Part shown: positions 1 to 64,000 of the stretch, one piece after another
Layout of the letters: every line of letters starts with the position of its first letter
How positions within the stretch are numbered: position 1 is the first letter of the stretch
Assembly (NCBI GenBank): GCA_947652605.1
Contig: OX393579.1
Coordinates: 49,172,970-49,236,969, forward strand
Source: Elmis aenea
Taxonomy: Eukaryota; Arthropoda; Insecta; Coleoptera; Elmidae
Direction: 5' to 3'
DNA: 64,000 bases
Translations under genes and position numbers: made by a program
The notes under the pieces: model-generated
Databases searched by the model: none
Told to the model about the DNA's origin: nothing
The model's input: only the letters and a program-made list of their open reading frames with translations

Positions 1-747
1 TGTGTTTATGAAAAGTTGAAGCTTGACTACGGAGAAAACACCATGGTTCAGCAAAGGGAGCAATAAAAAAAGGTTTTAAGAATTTCTCCTGCTCTAAAAC
101 GTATATTTTGAGAGGCACAAATAGTTTTAAAATCCTTTACAAAGTCGACAATAGAGTCGACCATCTAGCTTTACTGTACCCTAACAGTCTTTGACACGAA
201 ACATTTATCATCACAAGTTTCTTTAAATTTTTAATCTGTTTAAAGAGATATAAAAGTATGAATACATTTTTACTGTTATAACTTCGATAACAACAAGGCA
301 TTTTACACAAATACCAACATAATTGTTCCATATGTGGCCGGCATAATAAACACCAATTAATTTATTGCCCCATATTTTTTTAAATAGACAAAATTGAGTT
401 TTCAAAAATAAATTTAAAGGACACGGCTTTGAAACAAAGGACTGTCCTTTATGGTAAGGACGTATGGTATCCATAATATAATGCCATTTAATCAAAGCAT
501 TGGAACATTACACTTGGGGAAAAAAATGTTATATATCATGAAAATATCGACACCGAAAGAATTCTTTAAAATACCTACATTATTTTTAAAGGAAACTGGA
601 AAATAATAGTTATAGATAACGATGGAGAGTTACAATATTAAGTAACTATTTCGTGAAAAAATCATTACTTATGGGTACTGTTTATCTAAACATGAATATT
701 TATAAGTAAATGTCCTCAACCGTAACATATTTTAAATGATAACTTAC

Positions 748-1387
748 TGTGAAATTCTCCATGTTCATATTAGCTTCTTCTACTTCCTTCGCATATTTAT
801 CCCATAAGTCATATCGTACAACCGTAAGGTACAAATTTACTAACTTATCAGCAAAACGTGAAAATTGATTGTCTATGCATACAGAATAATACCCTCCCAC
901 TGACTTCTGATCTTGGAATTCTCCGTTAGCTTTCCATTGGTATGGATGGACGATTTGGCCATTGGGATGCCGTACTGCAAAACCAGCCATACCATCACCC
1001 CCTCGTAAAACCTTTAAAAAAATTAGTTTTTTTAGGAAATCACGTATGTTGTGTTGCCTATATAAAAATTGCAATAAAACATAAACAATAATATTTAGAT
1101 CATTACTGATAATACTTATATTTAATTACTGGCTGTCTCATTCATAATAACTAGTAATACTACTTAAATACCTGAAAGCTAACGTAGAACGTGGCTTCCG
1201 GATTAACATATTGGTAATAGCAGTCTTCTTTCCCCGGATCTATGTGGACTTTATAATCCATAGCAACAGCCGGTAAATCTTCATACCAAGGTACATTTGG
1301 AGATGTTGCTTTATTGACGATTAACAAGCACAAAAATACAAAACATGTTGTAAAATAATGCACGAACGTGGCACCACATTCAACCAT
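748..1387 (-). CDS. p24/TMED family cargo receptor, 5' two coding exons (3' end off window)
   Basis: Two exons are visible on the minus strand: 1387-1172 (start ATG, donor after CAG) and 1011-748 (donor GTAAGT after ACA); they join in phase 0. The protein starts with a hydrophobic signal peptide (about residues 7-27), then a GOLD domain with YKVHIDPGKEDCYYQY and FYVSFQV, continuing in exon 2 with RGGDGMAGFAVRHPNG, the conserved GGYYSVCIDNQFSRF and a start of the luminal coiled coil. The paired cysteines of the GOLD fold (EDCYY, SVCID) are both present. Members are type I membrane proteins that cycle between ER and Golgi and select COPII/COPI cargo. The sequence looks closest to the TMED6/logjam branch, from memory of the family only. 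The coiled-coil end, membrane helix and short cytosolic tail are not found in positions 1-747, so the last exon is either left of the window or not recognised. Confidence 0.87.
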
Positions 1388-2302
1388 CGTACGTTGTACA
1401 GTGGGTTGCTGGAAATTGCCAGCTTTGTGTCAATTCAGTGATTTTAGGTTAGGACTTTAACCAATCAGATTCTAAGCAAAGAAAGGACAACTACCTGTTG
1501 CCGTGGTATTTGTTAATAAGTTGGCATTTGAAATTGAATACTTAACACGCGTGAACAATATTAAAATTCTTACTTAAATCGGCAAATTTTACATAAACTA
1601 ATCATTTTTTTAGTACCAAGCACGTTTCTTTTAACACAGTGACTCAACATGAAGTTAAAATATAAAATTACAACCCTGGCAGCCAATTTTTAATAGCTTT
1701 CCAAAATACTTACAAAAAACAATAAGAAAATATAAAAATAACAAAGATATTAAGAGAAAAAATATATTTCTATTAGACTGAAATTCTCATTCTTAAAAGA
1801 GCACTAGAGTATTGGATTTTGTTTAAATAAAACTTAATTCAAAATTTCTTTAGTTCTATTCAGTCTCACAGTTTTGTGCTGCTTCATTACAAATAACATA
1901 GTTCGAACATACAAAATAAATGATGTCCATTTAAACAAACTTACATCAACCACTGAAAAAAAATTCAAATATTTATTTTGCATCTATAGTTCTATATTTT
2001 AATTATTGTTAACTGCATACAGGATCAAAATCAAAAAACTACTTTTATCAACACTAGTTTATTAACCTATAATGATACAATAAATTTTTATTATATACCA
2101 TCTAAATTAAATTAAAGCAATTTATTTAAAAGTCGCACTAAATTCTAATAATTAAAATTGAGTACAGTAATATATATATAAACACCTTTGAAAACAATAA
2201 ATTAGTAACAAATAATATAATATCTTACATTTACAATTACAATTAATACAGTTAGTTGAATGTTTCTAATTATTGCAAAAATTATCTAAGAATTTTTTAA
2301 CA
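1388..2302. other. intergenic, TMED-like start to hydrolase stop
   Basis: AT-rich spacer between two minus-strand genes. It should hold the promoter of the TMED-like gene (right of 1387) and the hydrolase 3' UTR. A minus-strand AATAAA (TTTATT on the plus strand) at 2121-2126 is a candidate polyadenylation signal for the hydrolase. No other gene seen. Confidence 0.5.
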
Positions 2303-3392
2303 TCAAACTTTTATTTCTTGCTTAATCCCTCCAATATTCCTATCTTCAACAGCATGCTTAAGTATAAACTGGTTTATTAAATCACCCAGATGTTCCGGAT
2401 TATTCAAATGTACGTGATGTGTGCCGGGAACCTGGTGGAATTCAAAAGCGCTACTGGATTTCTTGAGGACTTCAATGATTTCGAAATAATTATTTTTGTT
2501 CTCAAAAAATGGGCTGTCGTGAGCTTTGCTTAAGAAAACTGGACATGTTACCCTACTGGCAGTTTCGACTAGATCTTTTTGTGACCACCCAATTAAGGCA
2601 CCGGCCTTCAATCGAGGATCTCGAGCAAAATAAAACTTATTCGGATCCTTTTGTGATGGTCTAGTGTTGCGTTTGAGAATGTAATGGCAACATTCTAAAT
2701 TAATAGATCCCATGGTGCCTTCATGAAGTCTTTTCGCTAATTCTTCCAAAGTATAACTTGGCGGCTCATCATGGCTGATGTAAAACTCATCGTATTTTAA
2801 AAAATCGTCAACTGTTTTTATAATTCGTTCCATCTTTCTAGAATTTCTTATAGTGGGTTTTAAGCCGTCTAAACAAATTATAAAATCTACACTATTAGGA
2901 AATAGTAATGTGTAAACATAATTAGAAATGGCTCCCATGGAGTGCCCCATTAATGAGATTTTTGGCCACTGAAAGTATTCGATAATTCGTTTAAGCAATA
3001 TTGGTGCATCCATTCCGTGATAAAACATTCCAGCAGGGTACGGTGTAGAATACCCATGACCTGGATAATCTATTGCAAGAATGCCTATATGCGGTGGTAA
3101 ATAAGGCACTAAAGTATCGAATGTTCCACAACTATCCTAGAATAAGTCAAACGTTTTAAAATTTTGGACAATGACATGTTTAATTTGTACATACCTGCCA
3201 GCCATGAGCTGCCAATATGGGCCTTTTATCTTGCGGGCCCCACCATTTACCAGCAACATGTCCCCATGGCACAGGGATCCTTATTTCTTCACAACTTGGT
3301 TGTTGAGTCGACAGCGAACGAGCAGTATTATTTAAAAGTGGTGAAAACCGTGATAGTCTTTGCAACAACATGTTGCATTTATTAACTAACAT
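2303..3392 (-). CDS. serine hydrolase-like alpha/beta hydrolase (SERHL/kraken type)
   Basis: Two exons, 3392-3195 and 3136-2303, joined in phase 0 across a 58-bp intron, give 343 residues. The first ~28 residues are basic and amphipathic with no acids (MLVNKCNMLLQRLSRFSPLL...), compatible with a mitochondrial presequence. The catalytic fold is clear: oxyanion-hole HGWQDSCGTFD (from residue 63), the turn DYPGHGYS (89-96), the nucleophile elbow GHSMG with Ser132, and a C-terminal GTHHVHLNNPEH carrying the likely catalytic His. An acid in the KAHDSPFF segment is a candidate third triad member. The HGWxDxxxxFD pattern is typical of serine hydrolase-like proteins and Drosophila kraken; the physiological substrate is unknown. 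The gene is head-to-head with Ice2, whose start lies 331 bp away. Confidence 0.9.
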
Positions 3393-3723
3393 TGTTGATG
3401 TCCAGATAAATGTGAAGAAATTAAAGAGTCGATTTTTATCACTGTCTTTTATTTACAAAACTAAGTTAATTTTAAAATAACTTTTATTGCACCATTATAG
3501 GTTAGATTCAGGCAACATCTTGAAAGGTTAAAGTCCATTCAAGATTTAGAACAGTGGGTAAAAATTAGGTGTATGAATTCATTGGTGAATATTTTCTTAC
3601 ACAAGGCTGAAAATAGTGAGATAACTTAAAATTTAGAGAGGTGTTTACACTTTTCAATTACATACAGTATACAATTTCTCAGCCATAACCTCACTTTTTC
3701 AGTAGAATTAATACAAATTTGAA
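3393..3723. promoter_or_regulatory. probable bidirectional promoter, hydrolase / Ice2
   Basis: The two start codons diverge over only 331 bp, so both promoters and 5' UTRs must lie here unless further upstream noncoding exons exist. No convincing TATA box or known element was identified; the call rests on gene arrangement. Confidence 0.5.
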
Positions 3724-6700
3724 ATGGACGAGCTTTTAAAAATAAATTGGTAAGTTTTTTCAATTTTTTTACCTAAATAGTTTTGCATACTTGTTTCTTT
3801 TTAAACACTTAAAAATAATTTCAGGGGTTCTTAAAGTTGGCCCCCATTATGCAGGGGCCCTATTGATTTCACTTAGGACTATATATAAAGTAATAATAAA
3901 TAATTATACTAATAATTTGGATCTAATTTCCACTAATTTTTAAAACTGTTATTCTGATTTTCCCATTTTATTTTATTTTACCATTGAAATATGAACAACA
4001 CTTATAATTTAGGATTATGAACGGACCGAATGATCTAGAAGAAATATTAGACTTTTTACCCGATGAATACATCAAGGATTCGTATTTATTCTCAAATATT
4101 GATGAAACGGTTAAAGAACAAACGCATCACACTAATAGCGAATCTGACCCAGAGCCAGATACAAAAGTACAAAAAGAATTTATTCCTGGTAAAGTGTATA
4201 TTCCAAAACTACTCGAGCTATCAAAGTCATCGCTTTCAAAAAAACAGCAATTCCAATGTCTTACTGCACTCAGACTTCAACAGTCAAGTGGTGATTTAAG
4301 AAGTTTATCTCAAGAAGACCAAACAGCTTTACAAATATACGCTGTAGGTAATTTAAAACAAATGGCAATAGCTGTTTGATAGTCTTTTTTTTTTCAAGCT
4401 ATTAAAACCGACGATAACTGAAGAAAATGCGAAATATTTGAATTTTGTAAGGGAAGAGTGGGAGACAATTAAAGAGGAAAGCAAAAAAATAAGAGTTGCA
4501 TTTCAGAAATACGCATATTATGTGTGGAAAAAAAAAATTAAAATTGCATTGCAATATCCACAGTTTTATAAAGATATACAGATGATACCATTGTACAGTC
4601 AAGAAAACGAACAATCAGTTGAAATGACTCAACTGCAAAATGTACTAGAATTGGTAAGTATTAAAAAAAAAAACAATATAGGGTTGTCCAAAAATTGGAT
4701 TTTTTTGTTTTCCTTGTACATTTTTATGTAATACATGATTTTTCACTTAAACTCCGCCCAGAATGTTTGTCTTTTGTTTCATTTAAAAATCAAGATATAG
4801 ATGTTTTAAATTTTGAATCCATTAAGCCATAAATCAGGTGACAAATGCAACAATTTTAAGCTTAAAAAATGCTATTATTTTGACCTTTCATTATTAATAA
4901 TGATTTTATAATTTTTTTAGGGGACACTAGCTAAGTTCACTTCGCCTAGTTTAAAAACAAAATGTGTTTTAGAAAGCTCAACCTTACCTTCTTCCAATTT
5001 AAAAACTAGATACAATTACCAAATGGAACCTAGTGAAGATCCAAATATTAAAAAAATTGTGGAACAACAACCCGTTGATGTTGTAATTTCGTTTACTGGA
5101 CTTAAACGTTTAATTGATTATAGTGAATTGAATCCACCTTGGGATCTACCTGTTATTGTTAAAGAACATAAAATGGTTACAGGTATGTAAGAAGTGATAA
5201 AAAGTTGATGAACCATTGTTAAACTAATTTATGTTTGTAGGAAATGGTACTGTTGTAAAAAATGTAGTTTATGTTAACAAACCCTTGCCGAAAAGTAATC
5301 CTTCCAGCAAAGAATTTAGTGAAAAATGCCATAAAATGTTACTCCGAACAAATTTTTGCCAGTTTGAAGCTTTCAAGTAAGTACTTTTGCTGCCCCAATA
5401 ATACTTACAGGGCCGGCACTACCATTAAGGCGAACTAGGCGGTCGCCTAGGGCGCTATCCATAGGGGGGGCGCAAAAATGTGTTATCACCATAAAATTTT
5501 ATCGATTATCGTACTGTCACAAATATTAATTTCTGTGAAAATTTGTGTGAAAGGGGGCGTTATAATAAGTTTTGCCTAGGCGCTAAATAACCTGGCGCCG
5601 GCCCTGAATACTTATACATGGTGGTTCACTTCTTAAGTCTCACCATGAAAATATACACTTTTTTAATAGCTGAAAGTTAGTTAAATTGAAACAATGAAGA
5701 TTACTTTTGTTTTACACCCTCGTTTGTTTTAAATATTGAAAAACTAATAATATTTTCTTGGAGCAACATTTTAATTACTTAACATTGATGTAATTAGATT
5801 TGCTTTCAAATTTTTATCAATTTTAAACCTTTTTCATTTATTAAATAATAATACAAACTTTTAAGCAAACATTTTGTGAGCACTGTAATCAGTTATCATT
5901 AGATAGAGGTCTTTCAAGATAAACTGAACCGCGAAATGCACAAAGAGAGGGGATGGCGCTTGAAATGTAGACCTTTCTAAAAACGTTATATTATTATAGG
6001 TTATAACCCATGTGTTGAAATAGATGCATGTTTTTAGGTGGAGCAGTAATTAACGCTTTAAACGAGTTTTGGTTTCTGCCTCACAGTTCAGTTTATCTTG
6101 AAAGACCTCTAATACTGGTATGAGGCAATAGCCTTAAATCCATTATTTTGGGGCTAACACCACTTGCAATATAACTAAATACATTTTTAATAACAGATTT
6201 TCAAATGCTGACTCTGAAAACATAGTTACAACAGAATTGGAAAATACAATTTTTAAGACCAATCCAAGTATACTGAGGGCTGAAAGAGATAAAGTTGATT
6301 CTCCGAAGGTTAATAGCGAAAATTCCGGTGAACCTAGTCCCAAAAAACAAAAATTAGATACAGAAGTGACTGAACATAATATCCAAGAAACTGCAGCAAG
6401 TGAAAATGTTGTTAAACCACGTAAGAAAAAGGGGAAGAAGAAGAAGAAAAAAGTGCTGCATCAAGAAGATGGTAAGAATAAATAATAATGAGGACATGAT
6501 TTTTAATTTTTTTGTTACTTATAGTAATAGAAAATAATTCAGCACCTAAAATACATCGTAATGTTTCGTATAGAATTTGGAAGCTAAAGCAGCATAGCGA
6601 ACATTCTGAGCTAATGAAAAACTTAATTAAAGACAAAGAAATCACAGTTTTGGTTAGGAGCAAATTGGATGGTTGTGAGGTAATAAATCTTTTTTTTTTC

Positions 6701-9700
6701 AAATTTTGTTAATATTGTTTAAATCCAAAAATTACTATACAGTTTGGCCAAGTTTGGACCATATTTTGAATGATTTAAAAAATCTTTATCCATAAAACCT
6801 GGGCATTAGTAAATATATCTAGGGAAAAATACCATTGGAACGAGAAAATTGCCTTCTGGATTTGTCTTTATACCAGTGTTTCTCAACCTTTTTGAACTTG
6901 CACCCACTTCTCCGCATTGATTTCGATCCTTTATAGCAGTGACTACAAAAAAAGACCTTCCAAGTGTTTTGAAAAATCCATCCAGTTTGTCCCTTTCATT
7001 TCTTTGCGTACCCCTTCAAATATTTGGCGTGCCCCACAGGTTAAGAACCACTGCTTTTTGCCAAATTATATGCTGTAATCCTTTTTAAATTATACAAATA
7101 TCTCAATTTGTCAACCCTAAGATGCACATATTTTGGCAATTTTTAAGAGACGGCAACCATGGCATCTTGGTAGATCAAGTGCACTTCAGATGTGTTCTTT
7201 TGTTTTTTTAGGAGTAACGGCACCATTTTTGTTTTTTTTTTAATGGAACCATACATATTTTTTTATACGGTTTAAAAGACATTTTCTTTCTCTTTTCAAC
7301 GCACTAAAACTTTTATACCCTTACATCACAAAATTTTTAAGAAAATCGCAAAAGAAAAATTTAGTTTTAAAAGCGTACGGTATTAATTAATTTACACTAG
7401 TAGGCTTTGAAAATGGTTAAAAATGTAATACAGTAGTTTTGTGTTTACCGTTGTAACCTAATTAACTTTTTTTTCAATCTTTTACTATTTCGTATCATTT
7501 TCAAAGCCTACTAATGTAAAATAATTAATACCGTACGCTTTTAAAACCAAATTGTTCTTTGGCGATTTTCTTAAAAATTTTGTTATGTAAGGGTATAAAA
7601 GTTTAAGTGCGTTGAAAAGAGAAAGAAAATGTCTTTCAAACCGTATTAAAAAATATGTATGGTGCCATTTAAAAAAAAACAAATATGGTGCCGTTACCCC
7701 TAAAAAAACAAAAGAATCAAAAATTTGACATGACAATATTTTGGGAAATACTGTATCAAACAACATTTATTTAAAACTTTTTTTGATAATTCTTTCCAAT
7801 AACAAAATAAGTGGGGGTGTCGTAAGTGCTGCCTCACCCTGTATGAATGCCAGGATCACAAATACCATTTCTTTTCTTTGAAAAAAAGCTTAAACTGACC
7901 GTCATTCATTTGGTCAGTAATGGAGGGTCATAAAGGTTGGTTTAAGCTTTTTTTTTTAATAAGTATGAAAATTAAAGTAATATGTTATTTTCATTGAAAA
8001 AAAAAGTCTTTCACCAACCTTTAACCTGATTCTTAGTTGATTATTGTGAACCTAGCACTCATAATCGACAGTGAAATATCCTAGGTACACTTTATACATT
8101 GGGGTTACCGCCTCTTGTTGAAGACTGCCCATATTTTGATGTTTTTATAGTGTTCTGTGGTTTATGATCCCTGTAATAGGTATACATCTTCAAATGATAA
8201 TTAATGTTCACATCATTCTAATTTATTAATAGTACCTACTATAAATAATGGCACATCTTCCAGTCAGTAATGTTTTAGAATCAATGAAATACATCAGTTA
8301 ATTGGAAGTTTTATATTATTTTAAATAAAATTAAGATTGTAATGTAGTAATGAATGTTGACATACGTTTTTTCTTTTATAAGTATATCTATAAATTGAGT
8401 TGTCAAAAAGTCATGCAACTTAATTTTAATTAAAAAGACATTTTACATGATTTGTTGTGGGGGAAGAGACCGTTTTTATTTTTAATTGCATTGTGCAGAT
8501 TTTAGATAACGGATTATTACAACCTGTTACCGTAGTTCCTAAAATAGAATATCAGCTACAGTACGGTGGAAGTGTTAATTCGAAGAGCGAATTAGCTGCC
8601 CAGTGGGCGTCCTTATTTTTCAAACCATTTTCTTCATTATACAGAGGTAAATATTAATCCGCTTCAAAATTCATGTTGTATTTTAGGATATAATTAGCAA
8701 TTTTAAAGCAATAATTATGTGTAATTTTTTTAAAAATTTGTTAAAATTACCGCTTAGAAATAACGGACTTTATTTTATATCAGCTCGAATTAATCGTCTC
8801 TCCTCCGAAGTAGTCATGATGGAAAACTGCAACTTAGCAAAAATTAACAATGAAGCCAAAGTTCTACATGATATGAAGCCATCGTTTGGTTTGAACGTCC
8901 TCAACGCAGTTTTTAGTGAACTTACCAAACTCACACCTGGGAATTATTTACTTCATCACAGACTAACACATGGACCCTTCATAGCGCTCCTTAAAGAAAC
9001 GGATACCAAGTAATTACACTTTTATTATTATTAAAACCTCCAAAAATGTGTATATTTTTAAAATGTGGCACAGGACTCTTGTCGTTTGTCTAAAACTTCT
9101 ATAGCTGTTTGGTATTTTTTCCAGGATTTTTAAACATTTAGGATTCAATTGCGTAATTTTGATTATAAATTCATAATTTTTCTTAAATATTCACAACACT
9201 TGTAATATTAATAAAACAAACATATTTTTTAAATCTTATAAAGATTTGTTTTGTTAGTATAAAATGGTTGCATTCACTTGTTTATATACAGAGTGTTTTA
9301 TTCGAGTTTAAACAGGGGTACATGTATCTCGCTTATTATAATAGCCAGAATGTAGGTTTAAATTTGGCAAAGTTGCTAAATTCGGTGATCATTAATAATC
9401 CGAAGAGAAATTCGAAATATCTCAAACGGTATCCGAGAAAATTAAGAAAACCCGGAGAACACGATTTTTGAAAATTGTCTTTAACATCCTTGGAGCAGAG
9501 ATGGGCAATGCTTGAATGCTTACTACTTGCAATAATTTTTTAAGCACTTTTAATGCTTCGAGCACAATGCTTGGAGCACTTTCTAAAACAGATGCTCGAT
9601 GCTTAAGCACCAAGCACTTTCTTGAACACTTGGTACTTATTAAGCACTTTAGAAAGACAGTGCTTAATAAGCATTTTTTAAATTTATATATGCTTACTGC

Positions 9701-12700
9701 ATAGTATTTAATCCTTAACATGTATGCTACAAGACTGTTTAAATTTTAAATTTCTCTTAAGCATTTCCAAAATGCTCAATGCTTGCTGCTTAATTTTTTT
9801 AAGCACTTGGGTCAGTGCTTGATGCTTTCAAGCATTTTTAAAAACCAAAGTACTTACTGCTTAATTAGATCAAGCACTTACACAAGTGCTTGAATGCTCG
9901 GTGCTTCAAGCACTTTGGGTCGGTGCTTTGCCCAGCTCTGCCTTGGAGTATAAAATATTTCAAATGAGTAAAAACATTACCCAAGCAACTTTTTAAGCCG
10001 AATTGGATGGTTATCACAAACTTTTTCTAGGTTGCTTTGTTTTTCATTTGATTATGTAAATAGCAAAATTGAGCCTATAAGAAAAAATAAAGTTGGTTGT
10101 AAAACATAAACGAATCAACCTAAGATAAATTAGTGATTACCATCTGATTCTGCTTAAAAAAGTTGCTTAGGCAATGTTTTTACACATTTGGAATATTTTA
10201 TACTCCAAAGGAATTATGGAGGATTTTCAAAAATCGTGTTTTCCGATTTTTCCTAATTTTTTCGGATACCGTTTGTGATATTTCCGATTTTTTTTTGGAT
10301 TATTAATAAGCACCGAATTTAGCAACTTTTCCATATTCAACCAATGCTGTAGCTATTATAATAAGCGAGATTCCCATGTTAAACCCGAATTTCAAACACC
10401 CAGTATAACAGTTGGCTTGACATCATTTGAAAACTTTGTTTTTTTTACTTTTCAATAATATATGTAATTTAACTTGAAGCTTAAAATGATTAAAAGGATG
10501 ATAAAAATTATAGATATCACCAACTAATCAATATAAAAATCAGCGGTTCTCAAGTTTCTACAGGTCAAACATAATAATATGTCTATTTATCTACGTCCCA
10601 CTTCTTACGAGGAAGTCTATAAAACCATAATGTCACTTAAAAACACAAAATCAACAGGAGAAGATGAAATCCCAACAAACCTCTTAAAATATACTGCCGA
10701 CTTAATATCTGGACCTCTGTCACATTATAAATCTCTCATTAAAAAATGGCATATTTCCTAACAAACTTAAATGTGCAAAAATCAAACCAATTCACAAAAA
10801 AGGGGATTTAAGTGACATAGGAAACTATAGACCCATAGCCATCCTCACAAACATTAGTAAGATATTTGAAAAAATAATCTACAACCGAATTGAAAATTAC
10901 GTAGAACACTTTGGCTTAATAAACAACTCTCAAAATGGATTCAGAAAAGGCAAAACAACTACCCGCGCTATTTATATGGCAATCCGAAATGTACTTCAAT
11001 CCCTCAATAAAGACAAACACACCATGGTCATGTGTGTTGATCTCTCAAAAGCTTTCGATAGTGTTGACCACGAGATACTGCTAACAAAATTAGAACACTA
11101 TGGTATACGAGGGACCGCCCATAACCTTATAAAATCTTATCTTTCGGAAAGAAACCAATATGTTGCCGGAAAAGACTCGTCAGGTAAAATTCTAAAATCA
11201 AACAAAAAGACAATCAAAAAAGGAGTCCCGCAAGGATCAATCTTAGGCCCCCTGTTATACATACTGTACACAAATGATCTTCCAGTTTTTGCCAAAACTT
11301 CCCTTATACAATTTGCCGATGACACATCTGCTATTATTAGTGACTCGGATTCAAAAAATTCTGAACAAAAACTCTTTGACTGCTTAGGCCAACTCCAACT
11401 TTGGTTCACATTAAACAATCTAACCTTAAATGTCAATAAAACTCAAGTAATAAAGTTTTCACAAAGTAAATTAACCTCCGACCTAAAACTTAAAAACAAT
11501 TCCACAACTATAAATGTTGTTAATAAAATATCATTTCTTGGTTTAGGTATTGACTCTAGACTGGACTGGTCATACCACATCGAACGCCTGTCACAAAGCC
11601 TGTCACGGTATCCTTTCGCACTAAAAAACCTAAAAAAATTAGTCAGTACAAACGCGGCCAAAACTGCATATCATGCGTATGTTGAATCTAGGTTACGTTA
11701 TGCTATAATTTTTTGGGGTAACGCTAGTGACTCTGCACGCCTCTTTATTATACAAAAGCGATGTATAAGAACTATTTTTGGTCTAAACTACCGAGATCAT
11801 TGTAAAGACACTTTTCGTGACAAAGAAATATTAACTTTTTACGGCCTATTCATTCTCGAAGCCATCCTTTTCGTAAGAAATAATTTTGATCTGTTTGAAG
11901 TGAATATAAGAAACCATGCAGCCAATACACGACATAAAAAAAATCTTAAGCCCGATTGCTTCAAATATACTTATCTTCAAAAAAATGTTGCCTCTATAAT
12001 TATTGCAATATATAACAAATTTAATACATCACCTGAGAGTATAAAAAATCTACGCACTCCTGACTTGAAGAAAAGATTAAGAAATGTCCTAATTTCTAAA
12101 GCTTACTATGGAGTTAGTGAATACCTTAATGACGATTACTTTAAAAACTCCTTTAAGTAATTATAATTGTGTTGTATATATTCGTATATATGTGTATTTT
12201 TTATATCATTACTGTGACATGTTCTACGCCTTTTTGGATTTTTCAGAACAAATAAAGACTACTACTACTACTACTACACCTTTACAGTTTTAAAAATGAA
12301 TGAGAACTTCAGACCACTTTCGTTTATTTGGGATAAACAACATCAAGTTTAATGTAAAAATAGTCCTGGTTTCATAGACTCTCTGAAAGGCTCTCAGGGA
12401 CCTCCAACCCACACTTTTGAGGAGCACTGATACAAACAAATGAATCTAGTTATTTTATACTGCCTAAAAATAACTCTTAACTTATTCGGGGCCTAGGGCT
12501 TATTGAAGTCCAATGGAGCCCCATTTTTTGTTTGATTAAGAATATGTAAATTGGGGTTTAAAATTCATTTTTAGTAACATCAATATTGGAGTTGAAATAA
12601 ATTTATTTATGAAATGGCGTTGAATTATTTTACGTTGATTGAAATAAAACAAATAATACTATAAATTATTATCATTATTAATATTAACTATTTTTTACTG

Positions 12701-13500
12701 TATGATAAATGCTCGTTGTTAATGAAAATGTATTAAAAATGTATGATTTAATTTTTGTGGGCCCTTGACACTTGGGGGCCCAGTGCTTAAGCCCTATTAG
12801 TCCCTATGTAGATCCGCTTCTGTTCCCTAAAATTTTTTTTTATAAGCATTTATAACAAATTTATTAAATTGAATTATTGGCAATATCTAAAATGTCATAA
12901 AAACCATTTACTTGTTTTAAAACAAATATCAAATCGAATTTTTTTGAGAATGTACACATCCTCTATAATCAAAAAATAATAATTTGGGACCATTTAAAGA
13001 TCAGGAACCCAGGTACTAGAGACTTTTTCAAAGGGTCTTTAGACAATAATTTAAGGAAATATTGCTTGTTGCTATCAAAATGTTTATTTTTAGATCCAGT
13101 GACACGTACGACTTACATTTAACATACAAAGGCTATAACACATTCAAATGTTCCCATGTTCATATACCATGGAATCCAATCGATCCCACTTTAATATTAG
13201 AGATGCACAACCTGTATCGCAGGATGCCTGGAATGTTCCTGCCTTCTGCAAATCCAGTCACAAAGAATAAAAGTAAGGTTCTTTACTCATTTTAATATTT
13301 TTGGACAATTATCAAAAGCAGTCCTATTTATGTAGCTTGGTAAAGACATTCGTTTCAAGTCGGCTATATTTAGATGACTTTCACCGACTTGTCATAATTA
13401 AAGAAACCATTCTGTTTCAGATGCCAAGAAAAGAAACAAACATAAAGCACGAAAGGCTAAAAAGAAATGTATGTCATCGGCTCAGGAATCTCAAACGTAA
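3724..13500 (+). CDS. Ice2: Little elongation complex subunit 2 (NARG2 family)
   Basis: Eleven coding exons join in frame to 690 residues: 3724-3749, 4013-4343, 4399-4653, 4921-5182, 5241-5376, 6197-6471, 6525-6679, 8499-8646, 8784-9009, 13094-13272, 13421-13500. The recognisable part is the C-terminal NARG2 domain from exon 8 on: YQLQYGG, AAQWASLFFKPFSSLYRARI, VVMMENCNLAK, LTPGNYLLHHR and, after the 4.1-kb intron 9, DTYDLHLTYKGYN. Exon 6 codes for a lysine-rich stretch (KPRKKKGKKKKKK), probably a nuclear localisation signal, and the last exon is also basic. In the family, ICE2 works with ICE1 and ELL in the complex that promotes RNA polymerase II transcription of snRNA genes. The first exon is tiny (8 codons plus 2 bases) and inferred from a GTAAG donor and the frame. 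Introns 5, 7 and 9 carry transposons. A polyadenylation signal AATAAA follows at 13534-13539. Confidence 0.9.
5408..5606. mobile_element. short non-autonomous hAT-like element
   Basis: 199-bp element in Ice2 intron 5. Terminal inverted repeats begin CAGGGCCGGC and end GCCGGCCCTG; an exact 8-bp target duplication AATACTTA sits at 5400-5407 and 5607-5614. The 8-bp duplication and CAGGG terminus fit hAT. No coding capacity. Confidence 0.9.
5906..6109. mobile_element. TA-flanked MITE (Tc1/mariner type)
   Basis: About 204 bp in Ice2 intron 5, flanked by TA on both sides. The 24-bp terminal inverted repeats (5906-5929 and 6086-6109) start GAGGTCTTTCAAGATAAACT and match perfectly in reverse complement. 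TA target duplication plus perfect terminal repeats suggest mobilisation by a Tc1/mariner transposase. No open frame inside. Confidence 0.88.
6874..7053. mobile_element. short hAT-like element
   Basis: Ends CAGTGTTTCTCAACC and GGTTAAGAACCACTG form near-perfect terminal repeats of the widespread hAT type. Flanking octamers CTTTATAC and CTTTTTGC match at 6 of 8 positions, so this is an old insertion in Ice2 intron 7. Confidence 0.75.
7193..7843. repeat. palindromic element, CCCTGTA-end family (5' end eroded)
   Basis: Long inverted repeat centred near 7435 in Ice2 intron 7. The left arm (AGGAGTAACGGCACCA...) is mirrored by TGGTGCCGTTACCCCTAA on the right, with arms of about 240 bp. The right end closes with CACCCTGTA, the terminus shared by the other palindromic elements here; the left terminus is not preserved. 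Confidence 0.7.
9287..10405. repeat. palindromic element interrupted by a hAT insertion
   Basis: Left end TACAGAGTGTTTTATTCGAG and right end AAACACCCAGTA mirror each other. Inner arms also match: GTATCTCGCTTATTATAATAGC on the left against its reverse complement near 10350, and GCAACTTTTTAAGC against its mirror near 10155. It lies in Ice2 intron 9 and is split by the hAT element at 9496-9940. Confidence 0.75.
9496..9940. mobile_element. hAT-like element built of AGCACTT/AAGTGCT motifs
   Basis: 445 bp flanked by an exact 8-bp duplication CCTTGGAG (9488-9495 and 9941-9948). Terminal repeats CAGAGATGGGCAA and TTGCCCAGCTCTG. The interior is almost wholly made of dispersed TGCTTGA, TTAAGCACTT and GTGCTT motifs in both orientations. 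No coding capacity. Confidence 0.88.
10565..12293 (+). mobile_element. 5'-truncated LINE (non-LTR retrotransposon) with reverse transcriptase
   Basis: Reverse transcriptase in two reading frames in Ice2 intron 9. 10579-10722 reads SYEEVYKTIMSLKNTKSTGEDEIP; the remainder, to 12160, reads FPNKLKCAKIKPIHKKGD, GNYRPIAIL, the VDLSKAFDSVDH block, GVPQGSILGPLLYILYTNDL and the catalytic FADDT. A one-base loss near 10720-10724 separates the frames. No endonuclease domain precedes it, so the copy is 5'-truncated as LINEs often are. The 3' end is an ACT-repeat tail after AATAAAG (about 12250-12280), a feature of non-LTR elements with microsatellite tails. The block pattern suggests the Jockey/I group. 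Not intact because of truncation and frameshift. Confidence 0.88.
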
Positions 13501-13539
13501 GACTGTTGTTGTTAGATGTATAATGATTTGAAAAATAAA

Positions 13540-14167
13540 ACAATCAAATTTTCATGAATTGCTTATTAATGAAAAAACATTATTCATGCCGCTCACATGG
13601 TTTATGTAGTGTTTACTTTGTACCTACACAAAATAAGCAGGTTGATTTTAGCATAAGCAGGTCAATGCTCTGGGCATGAGCCGTCTTACCTAGGCTCATT
13701 AATCATGCAGTCCTTATTGTTCAGGGTGCTCGATTTTCAATGAGTTACAAGGAAATACTATTTAAGAATATTTAAAAATCTTATACATTATTGAATTTTA
13801 ACTTTAAAAAAATATAATTGGGAGCAAGAGCAACTATAACTGCTGTTTTTACATGCTATATTTAGAGTACAGTAAGAAACAAACGAAGGTTGTTTCCAGA
13901 AACAACATTTTTGAATATGCGATAGGTTCTTGTTTTTATTCCGAGCGTTGTTTTGTTTACTATTTTTGTTCAAATTATTCATGACCCACTTGGAAATTGG
14001 ACTTGCGAATCCATTAATTATTTAAAAAAAACTGAAACTGAGCATCTTTGTAGCCAACAAAATTTAGTTTGAAGTATTTAGAATGTGATAGCTCACAATA
14101 ATTTGACTTCTGTAATATAATTTTTTTGCAAACTTGGGACAACATTTCTCCATTCAAACATAGTTTA
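13540..14167. other. spacer downstream of Ice2
   Basis: AT-rich sequence between the Ice2 polyadenylation signal and the first palindromic element of the Ice2-Rpn6 spacer. Nothing recognisable seen. Confidence 0.4.
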
Positions 14168-15562
14168 TACAGGGTGTCCCAGTTATCGTGAACAGCATGG
14201 GGACCTCGCAAACGGTAAGAGATACAGAGATGGTTAAATGAATCAAAATGATCTATGATTTAAGGGCAACAATTCTATGAAAAAAATTGATAGTTTTTGC
14301 GCTATTCATAAAAAACAAAAAAATTATGTTTTCGATTTTTGTTTTTAACTTGCTTATTTGAGATCATAGTCAAAATATTTTTCGGCATTATCAGGACAGT
14401 TTTGTGCAGATTTGAAATTTGTTAATAAATTTTATGTATCTTCATTTGTTTTTGTTATTTTAACATCAACTTTCTTATTTTAAATACAAGTCGTAGTTGA
14501 CTGTGACACCATTAAAAAAAATATTTTTTTGTTTTATTAATGTATGGGTTGTTAGGTTAATCTTTAAAAATAAGTAAGTTATTGCAATAATATTGTATTT
14601 ATTAAATTTAATCAAAGTGGCCATTGAAAAGCAAAACAAAACATCACATAAATAATCTAGTTGTACTTAATGAAACAAAAAAATTCTATTGTCCATAAGG
14701 AAAGAGTTACACTTTGAACGCATGTTATAATTGATATTCAACAGTAATAATAGTAACTGAAAAATCATAAATTATTATGAAATGTAAAAATTACCACAAA
14801 TTATTTCAGTTCTTTCATGTTTTGTTTAATTAGGTACAGTTACATTATTTATGTGATGTTTTGTTTTTCAATTGCAACTCTGATTAGACTTAAATAAATA
14901 CAATAATATTGTAATTACCTAATAATTTTAAAGATGAACCCAACAACCCATACATCAATGAAACAAGAAAAAAAATATCTTTTTAATGGTGACACAGTCA
15001 ACTACGACTTGTATTTAAAATAATGCCGAATTTACATTGGTATAGTAGCTAAAGCAAGTTACTAAATCAAGTAGCTAAAGCAAGTCACTAATCAAGTAGC
15101 AAAACTTGTCAAAATTTTGGTTTAGTGAGTATTTACACAATATATACGTGGTCTACACCCAATTTAAGGAAATTGTTTAGTATTTGACAATAAATGAAGT
15201 ATCGTCTTCAAGTAAATAGTAATGATTTCTATTTACTTTGCTCAAAAAGTCACTAAATTGTTTACTTGCGCAAGTACTAAACAAAACTGTCTACACAGTG
15301 CAAGTAGCTAAATTTAGTTACTTGCATTAGCTACTATACCAATGTAAATTAGGCATAAGAAAGTTGATGTTGAAATAACAAAAACAAATGAAGAAACATA
15401 AAATTTATTAACAAATTTTAAATCTACACAAAAAAGTGTCCTAATAATATTTATAGATATAGAATAATATTTGTAGATAATGTCGAAAAATATTTTGAGT
15501 ATGATTTGAAATAAGCAAGTTAGGAGCAAAAATCGAAAACGTCATCTTTTGTTTTTTTAATA
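14168..15562. repeat. palindromic element (TACAGGGTGTCCCAG family), 3' truncated, with nested insert
   Basis: Left end TACAGGGTGTCCCAGTTATC followed by GTGAACAGCATGG. Its inner arm (AACTTGCTTATTTGAG..., CAAGTCGTAGTTGACTGTGA) is mirrored at 14985-15545 (TCACAGTCAACTACGACTTG, AAGCAAGTTAGGAGC). The right terminus is missing after about 15562. A second palindrome occupies 15023-15356. Same family as 23147-23802 and 31479-32059. Confidence 0.75.
15023..15356. mobile_element. nested MITE with long terminal inverted repeats
   Basis: Starts ATGCCGAATTTACATTGGTA and ends in its near mirror TACCAATGTAAATTAGGCAT. Subterminal AGTAGCTAAAGCAAGT repeats are also inverted at the other end. It sits inside the larger palindromic element and so inserted later. 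Confidence 0.75.
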
Positions 15563-16350
15563 GTGGAAAACCTACTAATTTTTTTAAAGTTTTTATAGTC
15601 TTGTAATCCCTGATGACAAAAGAGTAACTAAGCAGATGTTTAAAATGTAATGATTTTAATAAGAGTTTCTTTTTAACAATAAATAATATTACATAGGTGG
15701 ACTCATACCTGAAGAGGTTCACCTACAAATAAAAATATTTTTATCTGCAAAAACAGGTTTTCTTGTCCTACACAGCCCTCACACTTCGGAAATTTAAAAT
15801 CTTGGCTTCCCACGAATCTCATATTACTTCAAATCCAAGATTTTATGCCTTTTCTACCATCACAGAAATTTTTTTGATCATGATTTTTAAACTAATTTTA
15901 AGTTGATAAAACTTTTTTTCACACAAACGTTACCAGTTTTTTAATATTTTTTTTTAATGCTTGCCATTACCATGCCAAGAAGAACTGTTAGCACAGTTTT
16001 CTTGAAGTTACAGTATAATCTGTAGACCGATTTAGATAGGAAATAAATCATTAGTATTAGAATAACACAAATTAGTTTACAAAAATCACTTTTTTATGCA
16101 AACAACTTTATTTCGTATTAAATAATATGTATTCACAAACATGGTAATTAAACCCAATCCAAAAAAATGTCAAGATAAACAAGTTTATTATGTACAGCGG
16201 GTTATTTATTGTTAATTAAAAAATTGTACAACAAATTTTGTATCCTGAAAATATTTCCATTTTAAAATTACTAGTAATAATAAAATTATTTATTAAGTTT
16301 AAAAGTAAAGTACAGTCTGTATTAGTTAAATTAGTAATAATAGTTGAAAC

Positions 16351-18294
16351 CTATGATAACTTCTTTGCTTTTTGATAAAGCGTATCTACTACTTTACTCA
16401 TGCTGTGAATAGTTTCTAGTGCCATTTCATACGTTTTATCTACTGGAGTATCTTCAAATACAACTAGAACGCCTGTAAAAAAAATCATAAAAACCGGTTA
16501 GTTTTAAATATTAATGGGCCCGGGAAAAGGGTGCCCAATTGGGAGCTTTTTGTGACTATTTTTTTGTTTTTGAAACTATTTGCACTTGATTATGATGAAA
16601 AAAGATGTACATGACTCAAAACAAGAATATTTGCTACCTGATTTTGAATAAAAACAATACTGGAGCCATTAGAAAAACTATTCAATAATTTCATTTTTTT
16701 AAAAATCAAAATTTTTAATGATTCATTTCACTGTATGCAAAATTTGCCCCCATTAAATAAAATGTAAGATTTGCTAGGGATATTTCTATTAACAGAGCTG
16801 ATAATGATCTGTGGGGTACCCTGTATACACACCCCCCCCAAAAAAAACACTATTTCTGAACCTAGTCCAAATCTACAGCATAAGTCTGTCCTTGAGCAGG
16901 GGCAAGCGAGATTTATTTATTAATTTTTTAAATCATACAGAACAGACAGATACTTTGTGTGAAGAAATAACTGCAAGGTTGGACCATATTTCGAAGATAT
17001 TTCAAGAATTATTTACAATATCTGACAATATTTCACGATATAAAATATTAAAATTATTCCAGATGGTCAACTAAACCCTTTGTGGACCTCTCAAACATTA
17101 CTAGTCCACATTAAAGTCGACCTTGCTGGCTAAAACAAATTAATCATATTGCTCACCTTCTCCTTGATCTAAAATGCCATGGAATTTAGCATCCAGTATC
17201 ATCTGCGACAATTTCTTCTCCACTTGCGGCATAGGAAGTTTAATTGTTTTGGCGATATAATCGACCTGCACCCTCGAATATGGCTCGATGATCCTGCACA
17301 AGTTTTGTTCCAACATGTTATCGTAAAGCGTACCCAAATGTGCACGTACTATAACATCATCTTCTAGCTCGTGCTTATACTGTTTGACAGTGAGTTGAAA
17401 GTCTGCAAGAGATCTTTTGTGCGAAGCTTGTGCTACACTTTTCATTGCATCAATATCACGTCCTGCATATTTAATTGCCAATTTTCCGCTCACTATTTGT
17501 TGCACATCTTCTGGGTTGTTAAGCATTATCTTAGATAGTAACATATACTTAAGAGCTGTAAGGGCTTTTGGTGATTCTACGCTGTCAAAACCTTCGAATG
17601 CCTCATAAAAGTATGAGTAAGCAGTTTTAAAATCTTTTTCGTCGGCAGCGTGTAAAATCCCCGACTGCAGATCGAGGGCAGCTTGCATTTTAGGTGGACA
17701 ATATATGGCATTTGCTGTAGTTCGGGCTGATGTGAGGGCGGCACGAGCTTTAGGTAAATTACTAAGGGCATGATAAGTCTTACTTTCAAGTAATTGAACT
17801 TCTACTAACAGATTCTTATCATCTAACTTTTTCAGTTCTTTTAAAAGTGTAGAGCCTAAATTTAGTGCTTCTGCATACATGCCTGTGTCGAAATATAGGG
17901 CCACAAGTCGTGCTTCTAACGATTGCCGAAGAAAAGTTCTTCGTTCTTCTTTTGCCCATTCGATACATTCTTTGCAGAGTTGCACTTCAATTCCAATGCC
18001 GGCTTCTAGGTCCAAGAAGAAATCTACCAAAGACCTTACCAATTTTGCAGCTTTGGCCTTACTAATTAAATTCAAAAAAGGTCTCGTGGCCTTGATTAGG
18101 TCTGCAAGTTCCTTGGCCTTACCCTCTTTTTTATACTGTTCGCCCAAATTAAGTATATCCTGTTCTTTACTTTTGATGTTTTCCTCTTCATTTTCAATAT
18201 CGTCTTGTTCACTGTTAATTTTATTTAATAAATGTAGTTCTTTTTCACGATTATTAACAGTTTGTGACCGCTCAAATAACATTGCACCCGCCAT
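16351..18294 (-). CDS. Rpn6: 26S proteasome lid subunit Rpn6 (PSMD11)
   Basis: Two exons: 18294-17157 and 16472-16351, phase 1, 419 residues against about 422 in other animals. The N-terminal helical repeats ([12 protein letters not shown]..., [39 protein letters not shown]) and the C-terminal PCI domain ([52 protein letters not shown]) read through without a break. The last exon gives [20 protein letters not shown] and ends KAKKLS. Rpn6 clamps the lid to the 20S core and is essential for 26S assembly. The start lacks alternatives upstream in frame. Minus-strand AATAAA signals lie at 16289-16294 and 16205-16210. It converges with Ice2 and is head-to-head with tra2. Confidence 0.97.
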
Positions 18295-18859
18295 TTTGCT
18301 AATCTAGAAAAGCACCGTCATCACCAACTGACAATGGATGTTTGCGCGAAATGTGCAAGATCTAAAATTAAATCCTGCAAATGCGCACAACTTATTTGTT
18401 TTAAACAAAAAGATCAGAATGACTAATCATACTTATAAATTTGGAATAACCACAAAAGCGTGGGAAGTTGTTTATTTAGAATGAAGTTAAATTGATGTTT
18501 ACCTATGTTATTACTCTGCAAAATTTATCTTAAACCAAATAATACACGTGACCGTGTGACTGATATTTTGAATAGTACTCCAAATATTTACCTTTTTGAT
18601 TTTAAAAAATATTTTTTTTGACAGATTTTAAACTTCGAGAATAAGAAGAAACGGAAACGTTCGTTGTTTGACAATAAACTTTTCGACCAATAGCAAGCGA
18701 GCAACAAGCAGTAAACTTCCGCCATTTGGTAACGAACGCCATTTCTTTTTGTTCCATGCAAGCGAGACGCGCGTTGTAGCACGTTTCTACCTAGTGATAG
18801 TAGAAGTTAATAATTAAAAGTTTTTTGACGCTTGTTTTAGTTGTCTTGTTGGTGGAAAC
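18295..18859. promoter_or_regulatory. probable bidirectional promoter, Rpn6 / tra2
   Basis: 565 bp separate the diverging start codons. The central part (about 18640-18780) is richer in GC than its surroundings and contains ATGGCGTTCGTTACCAAATG-like sequence in reverse complement, a plausible core promoter zone. No specific factor site is claimed. Confidence 0.5.
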
Positions 18860-21800
18860 ATGAGCGATAGAGAGGTAAGTTAGTATGCACTATATTTAGA
18901 ATACATGCCTTAAAAATAGCTTAGATAAATCGGTTGCGTTCGTCATTCGCCCCTTCGTTAAGCTTTTGCAACGTCTTGTACTGATAAAAATAAGTTTTAT
19001 TTGCCTCGTAGTGTAGTGGTATGTGTATTAAGTGTTTTATGTTGCATTATTAATATTTTGTAATACTTTGGTATAATATTGACATAACATGTACGTTTCT
19101 AGGGAAGCCGGTCCCCCGCCGGCCATAAACAAATGAACGACCGGGACCGTTCGCCCCACGCTCGTCGTGAGGAGTCTCCCCGAAATCATAAAGGAAAAAG
19201 CTTTTCTAGGTAAGAAACTACTTAAATATAGCACATGTTCATTAACTACTGCTTGTTTACACATCTACTATTCACTATTCCTATCCAAGTAGTAGTGATT
19301 TTATTAGGTTATCTATTGTGTTGTTTGTATTGTAAATTTTTTAGTTTTGTTACCCATTTGCTAATTCCAAAGAAGGCCTGTGAGTTATTGGGAAATTTGT
19401 CTTCAATACAATCTTTCTCGATTAGCACAGGTAGAATATTTCTAGAGCCCCGTGCCTGCATGTCGCTTAAAAGAGTTGTAGGCCCTGTTGCTCGAGAACA
19501 ATGATATGAAAAGGCATTGCCTCTATGAATTGTGTTACTCGGAATTTGTAAAATAGGTCCTCATTATCGTATGTTATATAGGGAAAGCGATCGAGACAGA
19601 CGCAGGGAAGATCGGGATCGAGAACGAGATGGCCGTCGATACAGGTAGTAAAGTTCCTATAAATGTCATGAACCTTTCCAATGCATCTCGCCATTATTTG
19701 CAAATGTTCATTTGCTGCAACCGCTATGCTTGTATTTTAAAAATTTGTGATTATTTTGCTTTGAATATTATCTATATTTGGAGTAAGTAATTAGATGTAG
19801 ACCGTTTTTGGTTATAGATGCAATTTTTTAACAGGTTAAGTGTCGCAGTGAAAATGATTGCCAATTTTTCTTGTTTTTAACCATTACATTTCAATTCTAT
19901 TACTAATTATGCTTGTGGCAAAATATGCCGGAGGTATACAGGGTGAGTTATAAATAATTGGAAAAATTTCGATTGTGTAACTCTGAAAGAAAACGTTTTA
20001 GGAAAAAGTTTTATATAAAAAACCTCCCATTAATTTTTTGATCTTGAAAAGAAATTAGCGGTCGAAGTTTTTTGCAACATTTGTGAATCACCCTGTGTAT
20101 CAATATTACTAGGTTTTGAGAATTTTGTTTTATATTTATTGAATGAAAACAATATTTATGTGCTTTCATTTCAATTTACTCCAAAGGGAATGACTGGTAA
20201 TTAATCAGAACTTCTTAGAGCAGTGCTTTCCAACCTTTTTGTGCCTCCGCCCCCCTTTTTATTAAAAAAAATTGCGCCTCCCTCACTTTTCGTAACAAAT
20301 TAATTTCATAAAAACTGTCCTGATATAATAATTATTTAATGGTCTACAAAATAAGATACCATATTCTGTATAAATAAAGCTGTTTTTGTTTGTTTGTATT
20401 TAAAAATGATATTTTGGTAACAGTTGCACGCGCCCCTTGCAATAGTCTCACCCCCCCTGGGGGGCGTCCCACAGGTTGGAAACCACTGTCTTAGGAGATA
20501 AAGAGATACAGTAGACTCCCGTATAACGAGGGTTCCTACAATGCGCTAAAGATATTGCGACGGCTTTTTCATACAACGCGGTTCTCGTACAACGCGCTAT
20601 TATTTTTCACATACACCGCTAAGGATTTATTTTGTTTTACTTTTACTTTCGTCATACGTGTGATCAAACTATGTATTGCGTCCACGAAAATTTTCGAATT
20701 CCAGATTTGGACACATTTACACGTTTAAAGGTCCCCTGTACCCGTTTTGACTATTTTCGTGTTGTCGTCCGTGTATTAAGTGTGCAGGTGTGTATGTGCC
20801 AGACTTTAATTTTTTTTGACAATAGTTATCTGTAAAGCCATAAAAAATATATTACAAAATGCGTGCATTTTGTTGATTTTTCAAATAGGTAATAACTAAT
20901 ATACAGTGGTTTAAGTTTTATTGTTAATGCAAAATTACATGAAAACGTTGATATCTGAAAATATTCTGTTTATGTAGGATTGTAGGCTTATGTCGAGATC
21001 CAAAAAAAACTGTTTTTTTACCTCTTAAAATTACGAAATTATTTGAAAAATTAAAAATTTAGAATTTTTTTTCGTAATTGGCTAACATTTTTTTTTTAAA
21101 TTGTACTATATTATAGTTTATTTTTCTTCGTTAAATGCTTTTTTTACCTCTCTTTAATTTCTGCAGAAAACGTTAAGAATTTCTTTAAATTTAAAATTTT
21201 TGTTAACCCTTGTAACTGGCAAATTAATTTATCATAGTTTTTATTAAAAAATGACATTTATTTAAAAGGGTGTATCTTTTAAACCGTTAGGGATATCTAA
21301 GTTCTGTTTGTTGCAAAATCATCGTTATTATTTAGTTACAATTTCGTCTCGATATAGTAGTGACCTAATTATAAAAATTAAAATAGTTTCGCATGTGACA
21401 TTTTACGATGCATGCGCTTTTCAAAATGTACGAGGTCGCGCTTTAAACTTATTTTACAGAGTTATATTATACAGAGTTATCTCGTGAAGAATAATTGTTT
21501 CACACAGTGCGATTTAGCCAATCAAAGAGAATAATTTAATGAAAAAATTGCCGAGATACGATAATAAATAAGAAAGTTATCAAGTTTTACGCATAAAAAA
21601 AAATAAAAAATATTTTTCAAATTTCATAAAATTACGTTTTTCTTTATTTTGGCAACACTGCACTACTTTGGGCATCTAAAATTCGGATCCGGAGGATGAT
21701 TCTGCTATATGGTCTCTCAAACATTATTCTACCACTCATCTCCCCTAAGGTACGCCCGCCCGCCCATAAGCGATTTCATACAACACGTAAAGTATTAACT

Positions 21801-24800
21801 GCGTTATACGGGAGTCTACTGTAATAAGTAGTTGTTCAATCAGTTTTTCATGGTTTTGACTGTGCTGTAAATCGAGTGGTACTTAACTTGTTAAATACAA
21901 TTATTATTAACTTGCATTTATATTGGCGACTGTTGGGTTATCAAAACTCGTAACAGATTTTATATGTCCTGCATAATGACAATCAGTTACGAATTTTGGT
22001 TTATAGAATGGTTTCTATTAGGGGTGGATGATATATCGATAGATATCGATATAATTTTGATATCAATATTGAAAAATATCGGTTATCGATAACAGAAAAT
22101 GAGAGCGGAGGTCTTTTTTTTTTTAGTCACCAACTTTTGTTTAAGTCGCTAACCATTTTTTTTAGTTTTTTGAAACTGAATTCACAGCCGGAGACTTTTT
22201 TAAGCTCTCCGGTCTTTTATCATAGTATCGATAACATTTCGATAACGCCCACCCCTAGTATCTATTGCGTAGTAACACTGTTGCAATGTTTTGTAGCTGT
22301 ATAAAATTTCGCATTTGCTATAAGTTGTCACTGTCATTAATTTACTTGATTTTCGGGAAGTCGTTTGACTGCCCAAATGAATATATAGTTTCAAATCATT
22401 AAAAACAGTGAGATCAGTCCATAATATGGGATCTGATCTTACAGGTCACGTAGTCGGTCACGTTCAGATAGACGTTACAAGTCTACAAAATATTCTCGCA
22501 GCAGATCTCGCTCTCATTCGCATGGGAGGGGTTACAGTCGACGTTCGCACTCACACAGTCCTATGTCCAGTCGTAGACGTCATCTTGGAACCCGGGACAA
22601 TCCAAAGCCATCTCGTTGCCTAGGAATTTTTGGATTAAGCGTGTATACCACGGAGGAAGAACTCTACCATATCTTTTCCAAATACGGGCCAGTAGAACGG
22701 GTGCAGGTCGTTATAGATGCCAAGGTTTGTTATTTTTTATTTAAATGTAATTCTTCTACTTGTAATCTCGTTAACAAAACATTAATGTGTTACCATTTTA
22801 TAATCAATCACAATGCTTTTAAAGCCAGTGGTTTCCAGACTGCAGCTCTAAGACCCCACGTGAACTGTTAGTTGGAGCTTTACAATTTCAGCTGTTTTGT
22901 TTTGATTACTTGCATTTTTGACTATAAGTAAGTTTGGGAACTTCTAGCTTTAGTGCATAATTTTCCCTCAATCGTCTCATAGCTTTATGGATCGTACTGC
23001 CAGTTAAAGTCATTTATTTGTACCTATCATATTTTATTAATTTTAAATGTTTGTACAATTTTTCATGCTCAAGCTACAGGGTGTCCCACAAGGACCTAGA
23101 TAAAACATTTTTACCGATAATAATTTTTTTCATGTGTTCCTTCATATACAGAGTGTACCAAATATAGTGAACAGCATGGAGATCTCGTAAACGGTAAGAG
23201 ATACAGAGTTGGTTAAATGAGTCAAAATGATCTATGATTTTTATCAGCAACTGTCCTATGAAAAAAAAAAACTTTAAAAAAATCAATAGTTTTTTTGTGC
23301 CATTGATGAAAAACAAAACATATCAGGTTTTTAATTTCTGCTTATAACTTGCTTAATTGAAATCATACTCATATTATTCGACATTATCTGGCCACTTTTT
23401 TGCGTAGATTTGAAATTTGTCAACCAATTTCACCTACCTTCATTTGTTTTTGTTTTTTTAACATTAACTTTCTTATTTTAACTACGGCTGATGTCAAAAA
23501 AACAAAAATAAATGAAGGTAGGTAAAATTTGTTGACAAATTTAAAATCTACACTAAAAAGTGCCCAAATAATGTCGAATAATATTTTGAGTGTGATTTCA
23601 ATTAAGCAAGTTATAAGAAATTAAAAACCTGATGTGTTTTGTTTTTCATTAATAGCGCAAAAACGATTGATTTTTTTCAAGTTTTTTTTTTCATAGGACA
23701 GTTGCTGATTAAATCATAGATCATTTTGACTCATTTAACCAACTGCATCTCTTACCGTTTAAGAGATCCCCATGCTGTTCACTATATTTGGTACACTCTG
23801 TATATGAAGGGACACATGAAAAAAATTATTATCGGTAAAAACGTTTTATCTAGGTCCTAAACATTCGATTTATGCAAAAATTTGTGAAGGCATACCTTGT
23901 GGGACACCCTGTAGATTATGATTATTAAGATGTCTAAAATAGGACTTTCATTTTTTGAAATCTATTTTAAGTTACCCCCAGAGGGGGCCGCATTCTATGA
24001 ATGTATCCTGTGATATTTGAGAACTTCTATTATTAATATAATGCTTCTTGATGCACACAGGTAAATTATATTTTAGGGTCCCGTGCTGACATATGTATCG
24101 TTTATGATCAGCTCCGTTAACTCTTAAACAGTTCTTTATGATATACCGAAATTTTGTTATGTTATTTTTACGTTTGTGTTATGAACTTTTTGTGTTTGGT
24201 CTAGACTGGTCGGTCAAGAGGATTTTCGTTTGTATATTTTGAGGCCACGGAAGATGCCAAAGTTGCCAAGGAACAATGTAATGGAATAAAAATTAATGGG
24301 AAAAGCATTAGGGTGGACTTCTCTATCACCGAGAGGGCCCACACGCCAACACCGGGAATCTATATGGGCAAACCTACATAGTAAGTCGAAACTTTTTTAC
24401 AGTAATTTATTGCAACGTCAAAAAAAAATTGATAGTTTTTACTCGATGTCAAAATTATGATACAAGTCCCAAATATATATTTTTTACACCTTGGCTTTCG
24501 TGATGCAGGTAATTTACATGAAACGGCCCCAAAAAATAATAAATGGTAAATTAAAAATCATTTCCAATGTTACACACGCTGTGGTCATAAAGAAAAACTG
24601 TTTTGTTTTTTTTCATTTTACAATTTGTTTTGCTATATTTGGCTAGAAGTTCTTACAGATGGATTTGATTGATTATCAAAAAATTGGTCTTAAAACTCAT
24701 GAACTTTAATGAAAGTGTGATGTTTGAACATTAGGAATATTTTCTCAAAATGTCTGTGTGTAACGATTTGTTATAACATTTTTATATGTTATAACTAAAC

Positions 24801-27800
24801 TCAGGCGCAAAAATATCACCTTGCACTTTTGAATCTGAAGACAGTTTTTAAAAGTACCACTAGAAATTAAAAAACGAATCATGTATCATTCACAAGGTTA
24901 TGTCATTGCCACCAAATAATTGGAAATTTCTTTTTTCTCTCAAGTTTAGGGCGTTAGAACAAAGACATCCGCAATATGCGAGGTGGTTTGATTTTTTTGC
25001 ACCCGAGTTTATATCCAAAACTTCCTGTTGCGTGCATCCTACGATAGTTGGGATATTCCGGGGAAGTTTTGGTAAAGTATTTCGTATCAAAGATGCCTGT
25101 GTTCACACTTTCATCTTTTATACGTGGGGTAAAAATAGAAAGGTCGTTGTCGAGCAAAAAACTTCTTTAAAGGCTACCCCTTACATTTTTTCATGTACAG
25201 GATGTACCAAATCAAATGTTTTACGGGCTATCTCGGTCACCATATTAGTTGGCAAAACTTTGATATCGATCCCTTGGGTTATTTTTTTAGAGATAAACAC
25301 TCCAGTGTGTTCAGATTTTTTATATCACTTTCCATTTTGGCACTATTTATAAATATAGAACTAAATGTTATGTGGGTTTTTTATAAACATGTTTATGCTT
25401 AATTTAAAAAAAAAATTAAGAACCTTAATTTTTGAGATGAAGCAAACTTTTTTTTTTTTTTTTAATGGAAATTCTCGTAGGCCATGATTTTATATGAAAC
25501 AGCATTTTTTTAGCTTTTCATAAATATACAGTTTTATATTTGTTGCAAAAATAACCGAGATATGGCTGATTTTGTAAAAATTTTATTATCAAAGTTTGCC
25601 ATGATTTCGTAAACAAGTGATGTTTGCAATTAATAAATAAACAATTAAACATAATTACCAAGTAAATTTTGTCGCAGTATCCACGTAGTTCCACACAATG
25701 TAAACTTTCTATTCTAATATTAAACTTTTCAAAATTAACAGTGTTCGCAATAAATATATATAAAAGTCCAGCCTGACTCTGTGACTCTATAACGCATGAA
25801 TATAGTAACGCAGTAAACTACTACGGGTTCATTTGACCGACTGAGTTGTGTCTAATGAACCGTAAATTTTTACTCACGGGTAACATAACAGTTTCTAACT
25901 TGCAGCTCACGGTATTATAAAAAGTAGTAGTTTAAATTTAAGATATACAATATTCCCGTCCTAGGACGGGCTAAGTGCTAGTACTACAAGAAACATTAAA
26001 TACAAAAAAATACACTGATTTGCTTAAAAGTTTGAAAATTTACCCATATTTGATCTTAACTTGTTTATTGATTATAAAAATCAGTTGTTTACGAAATCAT
26101 GGCAAACTCAGTTTTTTTTTTTTTTGAAAAGCTGAAAGAATGCTCTTTCATGTAGTGATGGCCTGCTAAAGTTTCCATTAAAAAAAATATAAGTTTACAT
26201 ATCTCTAAAGTTGGGTCATTAATTTTTTTTAAAATTAGGCATAAAACTTTATGAAAAAACCTGTATATTGTATAACATGTAGTTGTCATAAATAAAGTGG
26301 TTATAGTAAATTTTCAAAAACTTTGAAGTTTCGTTTTTGGCCTGTAGTGCCAAAATGGAAAAGTGATATAAAAAATCTTGACAATTTTGGCATATTTATG
26401 TCTAAAAATAACCCAAGAGGCCGATATCATATTTTCGCTACTATGGTAACCTAGATGCCCCTTAAAACATTCTAATTTGGTCCATCCTCTATACAACCAA
26501 AATGAAAACCAATTTTATGTTATGGCTCTGCAAATTATGTGATTGTTAAATAGATAAATTATTTCATTTTGTGTATACCTATAATGCCCCTTTGTTAAAT
26601 AGATAAATTATTTCATTTTGTGTATACCTATAATGCCCCTTTTAATGTTTTAGTGTATCGAGTGACCGCTGGGATCGCCGAAGGGGGGGTGGTGATAGGG
26701 ATAGAGAGTAAGTTTTCTTCGACTCTTTCTTATTTTTTTGATGTAACTTTTGTTGCACAAAAAGCATATGAATAAGTTTTCACAAATATAATGCAATATG
26801 ATGTATATAACAGAGGCATGCAGACATAATTGCCTGTTTTATGTTAATAGATGTGTAGTGGTTCATTTAAAATGAAATCAGATCTACTTTTGTTTCTATT
26901 TGTGTTTTAATTCACGTTTTTTTAGGTAATTGTTGTCGTTAGTGCTCAGGTCCTATCTCATATTTGCATTATATTCATTGATTTCTTTTTTTGTAGCGAT
27001 TATTACTACCGTTCCAGATACCGTGGTCGATCGCCATCTCCGTATTACAGGCGTTCCCGTCGCTACGAGCGTACACGCTCACGTTCATACTCCCCCCGTA
27101 AGTATAGAAGAAGTTAGTTATGTAAAAGACTATGTTGTGGTGTTTTCCTTTTCAAACGTTTTATATGTGTGTCCTTCCTTTGTGTATGTTTGTTTAGATT
27201 TTACTTTGTGGGATGCCTAGATTTCGAAATTTTAAAGTTCTGTTAATTGTGGGGACAATTATTTGTACATTAAAATGCAATAACTGGAAAGTTGTGCTAT
27301 GTAATTTTAAATATGTAGAAATAAATGAGATTTTCAGTGTTTTATTACTGAAACTAGTGAAATTTCTTTAAATTTTCGGTGCTCACATAAAGTCAATATA
27401 ATATAATCTCAATTCTTGTTTTGCGTATATTTATTGTCGTAACTTATAACTTGATGAACAACAATTATATATTAGTTTAAGTGATTGACAATTTTTTTTG
27501 CAATGTAGTACGTGATTTATTTCTTTTTAGTGTAGAACAGTTTATGTATGTGAATGCATGCGATTCTGTTTAAATTTAATTGACAGTTCTTATTTAGTGC
27601 TTTCACTTGTTTGCTATACAGGTTAATTCATTTAACTTTTTCAACATAATAAGTTTTTGAATCCAAGACTGCTTCTAAAACCCTAATCTCATTAGTCAAA
27701 TTACTTGAATTCAAGTAACTTGACTTAAATTTAATGTTCGTATTTTGTCAAGTTTAAGGTCAACTCAAACCTGCGAGATGGCGCTGACGATCTGCGATCA

Positions 27801-29345
27801 CTGTAATAAGTAACCATGTTACTTGACTTCGTAACCAGGTTACTTATTATCGTGATCACGGATCGGTACCGTGTTTGTGTGAGTTGACCCATATTAAAAC
27901 CAGTAAATATTTAAAATGGAGTCAAAGCAAGTGCATTCTCATGGCGATATTTGTCATCTATGTTCCACAGAACATATTTTTCATGTTTCCATAAATTAAC
28001 AAATTTTTTCCACGTTCCACTTAATCGTTATTGAAATTTCGATTTACTTTTTATAAATGTCACTCGGTTGTGTCGAATTAGTATTAAAAAACAATCGCAT
28101 CCAAATTATCAGTGAAGAGTTGAAGGGCACTCAACTTAACTTGAAACTTGAAAGTCAGCTTCAAGCCGAGCAAATATTAGGTTCACATTGGTAAAGTGCT
28201 TTCAAGTGACTCGAACTCGAGTAACTTGACTAATGAGGACGAGGCTTCTGCTTCAAGTCATCTAAATATCAGGTTTACATTGGTAAAGTGTTTTCAGGTT
28301 ACTTGAATTCGAGCGACTTGAACTCAAGTAACTTGACCAATGTGAACGGGGCTTCAGCTTCAAGTCAACTAAATATCAGGTTCGCATTGGTAGTGCTTTC
28401 AGGTTACTTGAATTCGAGCGACTTGAACTCAAGTAACTTGACTAATGTGAACGAGGCTTCAGTTTCAAGTCAACTAAATATCTGGTTCGCATTGGTAAAG
28501 TGCTTTCAGGTTACTTGAATTCGAGCGACTTGAACTCTAGTAACTTGACTATAAGGACGGGGCTTTAGCTTCAACTAAATATCTGGTTCACATTGGTAAA
28601 GTGCTTTCAAATTACTTGAATTCAAGCGACTTAAACTCGAGTAACTTGACTAATGAGAACGAGGCTTCAGCTTCAAAAGTCTACTAAATATTAGGTTCAC
28701 ATTGGTAAAGTGTTTTCAAATTACTTGAATTCAAGCGACTTGAACTCAAGTTACTTAACTAATGAGAACAAGGCTTAAGCCTTAGCTCTTCATTTGACTT
28801 GGAATTAAATTATATTTTGATTGGTACCAGAAAAAGCTGGTGTGATTATATTGTCTTTGAAATTCGATTAAAATGAAATTATAACCATCACTGTCTGCAG
28901 CTGTAGTAGCAATTGTTTCTGATACTTTCTTTTGTTGTTGATTCTGTAGCCAATGTTATTGAGCAAAGGCTTAATTTTTATTTAATGGAATCCTATTACA
29001 TTAACACATTCTTAAAAATTCAAAATTTGACGCAAATTTATCCAGTTGCATTGAAAAAGTTTAATAAATTACTTAGTAGTGTCTGAAATAAACCTTAAAT
29101 GTCTGTTTTTACTTTTAGTTTTTTCATTTAATTAGTTTCAGCTCATTTTTAAGCAATTATAAATTGACATAGTGTATTTTCAATTATTTTGTGTGCAAGT
29201 TTTAGATTCCGTGGTAATGGTTAGGTACTTATTGTTTTATAAAAACTTACCTTTAATTTAAAGAAATTTCATTTACGATTTTATTGTATTTGCGTTGATG
29301 TTGCAATTCATTTTTATTGTAATCCTAATTGCAGGTCGTTATTAA
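18860..29345 (+). CDS. tra2: transformer-2, SR-type splicing regulator
   Basis: Eight coding exons join in frame to 268 residues: 18860-18874, 19103-19209, 19582-19644, 22445-22724, 24205-24380, 26654-26707, 26997-27097, 29335-29345. The order is an N-terminal RS domain (residues 1-118, rich in SRSRSRS and SHSH), an RRM (about 119-195) with RNP2 CLGIFGL and RNP1 SRGFSFVYF, the tra2-specific linker [16 protein letters not shown], and a C-terminal RS region ending [10 protein letters not shown], the ending typical of Tra2 proteins. Tra2 binds GA-rich exonic enhancers and in insects acts with Tra on doublesex and fruitless splicing. Introns 3, 4, 5 and 7 are long and full of mobile elements. If the donor at 27098 is not used, the frame continues to a stop at 27115-27117 and ends SPRKYRRS. 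A 3' UTR probably runs to AATAAA at 29988-29993. Confidence 0.96.
19937..20099. mobile_element. short TACAGGGTGA-type MITE
   Basis: 163-bp insert in tra2 intron 3. It begins TACAGGGTGAGTTATAAATA and ends TGAATCACCCTGTGTA, so the termini are inverted repeats of the TACAGGG type. Confidence 0.7.
20221..20488. mobile_element. hAT-like element
   Basis: Termini CAGTGCTTTCCAACC and GGTTGGAAACCACTG are near-perfect inverted repeats. Flanking octamers TCTTAGAG and TCTTAGGA agree at 6 of 8 positions. Interior is C-rich on one side (CCGCCCCCC) and mirrored by GGGGGGCG. Related by its ends to the element at 6874-7053. Confidence 0.83.
20509..21821. mobile_element. pogo/Tigger-like non-autonomous DNA transposon
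   Basis: 1.3-kb element in tra2 intron 3 bounded by TA on each side (20507-20508, 21822-21823). Terminal repeats CAGTAGACTCCCGTATAACG and CGTTATACGGGAGTCTACTG are perfect mirrors; CAGTAGACTCCCGTATAACG-type ends are characteristic of pogo/Tigger elements. A 67-codon open frame at 20632-20835 shows no transposase motif, so the copy is non-autonomous or internally replaced. Confidence 0.85.
22019..22257. mobile_element. hAT-like element with ATCGATAT-rich interior
   Basis: Starts TAGGGGTGGATGATATATCG and ends CGATAACGCCCACCCCTA. Flanking octamers GTTTCTAT (22011-22018) and GTATCTAT (22258-22265) match at 7 of 8 positions. A relative of its left end (TTAGGGGTGGGCGATATATC) is found at 57712 in a Vrp1 intron. 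Confidence 0.82.
23075..23913. repeat. palindrome nested within a palindrome in tra2 intron 4
   Basis: Outer arms TACAGGGTGTCCCACAAGGA (left) and CTTGTGGGACACCCTGTA (right). Inside, 23147-23802 is a second full palindrome with ends TACAGAGTGTACCAAATATA and its mirror, followed by AGTGAACAGCATGG on both sides. The inner element belongs to the 14168 and 31479 family. The whole insert is absent from the tra2 fragment copied into Vrp1 (54895-55459). Confidence 0.85.
25196..26491. repeat. large palindromic element in tra2 intron 5
   Basis: Left end TACAGGATGTACCAAATCAA with ATGTTTTACGGGCTATCTCG; right end mirrors it as TTGGTCCATCCTCTA preceded by CATTCTAATTTGG. Inner arms (GCCATGATTTCGTAAACAAG against its mirror near 26095) also match. 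About 450 bp of unrelated sequence lies at the centre. A half copy sits at 46248 in a Vrp1 intron. Confidence 0.72.
26545..26642. repeat. exact 49-bp tandem duplication beside tra2 exon 6 acceptor
   Basis: Two adjacent, essentially identical 49-bp units, each running from GTTAAATAGATAAATTATTT to the CCCCTT motif. The second ends 11 bp before the acceptor AG of exon 6, so the presumed branch-point and pyrimidine region is duplicated. Confidence 0.9.
27671..28785. repeat. repeat block with six ~105-bp tandem units
   Basis: Six units start near 28179, 28271, 28378, 28483, 28584 and 28693, each opening with (A/T)GGTTCACATTGGTAAAGTG or a close variant, then an internal palindromic run of ACTTGAATTC, GAGCGACTTGAACTC and AAGTAACTTGAC. 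The left side of the block (TTAGTCAAATTACTTGAATT near 27700) is the mirror of the right side, so the array may be the interior of one MITE. It lies in tra2 intron 7. Confidence 0.8.
27759..27888. repeat. hairpin insert within the repeat block
   Basis: GGTCAACTCAAAC at the left is mirrored by GTGTGAGTTGACC at the right. An inner hairpin pairs GATCACTGTAATAAGTAACC with GGTTACTTATTATCGTGATC. Probably a separate small MITE. Confidence 0.55.
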
Positions 29346-30750
29346 TCCACCTGGGAGGTGTCTGCGTTATAATTTAGGATGCTAGAATTAACGATTAGTT
29401 GTAACACTTTTTTAGGATGAGTTTGCGATATCGCCTTCATGTAATTTGTATAATAGGTGCGATGCAAACTCGTTTTTTCTTGTTTATTTGATACACAACA
29501 GTTAGTTCTACTGTTAATACCTTCATTGTCATATATACGGAATTAATAAGCTTATATAGTAAATTCTGTGCGAAGCGTAATTTTTTCGTCTGATTTCGAA
29601 TGACCTGTATTCAATGTGATATGAGGAAAGTGTCAGTTTTGCCGTTTGTTTGTGTACTTAATTCGTTAAAAATTAATTGTATTAGTATGTTACCAAATAT
29701 CTTATAGTTGTTTTTTTTTTTGTTTGTTGGTAATGATTTATTGGCAAGTTTTAACAATTAATTTTGTGATCTTGGATAGAGAATGTCGCGTTTCGTACAG
29801 TCGTCACCTGATTCAATTATTAAAGCACTAAATTATTCGATAATCTCTTGGGCAAGTTTGTTTTGTGTCTCCCAAATTATTGAAAGGTAACCACGTTGGT
29901 TATGTCGATGTATGCGGTATTTTTTTGTTGTATGTTTTCTAAATTTAATTATTAAACTTGACTTGTCAACCGTAATAGGTAAGGATTAATAAATAATTGT
30001 TTTCGACACTAATATCGTTTTCCTTTGTTTAAAAAGGGTTAAGAACACGAGATAAAGGATGAAATGAATATTTAAGAATTTTGCAAGTTTCCTCTAAAGC
30101 TAAGAGTACTTCAGTACGACTCTGAAAATTTGAAACAAGCGAATTATGAATATTAGAATTCAACTATGAAAATATTGAAAATACATCTAAGGATGTTCTG
30201 TCTTATGAAATGTCAAGAGAATTGAATATTCTTTTGAAGAATTTATGCAACTCTCTTGAATTTGAAGAATGAAATGTTCTTCTCTCTAGGTAGAAGATGC
30301 CCCTAGTACAAGATGTCACATCAAGTTTTTCATTTAACTTATTAGGTCGAATCGAATTTTTTCCCTGTGCATTTTTACTATATATAAATTTAGGACATAT
30401 TTTTTTTGTCAATAAATGTATAGAAAAAAGGAATATACTTTTTATATCCCAAAATTGAAAATCCTTGTCCTTATAAGTCCTGCTAAAACCATTTTTGGGC
30501 TCGTTTTTTCTTTGCAAAATATATGCTGAAACAAAATTTGATAAGAAGTTAATGGGTTTTCTAAATTAGAGATGGTCGACATCTTTATGGGGTTCTAAGC
30601 ATTTTTAAATTTTATGTGAAAACAAAAGATGCATTTTTACCAAAATTTTATGTATTTTGATGGCATAGGGTGAAAAATATTCCTGCTACAAATTTGAACA
30701 AAGCAAGTAACCTCCAAATTACTTTATTGTAAATGTATGAAATTATTTTA
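29346..30750. other. tra2 3' UTR and downstream spacer
   Basis: No gene recognised. The first part is presumed tra2 3' UTR; an AATAAA at 29988-29993 is the first good polyadenylation candidate I see. The rest is AT-rich with no clear repeat. Confidence 0.45.
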
Positions 30751-31478
30751 TACAGGGTGTCACACAAAAAACGCCCCAAGCTGGAACTCCGTTGTTTGTG
30801 GTCCGATTTTAATGAACAAAAAAGTAAATGAAATGGCTTTCCGAATACAATAAACTGAATTGGATTTCAATTTTTTTCAGGGTCAACTTAATGTCAAACG
30901 ATGGTCAACTTTTTTTTCCAAATGGCACCAAGTATTTTTTACTTATTCTGTTAGACTTTTTTTTTTAATTCGATGATGTAATAATAAGTTGATTTTGGTG
31001 CAAAACTAATAAGAAATAAAAGTTTAACAGAAGTTGGGTTTCACAAAATTTTCAAGTGTGCCGTGGAAAACAAAAAAATGTTTATCAACAAATGTCCTTT
31101 TAATACTACACTAACGTTTAAATGACATTTGTTGCTAAAGGTTTTTTTGTTTTCCACGGCACGCTTGAAAATTTTGTGAAACCCAATTTATTTTTGTTAA
31201 AATTTTATTTCTTATTAGTATTGCACTTAACTCCACTTATTACATCCTTGAATTCAGAAAAAACAGTCTACCAGAGTAAGTAAAAAAGAAATAGATGGTG
31301 CCATTTGAAAAAAAAAAGTTGACCCATCGTTTGATATTTAAGTTGACCCTGAAAAAAATTTAAATCCGATTCAGTTTATAGTATTTGGGAAGCCATTTCA
31401 TTTACTTTTTTGTTCATCAAAATCGAACCACAAACATCGGAGTTACAGCTTGCGGCGTTTTTTGTGTGACACCCTGTA
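30751..31478. repeat. palindromic element (TACAGGGTGTCACAC family)
   Basis: Left end TACAGGGTGTCACACAAAAA followed by ACGCCCCAAGCTGGA; right end is its mirror, closing TTTTGTGTGACACCCTGTA. Arms of over 300 bp meet at a short centre near 31110 (the same TCCACGGCAC motif read in both directions). The next palindrome begins at the following base. Confidence 0.88.
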
Positions 31479-32059
31479 TACAGGGTATCCCAGTTATCGT
31501 GAACAGCGTGGAGATCTCGTAAACGGCTAGAGATACAGAGATGGTTAAATGAGTCAAAATGATCTATGATTTAAGAGCAACATTTCTATGAAAAAAGATC
31601 TTCAAAAACGTTGACAGTATTTGCGCTATTCATAAAAAACAAAAAAATGACGTTTTCGATTTTTGCTTTTAACTTTCTTATTTAAAATCAAACTCAAAAT
31701 ATTTTTCAACATTATTAGGGAACTTTTTTGAGTAGATTTAAAATTTGTTGACAAATTTTATGTATCTTCATATGTTTTTCTTATTTCAACATCAACTTTC
31801 TTATTTTAAATAAGGATTGTAGTTGGCTATGACACCATTAAAGATATTTTTTCTCGTTTCATTGATGTATGAGTTATTAGGTTCGAAAACGTAATTTTTT
31901 AGTTTTTTTATGAATAGCGCAAAAACTTAACTTTTTTGAAGATTTTTTTACATGGAACAGTTGCTCTTAAATCATGATCATTTTGGCTCATTTAACCAAC
32001 TCTGTATTTCTTACCGTTTATGAGATACGCGTGCTGTTCATGATGACTGGGACCCTGTA
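31479..32059. repeat. palindromic element (TACAGGGTATCCCAG family)
   Basis: Left end TACAGGGTATCCCAGTTATC, right end GATGACTGGGACCCTGTA, with arms of about 200 bp (GAGATACAGAGATGGTTAAA and its mirror). It directly abuts the preceding palindrome, as if inserted into its terminal TA. Confidence 0.85.
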
Positions 32060-35000
32060 TAGTGTAGGTCATAAGTCTGAAAACGCTTATAACGGTTTAA
32101 ATACAAGTTTTTGGTAGGGTTGTCAGGTGTTAGGAACAAAAAAAGAGCACATTTGGAAAAAAAATCATTCAATTTAAATATAAAATAATAGGGACTTAAA
32201 AATACAACTTACGATTGAAGTTTTGCTTAAAAAAATAATTTCATTTAATTATCTTAATCCTCATTTTCATCATCTTTTTCGATATATTTATCTGCACTGC
32301 TAATTTGGTGTAAAATTTTCTCATTTTCTTTAATTTCTTTATCAAATTCTTCACATGAAATATTTTATAATCATAAAATACGTCAGAAAGTAAACATTTT
32401 CAACCTATATCAATATTTCAAATATTTTATCTATTTGAGATTTATAAGTTTTAAAGTTTAACGACACATCCAAAACAAAGTTTTTAGAGGCAAGAAATAC
32501 TTTAAATTTTCCATTTCTTTTCATGTTGGAACCCTATTTAATTTTATACAAGTAAAACTATTAAAATTTGACAGTTTAGTCCATATCTGCAAATATTCGT
32601 ATGAATTTTTATGGCAGTTTATGTAATTTAAATTGTATTTATTTTACTTTGCAATCCATTTTTGTTTTCTGACAAAATAGATTTAACTTAAATGGGAAAA
32701 AAATATTCATATCTGACTCGAATGTTTTTCTAATGAGTTTTTCTTTAAAACTCAAAACTATAAATATGTAAAAGTTGTGAAATTGAAAAAGAGAACAATC
32801 TGAGTATCTGTACAGGGTGGTGAATTTTTTGATGCCGAGGCTGACCATTGGTATCTTAGAAACTTTAAAAGATAAGAGATCAGTTAAATAAGAAAAGCTG
32901 CATATTTTTATCTGGAAAAAAAAATCGGGGATATTTTTATTATTTTCAGATTTATAACAAAAAATGTGATTTAAAAAAAATCCATACCATTGACGCTGTT
33001 TTAATCAAACTTGGTGGTAACCTTTTGTTTTTGACCATTCTGGGTTGAATGATGTTGGCAGAAACTTTCTAGGCCTTCTAGATTTTAAGCTGCGATAGTG
33101 GACTTTTTTATTCCTTATGGCTTATTGTCGTCATATTGGATTTTTATACCAATAGACAGACAAAAAAGTTAGCTTTTCTGATTGATAAACAACATAACTT
33201 TTTTTAAAAAAAGACCTGTTGGCAACCCTAGTTTTTGGTAAATGGCCAGTTACATTTTGACATAGGTACTTCAACAATTTTTGTTTTGCTAACTTTGACT
33301 GATAAGTAATACCTTTGATATTTTTATAAGGATAAAGCTATTCATAATTAAGCAATTTTACTTGGAATCATTGCCAATTTATCATAACTGATTTGCTATC
33401 CGTTACGCAATTAAAGAATGTTTTACAGACAAAATATAACAAATCAACTCACATTTATTAATATTTTATCTGTTAATAACGTTCTTTAGTTTATCTAATA
33501 AACTATATCGTTCTGAAAGTCTATTGACAAATTGAAAAAGTACAATGCAATATTTATGGCTTACATGATAAAATATAATTTACAAAAACAATTAAAAGAG
33601 ATGGTAATATGGTTCTAGTGCAAACATATCTAGTTTATAAAACATTTTTGATAGAAATGTTTCTATTAAAATCAATAGATTACTTAAAGAGCTTATTTGT
33701 TTACAGTTTAGAAAAAGCACTTTAGTTAAAATTTCATGCAATTGTGAGCTTAACACAAAAAATTTCAATATTGATAACATACCCTAGGTGTTGCAATTAT
33801 CTAGTGTTTAAGAAGTTTTTCTAGATTAAACATAAACGATTATGTGCAATTTTTAGTCCATTGAACTTTAGGTTAACACAGTATAAAAAAAAAGAAAATT
33901 ATAGTTACTTATCAAATGAACTTCCAGTGTTCCAGTTTTTTTTTAATTTGCTGTGTTGTTTCACAGTACTAAGCAAAAACAATATTCAACAAATACAAGT
34001 AAGTTAACAATATTTCAATTACGTGTTTTATAAAAATAATACTCTAAATAATAAAACTAATATTTCGTATTAACTCCTCCGAAAAAACAAAATCGAAAAT
34101 ATGTCAAATTGTAAGATAATAAATTAAAAGTTGTAAAAGAAGCTGACATATTTTTTGTTTTTTGCAATTGTAAAATCTATACTTATGGTTTAAAAATAAT
34201 TTATTGTTGATATTTAAAAAAAAAAAAAAAAGTGCAATAAGTTTTTGTAGCTCAAAATATATTTGCTATTATCAATACAAGAGTAGGTTGGTTTAATTTT
34301 TATTTGTTGACAAACATTTGTAATGTTCAATACTTTAAAAAAATAAACATATTAATCTTAATAAATTACAAAACATTTTTTTATAAAAAATATAAGTGAA
34401 TTTTAATTAAACTTATTTATATGCTAATAAAACTGGTTCATATGGGGATTTAATAATTCCTCAAGTTCTTTATCAGAACCCATTATGAAATTATAGGAAA
34501 TACCACATCTGTTCTCGGAGATATTGCTTAACAGCTATAAAAACAAAAGATTATCTGGCAACAACTCTGCGGGTTTTCCCCTGAAATACAGGAAATGTAA
34601 AAAAAATGGCATATGATTCAATTAGATTCTTGCACCTTATCTGCTTAAGAGTGCCCGAATGTCAAAATGACATCAACTGCGCTCTTTCCTATCTGCTTTA
34701 AATTTAAATGTCGGAAGTTTTCAGCTTAATCAAACAAAGAGTTTAGTGCTGAACATACTATCATCAAAGAGGTAAATTACTTTGTATTGTATTTTACCCT
34801 TAAATTTATTACTTTCAATTGTTCCATGGAACGAATATTAAATGAACATTACTGAAAATAAAATCTAATTTATAGTGAAATGTTTGTGGCCAAATAATCA
34901 GTAATTATACATAAGTGCGTAATAAAAAAATTTCATAGGTATGTATTGTGATAATTTCAACATTAATATAAAAACGTTTGACTAACGAACTTGTGACATT

Positions 35001-35898
35001 TTCTCCAACTGAAGTATCAAACACCAATTTAGTGAAATCAAAATATTTTACAACAGAATGGTAAAAGTTACTTTTTTTTAAAATCAATTTTAATAATTAT
35101 CAGTTTTTGCACCATTTAATAAAACAACTAATTTTTAGTTTACAAATAATTTGTGGCTTCAGTTGTACAATAATGTTAAATTTTATTTTAAAATGGCAAT
35201 AAACACTTCATCATAATTTTTATATTCTAATAATATGCAGGTGCAAATCTTCTTTATTTTAAGAGATTAAGTTTTGGTGTTTGTTGAAAAAATTTAGGTG
35301 TTCAAAAGTCTTTTTTAAATATGTTATATTTTACATCATTTTTTGTTTTGTTTTGAGACATCCGATTATGTTCTTTTGTTTTTCATTCTATTTTTTTATT
35401 TAATGACACTAGTTTTCAATAAATCATTCACAGTCTATCACATACATTTATCATATTAAAAAAAATAATTATGATGTGAGCAAAAATTAAATCAAAGTAG
35501 GTAAAACATTATGAAATGAGAGAAAAGAGTAAAAAGTAATTTGAATTATTTAACAAACTATTAATAATGTGCATAATGTCTAGATCTAGATAGTAACTTG
35601 AAGAAAATATATAATTAGAAGTCTCGGTGAACTGCTTATTAAAATCATGTACAGATAACCATACATTAAATTAAATAAAATTACAGAAATAATGAGGTTT
35701 TGATTCTAATTTATTTCTTATTTGATCAATGTTATTGTTTACTATTTGCACCTAACAGTTTATAGAAGACTTTACTATGTTTTTCTTTTTTTTCTGTCGT
35801 TTCCTAATATTTCAACAGGCTGATCTAATTGCTGTTATAAATAAGTTTTTCGCTTGTAAAAATTAAATTATAGATCATGTGATAAAAAATTTAAATGC
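32060..35898. other. gene-free AT-rich intergenic region
   Basis: Very AT-rich. A lone TACAGGGTGGTGAATTTTTT end at 32811 looks like a solitary palindrome-family terminus without its mate. Only short chance open frames; no gene or RNA recognised. Confidence 0.5.
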
Positions 35899-35906
35899 TT
35901 CCACGG

Positions 35907-36071
35907 CATGGGCGTCCGCAGGGGGGAGGGAAACGGGGCACTTGTTCCCCCACTGGGATCGAGTAAAAAATAGTACTTGTAAAAACAAATCATAAAAGTT
36001 AAATTACAATTTATATATATTATTTGTCTCTATGCTTTGCCCCCCTGGAATATTTTCTGCGGACGCCGATG
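35907..36071. mobile_element. short hAT-like element
   Basis: 165 bp flanked by the exact octamer TTCCACGG (35899-35906 and 36072-36079). Terminal repeats CATGGGCGTCCGCAG and CTGCGGACGCCGATG, one mismatch. No coding capacity. Confidence 0.9.
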
Positions 36072-36278
36072 TTCCACGGAGTATATTTAAAAATATGGAC
36101 CTTAAAGAGTTTTATAATTAGAATTTTAAATTCTTATACATATTTCAAAAACTTCATATTTTTATTTAATTTATGTTGTTTACTAACTGTACGGTATTGC
36201 CAACATTAACAGTTTATCGAAGAATTGTAAGTACTTTTTAACAAGTTTCCAAATTTCTCAAAGAAGATAATTGTATTG

Positions 36279-37382
36279 TACAGGGTGTTTTTTAAATATT
36301 GTGAAAAATTTCAGGAAGTAAATCCTTATTGAAAATTAAGGTGGCTTTTATGTAATTTTTTTCCTCAGACATCTCCTTTCTGGAGTTACACTCCCCTAAA
36401 GTGGAGCGGTAAAATTAGGTTTTTATTTTATTTCTCAAATTTGGATATATGTAGGAGAATGATATTTGGTAGATGTTTTGTATTTATTAAAAGGTATTTT
36501 TAATTATCTCCCACCTTCACAAGGGATTGAAAAGTGTAACCCCTTAAAAGCAGGGCTGTGGAGTTGGAGTCGGAGTTTAGGAGAAATTTCTGGTCAGTGG
36601 AGTCGGAGTCGGAAAAAATGTACCGACTTCGAGTACAACAAAAAATTGCGAGGTGGTCCTTTGCCGCAAAATTTAAGCTCAATTTTTAAATAATTTTTTT
36701 GTTTATTTTTTTTTCCTGTATTACACACCATAAAATGAATTAGTCTTAGTATTTAATTTGGTCGGAGTCGGAGTCGGAGTCGGACCACTAAAATTATCAG
36801 GAGTCGGAGTCGACTTTTTTTTTCCGACTCCGCAGCCCTGCTTAAAAGTCACCTCTTAAAAGGTCAATTCTATCCAATATGAATATAAACATACCATGGT
36901 AACCACTAACCACCAAAATGAATTGTTTTGCTCTAGAATATTTAATGGTTCATGATTACTCATTTTTGTTTTTACTCAAAAACTAGGTTTTGCAAGAAAA
37001 ATTAAAGAATAAAAAAGGTTTTTTAATAAATTAAACTTAAAAATGTAACTTGCAAAATTTTAACCCTTCAAAAAGTTCCTATTAAAAAACCAACAGGGGT
37101 CACACTTTTCAGCCCCTTGTTAAAGTGGGAGATGATTGAAAATATTACTATGGGAAACCTTTTAATAAGTATAAAACATCCATATATCATACTCCTATAT
37201 TTATCCAAATTTGAGAAATAAATTAAAAACCTAATTTTACCGCTCCCCTCTAAGGGGGCGTAACTCCAGAAAGGTGCAATTTAAAAGGAAAAAAAAAAGA
37301 TTGAAAAATAAATTTTTGTAATAAACACCAAAATTATCTCTCTTAAAAGAAAGAAGAGAACTCTTACTAAAACCCCTTGTAT
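36279..37382. repeat. palindromic element (TACAGGGTGTTTTTTAAATA family) split by a hAT element
   Basis: Left arm TACAGGGTGTTTTTTAAATA, TCAGGAAGTAAATCC and TAAAGTGGAGCGGTAAAATT is mirrored by AATTTTACCGCTCCCCTCTA near 37240 and a decayed terminus CCCCTTGTATA. Same family as 62327-63310, which is better preserved. The hAT element at 36551-36840 inserted into its left arm. Its right end lies about 90 bp before the ALDH-nucleotidyltransferase start. Confidence 0.8.
36551..36840. mobile_element. hAT-like element rich in GGAGTC repeats
   Basis: 290 bp flanked by the exact octamer CTTAAAAG (36543-36550 and 36841-36848). Ends CAGGGCTGTGGAGTTGGAGT and GACTCCGCAGCCCTG; subterminal GGAGTC units are arrayed in both arms. 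Confidence 0.92.
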
Positions 37383-37469
37383 ATTAAGACTTATTGTTAT
37401 TGCTAAAAAACAATCAAATATAAAAAATAAATTCACTAAATGTGTTTTTTGTAGAATAATAGTAATCCC

Positions 37470-39431
37470 ATGGCAATGGCATCAATTAATTTTGGGATTG
37501 TCAAAAGGCGTTGTGAAATTATTATTGCGTTGATCCAAGAAACAAAAGAAGAATTAATAAACATTCTCATGTCCTATCAACCGTATCATGTATGCTGCTA
37601 TGAAATTGAACGATGTGTGCGGACACTACACAATATTGATGATAACAAACAATATTTCGAAGAAATGATAGCCTGTGTGTCAATATTTTTACCTTCGAAT
37701 CTTCCTCTATATTCTTTTGTTTTATTTGCATTGATTCCGAGTTTCCTGAGTTGCGAAGTGTTCGTTTATCCAAATCAAATTTTACAAAAACAAGAAACTG
37801 TGGATAAGTTATGTGATATTTTGCTGATAAAAAAATACGTCCAAAATATAAAAATAGTTTCTGAGACACATGATACATTCATAGAAAAATACGTGAAAAA
37901 ATCTCAGTTGGTGATTTTCACTGGTCGAAATGAAACAAAAGACGTAATAAAAAAAGCCATGAAAAATGATTCTGTATTGATTTATAACGGGTCTGGCCAT
38001 AACCCGATAGTAGTAAGCAACGATGCTGATATAACAAAATCAGTCGAAGACAGCGTGTACGTTAAATTTTTTAACAGTGGACAGGACTGTGGCGGTCCGG
38101 ACGTTATCTTAGTGCACAAAGATATTTCCGAATCATTTATAAAACAATTTAAAGAACGTTGTTCGCAGCTTAAGGTTGGCAACCTGAGCGACAAAGAAGT
38201 CTTCATTGGCCCTATACAACGACAAACCGAACTCGAACGTTTAAAAGAAATAATCGACAACAATAAATTAAACATAATCCATGGTGGCCATATCGATTTT
38301 CGAAAAAAACTTGTATATCCGACAATTATTTTTTCAAAAATGACTGAATCCGTAAATTTTAAAGAAATTTTCGGGCCCATAGTATTCATTGTTGAATATG
38401 AAACAGACGAGCATCTACGGTTGTACTTTCAGGATGAATCCGGTAAATACCAAAGCAACAAAATGTACGTTTCTTTATATGGAAACAGTCGTTACATCAA
38501 GGAAAGGGATGACCGTATCCGCATCGCATTGAACAGAAGCACCAGAGGTGGAGTAGGAATCGTTTTGTTCAACGAAACTATCCACGACGTAGAAATCGGA
38601 ACTAAACCCTACGGTGGGTACAGCAAAGGAGCTTCCAGCGTTATAATAAAACGTAACGAAACCACCTCAAGTGTCGCATTTCCCATACTTATATCCGAAA
38701 TAATAACAGAACTTTTGATCAAGAATAATTCCACTAGAAACTTGCAAACGAAAAATGTCAACATTTTAAAAACGATTCCTGAATCAAAAAGTGCTTTTGT
38801 TTTAAAAATTGAAATGGACTTTAAAGAACATGTGACAAAAATATTTGGAAATAACTTGGAATTTGCTTTTATTTTTGGTAGTATAGCCCAGGGAACATAC
38901 AAGCTTAAAACAAGTGATATCGACACATTCATTTGTCTTAAACAAGAAGAAGACCCTAAAAAATTGAATGAGTACCAAAAATGGATCATTAATTATCAGC
39001 TGTACATAGATTTAAATCCTGATTTTAATTTTCCTTGTGAAATTGTTACTTACAGTCATTTAAAAAGGTTTATTATGAACTTGGATGATATCACAATTAA
39101 TTTTTACTGCAATGATTTTGAAATTTTTGATAAAATATTTTGGGCTTGTACGCTTCCCTCTTTTCACAAAAAGCAAGCTTTTGTTGGTGGTGTTGAAGGT
39201 GGAAAAAAATTAAGTTATTTAGCAAAAACCTGTAGTGCTTATCCAAAAAAGTGGGCCAAAGAATTTATTGATTTGGTGCAAAATGTTAATACTCTGCCAA
39301 TATCTTTGCAAGGATGTTATCAAGGTTTTGACAAGGATCAGGTGGTCGAAGCCTTATGTAAGCTGTATAAAAAACACGAATACTGTGAAATAATGCGATT
39401 GATTGATTTTTCCAAAACTAAAATGTTTTAA
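37470..39431 (+). CDS. aldehyde dehydrogenase-like / nucleotidyltransferase fusion protein
   Basis: An uninterrupted 653-codon frame. Residues ~1-410 follow the aldehyde dehydrogenase superfamily order: FLPSNLPLYSF (73-83), FTGRNETKDVI (150-160), NGSGHNP (173-179), FFNSGQDCGG (200-209) with presumed catalytic Cys207, LVYPTIIF (281-288), KEIFGPIVFIV (298-308) and KPYGGYSKG (379-387). The usual general-base Glu of the ELGG motif aligns with Asn173, and the cofactor Lys expected after the first motif is not seen (VYPNQ). Residues ~445-560 hold a polymerase-beta-type nucleotidyltransferase: FIFGSIAQGTYKLKTSDIDTF, with GS at 470-471 and Asp483/Asp485 as metal ligands. The last ~90 residues are probably helical. 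I know no insect gene with this arrangement; substrate and pathway are unknown. A T-rich tract ending GTAG at 37451-37454 may be an acceptor for a 5' noncoding exon. AATAAA follows at 39768-39773. Confidence 0.85.
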   Translation: MAMASINFGIVKRRCEIIIALIQETKEELINILMSYQPYHVCCYEIERCVRTLHNIDDNKQYFEEMIACVSIFLPSNLPLYSFVLFALIPSFLSCEVFVYPNQILQKQETVDKLCDILLIKKYVQNIKIVSETHDTFIEKYVKKSQLVIFTGRNETKDVIKKAMKNDSVLIYNGSGHNPIVVSNDADITKSVEDSVYVKFFNSGQDCGGPDVILVHKDISESFIKQFKERCSQLKVGNLSDKEVFIGPIQRQTELERLKEIIDNNKLNIIHGGHIDFRKKLVYPTIIFSKMTESVNFKEIFGPIVFIVEYETDEHLRLYFQDESGKYQSNKMYVSLYGNSRYIKERDDRIRIALNRSTRGGVGIVLFNETIHDVEIGTKPYGGYSKGASSVIIKRNETTSSVAFPILISEIITELLIKNNSTRNLQTKNVNILKTIPESKSAFVLKIEMDFKEHVTKIFGNNLEFAFIFGSIAQGTYKLKTSDIDTFICLKQEEDPKKLNEYQKWIINYQLYIDLNPDFNFPCEIVTYSHLKRFIMNLDDITINFYCNDFEIFDKIFWACTLPSFHKKQAFVGGVEGGKKLSYLAKTCSAYPKKWAKEFIDLVQNVNTLPISLQGCYQGFDKDQVVEALCKLYKKHEYCEIMRLIDFSKTKMF

Positions 39432-39979
39432 TTTTTGGTTTTAATAATTTATAGAGCGAATATAAATACTTTTTTGCAAATACTACCCATATATTTTATT
39501 ACTATATTAAAAATATGCAATATATGGCACATTTGAGGTATAAGGAACTTTGTTATATTAATATTATTGTGACATTACATAGAATCTTATTACGCTTTAT
39601 TTGATCTAAGCTTTTTTTAAACAAAACAAAAGTTTTCTCAATGTTAACTGACCATTAGGTAATGATAACGATTTAACGATGCTACCTTATGTAAAAGTTA
39701 TTAAAATAAGTGATATCAATTTATATAACATGAAAGAAAAGTATTGTTTGAAGATGTATAATTGTTCAATAAATTGTTTTAGTTAGATATATACCATATT
39801 CAATTTTTCATTGTTAGTAATTATAAAATATGTTCTTAAAACTTTTTATAATTTCTAAGCCCAACGCCTTACTAAAGTTCCGCCACTGTACTCATAAAAT
39901 TTGAGGTTATGGTTTCTTGACGTTTATTTTGTCTGAAGCTTATCTACATCTACATAAATATAAAACCTGAAATACAAAC

Positions 39980-40465
39980 ATGCTTTCGTCTATGGTTAAA
40001 GAACATCAAGCCAAACAAGTTGTTAGAAAAGAAATACAAGGTAAATCTTGGTTTTGATCGAAATCAAAATAAGTTAATATTAACACATTTTCAGAAAACA
40101 AACGAAAAGAGGCTATAACAGCTGCGAGTGACTTAACACAAGCCCTAGTGGACCATTTAAATGTTGGGTATGTGTTTTACTAGCACAAAATTGCTCAAAA
40201 ATATTATAATTTAACTTTCAGAGTTGCTCAAGCATACTTGAATCAAAAACGATTAGATGCTGAAGCGAAACAACTATATGCTAGCTCTGCAAATTTTTCT
40301 AAGCAAACTCAACAGTGGTTATCTTTAGTGGAATCGTTCAGTAGTGCCCTTAAGGAACTAGGAGATGTCGAAAATTGGGCGAAAACCATAGAAGGAGACG
40401 TACGGACGATTACCATAGCTTTAGAAAATGTATATAAAAATTCGCAAGATGCGCAGACTCAATAG
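39980..40465 (+). CDS. Blos1: BLOC-1 subunit 1 (BLOS1/GCN5L1)
   Basis: Three exons 39980-40040, 40095-40167 and 40222-40465 with 54-bp introns give 125 residues, the usual size. It reads MLSSMVKEHQAKQ, EAITAASDLTQALVDHLNVG, VAQAYLNQKRLDAEAKQL, FSKQTQQWLSLVESF, LKELGDVENWAKTIE and TIALENVY, all characteristic of BLOC1S1, a mainly coiled-coil protein. It is a shared subunit of BLOC-1 and BORC, acting in biogenesis of lysosome-related organelles and lysosome positioning; a role in protein acetylation has also been described for the family. AATAAA lies at 40537-40542. Confidence 0.96.
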
Positions 40466-40542
40466 TTTGTTTATATTATGTAAAAGTATTGTTAGTGTGT
40501 ATAATAAGTTTATTTAAATGTACATATTTGTTATAAAATAAA

Positions 40543-42741
40543 GTTGTAATTAAATGCTCATCGATGATGTATTAAATTTGGGGTTCATGAGACTTGGACT
40601 GCCCGTAACAAATAAGAGTTTAATATGCATTTCAATTTAAGTGTTATGTAAATTAATAGCCAAAGTCACAGTAATTGTTTGAAATAGTGGAAATTTGGTA
40701 GTTCGTTGTGCCAAGTAAAACTTTCTTCAAAGTTAAAGTCCCAGAACGTCTATTTATCTATTGTAAAAATCGTTTTTATAGTATTGATTTTAATGTTTTT
40801 ATTCTGAACATTTTAATTGCAAAAATAAACCAATAAATTAGCATATTTAAGTCTGTTATAATATCATGTTATTATTTCTTATACCCAAAACTTAAAATTA
40901 TGAATTAATACTTTCTAATGTTTTTAATATATCATAGATTGAAATAGTGTAATTTAAAAATAGCTTTTTGTGACCCAAAGTAAGAAAAAATTAATTTAAA
41001 AGTAATTAAATGTAAATTTTGAAAGTTACTAATTAATTAGTAGACTACTTATATGTATGATGAAAAATAAATACGTAGTTTTGTTTGAAATGTAATTACA
41101 AATATCCTTTTTTTAAAATTTCCATTAAGGCACTAAGTATCCACATTTCTTTAGATTATATACTTTAATTGTTTGGGTCATTCACCTATTTTTTTTTTTT
41201 GTAACGCAAATTGCTGCACCCTATAGATAATTGCTATTTGTTTTGTTGTACCATTATGGCATTCTCACCATAAATGTGTGCCCACCAAAAAACGAGTTAT
41301 GATTAATGCATTTCTAATTAACAGGACCATGCCCTTTCCTCGCCTGAATCATCATTTGTGACTCAGGAATTGCATTCACAGTTTAGTAAGTTTTATTCGA
41401 AGAATATTACGTTTTTGTCGACTTTTTACACGTGGACCTGAACGAAAGTGGGAGGTAATGGATAAAAAATATCTCCTGCTGTGCAATTTATATATAGATA
41501 AAAGACCAATAAGCCATCTGTAAATGTATTTATTCCAAGTATTTTACCTCCGTGGTTCAAATATAAATTATTTTTATTACTACCCCTGCATAGTTTTCTA
41601 AATTTACGTTATTGAGCGTTCTTACTTGAACGACTTGAATAAAAAACGATTCAAAAAAAATTAAATGCATTTATTGTAGCTAAGTCAGAGTGTTTTGAAG
41701 AATGGGGATTACTTTAGTGCGCTATTCAACAACATAATTAAAATGCCACACCAATTAATGCAAATATGATTAACCTAAATATGTGTTGTTTTTTAAAAGC
41801 TGCCAGAATGACAGCGATTGCTTAGAACTTCCACATTAGGTTGAGTGTTCATTAGAACTACTTGTCCTATACCGATAATTTTTGGACTGTATTTAGATAA
41901 TTTTACAAAAATCAACTTTTTCTGCGTAATTTATACCTGCCGAAGTAAATTTTTTCATAAATTTGCCTAATTTAAAAGTTGCATGTAGTTTAGATTCATT
42001 AAACTTAAAAAATCTTGTAGAAATGATTTAGTTGCATCACAAACGCATAAATAATTTTGTGTGATTTATAATCTTACTTTTTAATCGTAAACATACATTT
42101 GCAGAAGTTTCAAATGTAATCTGCGCGAATTGTACTGTTCCACTACACATGCGCAATGTGTGTGATTGCTACGCCATTTTCGACTTATGATAGTGAGAAT
42201 CTTTAGGTGGAAGGTGGAGTTAGAAAGTTTTTTACGGAAAACGATTTTTTATTCTCGCAAAAATATTAAGTTTGGAATAATGGTGTAGTGATAAGTAATT
42301 CGGGTGTTCCCTAAACTACATCTGTACTATTCGTTAACCTATTTATGTATTATTTATTAGGAACGTAGGTGAGTACAGTATTTGTGGTTCGTGTACGTTG
42401 ACAACCTACATCGACTTATTCACAGATAAAATTGTGTTTATTTTGGAGATAATTGTAAGGATGTTGATGTAGTGATTATTTGCGATCATAATTTTTAATG
42501 TTGTCCAGGATTTTTTTGAGATAAAGCTTAAACTATCTGTTTAATCTTGATATTATTTGCAACCTTGATTTCCATGTATGGACCTAAAAAGAAATAAAAG
42601 TTAACACTGTTGTGAATTGTAAATTTTGAAAACACTGCATTTAATATGCTTGATCCCTAAGCAGTGTTTTGCATGTAACAGTTACAAATTGCTCGTTGTG
42701 ATTACTATTACTATTAAGGGAAACATTTTTAGGTAATCAAA
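40543..42741. other. Blos1-Vrp1 spacer with probable Vrp1 promoter and 5' noncoding exon
   Basis: No coding gene seen. A donor-like GTAGGTGAGTACAG near 42365-42378 pairs well with the acceptor at 42731-42732 just before the Vrp1 start, so a noncoding first exon probably ends at 42368. The sequence just before it (about 42120-42240) is less AT-rich and may be the promoter zone. This is inference from splice-site quality. Confidence 0.45.
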
Positions 42742-45700
42742 ATGCCAGGTCCACCACCTCCTCCCCCTGCGGCACCACCTTCGATGATGCCGCCGCCACC
42801 CCCAGCATTTAATTTATCTTCATCGAAAGGGGGTGGACACGATCATGGAGCACTATTAAAATCGATACAACAAGGAGCGAGGCTTAAAAAAGCTGTGACC
42901 AACGATAGAAGTGCTCCAATAGTTGGTAAGTACATTCGTTTCCACATTATTACACGCAAACGTATTGTTTGTAAACCATTTTATTGATTAATTCGTGTGT
43001 AAATCAAGCCTCTTATATTTGAAAGTTTGGTTATGCACCTGTCAATGTCAAATCAAGCAATATTGGTCAAGTTTTTATTTAAATGTGCAAGCTGTTTTTT
43101 TTCGGTTGTGGTTAGGATTGTTTCATTTAATAAATTATTGTTTGTGACACCTTTATTTATTTTAGGTAAAGTCAATAATTCCAGTAGTAATTCCAATTCA
43201 CTTGGTAGTGGTAAATCGTCAAATTCTTCACCTATGCCATCGGCAGCACCAAATGGATTAGGTGGTTTGTTCGCAGGTGGTATGCCAAAGTTGCGTTCAA
43301 CAGGCAAATTAGGTAAGTGGAATGTATAATTATTAATGTTTTGGGTATAGGTGCTGGTGTAATTTTAAAACTATGAATCTTGTTGAGTGTTTTATTTCTA
43401 TTGGAATAAAGAAAATCCTGCTTATACAGGGTGTCTCAGCCAAGAAGAATTATTCGATAGCTCTCGTATATTACATTTTTAAACCAATAAAAATACAGCT
43501 TAAAGATGAAAATAGAATAATTGTATTCGGTTTATAAAACAAATTTTTGAGATTTTTCCAGAGCCTACTAGTTTAATTCTATTGAGTATTTTGTTTTTGC
43601 CCTAAAATAATCGTGAAAACCAAAGAATTGTTAGTTTTAGACATAATATACCAATATTACTCTTTAAAGATAATGAAATTATCCATAAGAAAATGCTTAA
43701 ATATATAGGGTTTTCTATTTAAAAAAAAGTTACTTATTTGTGTTTGAAGTGAAGTCAAATGGACCGGGCATAAGAAACACCCTGTATATTATTTTAAAAT
43801 TATAACAAGCCAGCAATCACTATGACACTGTTGTCAGGTTTCTGTCAATATTTTCCATAGATAAAAATATTTTCATAGAAATTTAAATAACTCAAAAAAT
43901 ATTAACTTAAGGTACAAAACACCTTCTACATTTTTGAAAGGTATTTTAATTTAGCATCATAAATTTACAAAATATACAGGGTGTTCTATTTAAAAAAACA
44001 AAGTTACATATCGGTGCTCAAAAACAAAACACTTTGTATAGTCGAAAGTTGTTTTAGGTTATGTAGTAAATCACTCAAAACAACTTTTATTTAAAAATTT
44101 TAGTAGTAATAGATCTTTTGAATAATTCGTTTTGGCTGTATATATTTATTTGGTGACATAAAGTTACAAAACACTTACAATTATCTACTACATATATGTT
44201 TTTTAAGAGATAAATTTATTTGCATTCAATTAATTTTTATGTAATTTCCAACGTTGCTAACTAGAAATTAGGTAATACTTTTTGTATAAGGTAATTTAAA
44301 TATAAACAAATAAGTATCTACTTAAATTGTTTTAAAATGCGGATTTGTGGTTCCACAGTTAAATAAATCATTTGTATTTTTATTCTTATTAATTACTTAA
44401 GACAATCTTCATCTTATTTTTGTTATGTTTCACCCTTAAAAGCCCTGAGCGTCGATACATCAGAATGTGCGATTGTGCATGTATTAGTTTTAAAGGTATA
44501 AATATAGTGCAAGCCAATAGTTTTTCAAAAATGTTGATGTGTTATTGTTTATCACAATATTTGACTTCTTTATAATTTTTATTATCTGGCAGCCTTATTC
44601 GTAATTATCTGCGGGGCAAACGTATTCATGTAGTCATATTTTTACAGGTGGAGTCCCAACCAATGAAAGCAATACTAGTAGTAATAGTAATAATACATAT
44701 ATGAGCAATTCGAGACCTCCAGGTACGCATCAACCACAAAAAAATTTCGGGACTGTTCAAAGCGAAGTTCAGACAGCATTAAAAAAGCAATTGGCAAGTG
44801 ATAGTAATAGACAAAGAGGACCACCGCCCCCGGCCCCTGTCAGGAATAATATCGGAGTGAGTAATTTACAAATTCATGAACAAACGAATGTAGATTTTAT
44901 TCAACCCCGGGTATTGTATTCTAAACAATGGAATACTATGGGCTGTTCACAACTAACTGGTAGCTATGCGTGGCCCTCATAGTCCCATGTAATACTGGTT
45001 TCTTGCTATGCGTAAATTTCTATGCACCCAATAGACACAAATGTCATTTACAGTTAAGGGTGTCGTTAAAGCGTTCCGGCAGCGACTAATACATTTATTA
45101 GTCCATAGTTGACACAGGTGCATAAACCAGTTCATGAATTAATATAAGACGTCTGCTGAAACAAACCTATTGGTAGATATCAAGATGTTTGAGAAAATTG
45201 CATTTTTTTGGCACCTTATGTTTACATTAATGTTAACCGGTACCCAAAAGTCGTTAACCGGCACCCAAAAGTCGTTAACCGGTACCCAAAAGCCGTTAAC
45301 CGGTACCCAAAAGCCGTTAACCGGTACCCAAAAGCCGTTAACCGGTACCCATAAGTCGTTAGCCGGCACTCAAAAGTCGTCAACCGGTACCCAAAAGTCG
45401 TCAACCGGTACCCAAAAGTCGTTAACCGGTACCCAAAAGTCTGTATGGCCCACTACTAAACAGGACTGGGCTAGGTTTCAAAACGTATACAATAATCTAT
45501 TACAAAACTTATCAGTCCAGGGGATTTCTGCTATTATTTATAGATTAGTATATCTTACGTCCAGATAATGAGTTTGTGTATTGGATTTGACGCAATATTT
45601 TTAATACTATTTCTAGTAATTGTTTAAATAACATGAACTGTCCATGTTTATAAAAAAAATAAGGAGCTTCCTGTGTCTAGACGTATGGGGTATTTTTTGT

Positions 45701-48700
45701 TTTGGTTGCTTATCGTGGTTAATGATTTGCGTCTTTTATTTAGGAGTGTAATAAAATAGAACTTCTTGTTTCTTAACATAGTTGCAAAAGCAGCTCGTAA
45801 AATATTAAGTATGAGGCTATAAAATGGAAAAAACGTGTCTTAAACTGTAATATGTTTTTCATTTGTAGCATTATAGTGTTACATTAATTTTTATGGCATA
45901 GTAACAAAATCAATTACAGTTTAACTTATTAAGGGGCTATTGTGGTTTTTGAGATGTAAAAGTAATATAATAATGATAAATTAAATAAATCATGACCATT
46001 AAAAAAAATTACAAATCTAATAAAACAAAATTATTTAAAAATTTCGTGGTTTAGATTGTATAAGTTATCTGTAGATCCTTAGTTCAGTTACTTAATAGAT
46101 AAAATATTAGTCGTAATTCTTTAACTTTTGGGGATTACCTAGTTATTGTTTGTAATTGTGTTTACTGACATATCATGTATGTAATTTGAGTCACCATAGA
46201 AATCTCATGTAATCTGCGAGATACAATTGGGTTAGGTGTTCAGAAAGTACAGGGTGGACCAAATTCGAATGTTTTACGGGGTATCTCGGTTACCGCAATA
46301 GTTAGCGAAAATAAGATTTCGGTCTCTTGAGCTACTTTTTTGAGAAAATAATGCCTATGCAATCAGATTTTTCTATCGGATTCCATATTGGCACTACAGA
46401 CGAAAATTGAAATTTCATCATTTTTGAAATTTTGCTATAACTTAACTATTTATTAAATTAGAAAAAAAGGTTATAGGTTTTTTAGACAGATTTTTATGCT
46501 TAATTGAAAAACAAAAGTAAATTTTTTTTGGCCATCTTAACTTTCGAGATATGGAGTAAACTTACATTTTTTTAAATGGAAACCCTAGTTGGCCATGATT
46601 TTATGTGAAAGAGTATTGTTTTAGCTTTTCAAAAATATATAGTTTTACATATTTGTTGCAAAAAATAACCGAGATATGGCCAATTTTGTGAAAATTCGAT
46701 CATCAAAGTTTGCCATGATTTCATAAAAAGTGATGTTTGCAATTAATAAACAACTAAACGTGAAAATTGCACAGTTAACTTGATAAAAACAATCGATTGC
46801 TATCCCACTTTGGATTATTTTAATTTGACACAATGAAACAATTGGTGCTTAGTTATTAACATTTAGTAGTTAATTTTTGTTTTCTTTGTTGATGCCCATA
46901 TCGAATATAGGCATTTTTTTTTTTTTTTATTTCAATAAAAATAATCAATTACAAGCTATGAATATTACAAAAATTGAGGTACAGCAACTAAAATATGTTT
47001 TTTGTTTTTATCCAAGTCCTGAAACAAAAAAGGGTTGTGGCATACCAATATAGCTATCAGTTTGCACAAAACTGTAACCCAATAAATGTGCTCAAAAATT
47101 ACATTTTGAAATCAGATGATTCTGCGAACTTGAAAACAAAAGTTGCATCCCAGATTACAGATTTTTTGGGGCATATAAATTTTTAAACGTCCTTACAAAT
47201 TTTGATTCTAAATTTTTCAAATCATAAGTAATATTTTGTTTAAGTATTATATTAACCTTGCTTTTTAATATGCATTGGGCAAACAGAACAAAGTCATGGG
47301 AATTGTTTTGAATGTCATATAAAACAATAGTTAAAGCGATATGCTTCAGAGATTTGGCTAGTTTCATATTAGAAAGTCTTCAGTATTAATATGCAGATTA
47401 AAGAACGGCATTTTATTGCATTGTTATTCAAATTTAATTGTTTTTTAATGTGTGTAAGCTGCCTTAATTTGTCAATATAACAAGAAGAATTAATTATTAC
47501 AAATTAAGTATGATAATATGCGAGTTTTTGGTATTTCTAATTACGTGAAGATGATATATGACTCTAACATGTGTGTAGATTGTTTGCTTATGAAATTTAT
47601 TCCATCATTTTACAGTTATTTTTCAAAAAGTTTGACCGTAGCTAACTTTAAACCATTGACAATTAGTTTATATTTCCATTCTCATATCACTATAAGTTAG
47701 TCATTTATAAAATTGTTATCTTTTTGAATGAAACGACCACATCCTTCGGTTTATCCTTCCTCCAAGTCTTCGTTATCACTATGATTGACGTTACAGTAAA
47801 GTTACAAACCACGAAGGTCATATCTTATCACGAAAATGGTTATTTGTAAACAATGTGTAGATTTATACTATGTTCACGGTCCATTTAATGTTAAATTGCC
47901 GTTTAATTAACACCCATAACTCCTGTTATCTGAATTTGTATCAAAGTATTAAACGATGTAGTTAAAATGTGGAAAACAATGCGTCATATTCAAAAATTTT
48001 AAAAGAAAATTGTTTATCGATTGACTGAAATTATTTCAGAAAAATCTGGAAGTAAAATAGAATAGTATTGAGATAAACGTACAAATAAGTTAAGCGATTA
48101 ATTTTAAATACTGTATTGATATACAGGGTGTTTTACTCTTCGATGTGGCACTATTTCTATCTCCGTAAATAATAAAAATACAAGGTTGGTTAAATGGGAC
48201 AAAAGTTGGCTGTTAAGAAGTGCATTTTAAACAAGATATTGTTTAAAAATTCCGTAGCTTGAGTGATGTAAGGAAAAAACCGAAATCGATCAACATTTTT
48301 AGACTCAAATATCTCGGCTATCGTTGCGAATACACAAAAATGCCAAAGGAAAACATTTTGCTAGATTTTGTTAGCTATAAAATAGTGAAAGACATTGTTA
48401 TTGATAAATTACCGTGCGAGGTATGTAATAAAACTACTTTTTTTAAGTAGCAGTCTTAGTAGGTGATGACTTAGATATAAAGATTATTTGTTTCTCTGTA
48501 CAATGATACGTTAATATGTTTATTAACAAAAATAAGCTAAGTAAATAAAAAATTGTGAAATCTAAGATAAAAATCGACGTTGCCAAGGAAAAAACAGTAA
48601 ACCACTTCCATTGTTTTTGGCATTTTTGTGTATTAGCTACGATAGCAGAGACATTTGAGTTTAGAAATTTTGATCGATTTCAGTTTTTTCGTTATATCAG

Positions 48701-51700
48701 CAAGCCATGGAATTTATAAAGAAAACAAGATCTTCTCCCTTTTAACCAACCTTGTATTTTTATTATTTATGTGGCTAGAAATAGTGCCACATCGAAAAGT
48801 TAAACACCCTGTGTATGTTTATTTAAAAAATTATTACCTCTTTTATTTAAGAAGACTTGAAGAAAATCTATGATTTTATCAGTAGACTATTTTTATTTTC
48901 TATTTATATATTAGGAGTATTATGTAAACAGTAAATAATTAAGAAAATAATCTACTGCTGAAGAGACGAGAGTCTCAAAACTGATATAGATATTTTTTCA
49001 GAAGAGATTCTTCCTAGAAATACGATAAGTGTTTTTTAAATAAAGTTAAACATAACTGTATTCAAATATTTGTTCATTGATCTCTTATAACTTAAATTTT
49101 AAGGTTTTTAAAAGTTTTGTCTGCATAGGAAATTCTTGTGGTAGATGATAAAGCTACATTGGCGACTCTTTATCCCTATTTTTAAACTCAAAACTGCAAT
49201 TAATAATTGTGGACAGTGAGTCCTTATTGGCCGGCTAAAAGATTATATTTAGAAATTTTGGTGGGCGGATTATGAAAATGGCTGGTGCAGAAATTGTGTT
49301 AAAAACAAAAATATTTATCCTCAAATGTATTTAAAAACCTGCAGCATCACATGAAAATGAAAAATTTAGAGAACACGAGTGATTGCTACTGATGGTGTAA
49401 GGTTGGTGTATAAAATAGCTTTGCTTTGATGTGATGCAACTACGTTGATATTGTCAGTATTTTGGAGTCAATAGTAGATCCTTTAATTGTGAGCAAATTT
49501 GCGGTACATATATAACTCTGTGTAGTATCATTAATGTTTTGCGTTATAAATATATGTAAGTGTAATCAAAAATCAGTTATCTTATTTCTATGAAGATTCG
49601 CCTCTTGAAGAAAATATATGTATACGAATTTCGAGACTCCTTTGTATTTTTTACTACTCCAGAAGTTCTTCCATGTACATTTTAGAGACCCTGAGTTTCT
49701 GCAGAAACTTTTTTTGTAATGCCATTTTCTACATACTTGTCAATATTTTAAAGTACCATTTAAAAGTAATCAAAATACTATATTTTTTAAATAAGTTCGT
49801 GTTGATGTGCTTCGTGAAAAATTAAAATCTAATTGTTTATTTTATTTTTTTCAGAGTACGGAGAGTTTGCAGTGTTCTTCGCAACTTAAACAGGCCTTCG
49901 AAGCAAGAAACGGTAACGCCAACGGTTTTCAAAGCAATCCAAGTAATTTACATAAAAGTGCTAATAACCTTCATTCAATGTCGGGACCTTTGAGTTCGAA
50001 CCCCAGTGCTTTAAATAATAATTTAAGTATGTTACAACCGAATTCGAGTACTTTACATCGAAAGGCTAACAGTAGTGCCAACTTAAGTTCGTTAGAGTGC
50101 ACGCAAGTGGACTCCATGCAAAGTATTCATAGTCTTCCCGCCAAGCCTGCAAATAGAAAACCAAATTTAGCACCAAAACCTCCTGTATCCAATGGTGAGT
50201 AGTGTTTTAGACTTAATTTTATTGCATGGATTTCAGATTTCAAGAACAACTTTTTTTAGTGTATCGAACTGTACAGGGTCCAAACGATGGGATTACATGC
50301 GTATCTCGCTTAATAGTTTATATAGAGAAACGGTTAAGTTACCAAAAATGTGCAGTTTTTTGGGACATACTCAGAACAGTTTTCAAATATATTTTATCAT
50401 TACCGGTTTTTCTTGTTTTTTTTTTTTTTTGTTTTCACAGCCTACTTTTGGTTTATCATCTTTAGAAAAATTAAAAATCCTTTGTAACCCCTGAATAATA
50501 AATTAGTTCTTTCAGAATAAACAATTATTCCAGGGTTACGCTAGTTAATATATTTTTTACTTATAAATGTCCTGCTTTGTTGGATAAAGTAAAATATGTT
50601 TACATGAAAACTTTATTTTTATACAAATTGTATTATTTACTATGTAGCAAAATTAAATTATTTGTGTGGAATCCGCTTGAAAAAGCCTATCCATACTTAC
50701 TATATTTATTGATAACAGGCGCCTACTCAAATACAAAACGCAACCCACTTAACCCACTTGCGCCTAAATAGGTATGCAATGTGCTTAACAAAGCGCCTAC
50801 TTTCGGCATTTTTAGGCAACCTGCGTAGACATAACGTTTAATTAATTGCATAACATGTAGGCGTAATGTACAGTATGCAATCCACTAAACGTTGCGCCTA
50901 TTGATAGGCATCCACGACACAAAACGCCTACATAGACATGCAACTGATTTGACATAACAGTTACGCAGGCTGTCTAAAAATGACGAAAGTAGGCGTTTTG
51001 TTCAGCACACTGCATAACTAAGTAGGCGCAACGTGTTAAGTGGGTTGCGTTCTGTAATTATGAATTACAATAAAAACTAAACAATATTGTTCTAATGACG
51101 AACAAAATTAATTTCTGCAGTATACAGTACCAAGGTAATCGTAAACTTCAATAAAAATTAAAATAAATTGGGTTAAGATTAAGTTATTAAAGATTTGGTT
51201 TTGGACCAGAACTGTCAAAACACATTTATTAGTAAAAATCCAATAAAAATTAAACAATGCAATATTTATGTCACAAATATGGATTTATAAAGTATACTGC
51301 ACTAACTCAATCGAAAAAGGAAATAAAAATCAAACCATATCTGGTAACGATTAGATAATTAAAAATGTTGTTTTAGACTAGAACCTTCAAAACACAATTT
51401 ATTAATCCAATAAAAATTAAACAATGCAATATTTATGTCTCAAATATGGATTTATAAAGTATACTGCACCAACTCAATCGTAAAAGGAAATAAAAATTAA
51501 AATATATCTAGTAATGATTAGGTTAATAAAAAATATGTTTAGAATCAGAGCTGTCGAAACACATGTATCAGTAAAAATCCAATAACAATTAAATGATGCA
51601 GTGTTTATGTGTCTAATATGAATTCATGAAGTATATTGTATCAAGTTATTCTGCAACTTGCCTAAAATTTAAAATATTTATGGTTACAAATAAGTTGTTA

Positions 51701-54700
51701 AGAAATTTGTTTTAGACCATTAAATATTTCAGTAGAGAGAATTGTCGACGAAAAATAAGTTCTCTTTTTACACTTTCAACTTCTGGCAACCCTATTTTAA
51801 AGACAACTGAATTATTGAAAATGTAAAAATATACAGGGTATTCCATTAAAAAATAAAAACGGCTTATTCGTGTTTGAAGTTTAGCCATATGGGCCGGGCA
51901 CAGGAAACACCCTGTGTATTATTTTAAAATTTTAACTGGTCGGCAATCAGTATGACACTGTCGTCGAATACAGTTTCAAAGGAATTTGTTCTGACTTTGC
52001 CAAATTAATGTTTGTTAATGTTCTTTTAGAGTCCTGTTAATATTTTCATAAAAACTTAAATAACTCAAAAACGATTGATTTTAAGTAGAAAAAACCTACC
52101 ACATGTTTGAAATAGAATTAAATTTTGCATCTATAAATCACAAAATATACAGGATGTTCAATTTAAAAAAAGAAAGTTATGTATCGGTGTGCAAAAACAA
52201 AACACTGTGTGTGGTTGAAAATAATTGTAGGCTATGTTGTAAATGACCACAAACAACTTTTATTAGAAACTGTTTTAAAAGCTATTGAATAATTCGTCTT
52301 GGCTTGGACACCCTGTAGATGTACCGATTAAAATAAAACTCGTTTCTTACAAATAAAAATATTTTATAATTTGTCTGTATAAACAATCTGTTCAGGTCCT
52401 TCTTTAAAAAATAAGTAAGTTTCATAACATAAACAGTATTAAACCTGAGTTTTTTAGTTTTGCAAAAAGTGTAGTTATTAATAAAAGGACCAATGATTTT
52501 TAAATTTTTATAAACTACCCTGTATCATTGGCAAACCATATTCTGTTTTTAAAAATTCGAAATTTTAGACAGTTTGTTGACAACGGAGAAGGTTTTCTTT
52601 GTAAGAATTATGAAATTACTCTGTGTTGACGGCTAAATGAGGTAATGCGATACTGAAATTGTAAACCTGTCTGTTTTGATATCATAATCGCATACCAATG
52701 AGCCAGCACTGACACTTACATTCTTATAGGTAAACCGGCGGCCCCCCCCAAAAAATTAGTAATGAACGGCAAGCCATCAAGTATAAACAGAGCACAAAGT
52801 ATGAGAAGTCCACGAACGCCGTCACCTCAGAGTCCTGAAGAGTTCAGTTATCCATCGAAGTTCGGAACCGTTCGCCACCTGTCATCAGCTTTAGATAAAT
52901 CGTTCGGTCAAACAATGAACAATAGGCACAGACCGGCGTTGAATGTGAGACCCAATGGTCCGCCGCCTTCTGTACCTCCGCAGCATCATGCGCCGCCTCC
53001 CCCAAGTAAAACCAGTATAGTTAAACCGCCGAATCATGCACCTCCCCCGCCCCCTAATGTGATACCGCAACCTCCAAATCATGCACCTCCTCCGCCACCA
53101 CACAGGACAGGAGCAGCGCAACCCCAGTTACCCACGAGAGCACCACCAGCCGTAAGTTTTTATTATTTATAGACATGACTATTAATATGCGTGTGCGCTT
53201 GTTTTTAGTCATGAGACAATCACAGTTTATCATAATATTGTTTATAGTCAAGTGCAGTGAATAATAATATTTAAAATTCATTCCCCGTGTTAGTTCGTTC
53301 ATGTATAGAAGTATTGCGGTCTTAATAGTTTATTAACTCGAGTGAAAACAGTTGAAATTGTTGTGTGACATAATGGCTGTATGTAATTTAATTTTTACAC
53401 TGCTTACTTTCTAGTAAATAAATGCAACCTTGTTCAAGTAAAGATTTTAAAGTGATTTACCATGTACTGCTAATGGTTTAAATGCACTTACTTTGTTATT
53501 CATTTTTGTTGTATTTATTGCTTTTCATTTGTTCTGTCATTAAAACCCATAACACATATGGGTTTTCATGATTTTAAATAATAAGTCTTTGGGAGTATTA
53601 CATACATTCTACAAAATGTGCCCAAGACTATAGCCACTTGTGATTTAACCATCAATAAATCATATATATTATTAAATGGGACAGTCTGTTCTACAAAATT
53701 GGCAAAAAAAATCCCGTTTAAATACCTTCATTTATTTGTTGTGACGTCCGAATTTTTTAAAAAATTGGTATAATTTTTTTGGTGTATTCTTGTAGAGCAT
53801 TTTCAGTACTTTTCAATGGTCTAGACGTTTAGTAGGGTTATACTATGAAATTTTTGTAAAAAATGCAAAAAAATACTTTGAGCTAGTAGGCCATTTAATC
53901 AAAACTTCTGTTAAAAAAAATAATTACTCATAATCAAGCAACATTAAAAACACTTGCTTAACTGTAAATAGGATGCCAGTTATAGGGATTGTAAATTTAC
54001 TGACTTTTTGAATTACCGGTAATTCGGTAAAATTTTCAATCAAAACCGGTTTACCGGTAATTTACCGGTAAACCATATTATTATATATATTTATATCATA
54101 TTGTTTCTTTTTAGATTTTCGCGGTTACTAACATTTTTAATATAGTTTTCGGAGTTTATCCGCGTCTCCCCTATAGTGAGAGGTTGCCGAAACGTCTATC
54201 CAATTTAAATATTACCCGGATAAAATCCGAAAACCATATTAAAAATAAATATTTTTATATACATTTATTTATAATGGAACTGATTAAGATAGTTGAAGCC
54301 TAAACTATCCCAATCAGTTTCATACAATATATTAGTTAACAGCCATCAACGTAATATTTTTTTATGTAATATTAATATAATATACAATATAAAATAACAA
54401 TATTTAATATATAAAATAAAAATATTACAAAAAATATAATCCAGCATTACAAAAAACACGTGAAAATAAAACTATTCTGAACATAAAATATAAAATGATA
54501 TAACATAAAATATGTTTTCAAACTATTAACAATATTTTTTATTTTAAACTTTTCTTAAAAAATAAGCACGTAAAAAACATAATTTATCTATACTATCGTC
54601 TCCTAATTGCGACTTAATTTTTGTACAAAATAATCCAGCCGCGGAAAAAGCTCTTTCGGATTCAACTACACTTGTTGGTCGAGTAGTGAGTAAACAATCA

Positions 54701-57700
54701 TATGCCATTTGTATGTTTTTCCCTTATTTTTTCTCTTTGAAAATATGTCATTTTTTTTTCGATTATTTGATTTAGATTTTTATCATGATTAGAAAGATAT
54801 TGTAAAATTACCGGAATTACCGTTAAAAAACTGGCAAATTACCGGTAAAATTTGAAGAGCATTTTTTGCGATTTACCGGTATTACAATTCCTACCCACGT
54901 GAACTGTTAGTTGAAGCTTTACAGTTTTAGCTGTTTTGTTTTAATTACTTGCATTTTTGACTATAAGTAAGTTTGGGAACTTCTAGCTTTAGTGCACAAT
55001 TTTCCTTAAAATCGTCACATAGCTTTATGGATCATACTGCCAGTTAAAGTCATTTATTTGTACCTATCATATTTTATTAATTTTAAATGTTTGTACAATT
55101 TTTCATGCTCAAGCTCTATTATGGTTATTAGAATGTCTAAAATAAGACTTTCATTTTTTAAAATCTATTTTAAGTTACCCCCAGAGGGGGCCGCATTCTA
55201 TGAATGTATCCTGTGATATTTGAGAACTTCTATTATTAATATAATGCTTCTTGATGCACACAGGTAAATTATATTTTAGGGTCCCGTGCTAACATATGTA
55301 TCGTTTATGCTCAGCTCCGTTAACTCTTAAACAGTTCGTTATAATGTACCGAAATTTTGTTTTGTTATTTTTTATGTTTGTGTTATGAACATTTTGTGTT
55401 TAGTCTAGACTGGTCGGTCAAGAGGATTTTCGTTTGTAAGTTTTGAGGCCACGGAAGATTTCGATTATTTGATTTAGATTTTTATCATGATTACATGATT
55501 AGAAAGATATTGCAAAATTACCGGAATTACCGGTAAAAAATTGGCAAATTACCGGTAAAATTTGAAGAGCATTTTTTGCGATTTACCGGTAAACCGATTT
55601 ACCGGTATTACAATCCCTATCCAGTTATGCATAGACAACAATGGCTCACAGTTTGAGCAATTCCTCAAATTTCTTTAATCTTGTTTTTTTATCTTTGTGG
55701 TATAATATCCAATAGCAGTGTTCTCATTAGTAATAAGTCATTCAGATTCCATTGACTTACAGTTAAGCAAGTGTTTTTAAGTTTGCTTGATTATGAGTAA
55801 TTATTTTTTTTAAACAGAAGTTTTGTTTAAATGGCTTACTAGCTCAAAGTAGTTTTTTGCATTTTTTACAAAAATTTCATAGTATAACCCTACTAAAAGT
55901 CTAAACCGTTGAAAAGTACTGAAAATGCTCTACAAGAATACACAAAAAAAATTATGCCAACCAATTTTTAAAAAATGTCGGCGTCACAACAAATAAATGA
56001 AAGTGTTTAAAAAGGTAATACAATCTTGGTTTCCGGGTTTGGAACCGCGTCTTCTATATTTAGAAGTAGTTGACGTTTCGACCATTGTGTCTTGGTCTTT
56101 TTCAAAACGACTGAAAAAGACCGAGACACAATGGTCGAAACGTCAACTACTTCTAAATATAGAAGACGCGGTTCCAAACCCGGAAACCAAGATTGTATTA
56201 TGGATAACGGCCGCGAAAGCCTCAAGAATAAAATGTTTAAAAAGGATTTTTTTTCCGCCATGTTGTAGCTAAGACTGTCCCATTTAATAGTATATATGGT
56301 TTGTTGATGGTTAAATCACAATTGAAGTCGCTATAGTCTTGGGCACATTTTGTAGAACACACTGTATACTACATAAATGTTTTAACTATTCTGGATTTTT
56401 GCTCATATATATCTAAAATTTTATTTATCTTAAATCAAAACTAATGTAAAAAAAAGGGATGTACCCCAACATTTTTATTTTAAAAACAGTATAGGTAGTA
56501 ACGTTGCAAATTAAATAATTCAAAAGAATATAATGCATTGGTGTGTTTTTAATTGCATAGAAATAATTGAAGTGTTGTGTTTATGTTCATAGCAGTAGGC
56601 CATGAGTAATTTATGAATCAGCAGGAAATGTATGTTATGATACAATAAAATACCTCTTGAGAACAAAATAGTGCATGGTTAAAGCTGTATGTCATGGCCA
56701 GCTGCGATTTCCTTTTTAAATGGACAAAATTTTATTACCATAAATTGATTATAAACTAAATCGTACCGCACCCCTTTAATTTACGTAAAATACTACATTA
56801 AAACCTTTGAACATATTTATTTCTTAAAATTATAATATAGTGAAACTTAAAAGTTACGAAATATTTTGCGCATTTTTTTTTATAGCTTTAAAAATGAACT
56901 GTACATTTTTTCCCACTTTTTAGTAATCCGAATCTCACATATATTCATCTTAAATGTACCACCCAATATTTTTTTTAAATGCAGGTACCGACGAGCAACG
57001 CAGCACCTCCCCCACCTCCTCGTCACTCGTCCATGAGAGATGTAGTAACAAACAAACGTTCGTCACCAGTAGATTTAGATGTCAAATTTAGAGATAGGTT
57101 TCATACGGTGAGAGAATTCCCCAGCCCACTTCCATATCAAAATGTGCCGAAGTTCTATAGTAATAAAACAGGTCAGTTTTTTAAGTTGCGTTCTTGTTTC
57201 GATGTATATAATTTAAATAATAAAGGTGTTTGACTTTAACTGGAATGCACGTATGCGTAGTGTGCTTGTACGCTTCGAATGACTGGAATTTATGTACAAA
57301 TTACTTGCTGGATACTAAGATTGTTGTGTAAAAAAGAGCTGCAATGATTTTGCACAGGTTTCCCTTAGGTTTCGTGGCTTTGCGTCTTATGTTTGTGGTT
57401 GGTTGTTTAATTGTTTCGATTGGTTTTGGCATTTGTTTTTAAAACAAGTTGTTCTTTGTGTAGCTATATAAATTGGGTGCAAGTACGGAAACTGTTTATA
57501 TTTCTGTGAATATTTAATCCAAGCGCAGTTCAAGTTAAACACTAGCATCAAAATAAGTTAAGAAAGTTATTGAAAATGTTATTAAATGGTAGCTGTTCAT
57601 TTGTCTCCATTAAGGTGTTGTATCAAGTGACATTAAAAGCAAAAGAGTGTATTGGTAGGGTGACCAGAATTCGCTATGTCCAAAGTACTTACATATTACA

Positions 57701-60700
57701 TATAAGATTAGGGGTGGGCGATATATCGATATTCTGTTATATCGATCTATCGATATTCCGATGTATCGATATTTCATGGTATGGACCACAGAAATTGTTT
57801 TGAATTTTCAAAGGCTACTACCGATATTTTAGGTAAAATACTCGCAAATAATCATAAGAAACGAAATAACTTCAAAAATATTATTTAGACATAAAACATG
57901 CTTTACAACTTTGAAAGATAATTAAATTTTCTACAAGAAAATGTAACAATATATAGGGTGTTCCATTAAAAAAAAAAAGATTTATAGGCGTTTCAAGTTT
58001 AGGGAAAAGGACCGGGTATAATGGACACCCTGTATATTATTTTAAAAATCTAACTAGTCAACAATTATTATGAAACTATTGTCTAATAAATTACCAGAGT
58101 AAATTGCTCTGGTGTTGTTATGTTAATAAACAAATATTTTTATAAAGGTTGCAACGGTCAAAATTTTCAAAAAAATGTCAATAACTCAAAAACGGTTCAT
58201 TTTAGACATAAACAACCTATAATATTTTTGAAAGAGAATTTAATTTTACATCCAAAAATTACAATATATACAGGGTGTTCTATATAAAAAAAACAATGTT
58301 TGGTATCAGAGCGCAAAAACAAAACACTGTATAGTTGAAAATAATTTCAGGCTATGTAGTAAATGAATACAAACAACTTTTATATTTAACTGTTTTTAAT
58401 ATTATTACTAATAACAGAGCTATCGAATAATTCGTCTTGGCTGGGACACCCTGTATATCGATATCGATAACTGAAGATTAAAGATCATAACCAAGATATT
58501 ATTAAAATAACAATATACAGGGTGATTCAATTTGACTGTCGCACCCCTATAACTTTGTTATTTTTAAAGGAAACCCCTATAAACCTTGCATTTTTTTGAA
58601 TCGAGGAAAATTTTCAATCAAAAGACGTTCAAATGTTTTTTTTACTATGAAATATGTCAGACTGGCGCTTGTCAACTTTTTTTTCGAAAAACATGGTATA
58701 CTTTTTTTTATAGATTCGATAGAGAATTAAATTCTAAATCCGATAGTGCATTAAAACATTAACCATACATAGGAAAATTTTTGAGAAAAATAAGTTGAAA
58801 AGTTATTTATTATTACGATTTTGTGAAAAATAATAAATAACTTTTAAACTTATTTTTCTCAAAAATTTTCTTATGTATGGTTAATGTTTTAATGCACTAT
58901 CGGATTTAGAATTTAATTCTCCATCAGAATCTACAAAAAAAAGTATACCATGATTTGTCAAAAAAAAAAACTGACAATCTCCAGTCTGACATATTTTATG
59001 GTAGAAAAAACATATGAATGTCATTAGACAAAGAATTTTCCAAGATTTATAAAAATATAAGGTTTATAGGGGGTTTCCTCTTAAATTAACAAAGTTATAG
59101 GGGTGCGACAGTCAAACTGATCACCCTGTATACTAAACTCAATTTGTGATTCAAGATTTTTTAAAATCAACAGTATAATAATAATAAAATAAAGGTAATA
59201 CAGAAAAATATATAGTTAGGCGCATTAAAATTTGATAAAACATTTGATATTTTGCATTGCAATTTTTGTCGATTTAAATGAGTTCTTAAATTTTTATTTT
59301 TATTGGAAAAATATAAAGTAGGACATTTATGCTTTTTATCTTGGGGAGGTACGACAGAGGACAAAAGGATTAATTCTAGGACATGTCCTCCCAAAGTAGG
59401 ACGGTTGGTCACCCTAGTATTGGTTTCACTTGCTGTTGTTGGATAAATGATAAACCATTGTTGATAAAGCTTTATATTGCTAATATATGTTATTTTAAAA
59501 AAAAATAAAGCATTTTAGTGTTGTATTATTCCATGTGGTCACATAATTGTATTAAAAATAATGAAGAACGATGCCATTATATTAATAACATTTAAAGGTA
59601 CGTCTGAAATTTTTTTAATTAAAAAAGATGAACAGTGATCCATATTTTTGCTCAATATGCTATGGTATTTGTACAGTTTCATTGGTGATGAGTCTGTTTA
59701 AAAATTGTTGGGAAACCTGTGTCTGTTCTCCGTGTGTTTATAAACTTGTTCTGTTTCTATAAGTGAATGCTAATATTTATTTTATAATTTCTTACTGCAG
59801 ATTATTCCTGTTGATTAGAAGGAAGATAACACATGCATGACGTACAATATTGCACAACGGGACTCTTTATGTACTAATGTATTCTTTCGTTTTCCTTTTT
59901 ATTGACTTTTTAGGCAGTATTAAGTAGGTTATGCGTTATTGTACTTATATTTTGTACATATTTTGTAAAAAGTTGCCTGAGGTTCGCCTTGATTGTAAAT
60001 TATTTTTAGGTTATTTATGTTTATTCTGGTGATGCCAATATTATTTTATCTTCTCTAAAAATAATCGTGCTGCATGGGCATATTAACTTTGTAAATTTAT
60101 GTTAGGTTTCGTTTGTAAAATTGTCGGTGATTGGAATGCAACTTCTTTTATGTAGGCCGTAATTTTTTTGTTTATATTTGCCTTGTGTTCAGTCTATGGT
60201 CTTGTTTGTGTTGTTACACCTACTGGGTTTGTGTGAAATAAGAGTAATTCATTTTTTTTATTCAGTTGGTAATCAAAACAAATGAAGTTATCGACCCTAC
60301 TAATTGAGTACATTATTACGTTTAAAATATTTCTTGTGTTGCTGAAAATTATTGCGACGTGGTAATTCCAAGTGGAACACGTTTTTAATTTAAATATACT
60401 TTTCCTAGAAAACCATTCTTTTTTAGCAAATTTTTTTGTTTATCAGGAGCATTTTGTTTCATTATTATTATTATTATGCAAAGTATACTATATTTTGAGT
60501 TGTTCCAAATTTTAATTACAACTTAACAACCATTTAATAAAACAATCGTTATGGTTGGTAATTGGTTGAATTTTAAAAATTGCAATTTAAAAGTGATTTT
60601 GCAACTTTTTAATATCTCTAAACGAACAATGAGCTGTTAAAATTGATCTCGTTAAAACATACTTCAACAATTAAAATTATTGTTGGGGAATGAATTTCAG

Positions 60701-61184
60701 TTCAAAAATTAATCATTAACCAAGAAGTCCTCGAAATAAATTGGTTGAATCAAAGTATGCAAAATATGGCCTTAACCGTATATCATGTGTTCTGAGTTTC
60801 AATTAATTACTAAATGGCTTAATATGTCCTTATCTGTTTATTACTGTTTGGAAATTCATTTGTCTTTTAACTGACTATTAAATGGCACAATACGGCCCTT
60901 ACTGTATATCGTTTGTTCGATATTTCATTTGTTTTATTTAACAACTGAACAAAACAAGGGGGGTGGTTCTAATTTCATCTGCACCTTGTATAGCAAAAAA
61001 ATAAAACAATTTTTTTGTGTATGTGTCATATAAAAGGAGTTTATGATAGTTGCATGTATACGTATTGTTTGTAAGTTTAATCTTGATCCCATGTTTGTTT
61101 ATAGCTGGTAGCAAACAGCAGGCTCCTCTTCCACCAAATCATATACAGCTGAGTACTAGACTGTGGGATTCTTCGTCTTGCTAG
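42742..61184 (+). CDS. Vrp1: verprolin / WASp-interacting protein (WIP)
   Basis: Seven coding exons join in frame to 522 residues: 42742-42925, 43166-43312, 44648-44856, 49855-50194, 52730-53151, 56985-57171, 61105-61184. The N-terminus is polyproline (MPGPPPPPPAAPP), then a WH2 actin-binding motif GALLKSIQQGARLKKAVTND (residues 36-55). The middle is low-complexity Ser/Asn plus Pro-rich blocks with repeated NHAPPPPP units (exon 5), candidate profilin or SH3 ligands. The C-terminus FRDRFHTVREFPSPLPYQN followed by KFYSNKT and the short last exon ending STRLWDSSSC is the WASp-binding region. WIP proteins stabilise WASp and promote actin assembly, in insects notably in myoblast fusion. Introns 3 to 6 are 2.5-5.0 kb and loaded with repeats. 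Confidence 0.95.
43425..44140. repeat. palindromic element (TACAGGGTGTCTCAGCCAAG family)
   Basis: In Vrp1 intron 2. Left end TACAGGGTGTCTCAGCCAAG then AAGAATTATTCGATAG; right end TGAATAATTCGTTTTGGCTG mirrors it. Internal CACCCTGTATA (43780) and TACAGGGTGTTCTATTTAAA (43977) repeat the terminal motif. Two more copies lie at 51832 and 57950. Confidence 0.78.
45233..45442. repeat. 21-bp minisatellite, ten units
   Basis: Ten tandem copies of TTAACCGGTACCCAAAAGTCG or a 1-3 base variant in Vrp1 intron 3. The period is a multiple of three and stop-free in several frames, which creates long spurious open frames on both strands (repeating LTGTQKS one way). Confidence 0.95.
46248..46780. repeat. half copy of the tra2-intron palindromic element
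   Basis: Starts TACAGGGTGGACCAAATTCG with ATGTTTTACGGGGTATCTCG and continues through CCGAGATATGGCCAATTTTG and GCCATGATTTCAT, parallel to the left arm of 25196-26491. No right arm follows. Confidence 0.7.
48122..48815. repeat. palindromic element (TACAGGGTGTTTTACTCTTC family)
   Basis: In Vrp1 intron 3. Left arm TACAGGGTGTTTTACTCTTC then GATGTGGCACTATTTCT; right arm mirrors it, ending GTTAAACACCCTGTGTA. Arms of about 300 bp (AGTTGGCT..., CGAAATCGATCAACATTTTT and mirrors). Confidence 0.85.
50738..51050. mobile_element. MITE with ~75-bp terminal inverted repeats
   Basis: Starts ACGCAACCCACTTAACCCAC and ends in its mirror GTTAAGTGGGTTGCGT. GGCGCAA/TTGCGCC and GCGCCTACTTTCG motifs recur in both arms. 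No clear target duplication. In Vrp1 intron 4. Confidence 0.75.
51050..51720. repeat. ~170-bp satellite-like tandem array, about four units
   Basis: The marker AGTATACTGC or variant recurs at 51119, 51291, 51458 and 51630, spacings 172, 167 and 172 bp. Shared blocks include CCAATAAAAATTAAACAATG, CAATATTTATGTC and ATGGATTTATAAAG. The two middle units are most alike; the outer ones are diverged. Confidence 0.83.
51832..52317. repeat. palindrome-family element (copy of 43425 family)
   Basis: Contains TACAGGGTATTCCATTAAAA, internal GAAACACCCTGTGTA and the terminal AATTCGTCTTGGCTTGGACA closing with CCCTGTA. Homologous in order to 43670-44140 and 57950-58455; the left half is missing. Confidence 0.72.
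54555..54710 (-). pseudogene. remnant of hAT transposase dimerisation domain
   Basis: Reading the minus strand gives MAYDCLLTTRPTSVVESERA followed by FSAAGLFCTKIKSQLGDD and DKLCFLRAYF. This fits the hAT C-terminal dimerisation domain, whose hallmark is a S(E/V)RxFSxAG block followed by a lysine-rich helix and a (D/N)xLxFLxxN-like end. The upstream catalytic part of the transposase is not present in the element. Confidence 0.8.
54895..55459 (+). pseudogene. captured tra2 fragment (intron 4 plus part of RRM exon 5)
   Basis: Runs CCCACGTGAACTGTTAGTT... to GAGGCCACGGAAGAT and is near-identical to 22855-24255 of tra2 after removing the 839-bp palindrome at 23075-23913 (562 against 565 bp). It includes the acceptor region and the first 17 codons of exon 5 ([17 protein letters not shown], Tyr to Ser relative to the gene), so the RNP1 motif is copied. 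Same orientation as tra2 and Vrp1. No independent start or stop. Confidence 0.92.
56017..56199. mobile_element. near-perfect hairpin MITE
   Basis: Arms of about 80 bp: AATACAATCTTGGTTTCCGG, GGTTTGGAACCGCGTCTTCT and GTTGACGTTTCGACCATTGT, each mirrored after a ~20-bp loop near 56108. Because of the symmetry both strands encode the same spurious open frame. Confidence 0.9.
57712..58455. repeat. composite repeat in Vrp1 intron 6 (ATCGATAT hAT end plus palindrome family)
   Basis: Begins with TTAGGGGTGGGCGATATATC, the left end of the family seen at 22019-22257. From 57950 a copy of the 43425/51832 family follows, with internal TACAGGGTGTTCTATATAAA (58268) and right end CGTCTTGGCTGGGACACCCT closing GTATA, and then TCGATATCGATAAC resumes the first family. 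Consistent with the palindrome element having inserted into the ATCGATAT element. Confidence 0.65.
58516..59130. repeat. palindromic element (TACAGGGTGATTCAATTTGA family)
   Basis: Left end TACAGGGTGATTCAATTTGA then CTGTCGCACCCCTATAAC; right end mirrors it, closing GTCAAACTGATCACCCTGTA. Arms of about 300 bp meet near 58815 in a AAATAATAAATAACTTTT centre. Confidence 0.88.
59131..61104. other. rest of Vrp1 intron 6
   Basis: Two kilobases of AT-rich intron. No further element with recognisable ends and no coding segment found. Confidence 0.45.
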
Positions 61185-62326
61185 CATTCTGTGTGCTAGT
61201 TGCTGTTAATGTTTTGCTCAATAGTGTGTGCAATCAGTTTTGATTTGTCTGCGCTGTATTTTAAGTTTTAACGTAAGCTGTCGTCAATTCGTGGGTGATT
61301 AATAGGTCTAAAACCAGGATGTTTGATTAGTCAAAACTTATTAACACTGTGTCGAACTTGAGCGGTATTAAACATGTCACCAGCAAATCAAAAAATTATT
61401 TTTTAATCGATATATTTGTGAAGGAACTGTGTGATTTAAAAAAGTGATGTTTGAGTGGCTACTTAATGGATTATCTGTGGCTTTTTAAGGGAAATCGCAT
61501 GCTGTATGGTTGGATAATTGTGAAATATAGTCAACGACGGTTTCGTCGCATAAGTCGTACTAAAAAAAAAGTTTGTTGCTACGAAACTTTCCTTGGTGTT
61601 ATTTGACAATGTTGTGCCCTCCAAGATTATTCAAATTACAGGAGCGCTCTTTGCGAAACAATAATAAGCAACAAAAAATTATTTTTTAAATCTGATATCG
61701 TGTGCCAAAAAGTTGTACGAACATATAAATTTGGTGGCATGTTGCAAGTACCGATTTTTCGACTAGTCACACGTATTATAAATAGTTCTTGGGGTATTGT
61801 AACTAACGAAACATTTAGAGAGAGAGAGCCGAGGAATATTTATTTTTAATTCAAATTAATTATATTATTAAAAAATTAAGGCATTATCACGTTACTCGTT
61901 ACTATTTTTTACATTTTTTTCTAGCAGACACGTGAAACTTTGTAATACTAGAGTGTATTTTTAAGGTGCACGATTAAATTAGTACACAGTTTGGAGTGAT
62001 AAAAAAACATTTCATGACCCGTCTTAGGGAGAGAATTATGTTTTTACAGTTATTACGTAATATGAGAGGTTTGTTGTTGTTGTTCTGATTCATGAGCATG
62101 TTTACTCATGTCAGTTAATAGATGAATTGGTTTTTCATATTTTAAAGAAGTATTGAATTGTATATAGACACTTTAGTCCCCTTGGCTGTGCGTAAATATC
62201 AGTTAAAAGTTTTGAAATCGTTCACGATTTTATATCTAGGGTGAACTGCATTTTGTTTTACTATATACGTGAGTTTTTTTCGAAGTTACTTTTATTTTTT
62301 TTCTGCACAAATGTATTTATTGAGTA
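61185..62326. other. Vrp1 3' UTR and downstream sequence
   Basis: Presumed 3' UTR. A GAGAGAGAGAG run is at about 61819. I did not find a canonical AATAAA in this stretch, so the transcript end is not assigned. Confidence 0.4.
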
Positions 62327-63310
62327 TACAGGGTGTTTCTTAAATATTGCAAAACAATTCAGGTGGTGATTCCTTATCGAAAATTAAGGGGGGTCTCTTA
62401 GACGTCTCTATTTGGAGTTATACCCCCCTAAAGGGAAGCGATAAAATTAGGTTTTTATTTTATTTCTCAAATTTGGATAAATAAAAAAGAATGATATTAG
62501 GTAGACGTTTTACACTTATTAAAAAGTTTCCCATAGTAATATTTTTAATCATCTCCCACCTTCACAGGGTGCTGAAAAGTGCGACCCCTGTTGATTTTTT
62601 TATCAGAACTTTTTGGTGGGTTAAAGTTTTGCATTAAAAAACTTTTGCTGAAAAGCTTGATTTATTTAGAAACTTTTTTTATTCTTTAGTTTTTCTCGTA
62701 AAACCTATAGTTTTTGAGTAAAAAATAAAATAAATAAACATGAACCAAAATATTCAAAAATAAAACGAATCATTTTGGTGGTTGCCATGGTTTGTTTATG
62801 TTGGGTAGAATTAACAGGCCTTAGCATTGTCGCCGCTTAAACGTCGAAATGAATATTACACCTATCACTTCTACCCAACATGAACATAAACAAACCATGG
62901 TAACCACCTGTAGGTTTTAAGAGAAAAACTGAAGAATAAAAAAAGTTTCTAAATAAATCAAGCTTTTAAACAAAAGTTTTTTAATGCAAAACTTTAACCC
63001 ACCAAAAAGTTCTGTTAAAAAAACCAACAGGGGTCGCACTTTTCAGTCCCCTGTGAAGGTGGGAGATGATTGAAAATATTACTTTGGATAACCTTTTAAT
63101 AAGTACAAAACATCTACCAAACATCATTCTCCTACATTTATCCAAATTTGAGAAATAAAATAAAAACTTAAATTTTATCGCCCCCCTTTAGGGGGGTGTA
63201 ACTCCGAATAGAGACGCCTAAGGAAAAAATTGTATATGAAAGACCCCTCTTAATTTTCAATAAGGAATCACCACCTGAAGTTTTTTGCAATATTTAAGAA
63301 ACATCTTGTA
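62327..63310. repeat. palindromic element (TACAGGGTGTTTCTTAAATA family)
   Basis: Left end TACAGGGTGTTTCTTAAATA and TCAGGTGGTGATTCCTTATC; right end mirrors it with AAGGAATCACCACCTGAAGT and ATATTTAAGAAACATCTTGTA. Arms of over 450 bp; a unique ~55-bp loop lies at 62820-62872, between the GTTGGGTAGAA motif and its mirror. Second, better copy of the family at 36279-37382. Confidence 0.87.
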
Positions 63311-64000
63311 TATAAAAATAGCTTTGCTTTTTATTTAAAAAAAGTCGAGGAAAAAAAATTTCCTTGTAACTAATGCGAATAAAAATCGATTCCATGCAGC
63401 AAATAGCTTATTTTAATTCGCTCTACGAATGAAAATCTTCGTAATTTGTCTTTTAAAACATCCTAAAAAACTCACCGAATATATCATTAAAAATAAAATC
63501 ACGTTATTAAAATAAGTAAATATCTAAATGTGTAATAGGCTAATAGGTATATATTTTATTTTCAATTATCTACAGAAATAATATATTTTTGGTAATCTAC
63601 TAGACTATTTTATCAGTTTTGCATTTTATTCTGGAGTGGTGTTTAATTTTTTTTTCATATAGTATATCATAACACAGATATTATATCGTTGCAAATGCGA
63701 AACGTTTATTAAAAAAAATTCAGTCATTATAGTGGGTAACTAACCGAATATTATTAATTTGTAACTGCATGGTATAATTTAACAACATATGAATAACAAT
63801 TTTTACGAACAAATATTTTATATTAGTTTTGATAGTCTTATGCTGAATAAAATAATACAGCTGTGTACAAGGTCTAGCATTAACTTGTAATACTTTTGGA
63901 TTAATTATTATGAAAAGTAGAAATAAATTTGAAGTAAAAGTTCTAAAAAGTAGAACACGCTTTAAAATCAAAAATATCTTTTACATTGGCCAGCTGTGGC
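63311..64000. other. AT-rich window end
   Basis: No gene, RNA or bounded repeat recognised. Confidence 0.4.

Follow-up and report, generated by a model that had tools for sequence, protein, structure and literature searches.

What is a gene that joins an aldehyde dehydrogenase (ALDH)-like domain to a polymerase-beta-type nucleotidyltransferase (NTase) domain doing in the genome of a beetle, and where did it come from? The gene occupies positions 37470..39431 (+) of the window, the 64,000-nucleotide stretch of Elmis aenea DNA analysed here (C4:49172970-49236969, from an assembly of 516 Mb in 302 contigs). A sequence-only reading had described 653 codons without interruption that contain the two domains in this order, with the signature FGSIAQGT...SDID in the second, and both points were borne out. 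The stretch is a single open reading frame of 653 aa, Pfam profiles matched Aldedh (6e-32, residues 143-315), NTP_transf_2 (1.2e-6, residues 464-534) and Polbeta (2.4e-6, residues 455-531), and the signature lies at residues 469-485. From stop to stop, the stop-free run measures 658 codons, compared with 159 at most when the mononucleotides of the window were shuffled 20 times, and an AlphaFold2 model of the entire protein has a mean pLDDT of 93.2. Searching the assembly returned one full-length match and nine others at 25-31%. The captured ALDH-NTase fusion is an integrated nuclear beetle gene, present in one full copy.

The same reading had taken the absence of introns among intron-rich neighbours as a hint of horizontal transfer or retrocopying. 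The neighbouring host gene Blos1 does have introns, but a single frame is not unusual here: seven of the nine weaker assembly matches (L051-L057), when fetched, were ordinary host ALDH loci with open frames of 505-571 codons. Because these are also single open frames, the lack of introns is a weak argument for transfer, and we dropped it as proof; a retrocopy is not needed as an explanation. Six of these ALDH genes (L052-L057) lie as long single frames on contig C7, at about 28.73-28.84 Mb and 3.55 Mb, where they are clustered and include some near-identical copies on opposite strands.

The ALDH-fold domain comprises residues 1-421 (37470..38732, +), as delimited by Pfam, the AlphaFold2 model and a structure search; the fold found with the model is wider than the Pfam-matched stretch, and the PF00171 profile scored above its curated cut-off. 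Asn77, Cys207 (codon at 38088) and Glu299 (38364) are retained, and the catalytic Cys207, set in an NxGQxC motif, coincides in the alignment with a Cys that three host ALDHs share. The general-base Glu in ELGG that marks hydrolytic (classical) ALDHs, present in all three, is replaced by Asn173 (37986). Alignments indicate that both the retained residues and the Glu-to-Asn exchange are family-wide, and an NG-x-GHNP-type motif is conserved in this ALDH subfamily in the position of the ELGGKSP type. CoA-acylating ALDHs carry the same replacement of the general base; the Asn that methylmalonate-semialdehyde-type enzymes have there is present in the window protein, and two such dehydrogenases (1t90 and 4zz7) are among the structure-search rows. 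Near the NAD site, two features that the three host ALDHs possess are altered (the KPSE-type motif's Lys and, following FTGS, the second Gly), so that reduction is possible and not certain.

The NTase and its helical lobe span about residues 441-650 (38790..39419, +), as judged from Pfam, an alignment and a separate AlphaFold2 model. PF01909 and PF18765 scored 29.2 bits against a threshold of 21 and 28.1 against 26.9, and Gly470 (codon at 38877), Asp483 (38916), Asp485 (38922), Asp518 (39021) and Glu524 (39039) are invariant across 18 aligned rows. Because ALDHs crowd the results when structures are searched with the entire model, this part was predicted (mean pLDDT 93.4) and searched alone, and its best structural matches among those listed are AadA, ANT(4'') and MntA, which have a two-lobed fold. 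A defence system was considered and rejected, as PADLOC gave just NTase-type or generic matches (best PDC-S09, 3e-8, residues 446-510).

Database searches place the origin of the gene among bacteria. The five best of 111 hits are full length, have the same domain order and show 54-56% identity over 99%; they come from Mesenet of Agriotes lineatus, Mesenet longicola, Mesenet of Phosphuga atrata, a "Wolbachia endosymbiont of Xenopsylla cheopis" and one nameless record. The window gene groups with P0007, its second closest relative in the tree (a record without organism name), and the Mesenet clade, with support of 100/99 in a tree of 35 chosen rows and 99 in an 86-row tree, which took from P0086-P0219 only P0087. 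Trees of the single domains (25 rows), which the sequence-only reading had proposed alongside a protein search, agree on the Mesenet-side placement, with 93 for the ALDH (below the 95 mark) and 98 for the NTase. Since Mesenet proteins have the same domain order, the fusion predates the transfer and is bacterial. Sequence comparison thus makes it very probable that the gene was acquired from a Mesenet-like alphaproteobacterial symbiont, and the earlier suggestion of a bacterial source holds, with a Mesenet-type symbiont as donor group. The idea that no standard metazoan protein joins these domains stands insofar as no insect-named match was found; the architecture itself belongs to bacteria and DPANN archaea and was not made in insects. 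The Wolbachia-labelled record of X. cheopis (P0006) falls within Mesenet and away from two further Wolbachia rows (P0020, P0042), through either a recent exchange or a mislabelled assembly.

The transferred piece appears confined to the gene. When a 16,467-base stretch of Mesenet longicola that surrounds its own copy (L001) was searched against the assembly, the matches were stretches of the gene only, and six-frame pieces of the window matched 49 fetched loci of the family solely within the span of the captured gene, on either strand; a larger symbiont insert was rejected on this basis. A phage or plasmid origin was likewise rejected: two scans of viral contigs found no relatives, and no match in 51 phage records (the 20 listed at 23-27% over 39-56%) or 2352 plasmid records (the 20 listed at 21-27% over 53-65%) extended over as much as 80% of the query. 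Records labelled Panagrolaimus (P0048, P0076, P0087, P0217, P0218) belong to the same family. Three of them (P0048, P0076, P0087) sit in a different tree clade from the window gene and P0048 and P0076 lack the NTase motif; by their sequences, these records suggest a possible second capture by animals.

The prokaryotic relatives offer clues to function. Two peptide patterns applied to a collection of species genomes produced 62 matches, from which 49 loci were confirmed; this number is a lower bound, and the loci are distributed over what we take, judging in part by their titles, to be Pseudomonadota, Actinomycetota, Patescibacteria and DPANN archaea. Locus ORFs were compared with representatives from the same loci and proteins, so source loci match themselves by construction, and all counts are approximate, as several loci stop at contig ends and GC-rich frames or breaks seem to have disturbed gene calling in L018, L021, L024, L025, L027, L028, L042 and L048. 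The representatives matched, in Pfam, tRNA-synt_1f plus Aldedh (a Xenorhabdus protein), a full ArgRS, MFS, GNAT, aminotransferase and NTase. NTases occur in 17/49 loci, as ALDH-NTase fusions in five (L001-L005), as NTase-ALDH fusions in two DPANN archaea (L019 and L035) and as separate nearby ORFs in ten; the separate ORFs of L006 and L015 may be broken fusions. Fusion in both orders, together with proximity elsewhere, is good evidence that ALDH and NTase act together. P-loop kinase-like genes, whose products match AAA_18 or AAA weakly, are found in six loci, all within these 17: in L003 (Wolbachia of Tyrophagus) two related ones flank the ALDH-NTase gene (9267-9857 and 12058-12729), and five further NTase loci have them. 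A P-loop kinase query gave no matches in the beetle assembly, in a search run without a positive control.

LysRS-I sequence is present in 25/49 loci, eight of which carry just a C-terminal piece of 83-135 residues, and ArgRS in 9/49 (a short LysRS match inside the ArgRS of L047 was left uncounted), eight of them also with an NTase. Thus 34 loci carry a gene, or a fragment of one, that resembles class I LysRS or ArgRS, and 15, including L001, L002 and L003, have neither synthetase. Since ArgRS is usually encoded by one gene per genome, its nine occurrences among 49 stretches, none longer than 23 kb, would seem far above chance. MFS genes are found in 13 loci. In L016, L017, L022, L030, L036, L037 and L041, a LysRS-like class I half is joined to an ALDH half and followed by an MFS gene, a combination that, from its sequence, is a candidate for an undescribed small-molecule pathway. 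Several relatives in a Legionella/Holosporales clade have a hydrophobic, signal-peptide-like N-terminus (judged by eye) or ankyrin repeats, the latter N-terminal in P0013, P0018, P0035 (labelled Holosporales) and P0040, and some relatives may therefore function outside the bacterium. Neither feature is seen in the window protein, and the encoded enzyme is probably cytosolic.

Our main reading, to which we give a probability of roughly 0.35, is that this is a Mesenet-derived beetle gene under purifying selection that encodes a bifunctional LuxC-like and AadA/MNT-like enzyme acting on activated basic amino acids. The ALDH part would work as an acyl reductase or transferase, with Cys207 accepting an activated aminoacyl group (aminoacyl-adenylate or aminoacyl-tRNA) as a thioester. 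In bacteria this group could be supplied by the LysRS-I- or ArgRS-like partner, much as LuxE supplies LuxC, and in the beetle perhaps by the host's own synthetase. NAD(P)H might then serve to reduce the thioester, giving an amino aldehyde, or the group might be passed on, and the AadA/MNT-like part would subsequently adenylylate the product or its carrier. An activated aminoacyl substrate is suggested by the link of the ALDH subfamily to class I synthetases; the amino acid itself is extrapolated, given that among the five closest relatives the context is known for L001 only, which has no synthetase neighbour. The sequence-only reading had imagined nucleotide activation or modification of a small molecule combined with oxidation, reduction or acyl transfer, which is plausible and is sharpened by the synthetase association. 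Distinctly unlikely, in our estimate, is a broader scenario in which the beetle domesticated one enzyme of an undescribed, widely scattered prokaryotic pathway: a protein like a class I aminoacyl-tRNA synthetase would activate Lys or Arg, the ALDH would form an amino aldehyde or transfer the group, and the NTase would cap it with a nucleotide. Intracellular bacteria would direct either the product or the enzyme at their hosts, whereas the beetle would produce the compound for itself from its own charged tRNAs.

With the same origin and domestication, the protein could instead be an ordinary aldehyde or acyl-CoA enzyme, serving in detoxification or as a CoA-acylating dehydrogenase, whose NTase domain AMPylates either the protein itself or some other protein; we regard this as about as probable as the main reading. 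It fits the standard ALDH fold and the retrieval of 1t90 and 4zz7, the missing synthetase next to the Mesenet longicola gene, and the resemblance of the NTase fold to the MntA antitoxin, for which AMPylated partners are among the entries listed. It sits less well with the repeated linkage of the subfamily to class I synthetase sequence (34/49 loci) and with the conserved NG-x-GHNP-type motif in place of the ELGGKSP type.

We compared conservation across the family in a test that omitted P0007, P0047 and P0048, with an outgroup that omitted P0020 and P0042. Where 54 other relatives are invariant and five Mesenet-clade rows agree, the window protein keeps 43/43 columns; it keeps 27/30 of the columns conserved at 95% or above but not fully (three changed) and 104/196 of those conserved below 50%. 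Relative to Mesenet longicola, differences per codon position are 0.32, 0.23 and 0.56, with 0.62 at 100 fourfold sites. Simulated neutral evolution of one Mesenet gene at 0.3 changes per site, which approximates the observed protein identity, produced at least 20 stops in 8/8 runs (eight runs per setting). These patterns support purifying selection along the entire path from the common ancestor, and the beetle's share of it rests on a shift in GC3, which is 0.32 in the gene and 0.34 and 0.32 in two beetle exons, versus 0.18-0.25 in nine Mesenet ORFs. Relatives outside Mesenet reach 0.28 (Legionella) and 0.30 (KLAP47), and the residence-time argument is weakened because the donor's GC3 may have exceeded that of Mesenet. 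On balance, the gene is probably functional in the beetle.

A further alternative is that the gene is a recent insert from an unsampled symbiont, intact because it is young and non-functional in the beetle. The single open frame would suit such an insert, as would the relatives with GC3 of 0.28-0.30, and the branch length could have built up within the bacterium. We consider it unlikely, as the GC3 of the gene equals that of beetle exons, the gene is found alone without neighbouring symbiont DNA, and a repeat dispersed in the assembly adjoins it. This palindromic repeat (36270..37420) lies directly upstream, has similar stretches on C1-C9 and C293, and gave 149 matches across the assembly from 40 scored of 7606 candidates. 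Nested inside it is a hAT-like short element (36543..36848, element 36551-36840) with ends CAGGGCTG/CAGCCCTG and an 8-base duplication, CTTAAAAG, at either side. Closer to the gene, 37441-37454 is moderately pyrimidine-rich and ends in AG 15 bases 5' of the ATG, a possible acceptor of a 5' UTR intron.

Downstream, the first AATAAA after the stop (39768..39773, +) is a possible poly(A) signal, and the 5' part of host Blos1 (BLOC1S1; 39980..40400, +) begins 549 bases beyond the stop, with three exons (by eye) and two short introns within its first 420 bases; Pfam confirmed its identity (GCN5L1 PF06320, 1.5e-41). A neighbouring serine-hydrolase exon has its best database match in the click beetle Ignelater luminosus (58%); on this one gene, the host would probably be an elateroid. 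The window also holds an ORF in which the motif TGTQK(S/P)L recurs (45170-45568) and a LINE-like reverse transcriptase (RVT_1) frame (10976-12160). This setting bears on assembly contamination or a chimera, raised by the sequence-only reading as a possible refutation and a thought encouraged by the naming of Mesenet symbionts from beetles (Agriotes, Phosphuga): it is highly improbable and unsupported, given a long contig, the repeat on one side and Blos1 among the beetle genes on the other, about 55% identity to known Mesenet and no match to the rest of the 16 kb of Mesenet DNA. An ordinary, widespread insect gene inherited vertically, to which an intact gene flanked by host sequence might point, is equally remote, given its tree position inside bacteria and the lack of any insect-named protein among the 111 hits or 100 profile-search hits (about a quarter of records are named, some three quarters nameless) in a database that gave named beetle proteins, including that of I. 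luminosus, for the neighbouring gene.

An intact, apparently constrained, two-domain captured enzyme is rarer and directly testable, and the links of an altered ALDH with an NTase and class I synthetase-like proteins in the wider family suggest that activated amino acids are used in a way not yet described. In the literature searched, which covered few subscription journals, no description was found of synthetase-ALDH links, of a Wolbachia ALDH-NTase or of transfer into beetles or Panagrolaimus, and leupeptin-type peptide aldehydes were abandoned as a lead when no publication joining the topics was found. A review of synthetase paralogues, including the LysRS-MprF fusion LysX, has no "dehydrogenase" in its main text (PMC9437257).

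Among known proteins, the window protein shares the architecture and clade of the Mesenet ALDH-NTase group. The Mesenet proteins P0002, P0004 and P0005 and the Wolbachia-labelled P0006 have its domain order and motifs; they are encoded by bacterial genes and are longer by 25-28 residues (Mesenet) or 5 (P0006). The Panagrolaimus-labelled ALDH-domain proteins are members of the same family and differ in clade and, in at least two cases, by loss of the NTase motif. The LysRS-I-ALDH fusions with MFS of Xenorhabdus and Pseudomonas belong to the ALDH subfamily of the window protein and show its NG-x-G(H/I)NP and GQDC motifs, and no NTase was found at LysRS-MFS loci in the 49-locus ORF scan. The ALDH, NTase and ArgRS groups of Magnetobacterium, Micavibrio and DPANN archaea show the same subfamily motifs, with the synthetase fused or near. 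LuxC, an acyl reductase fed by LuxE, is likewise a Cys enzyme with the ALDH fold, which takes up an activated acyl group and reduces it; its profile (PF05893, cut-off 21) matches the relative L036 at 29.2 bits, whereas the window protein (P0001) scores 11.8, under the cut-off, and the substrates differ. Finally, AadA, ANT(4'') and MntA have the two-lobed NTase fold in common with the window protein, at 10-18% identity in the structure-search rows, and, unlike them, its NTase is fused to an ALDH.
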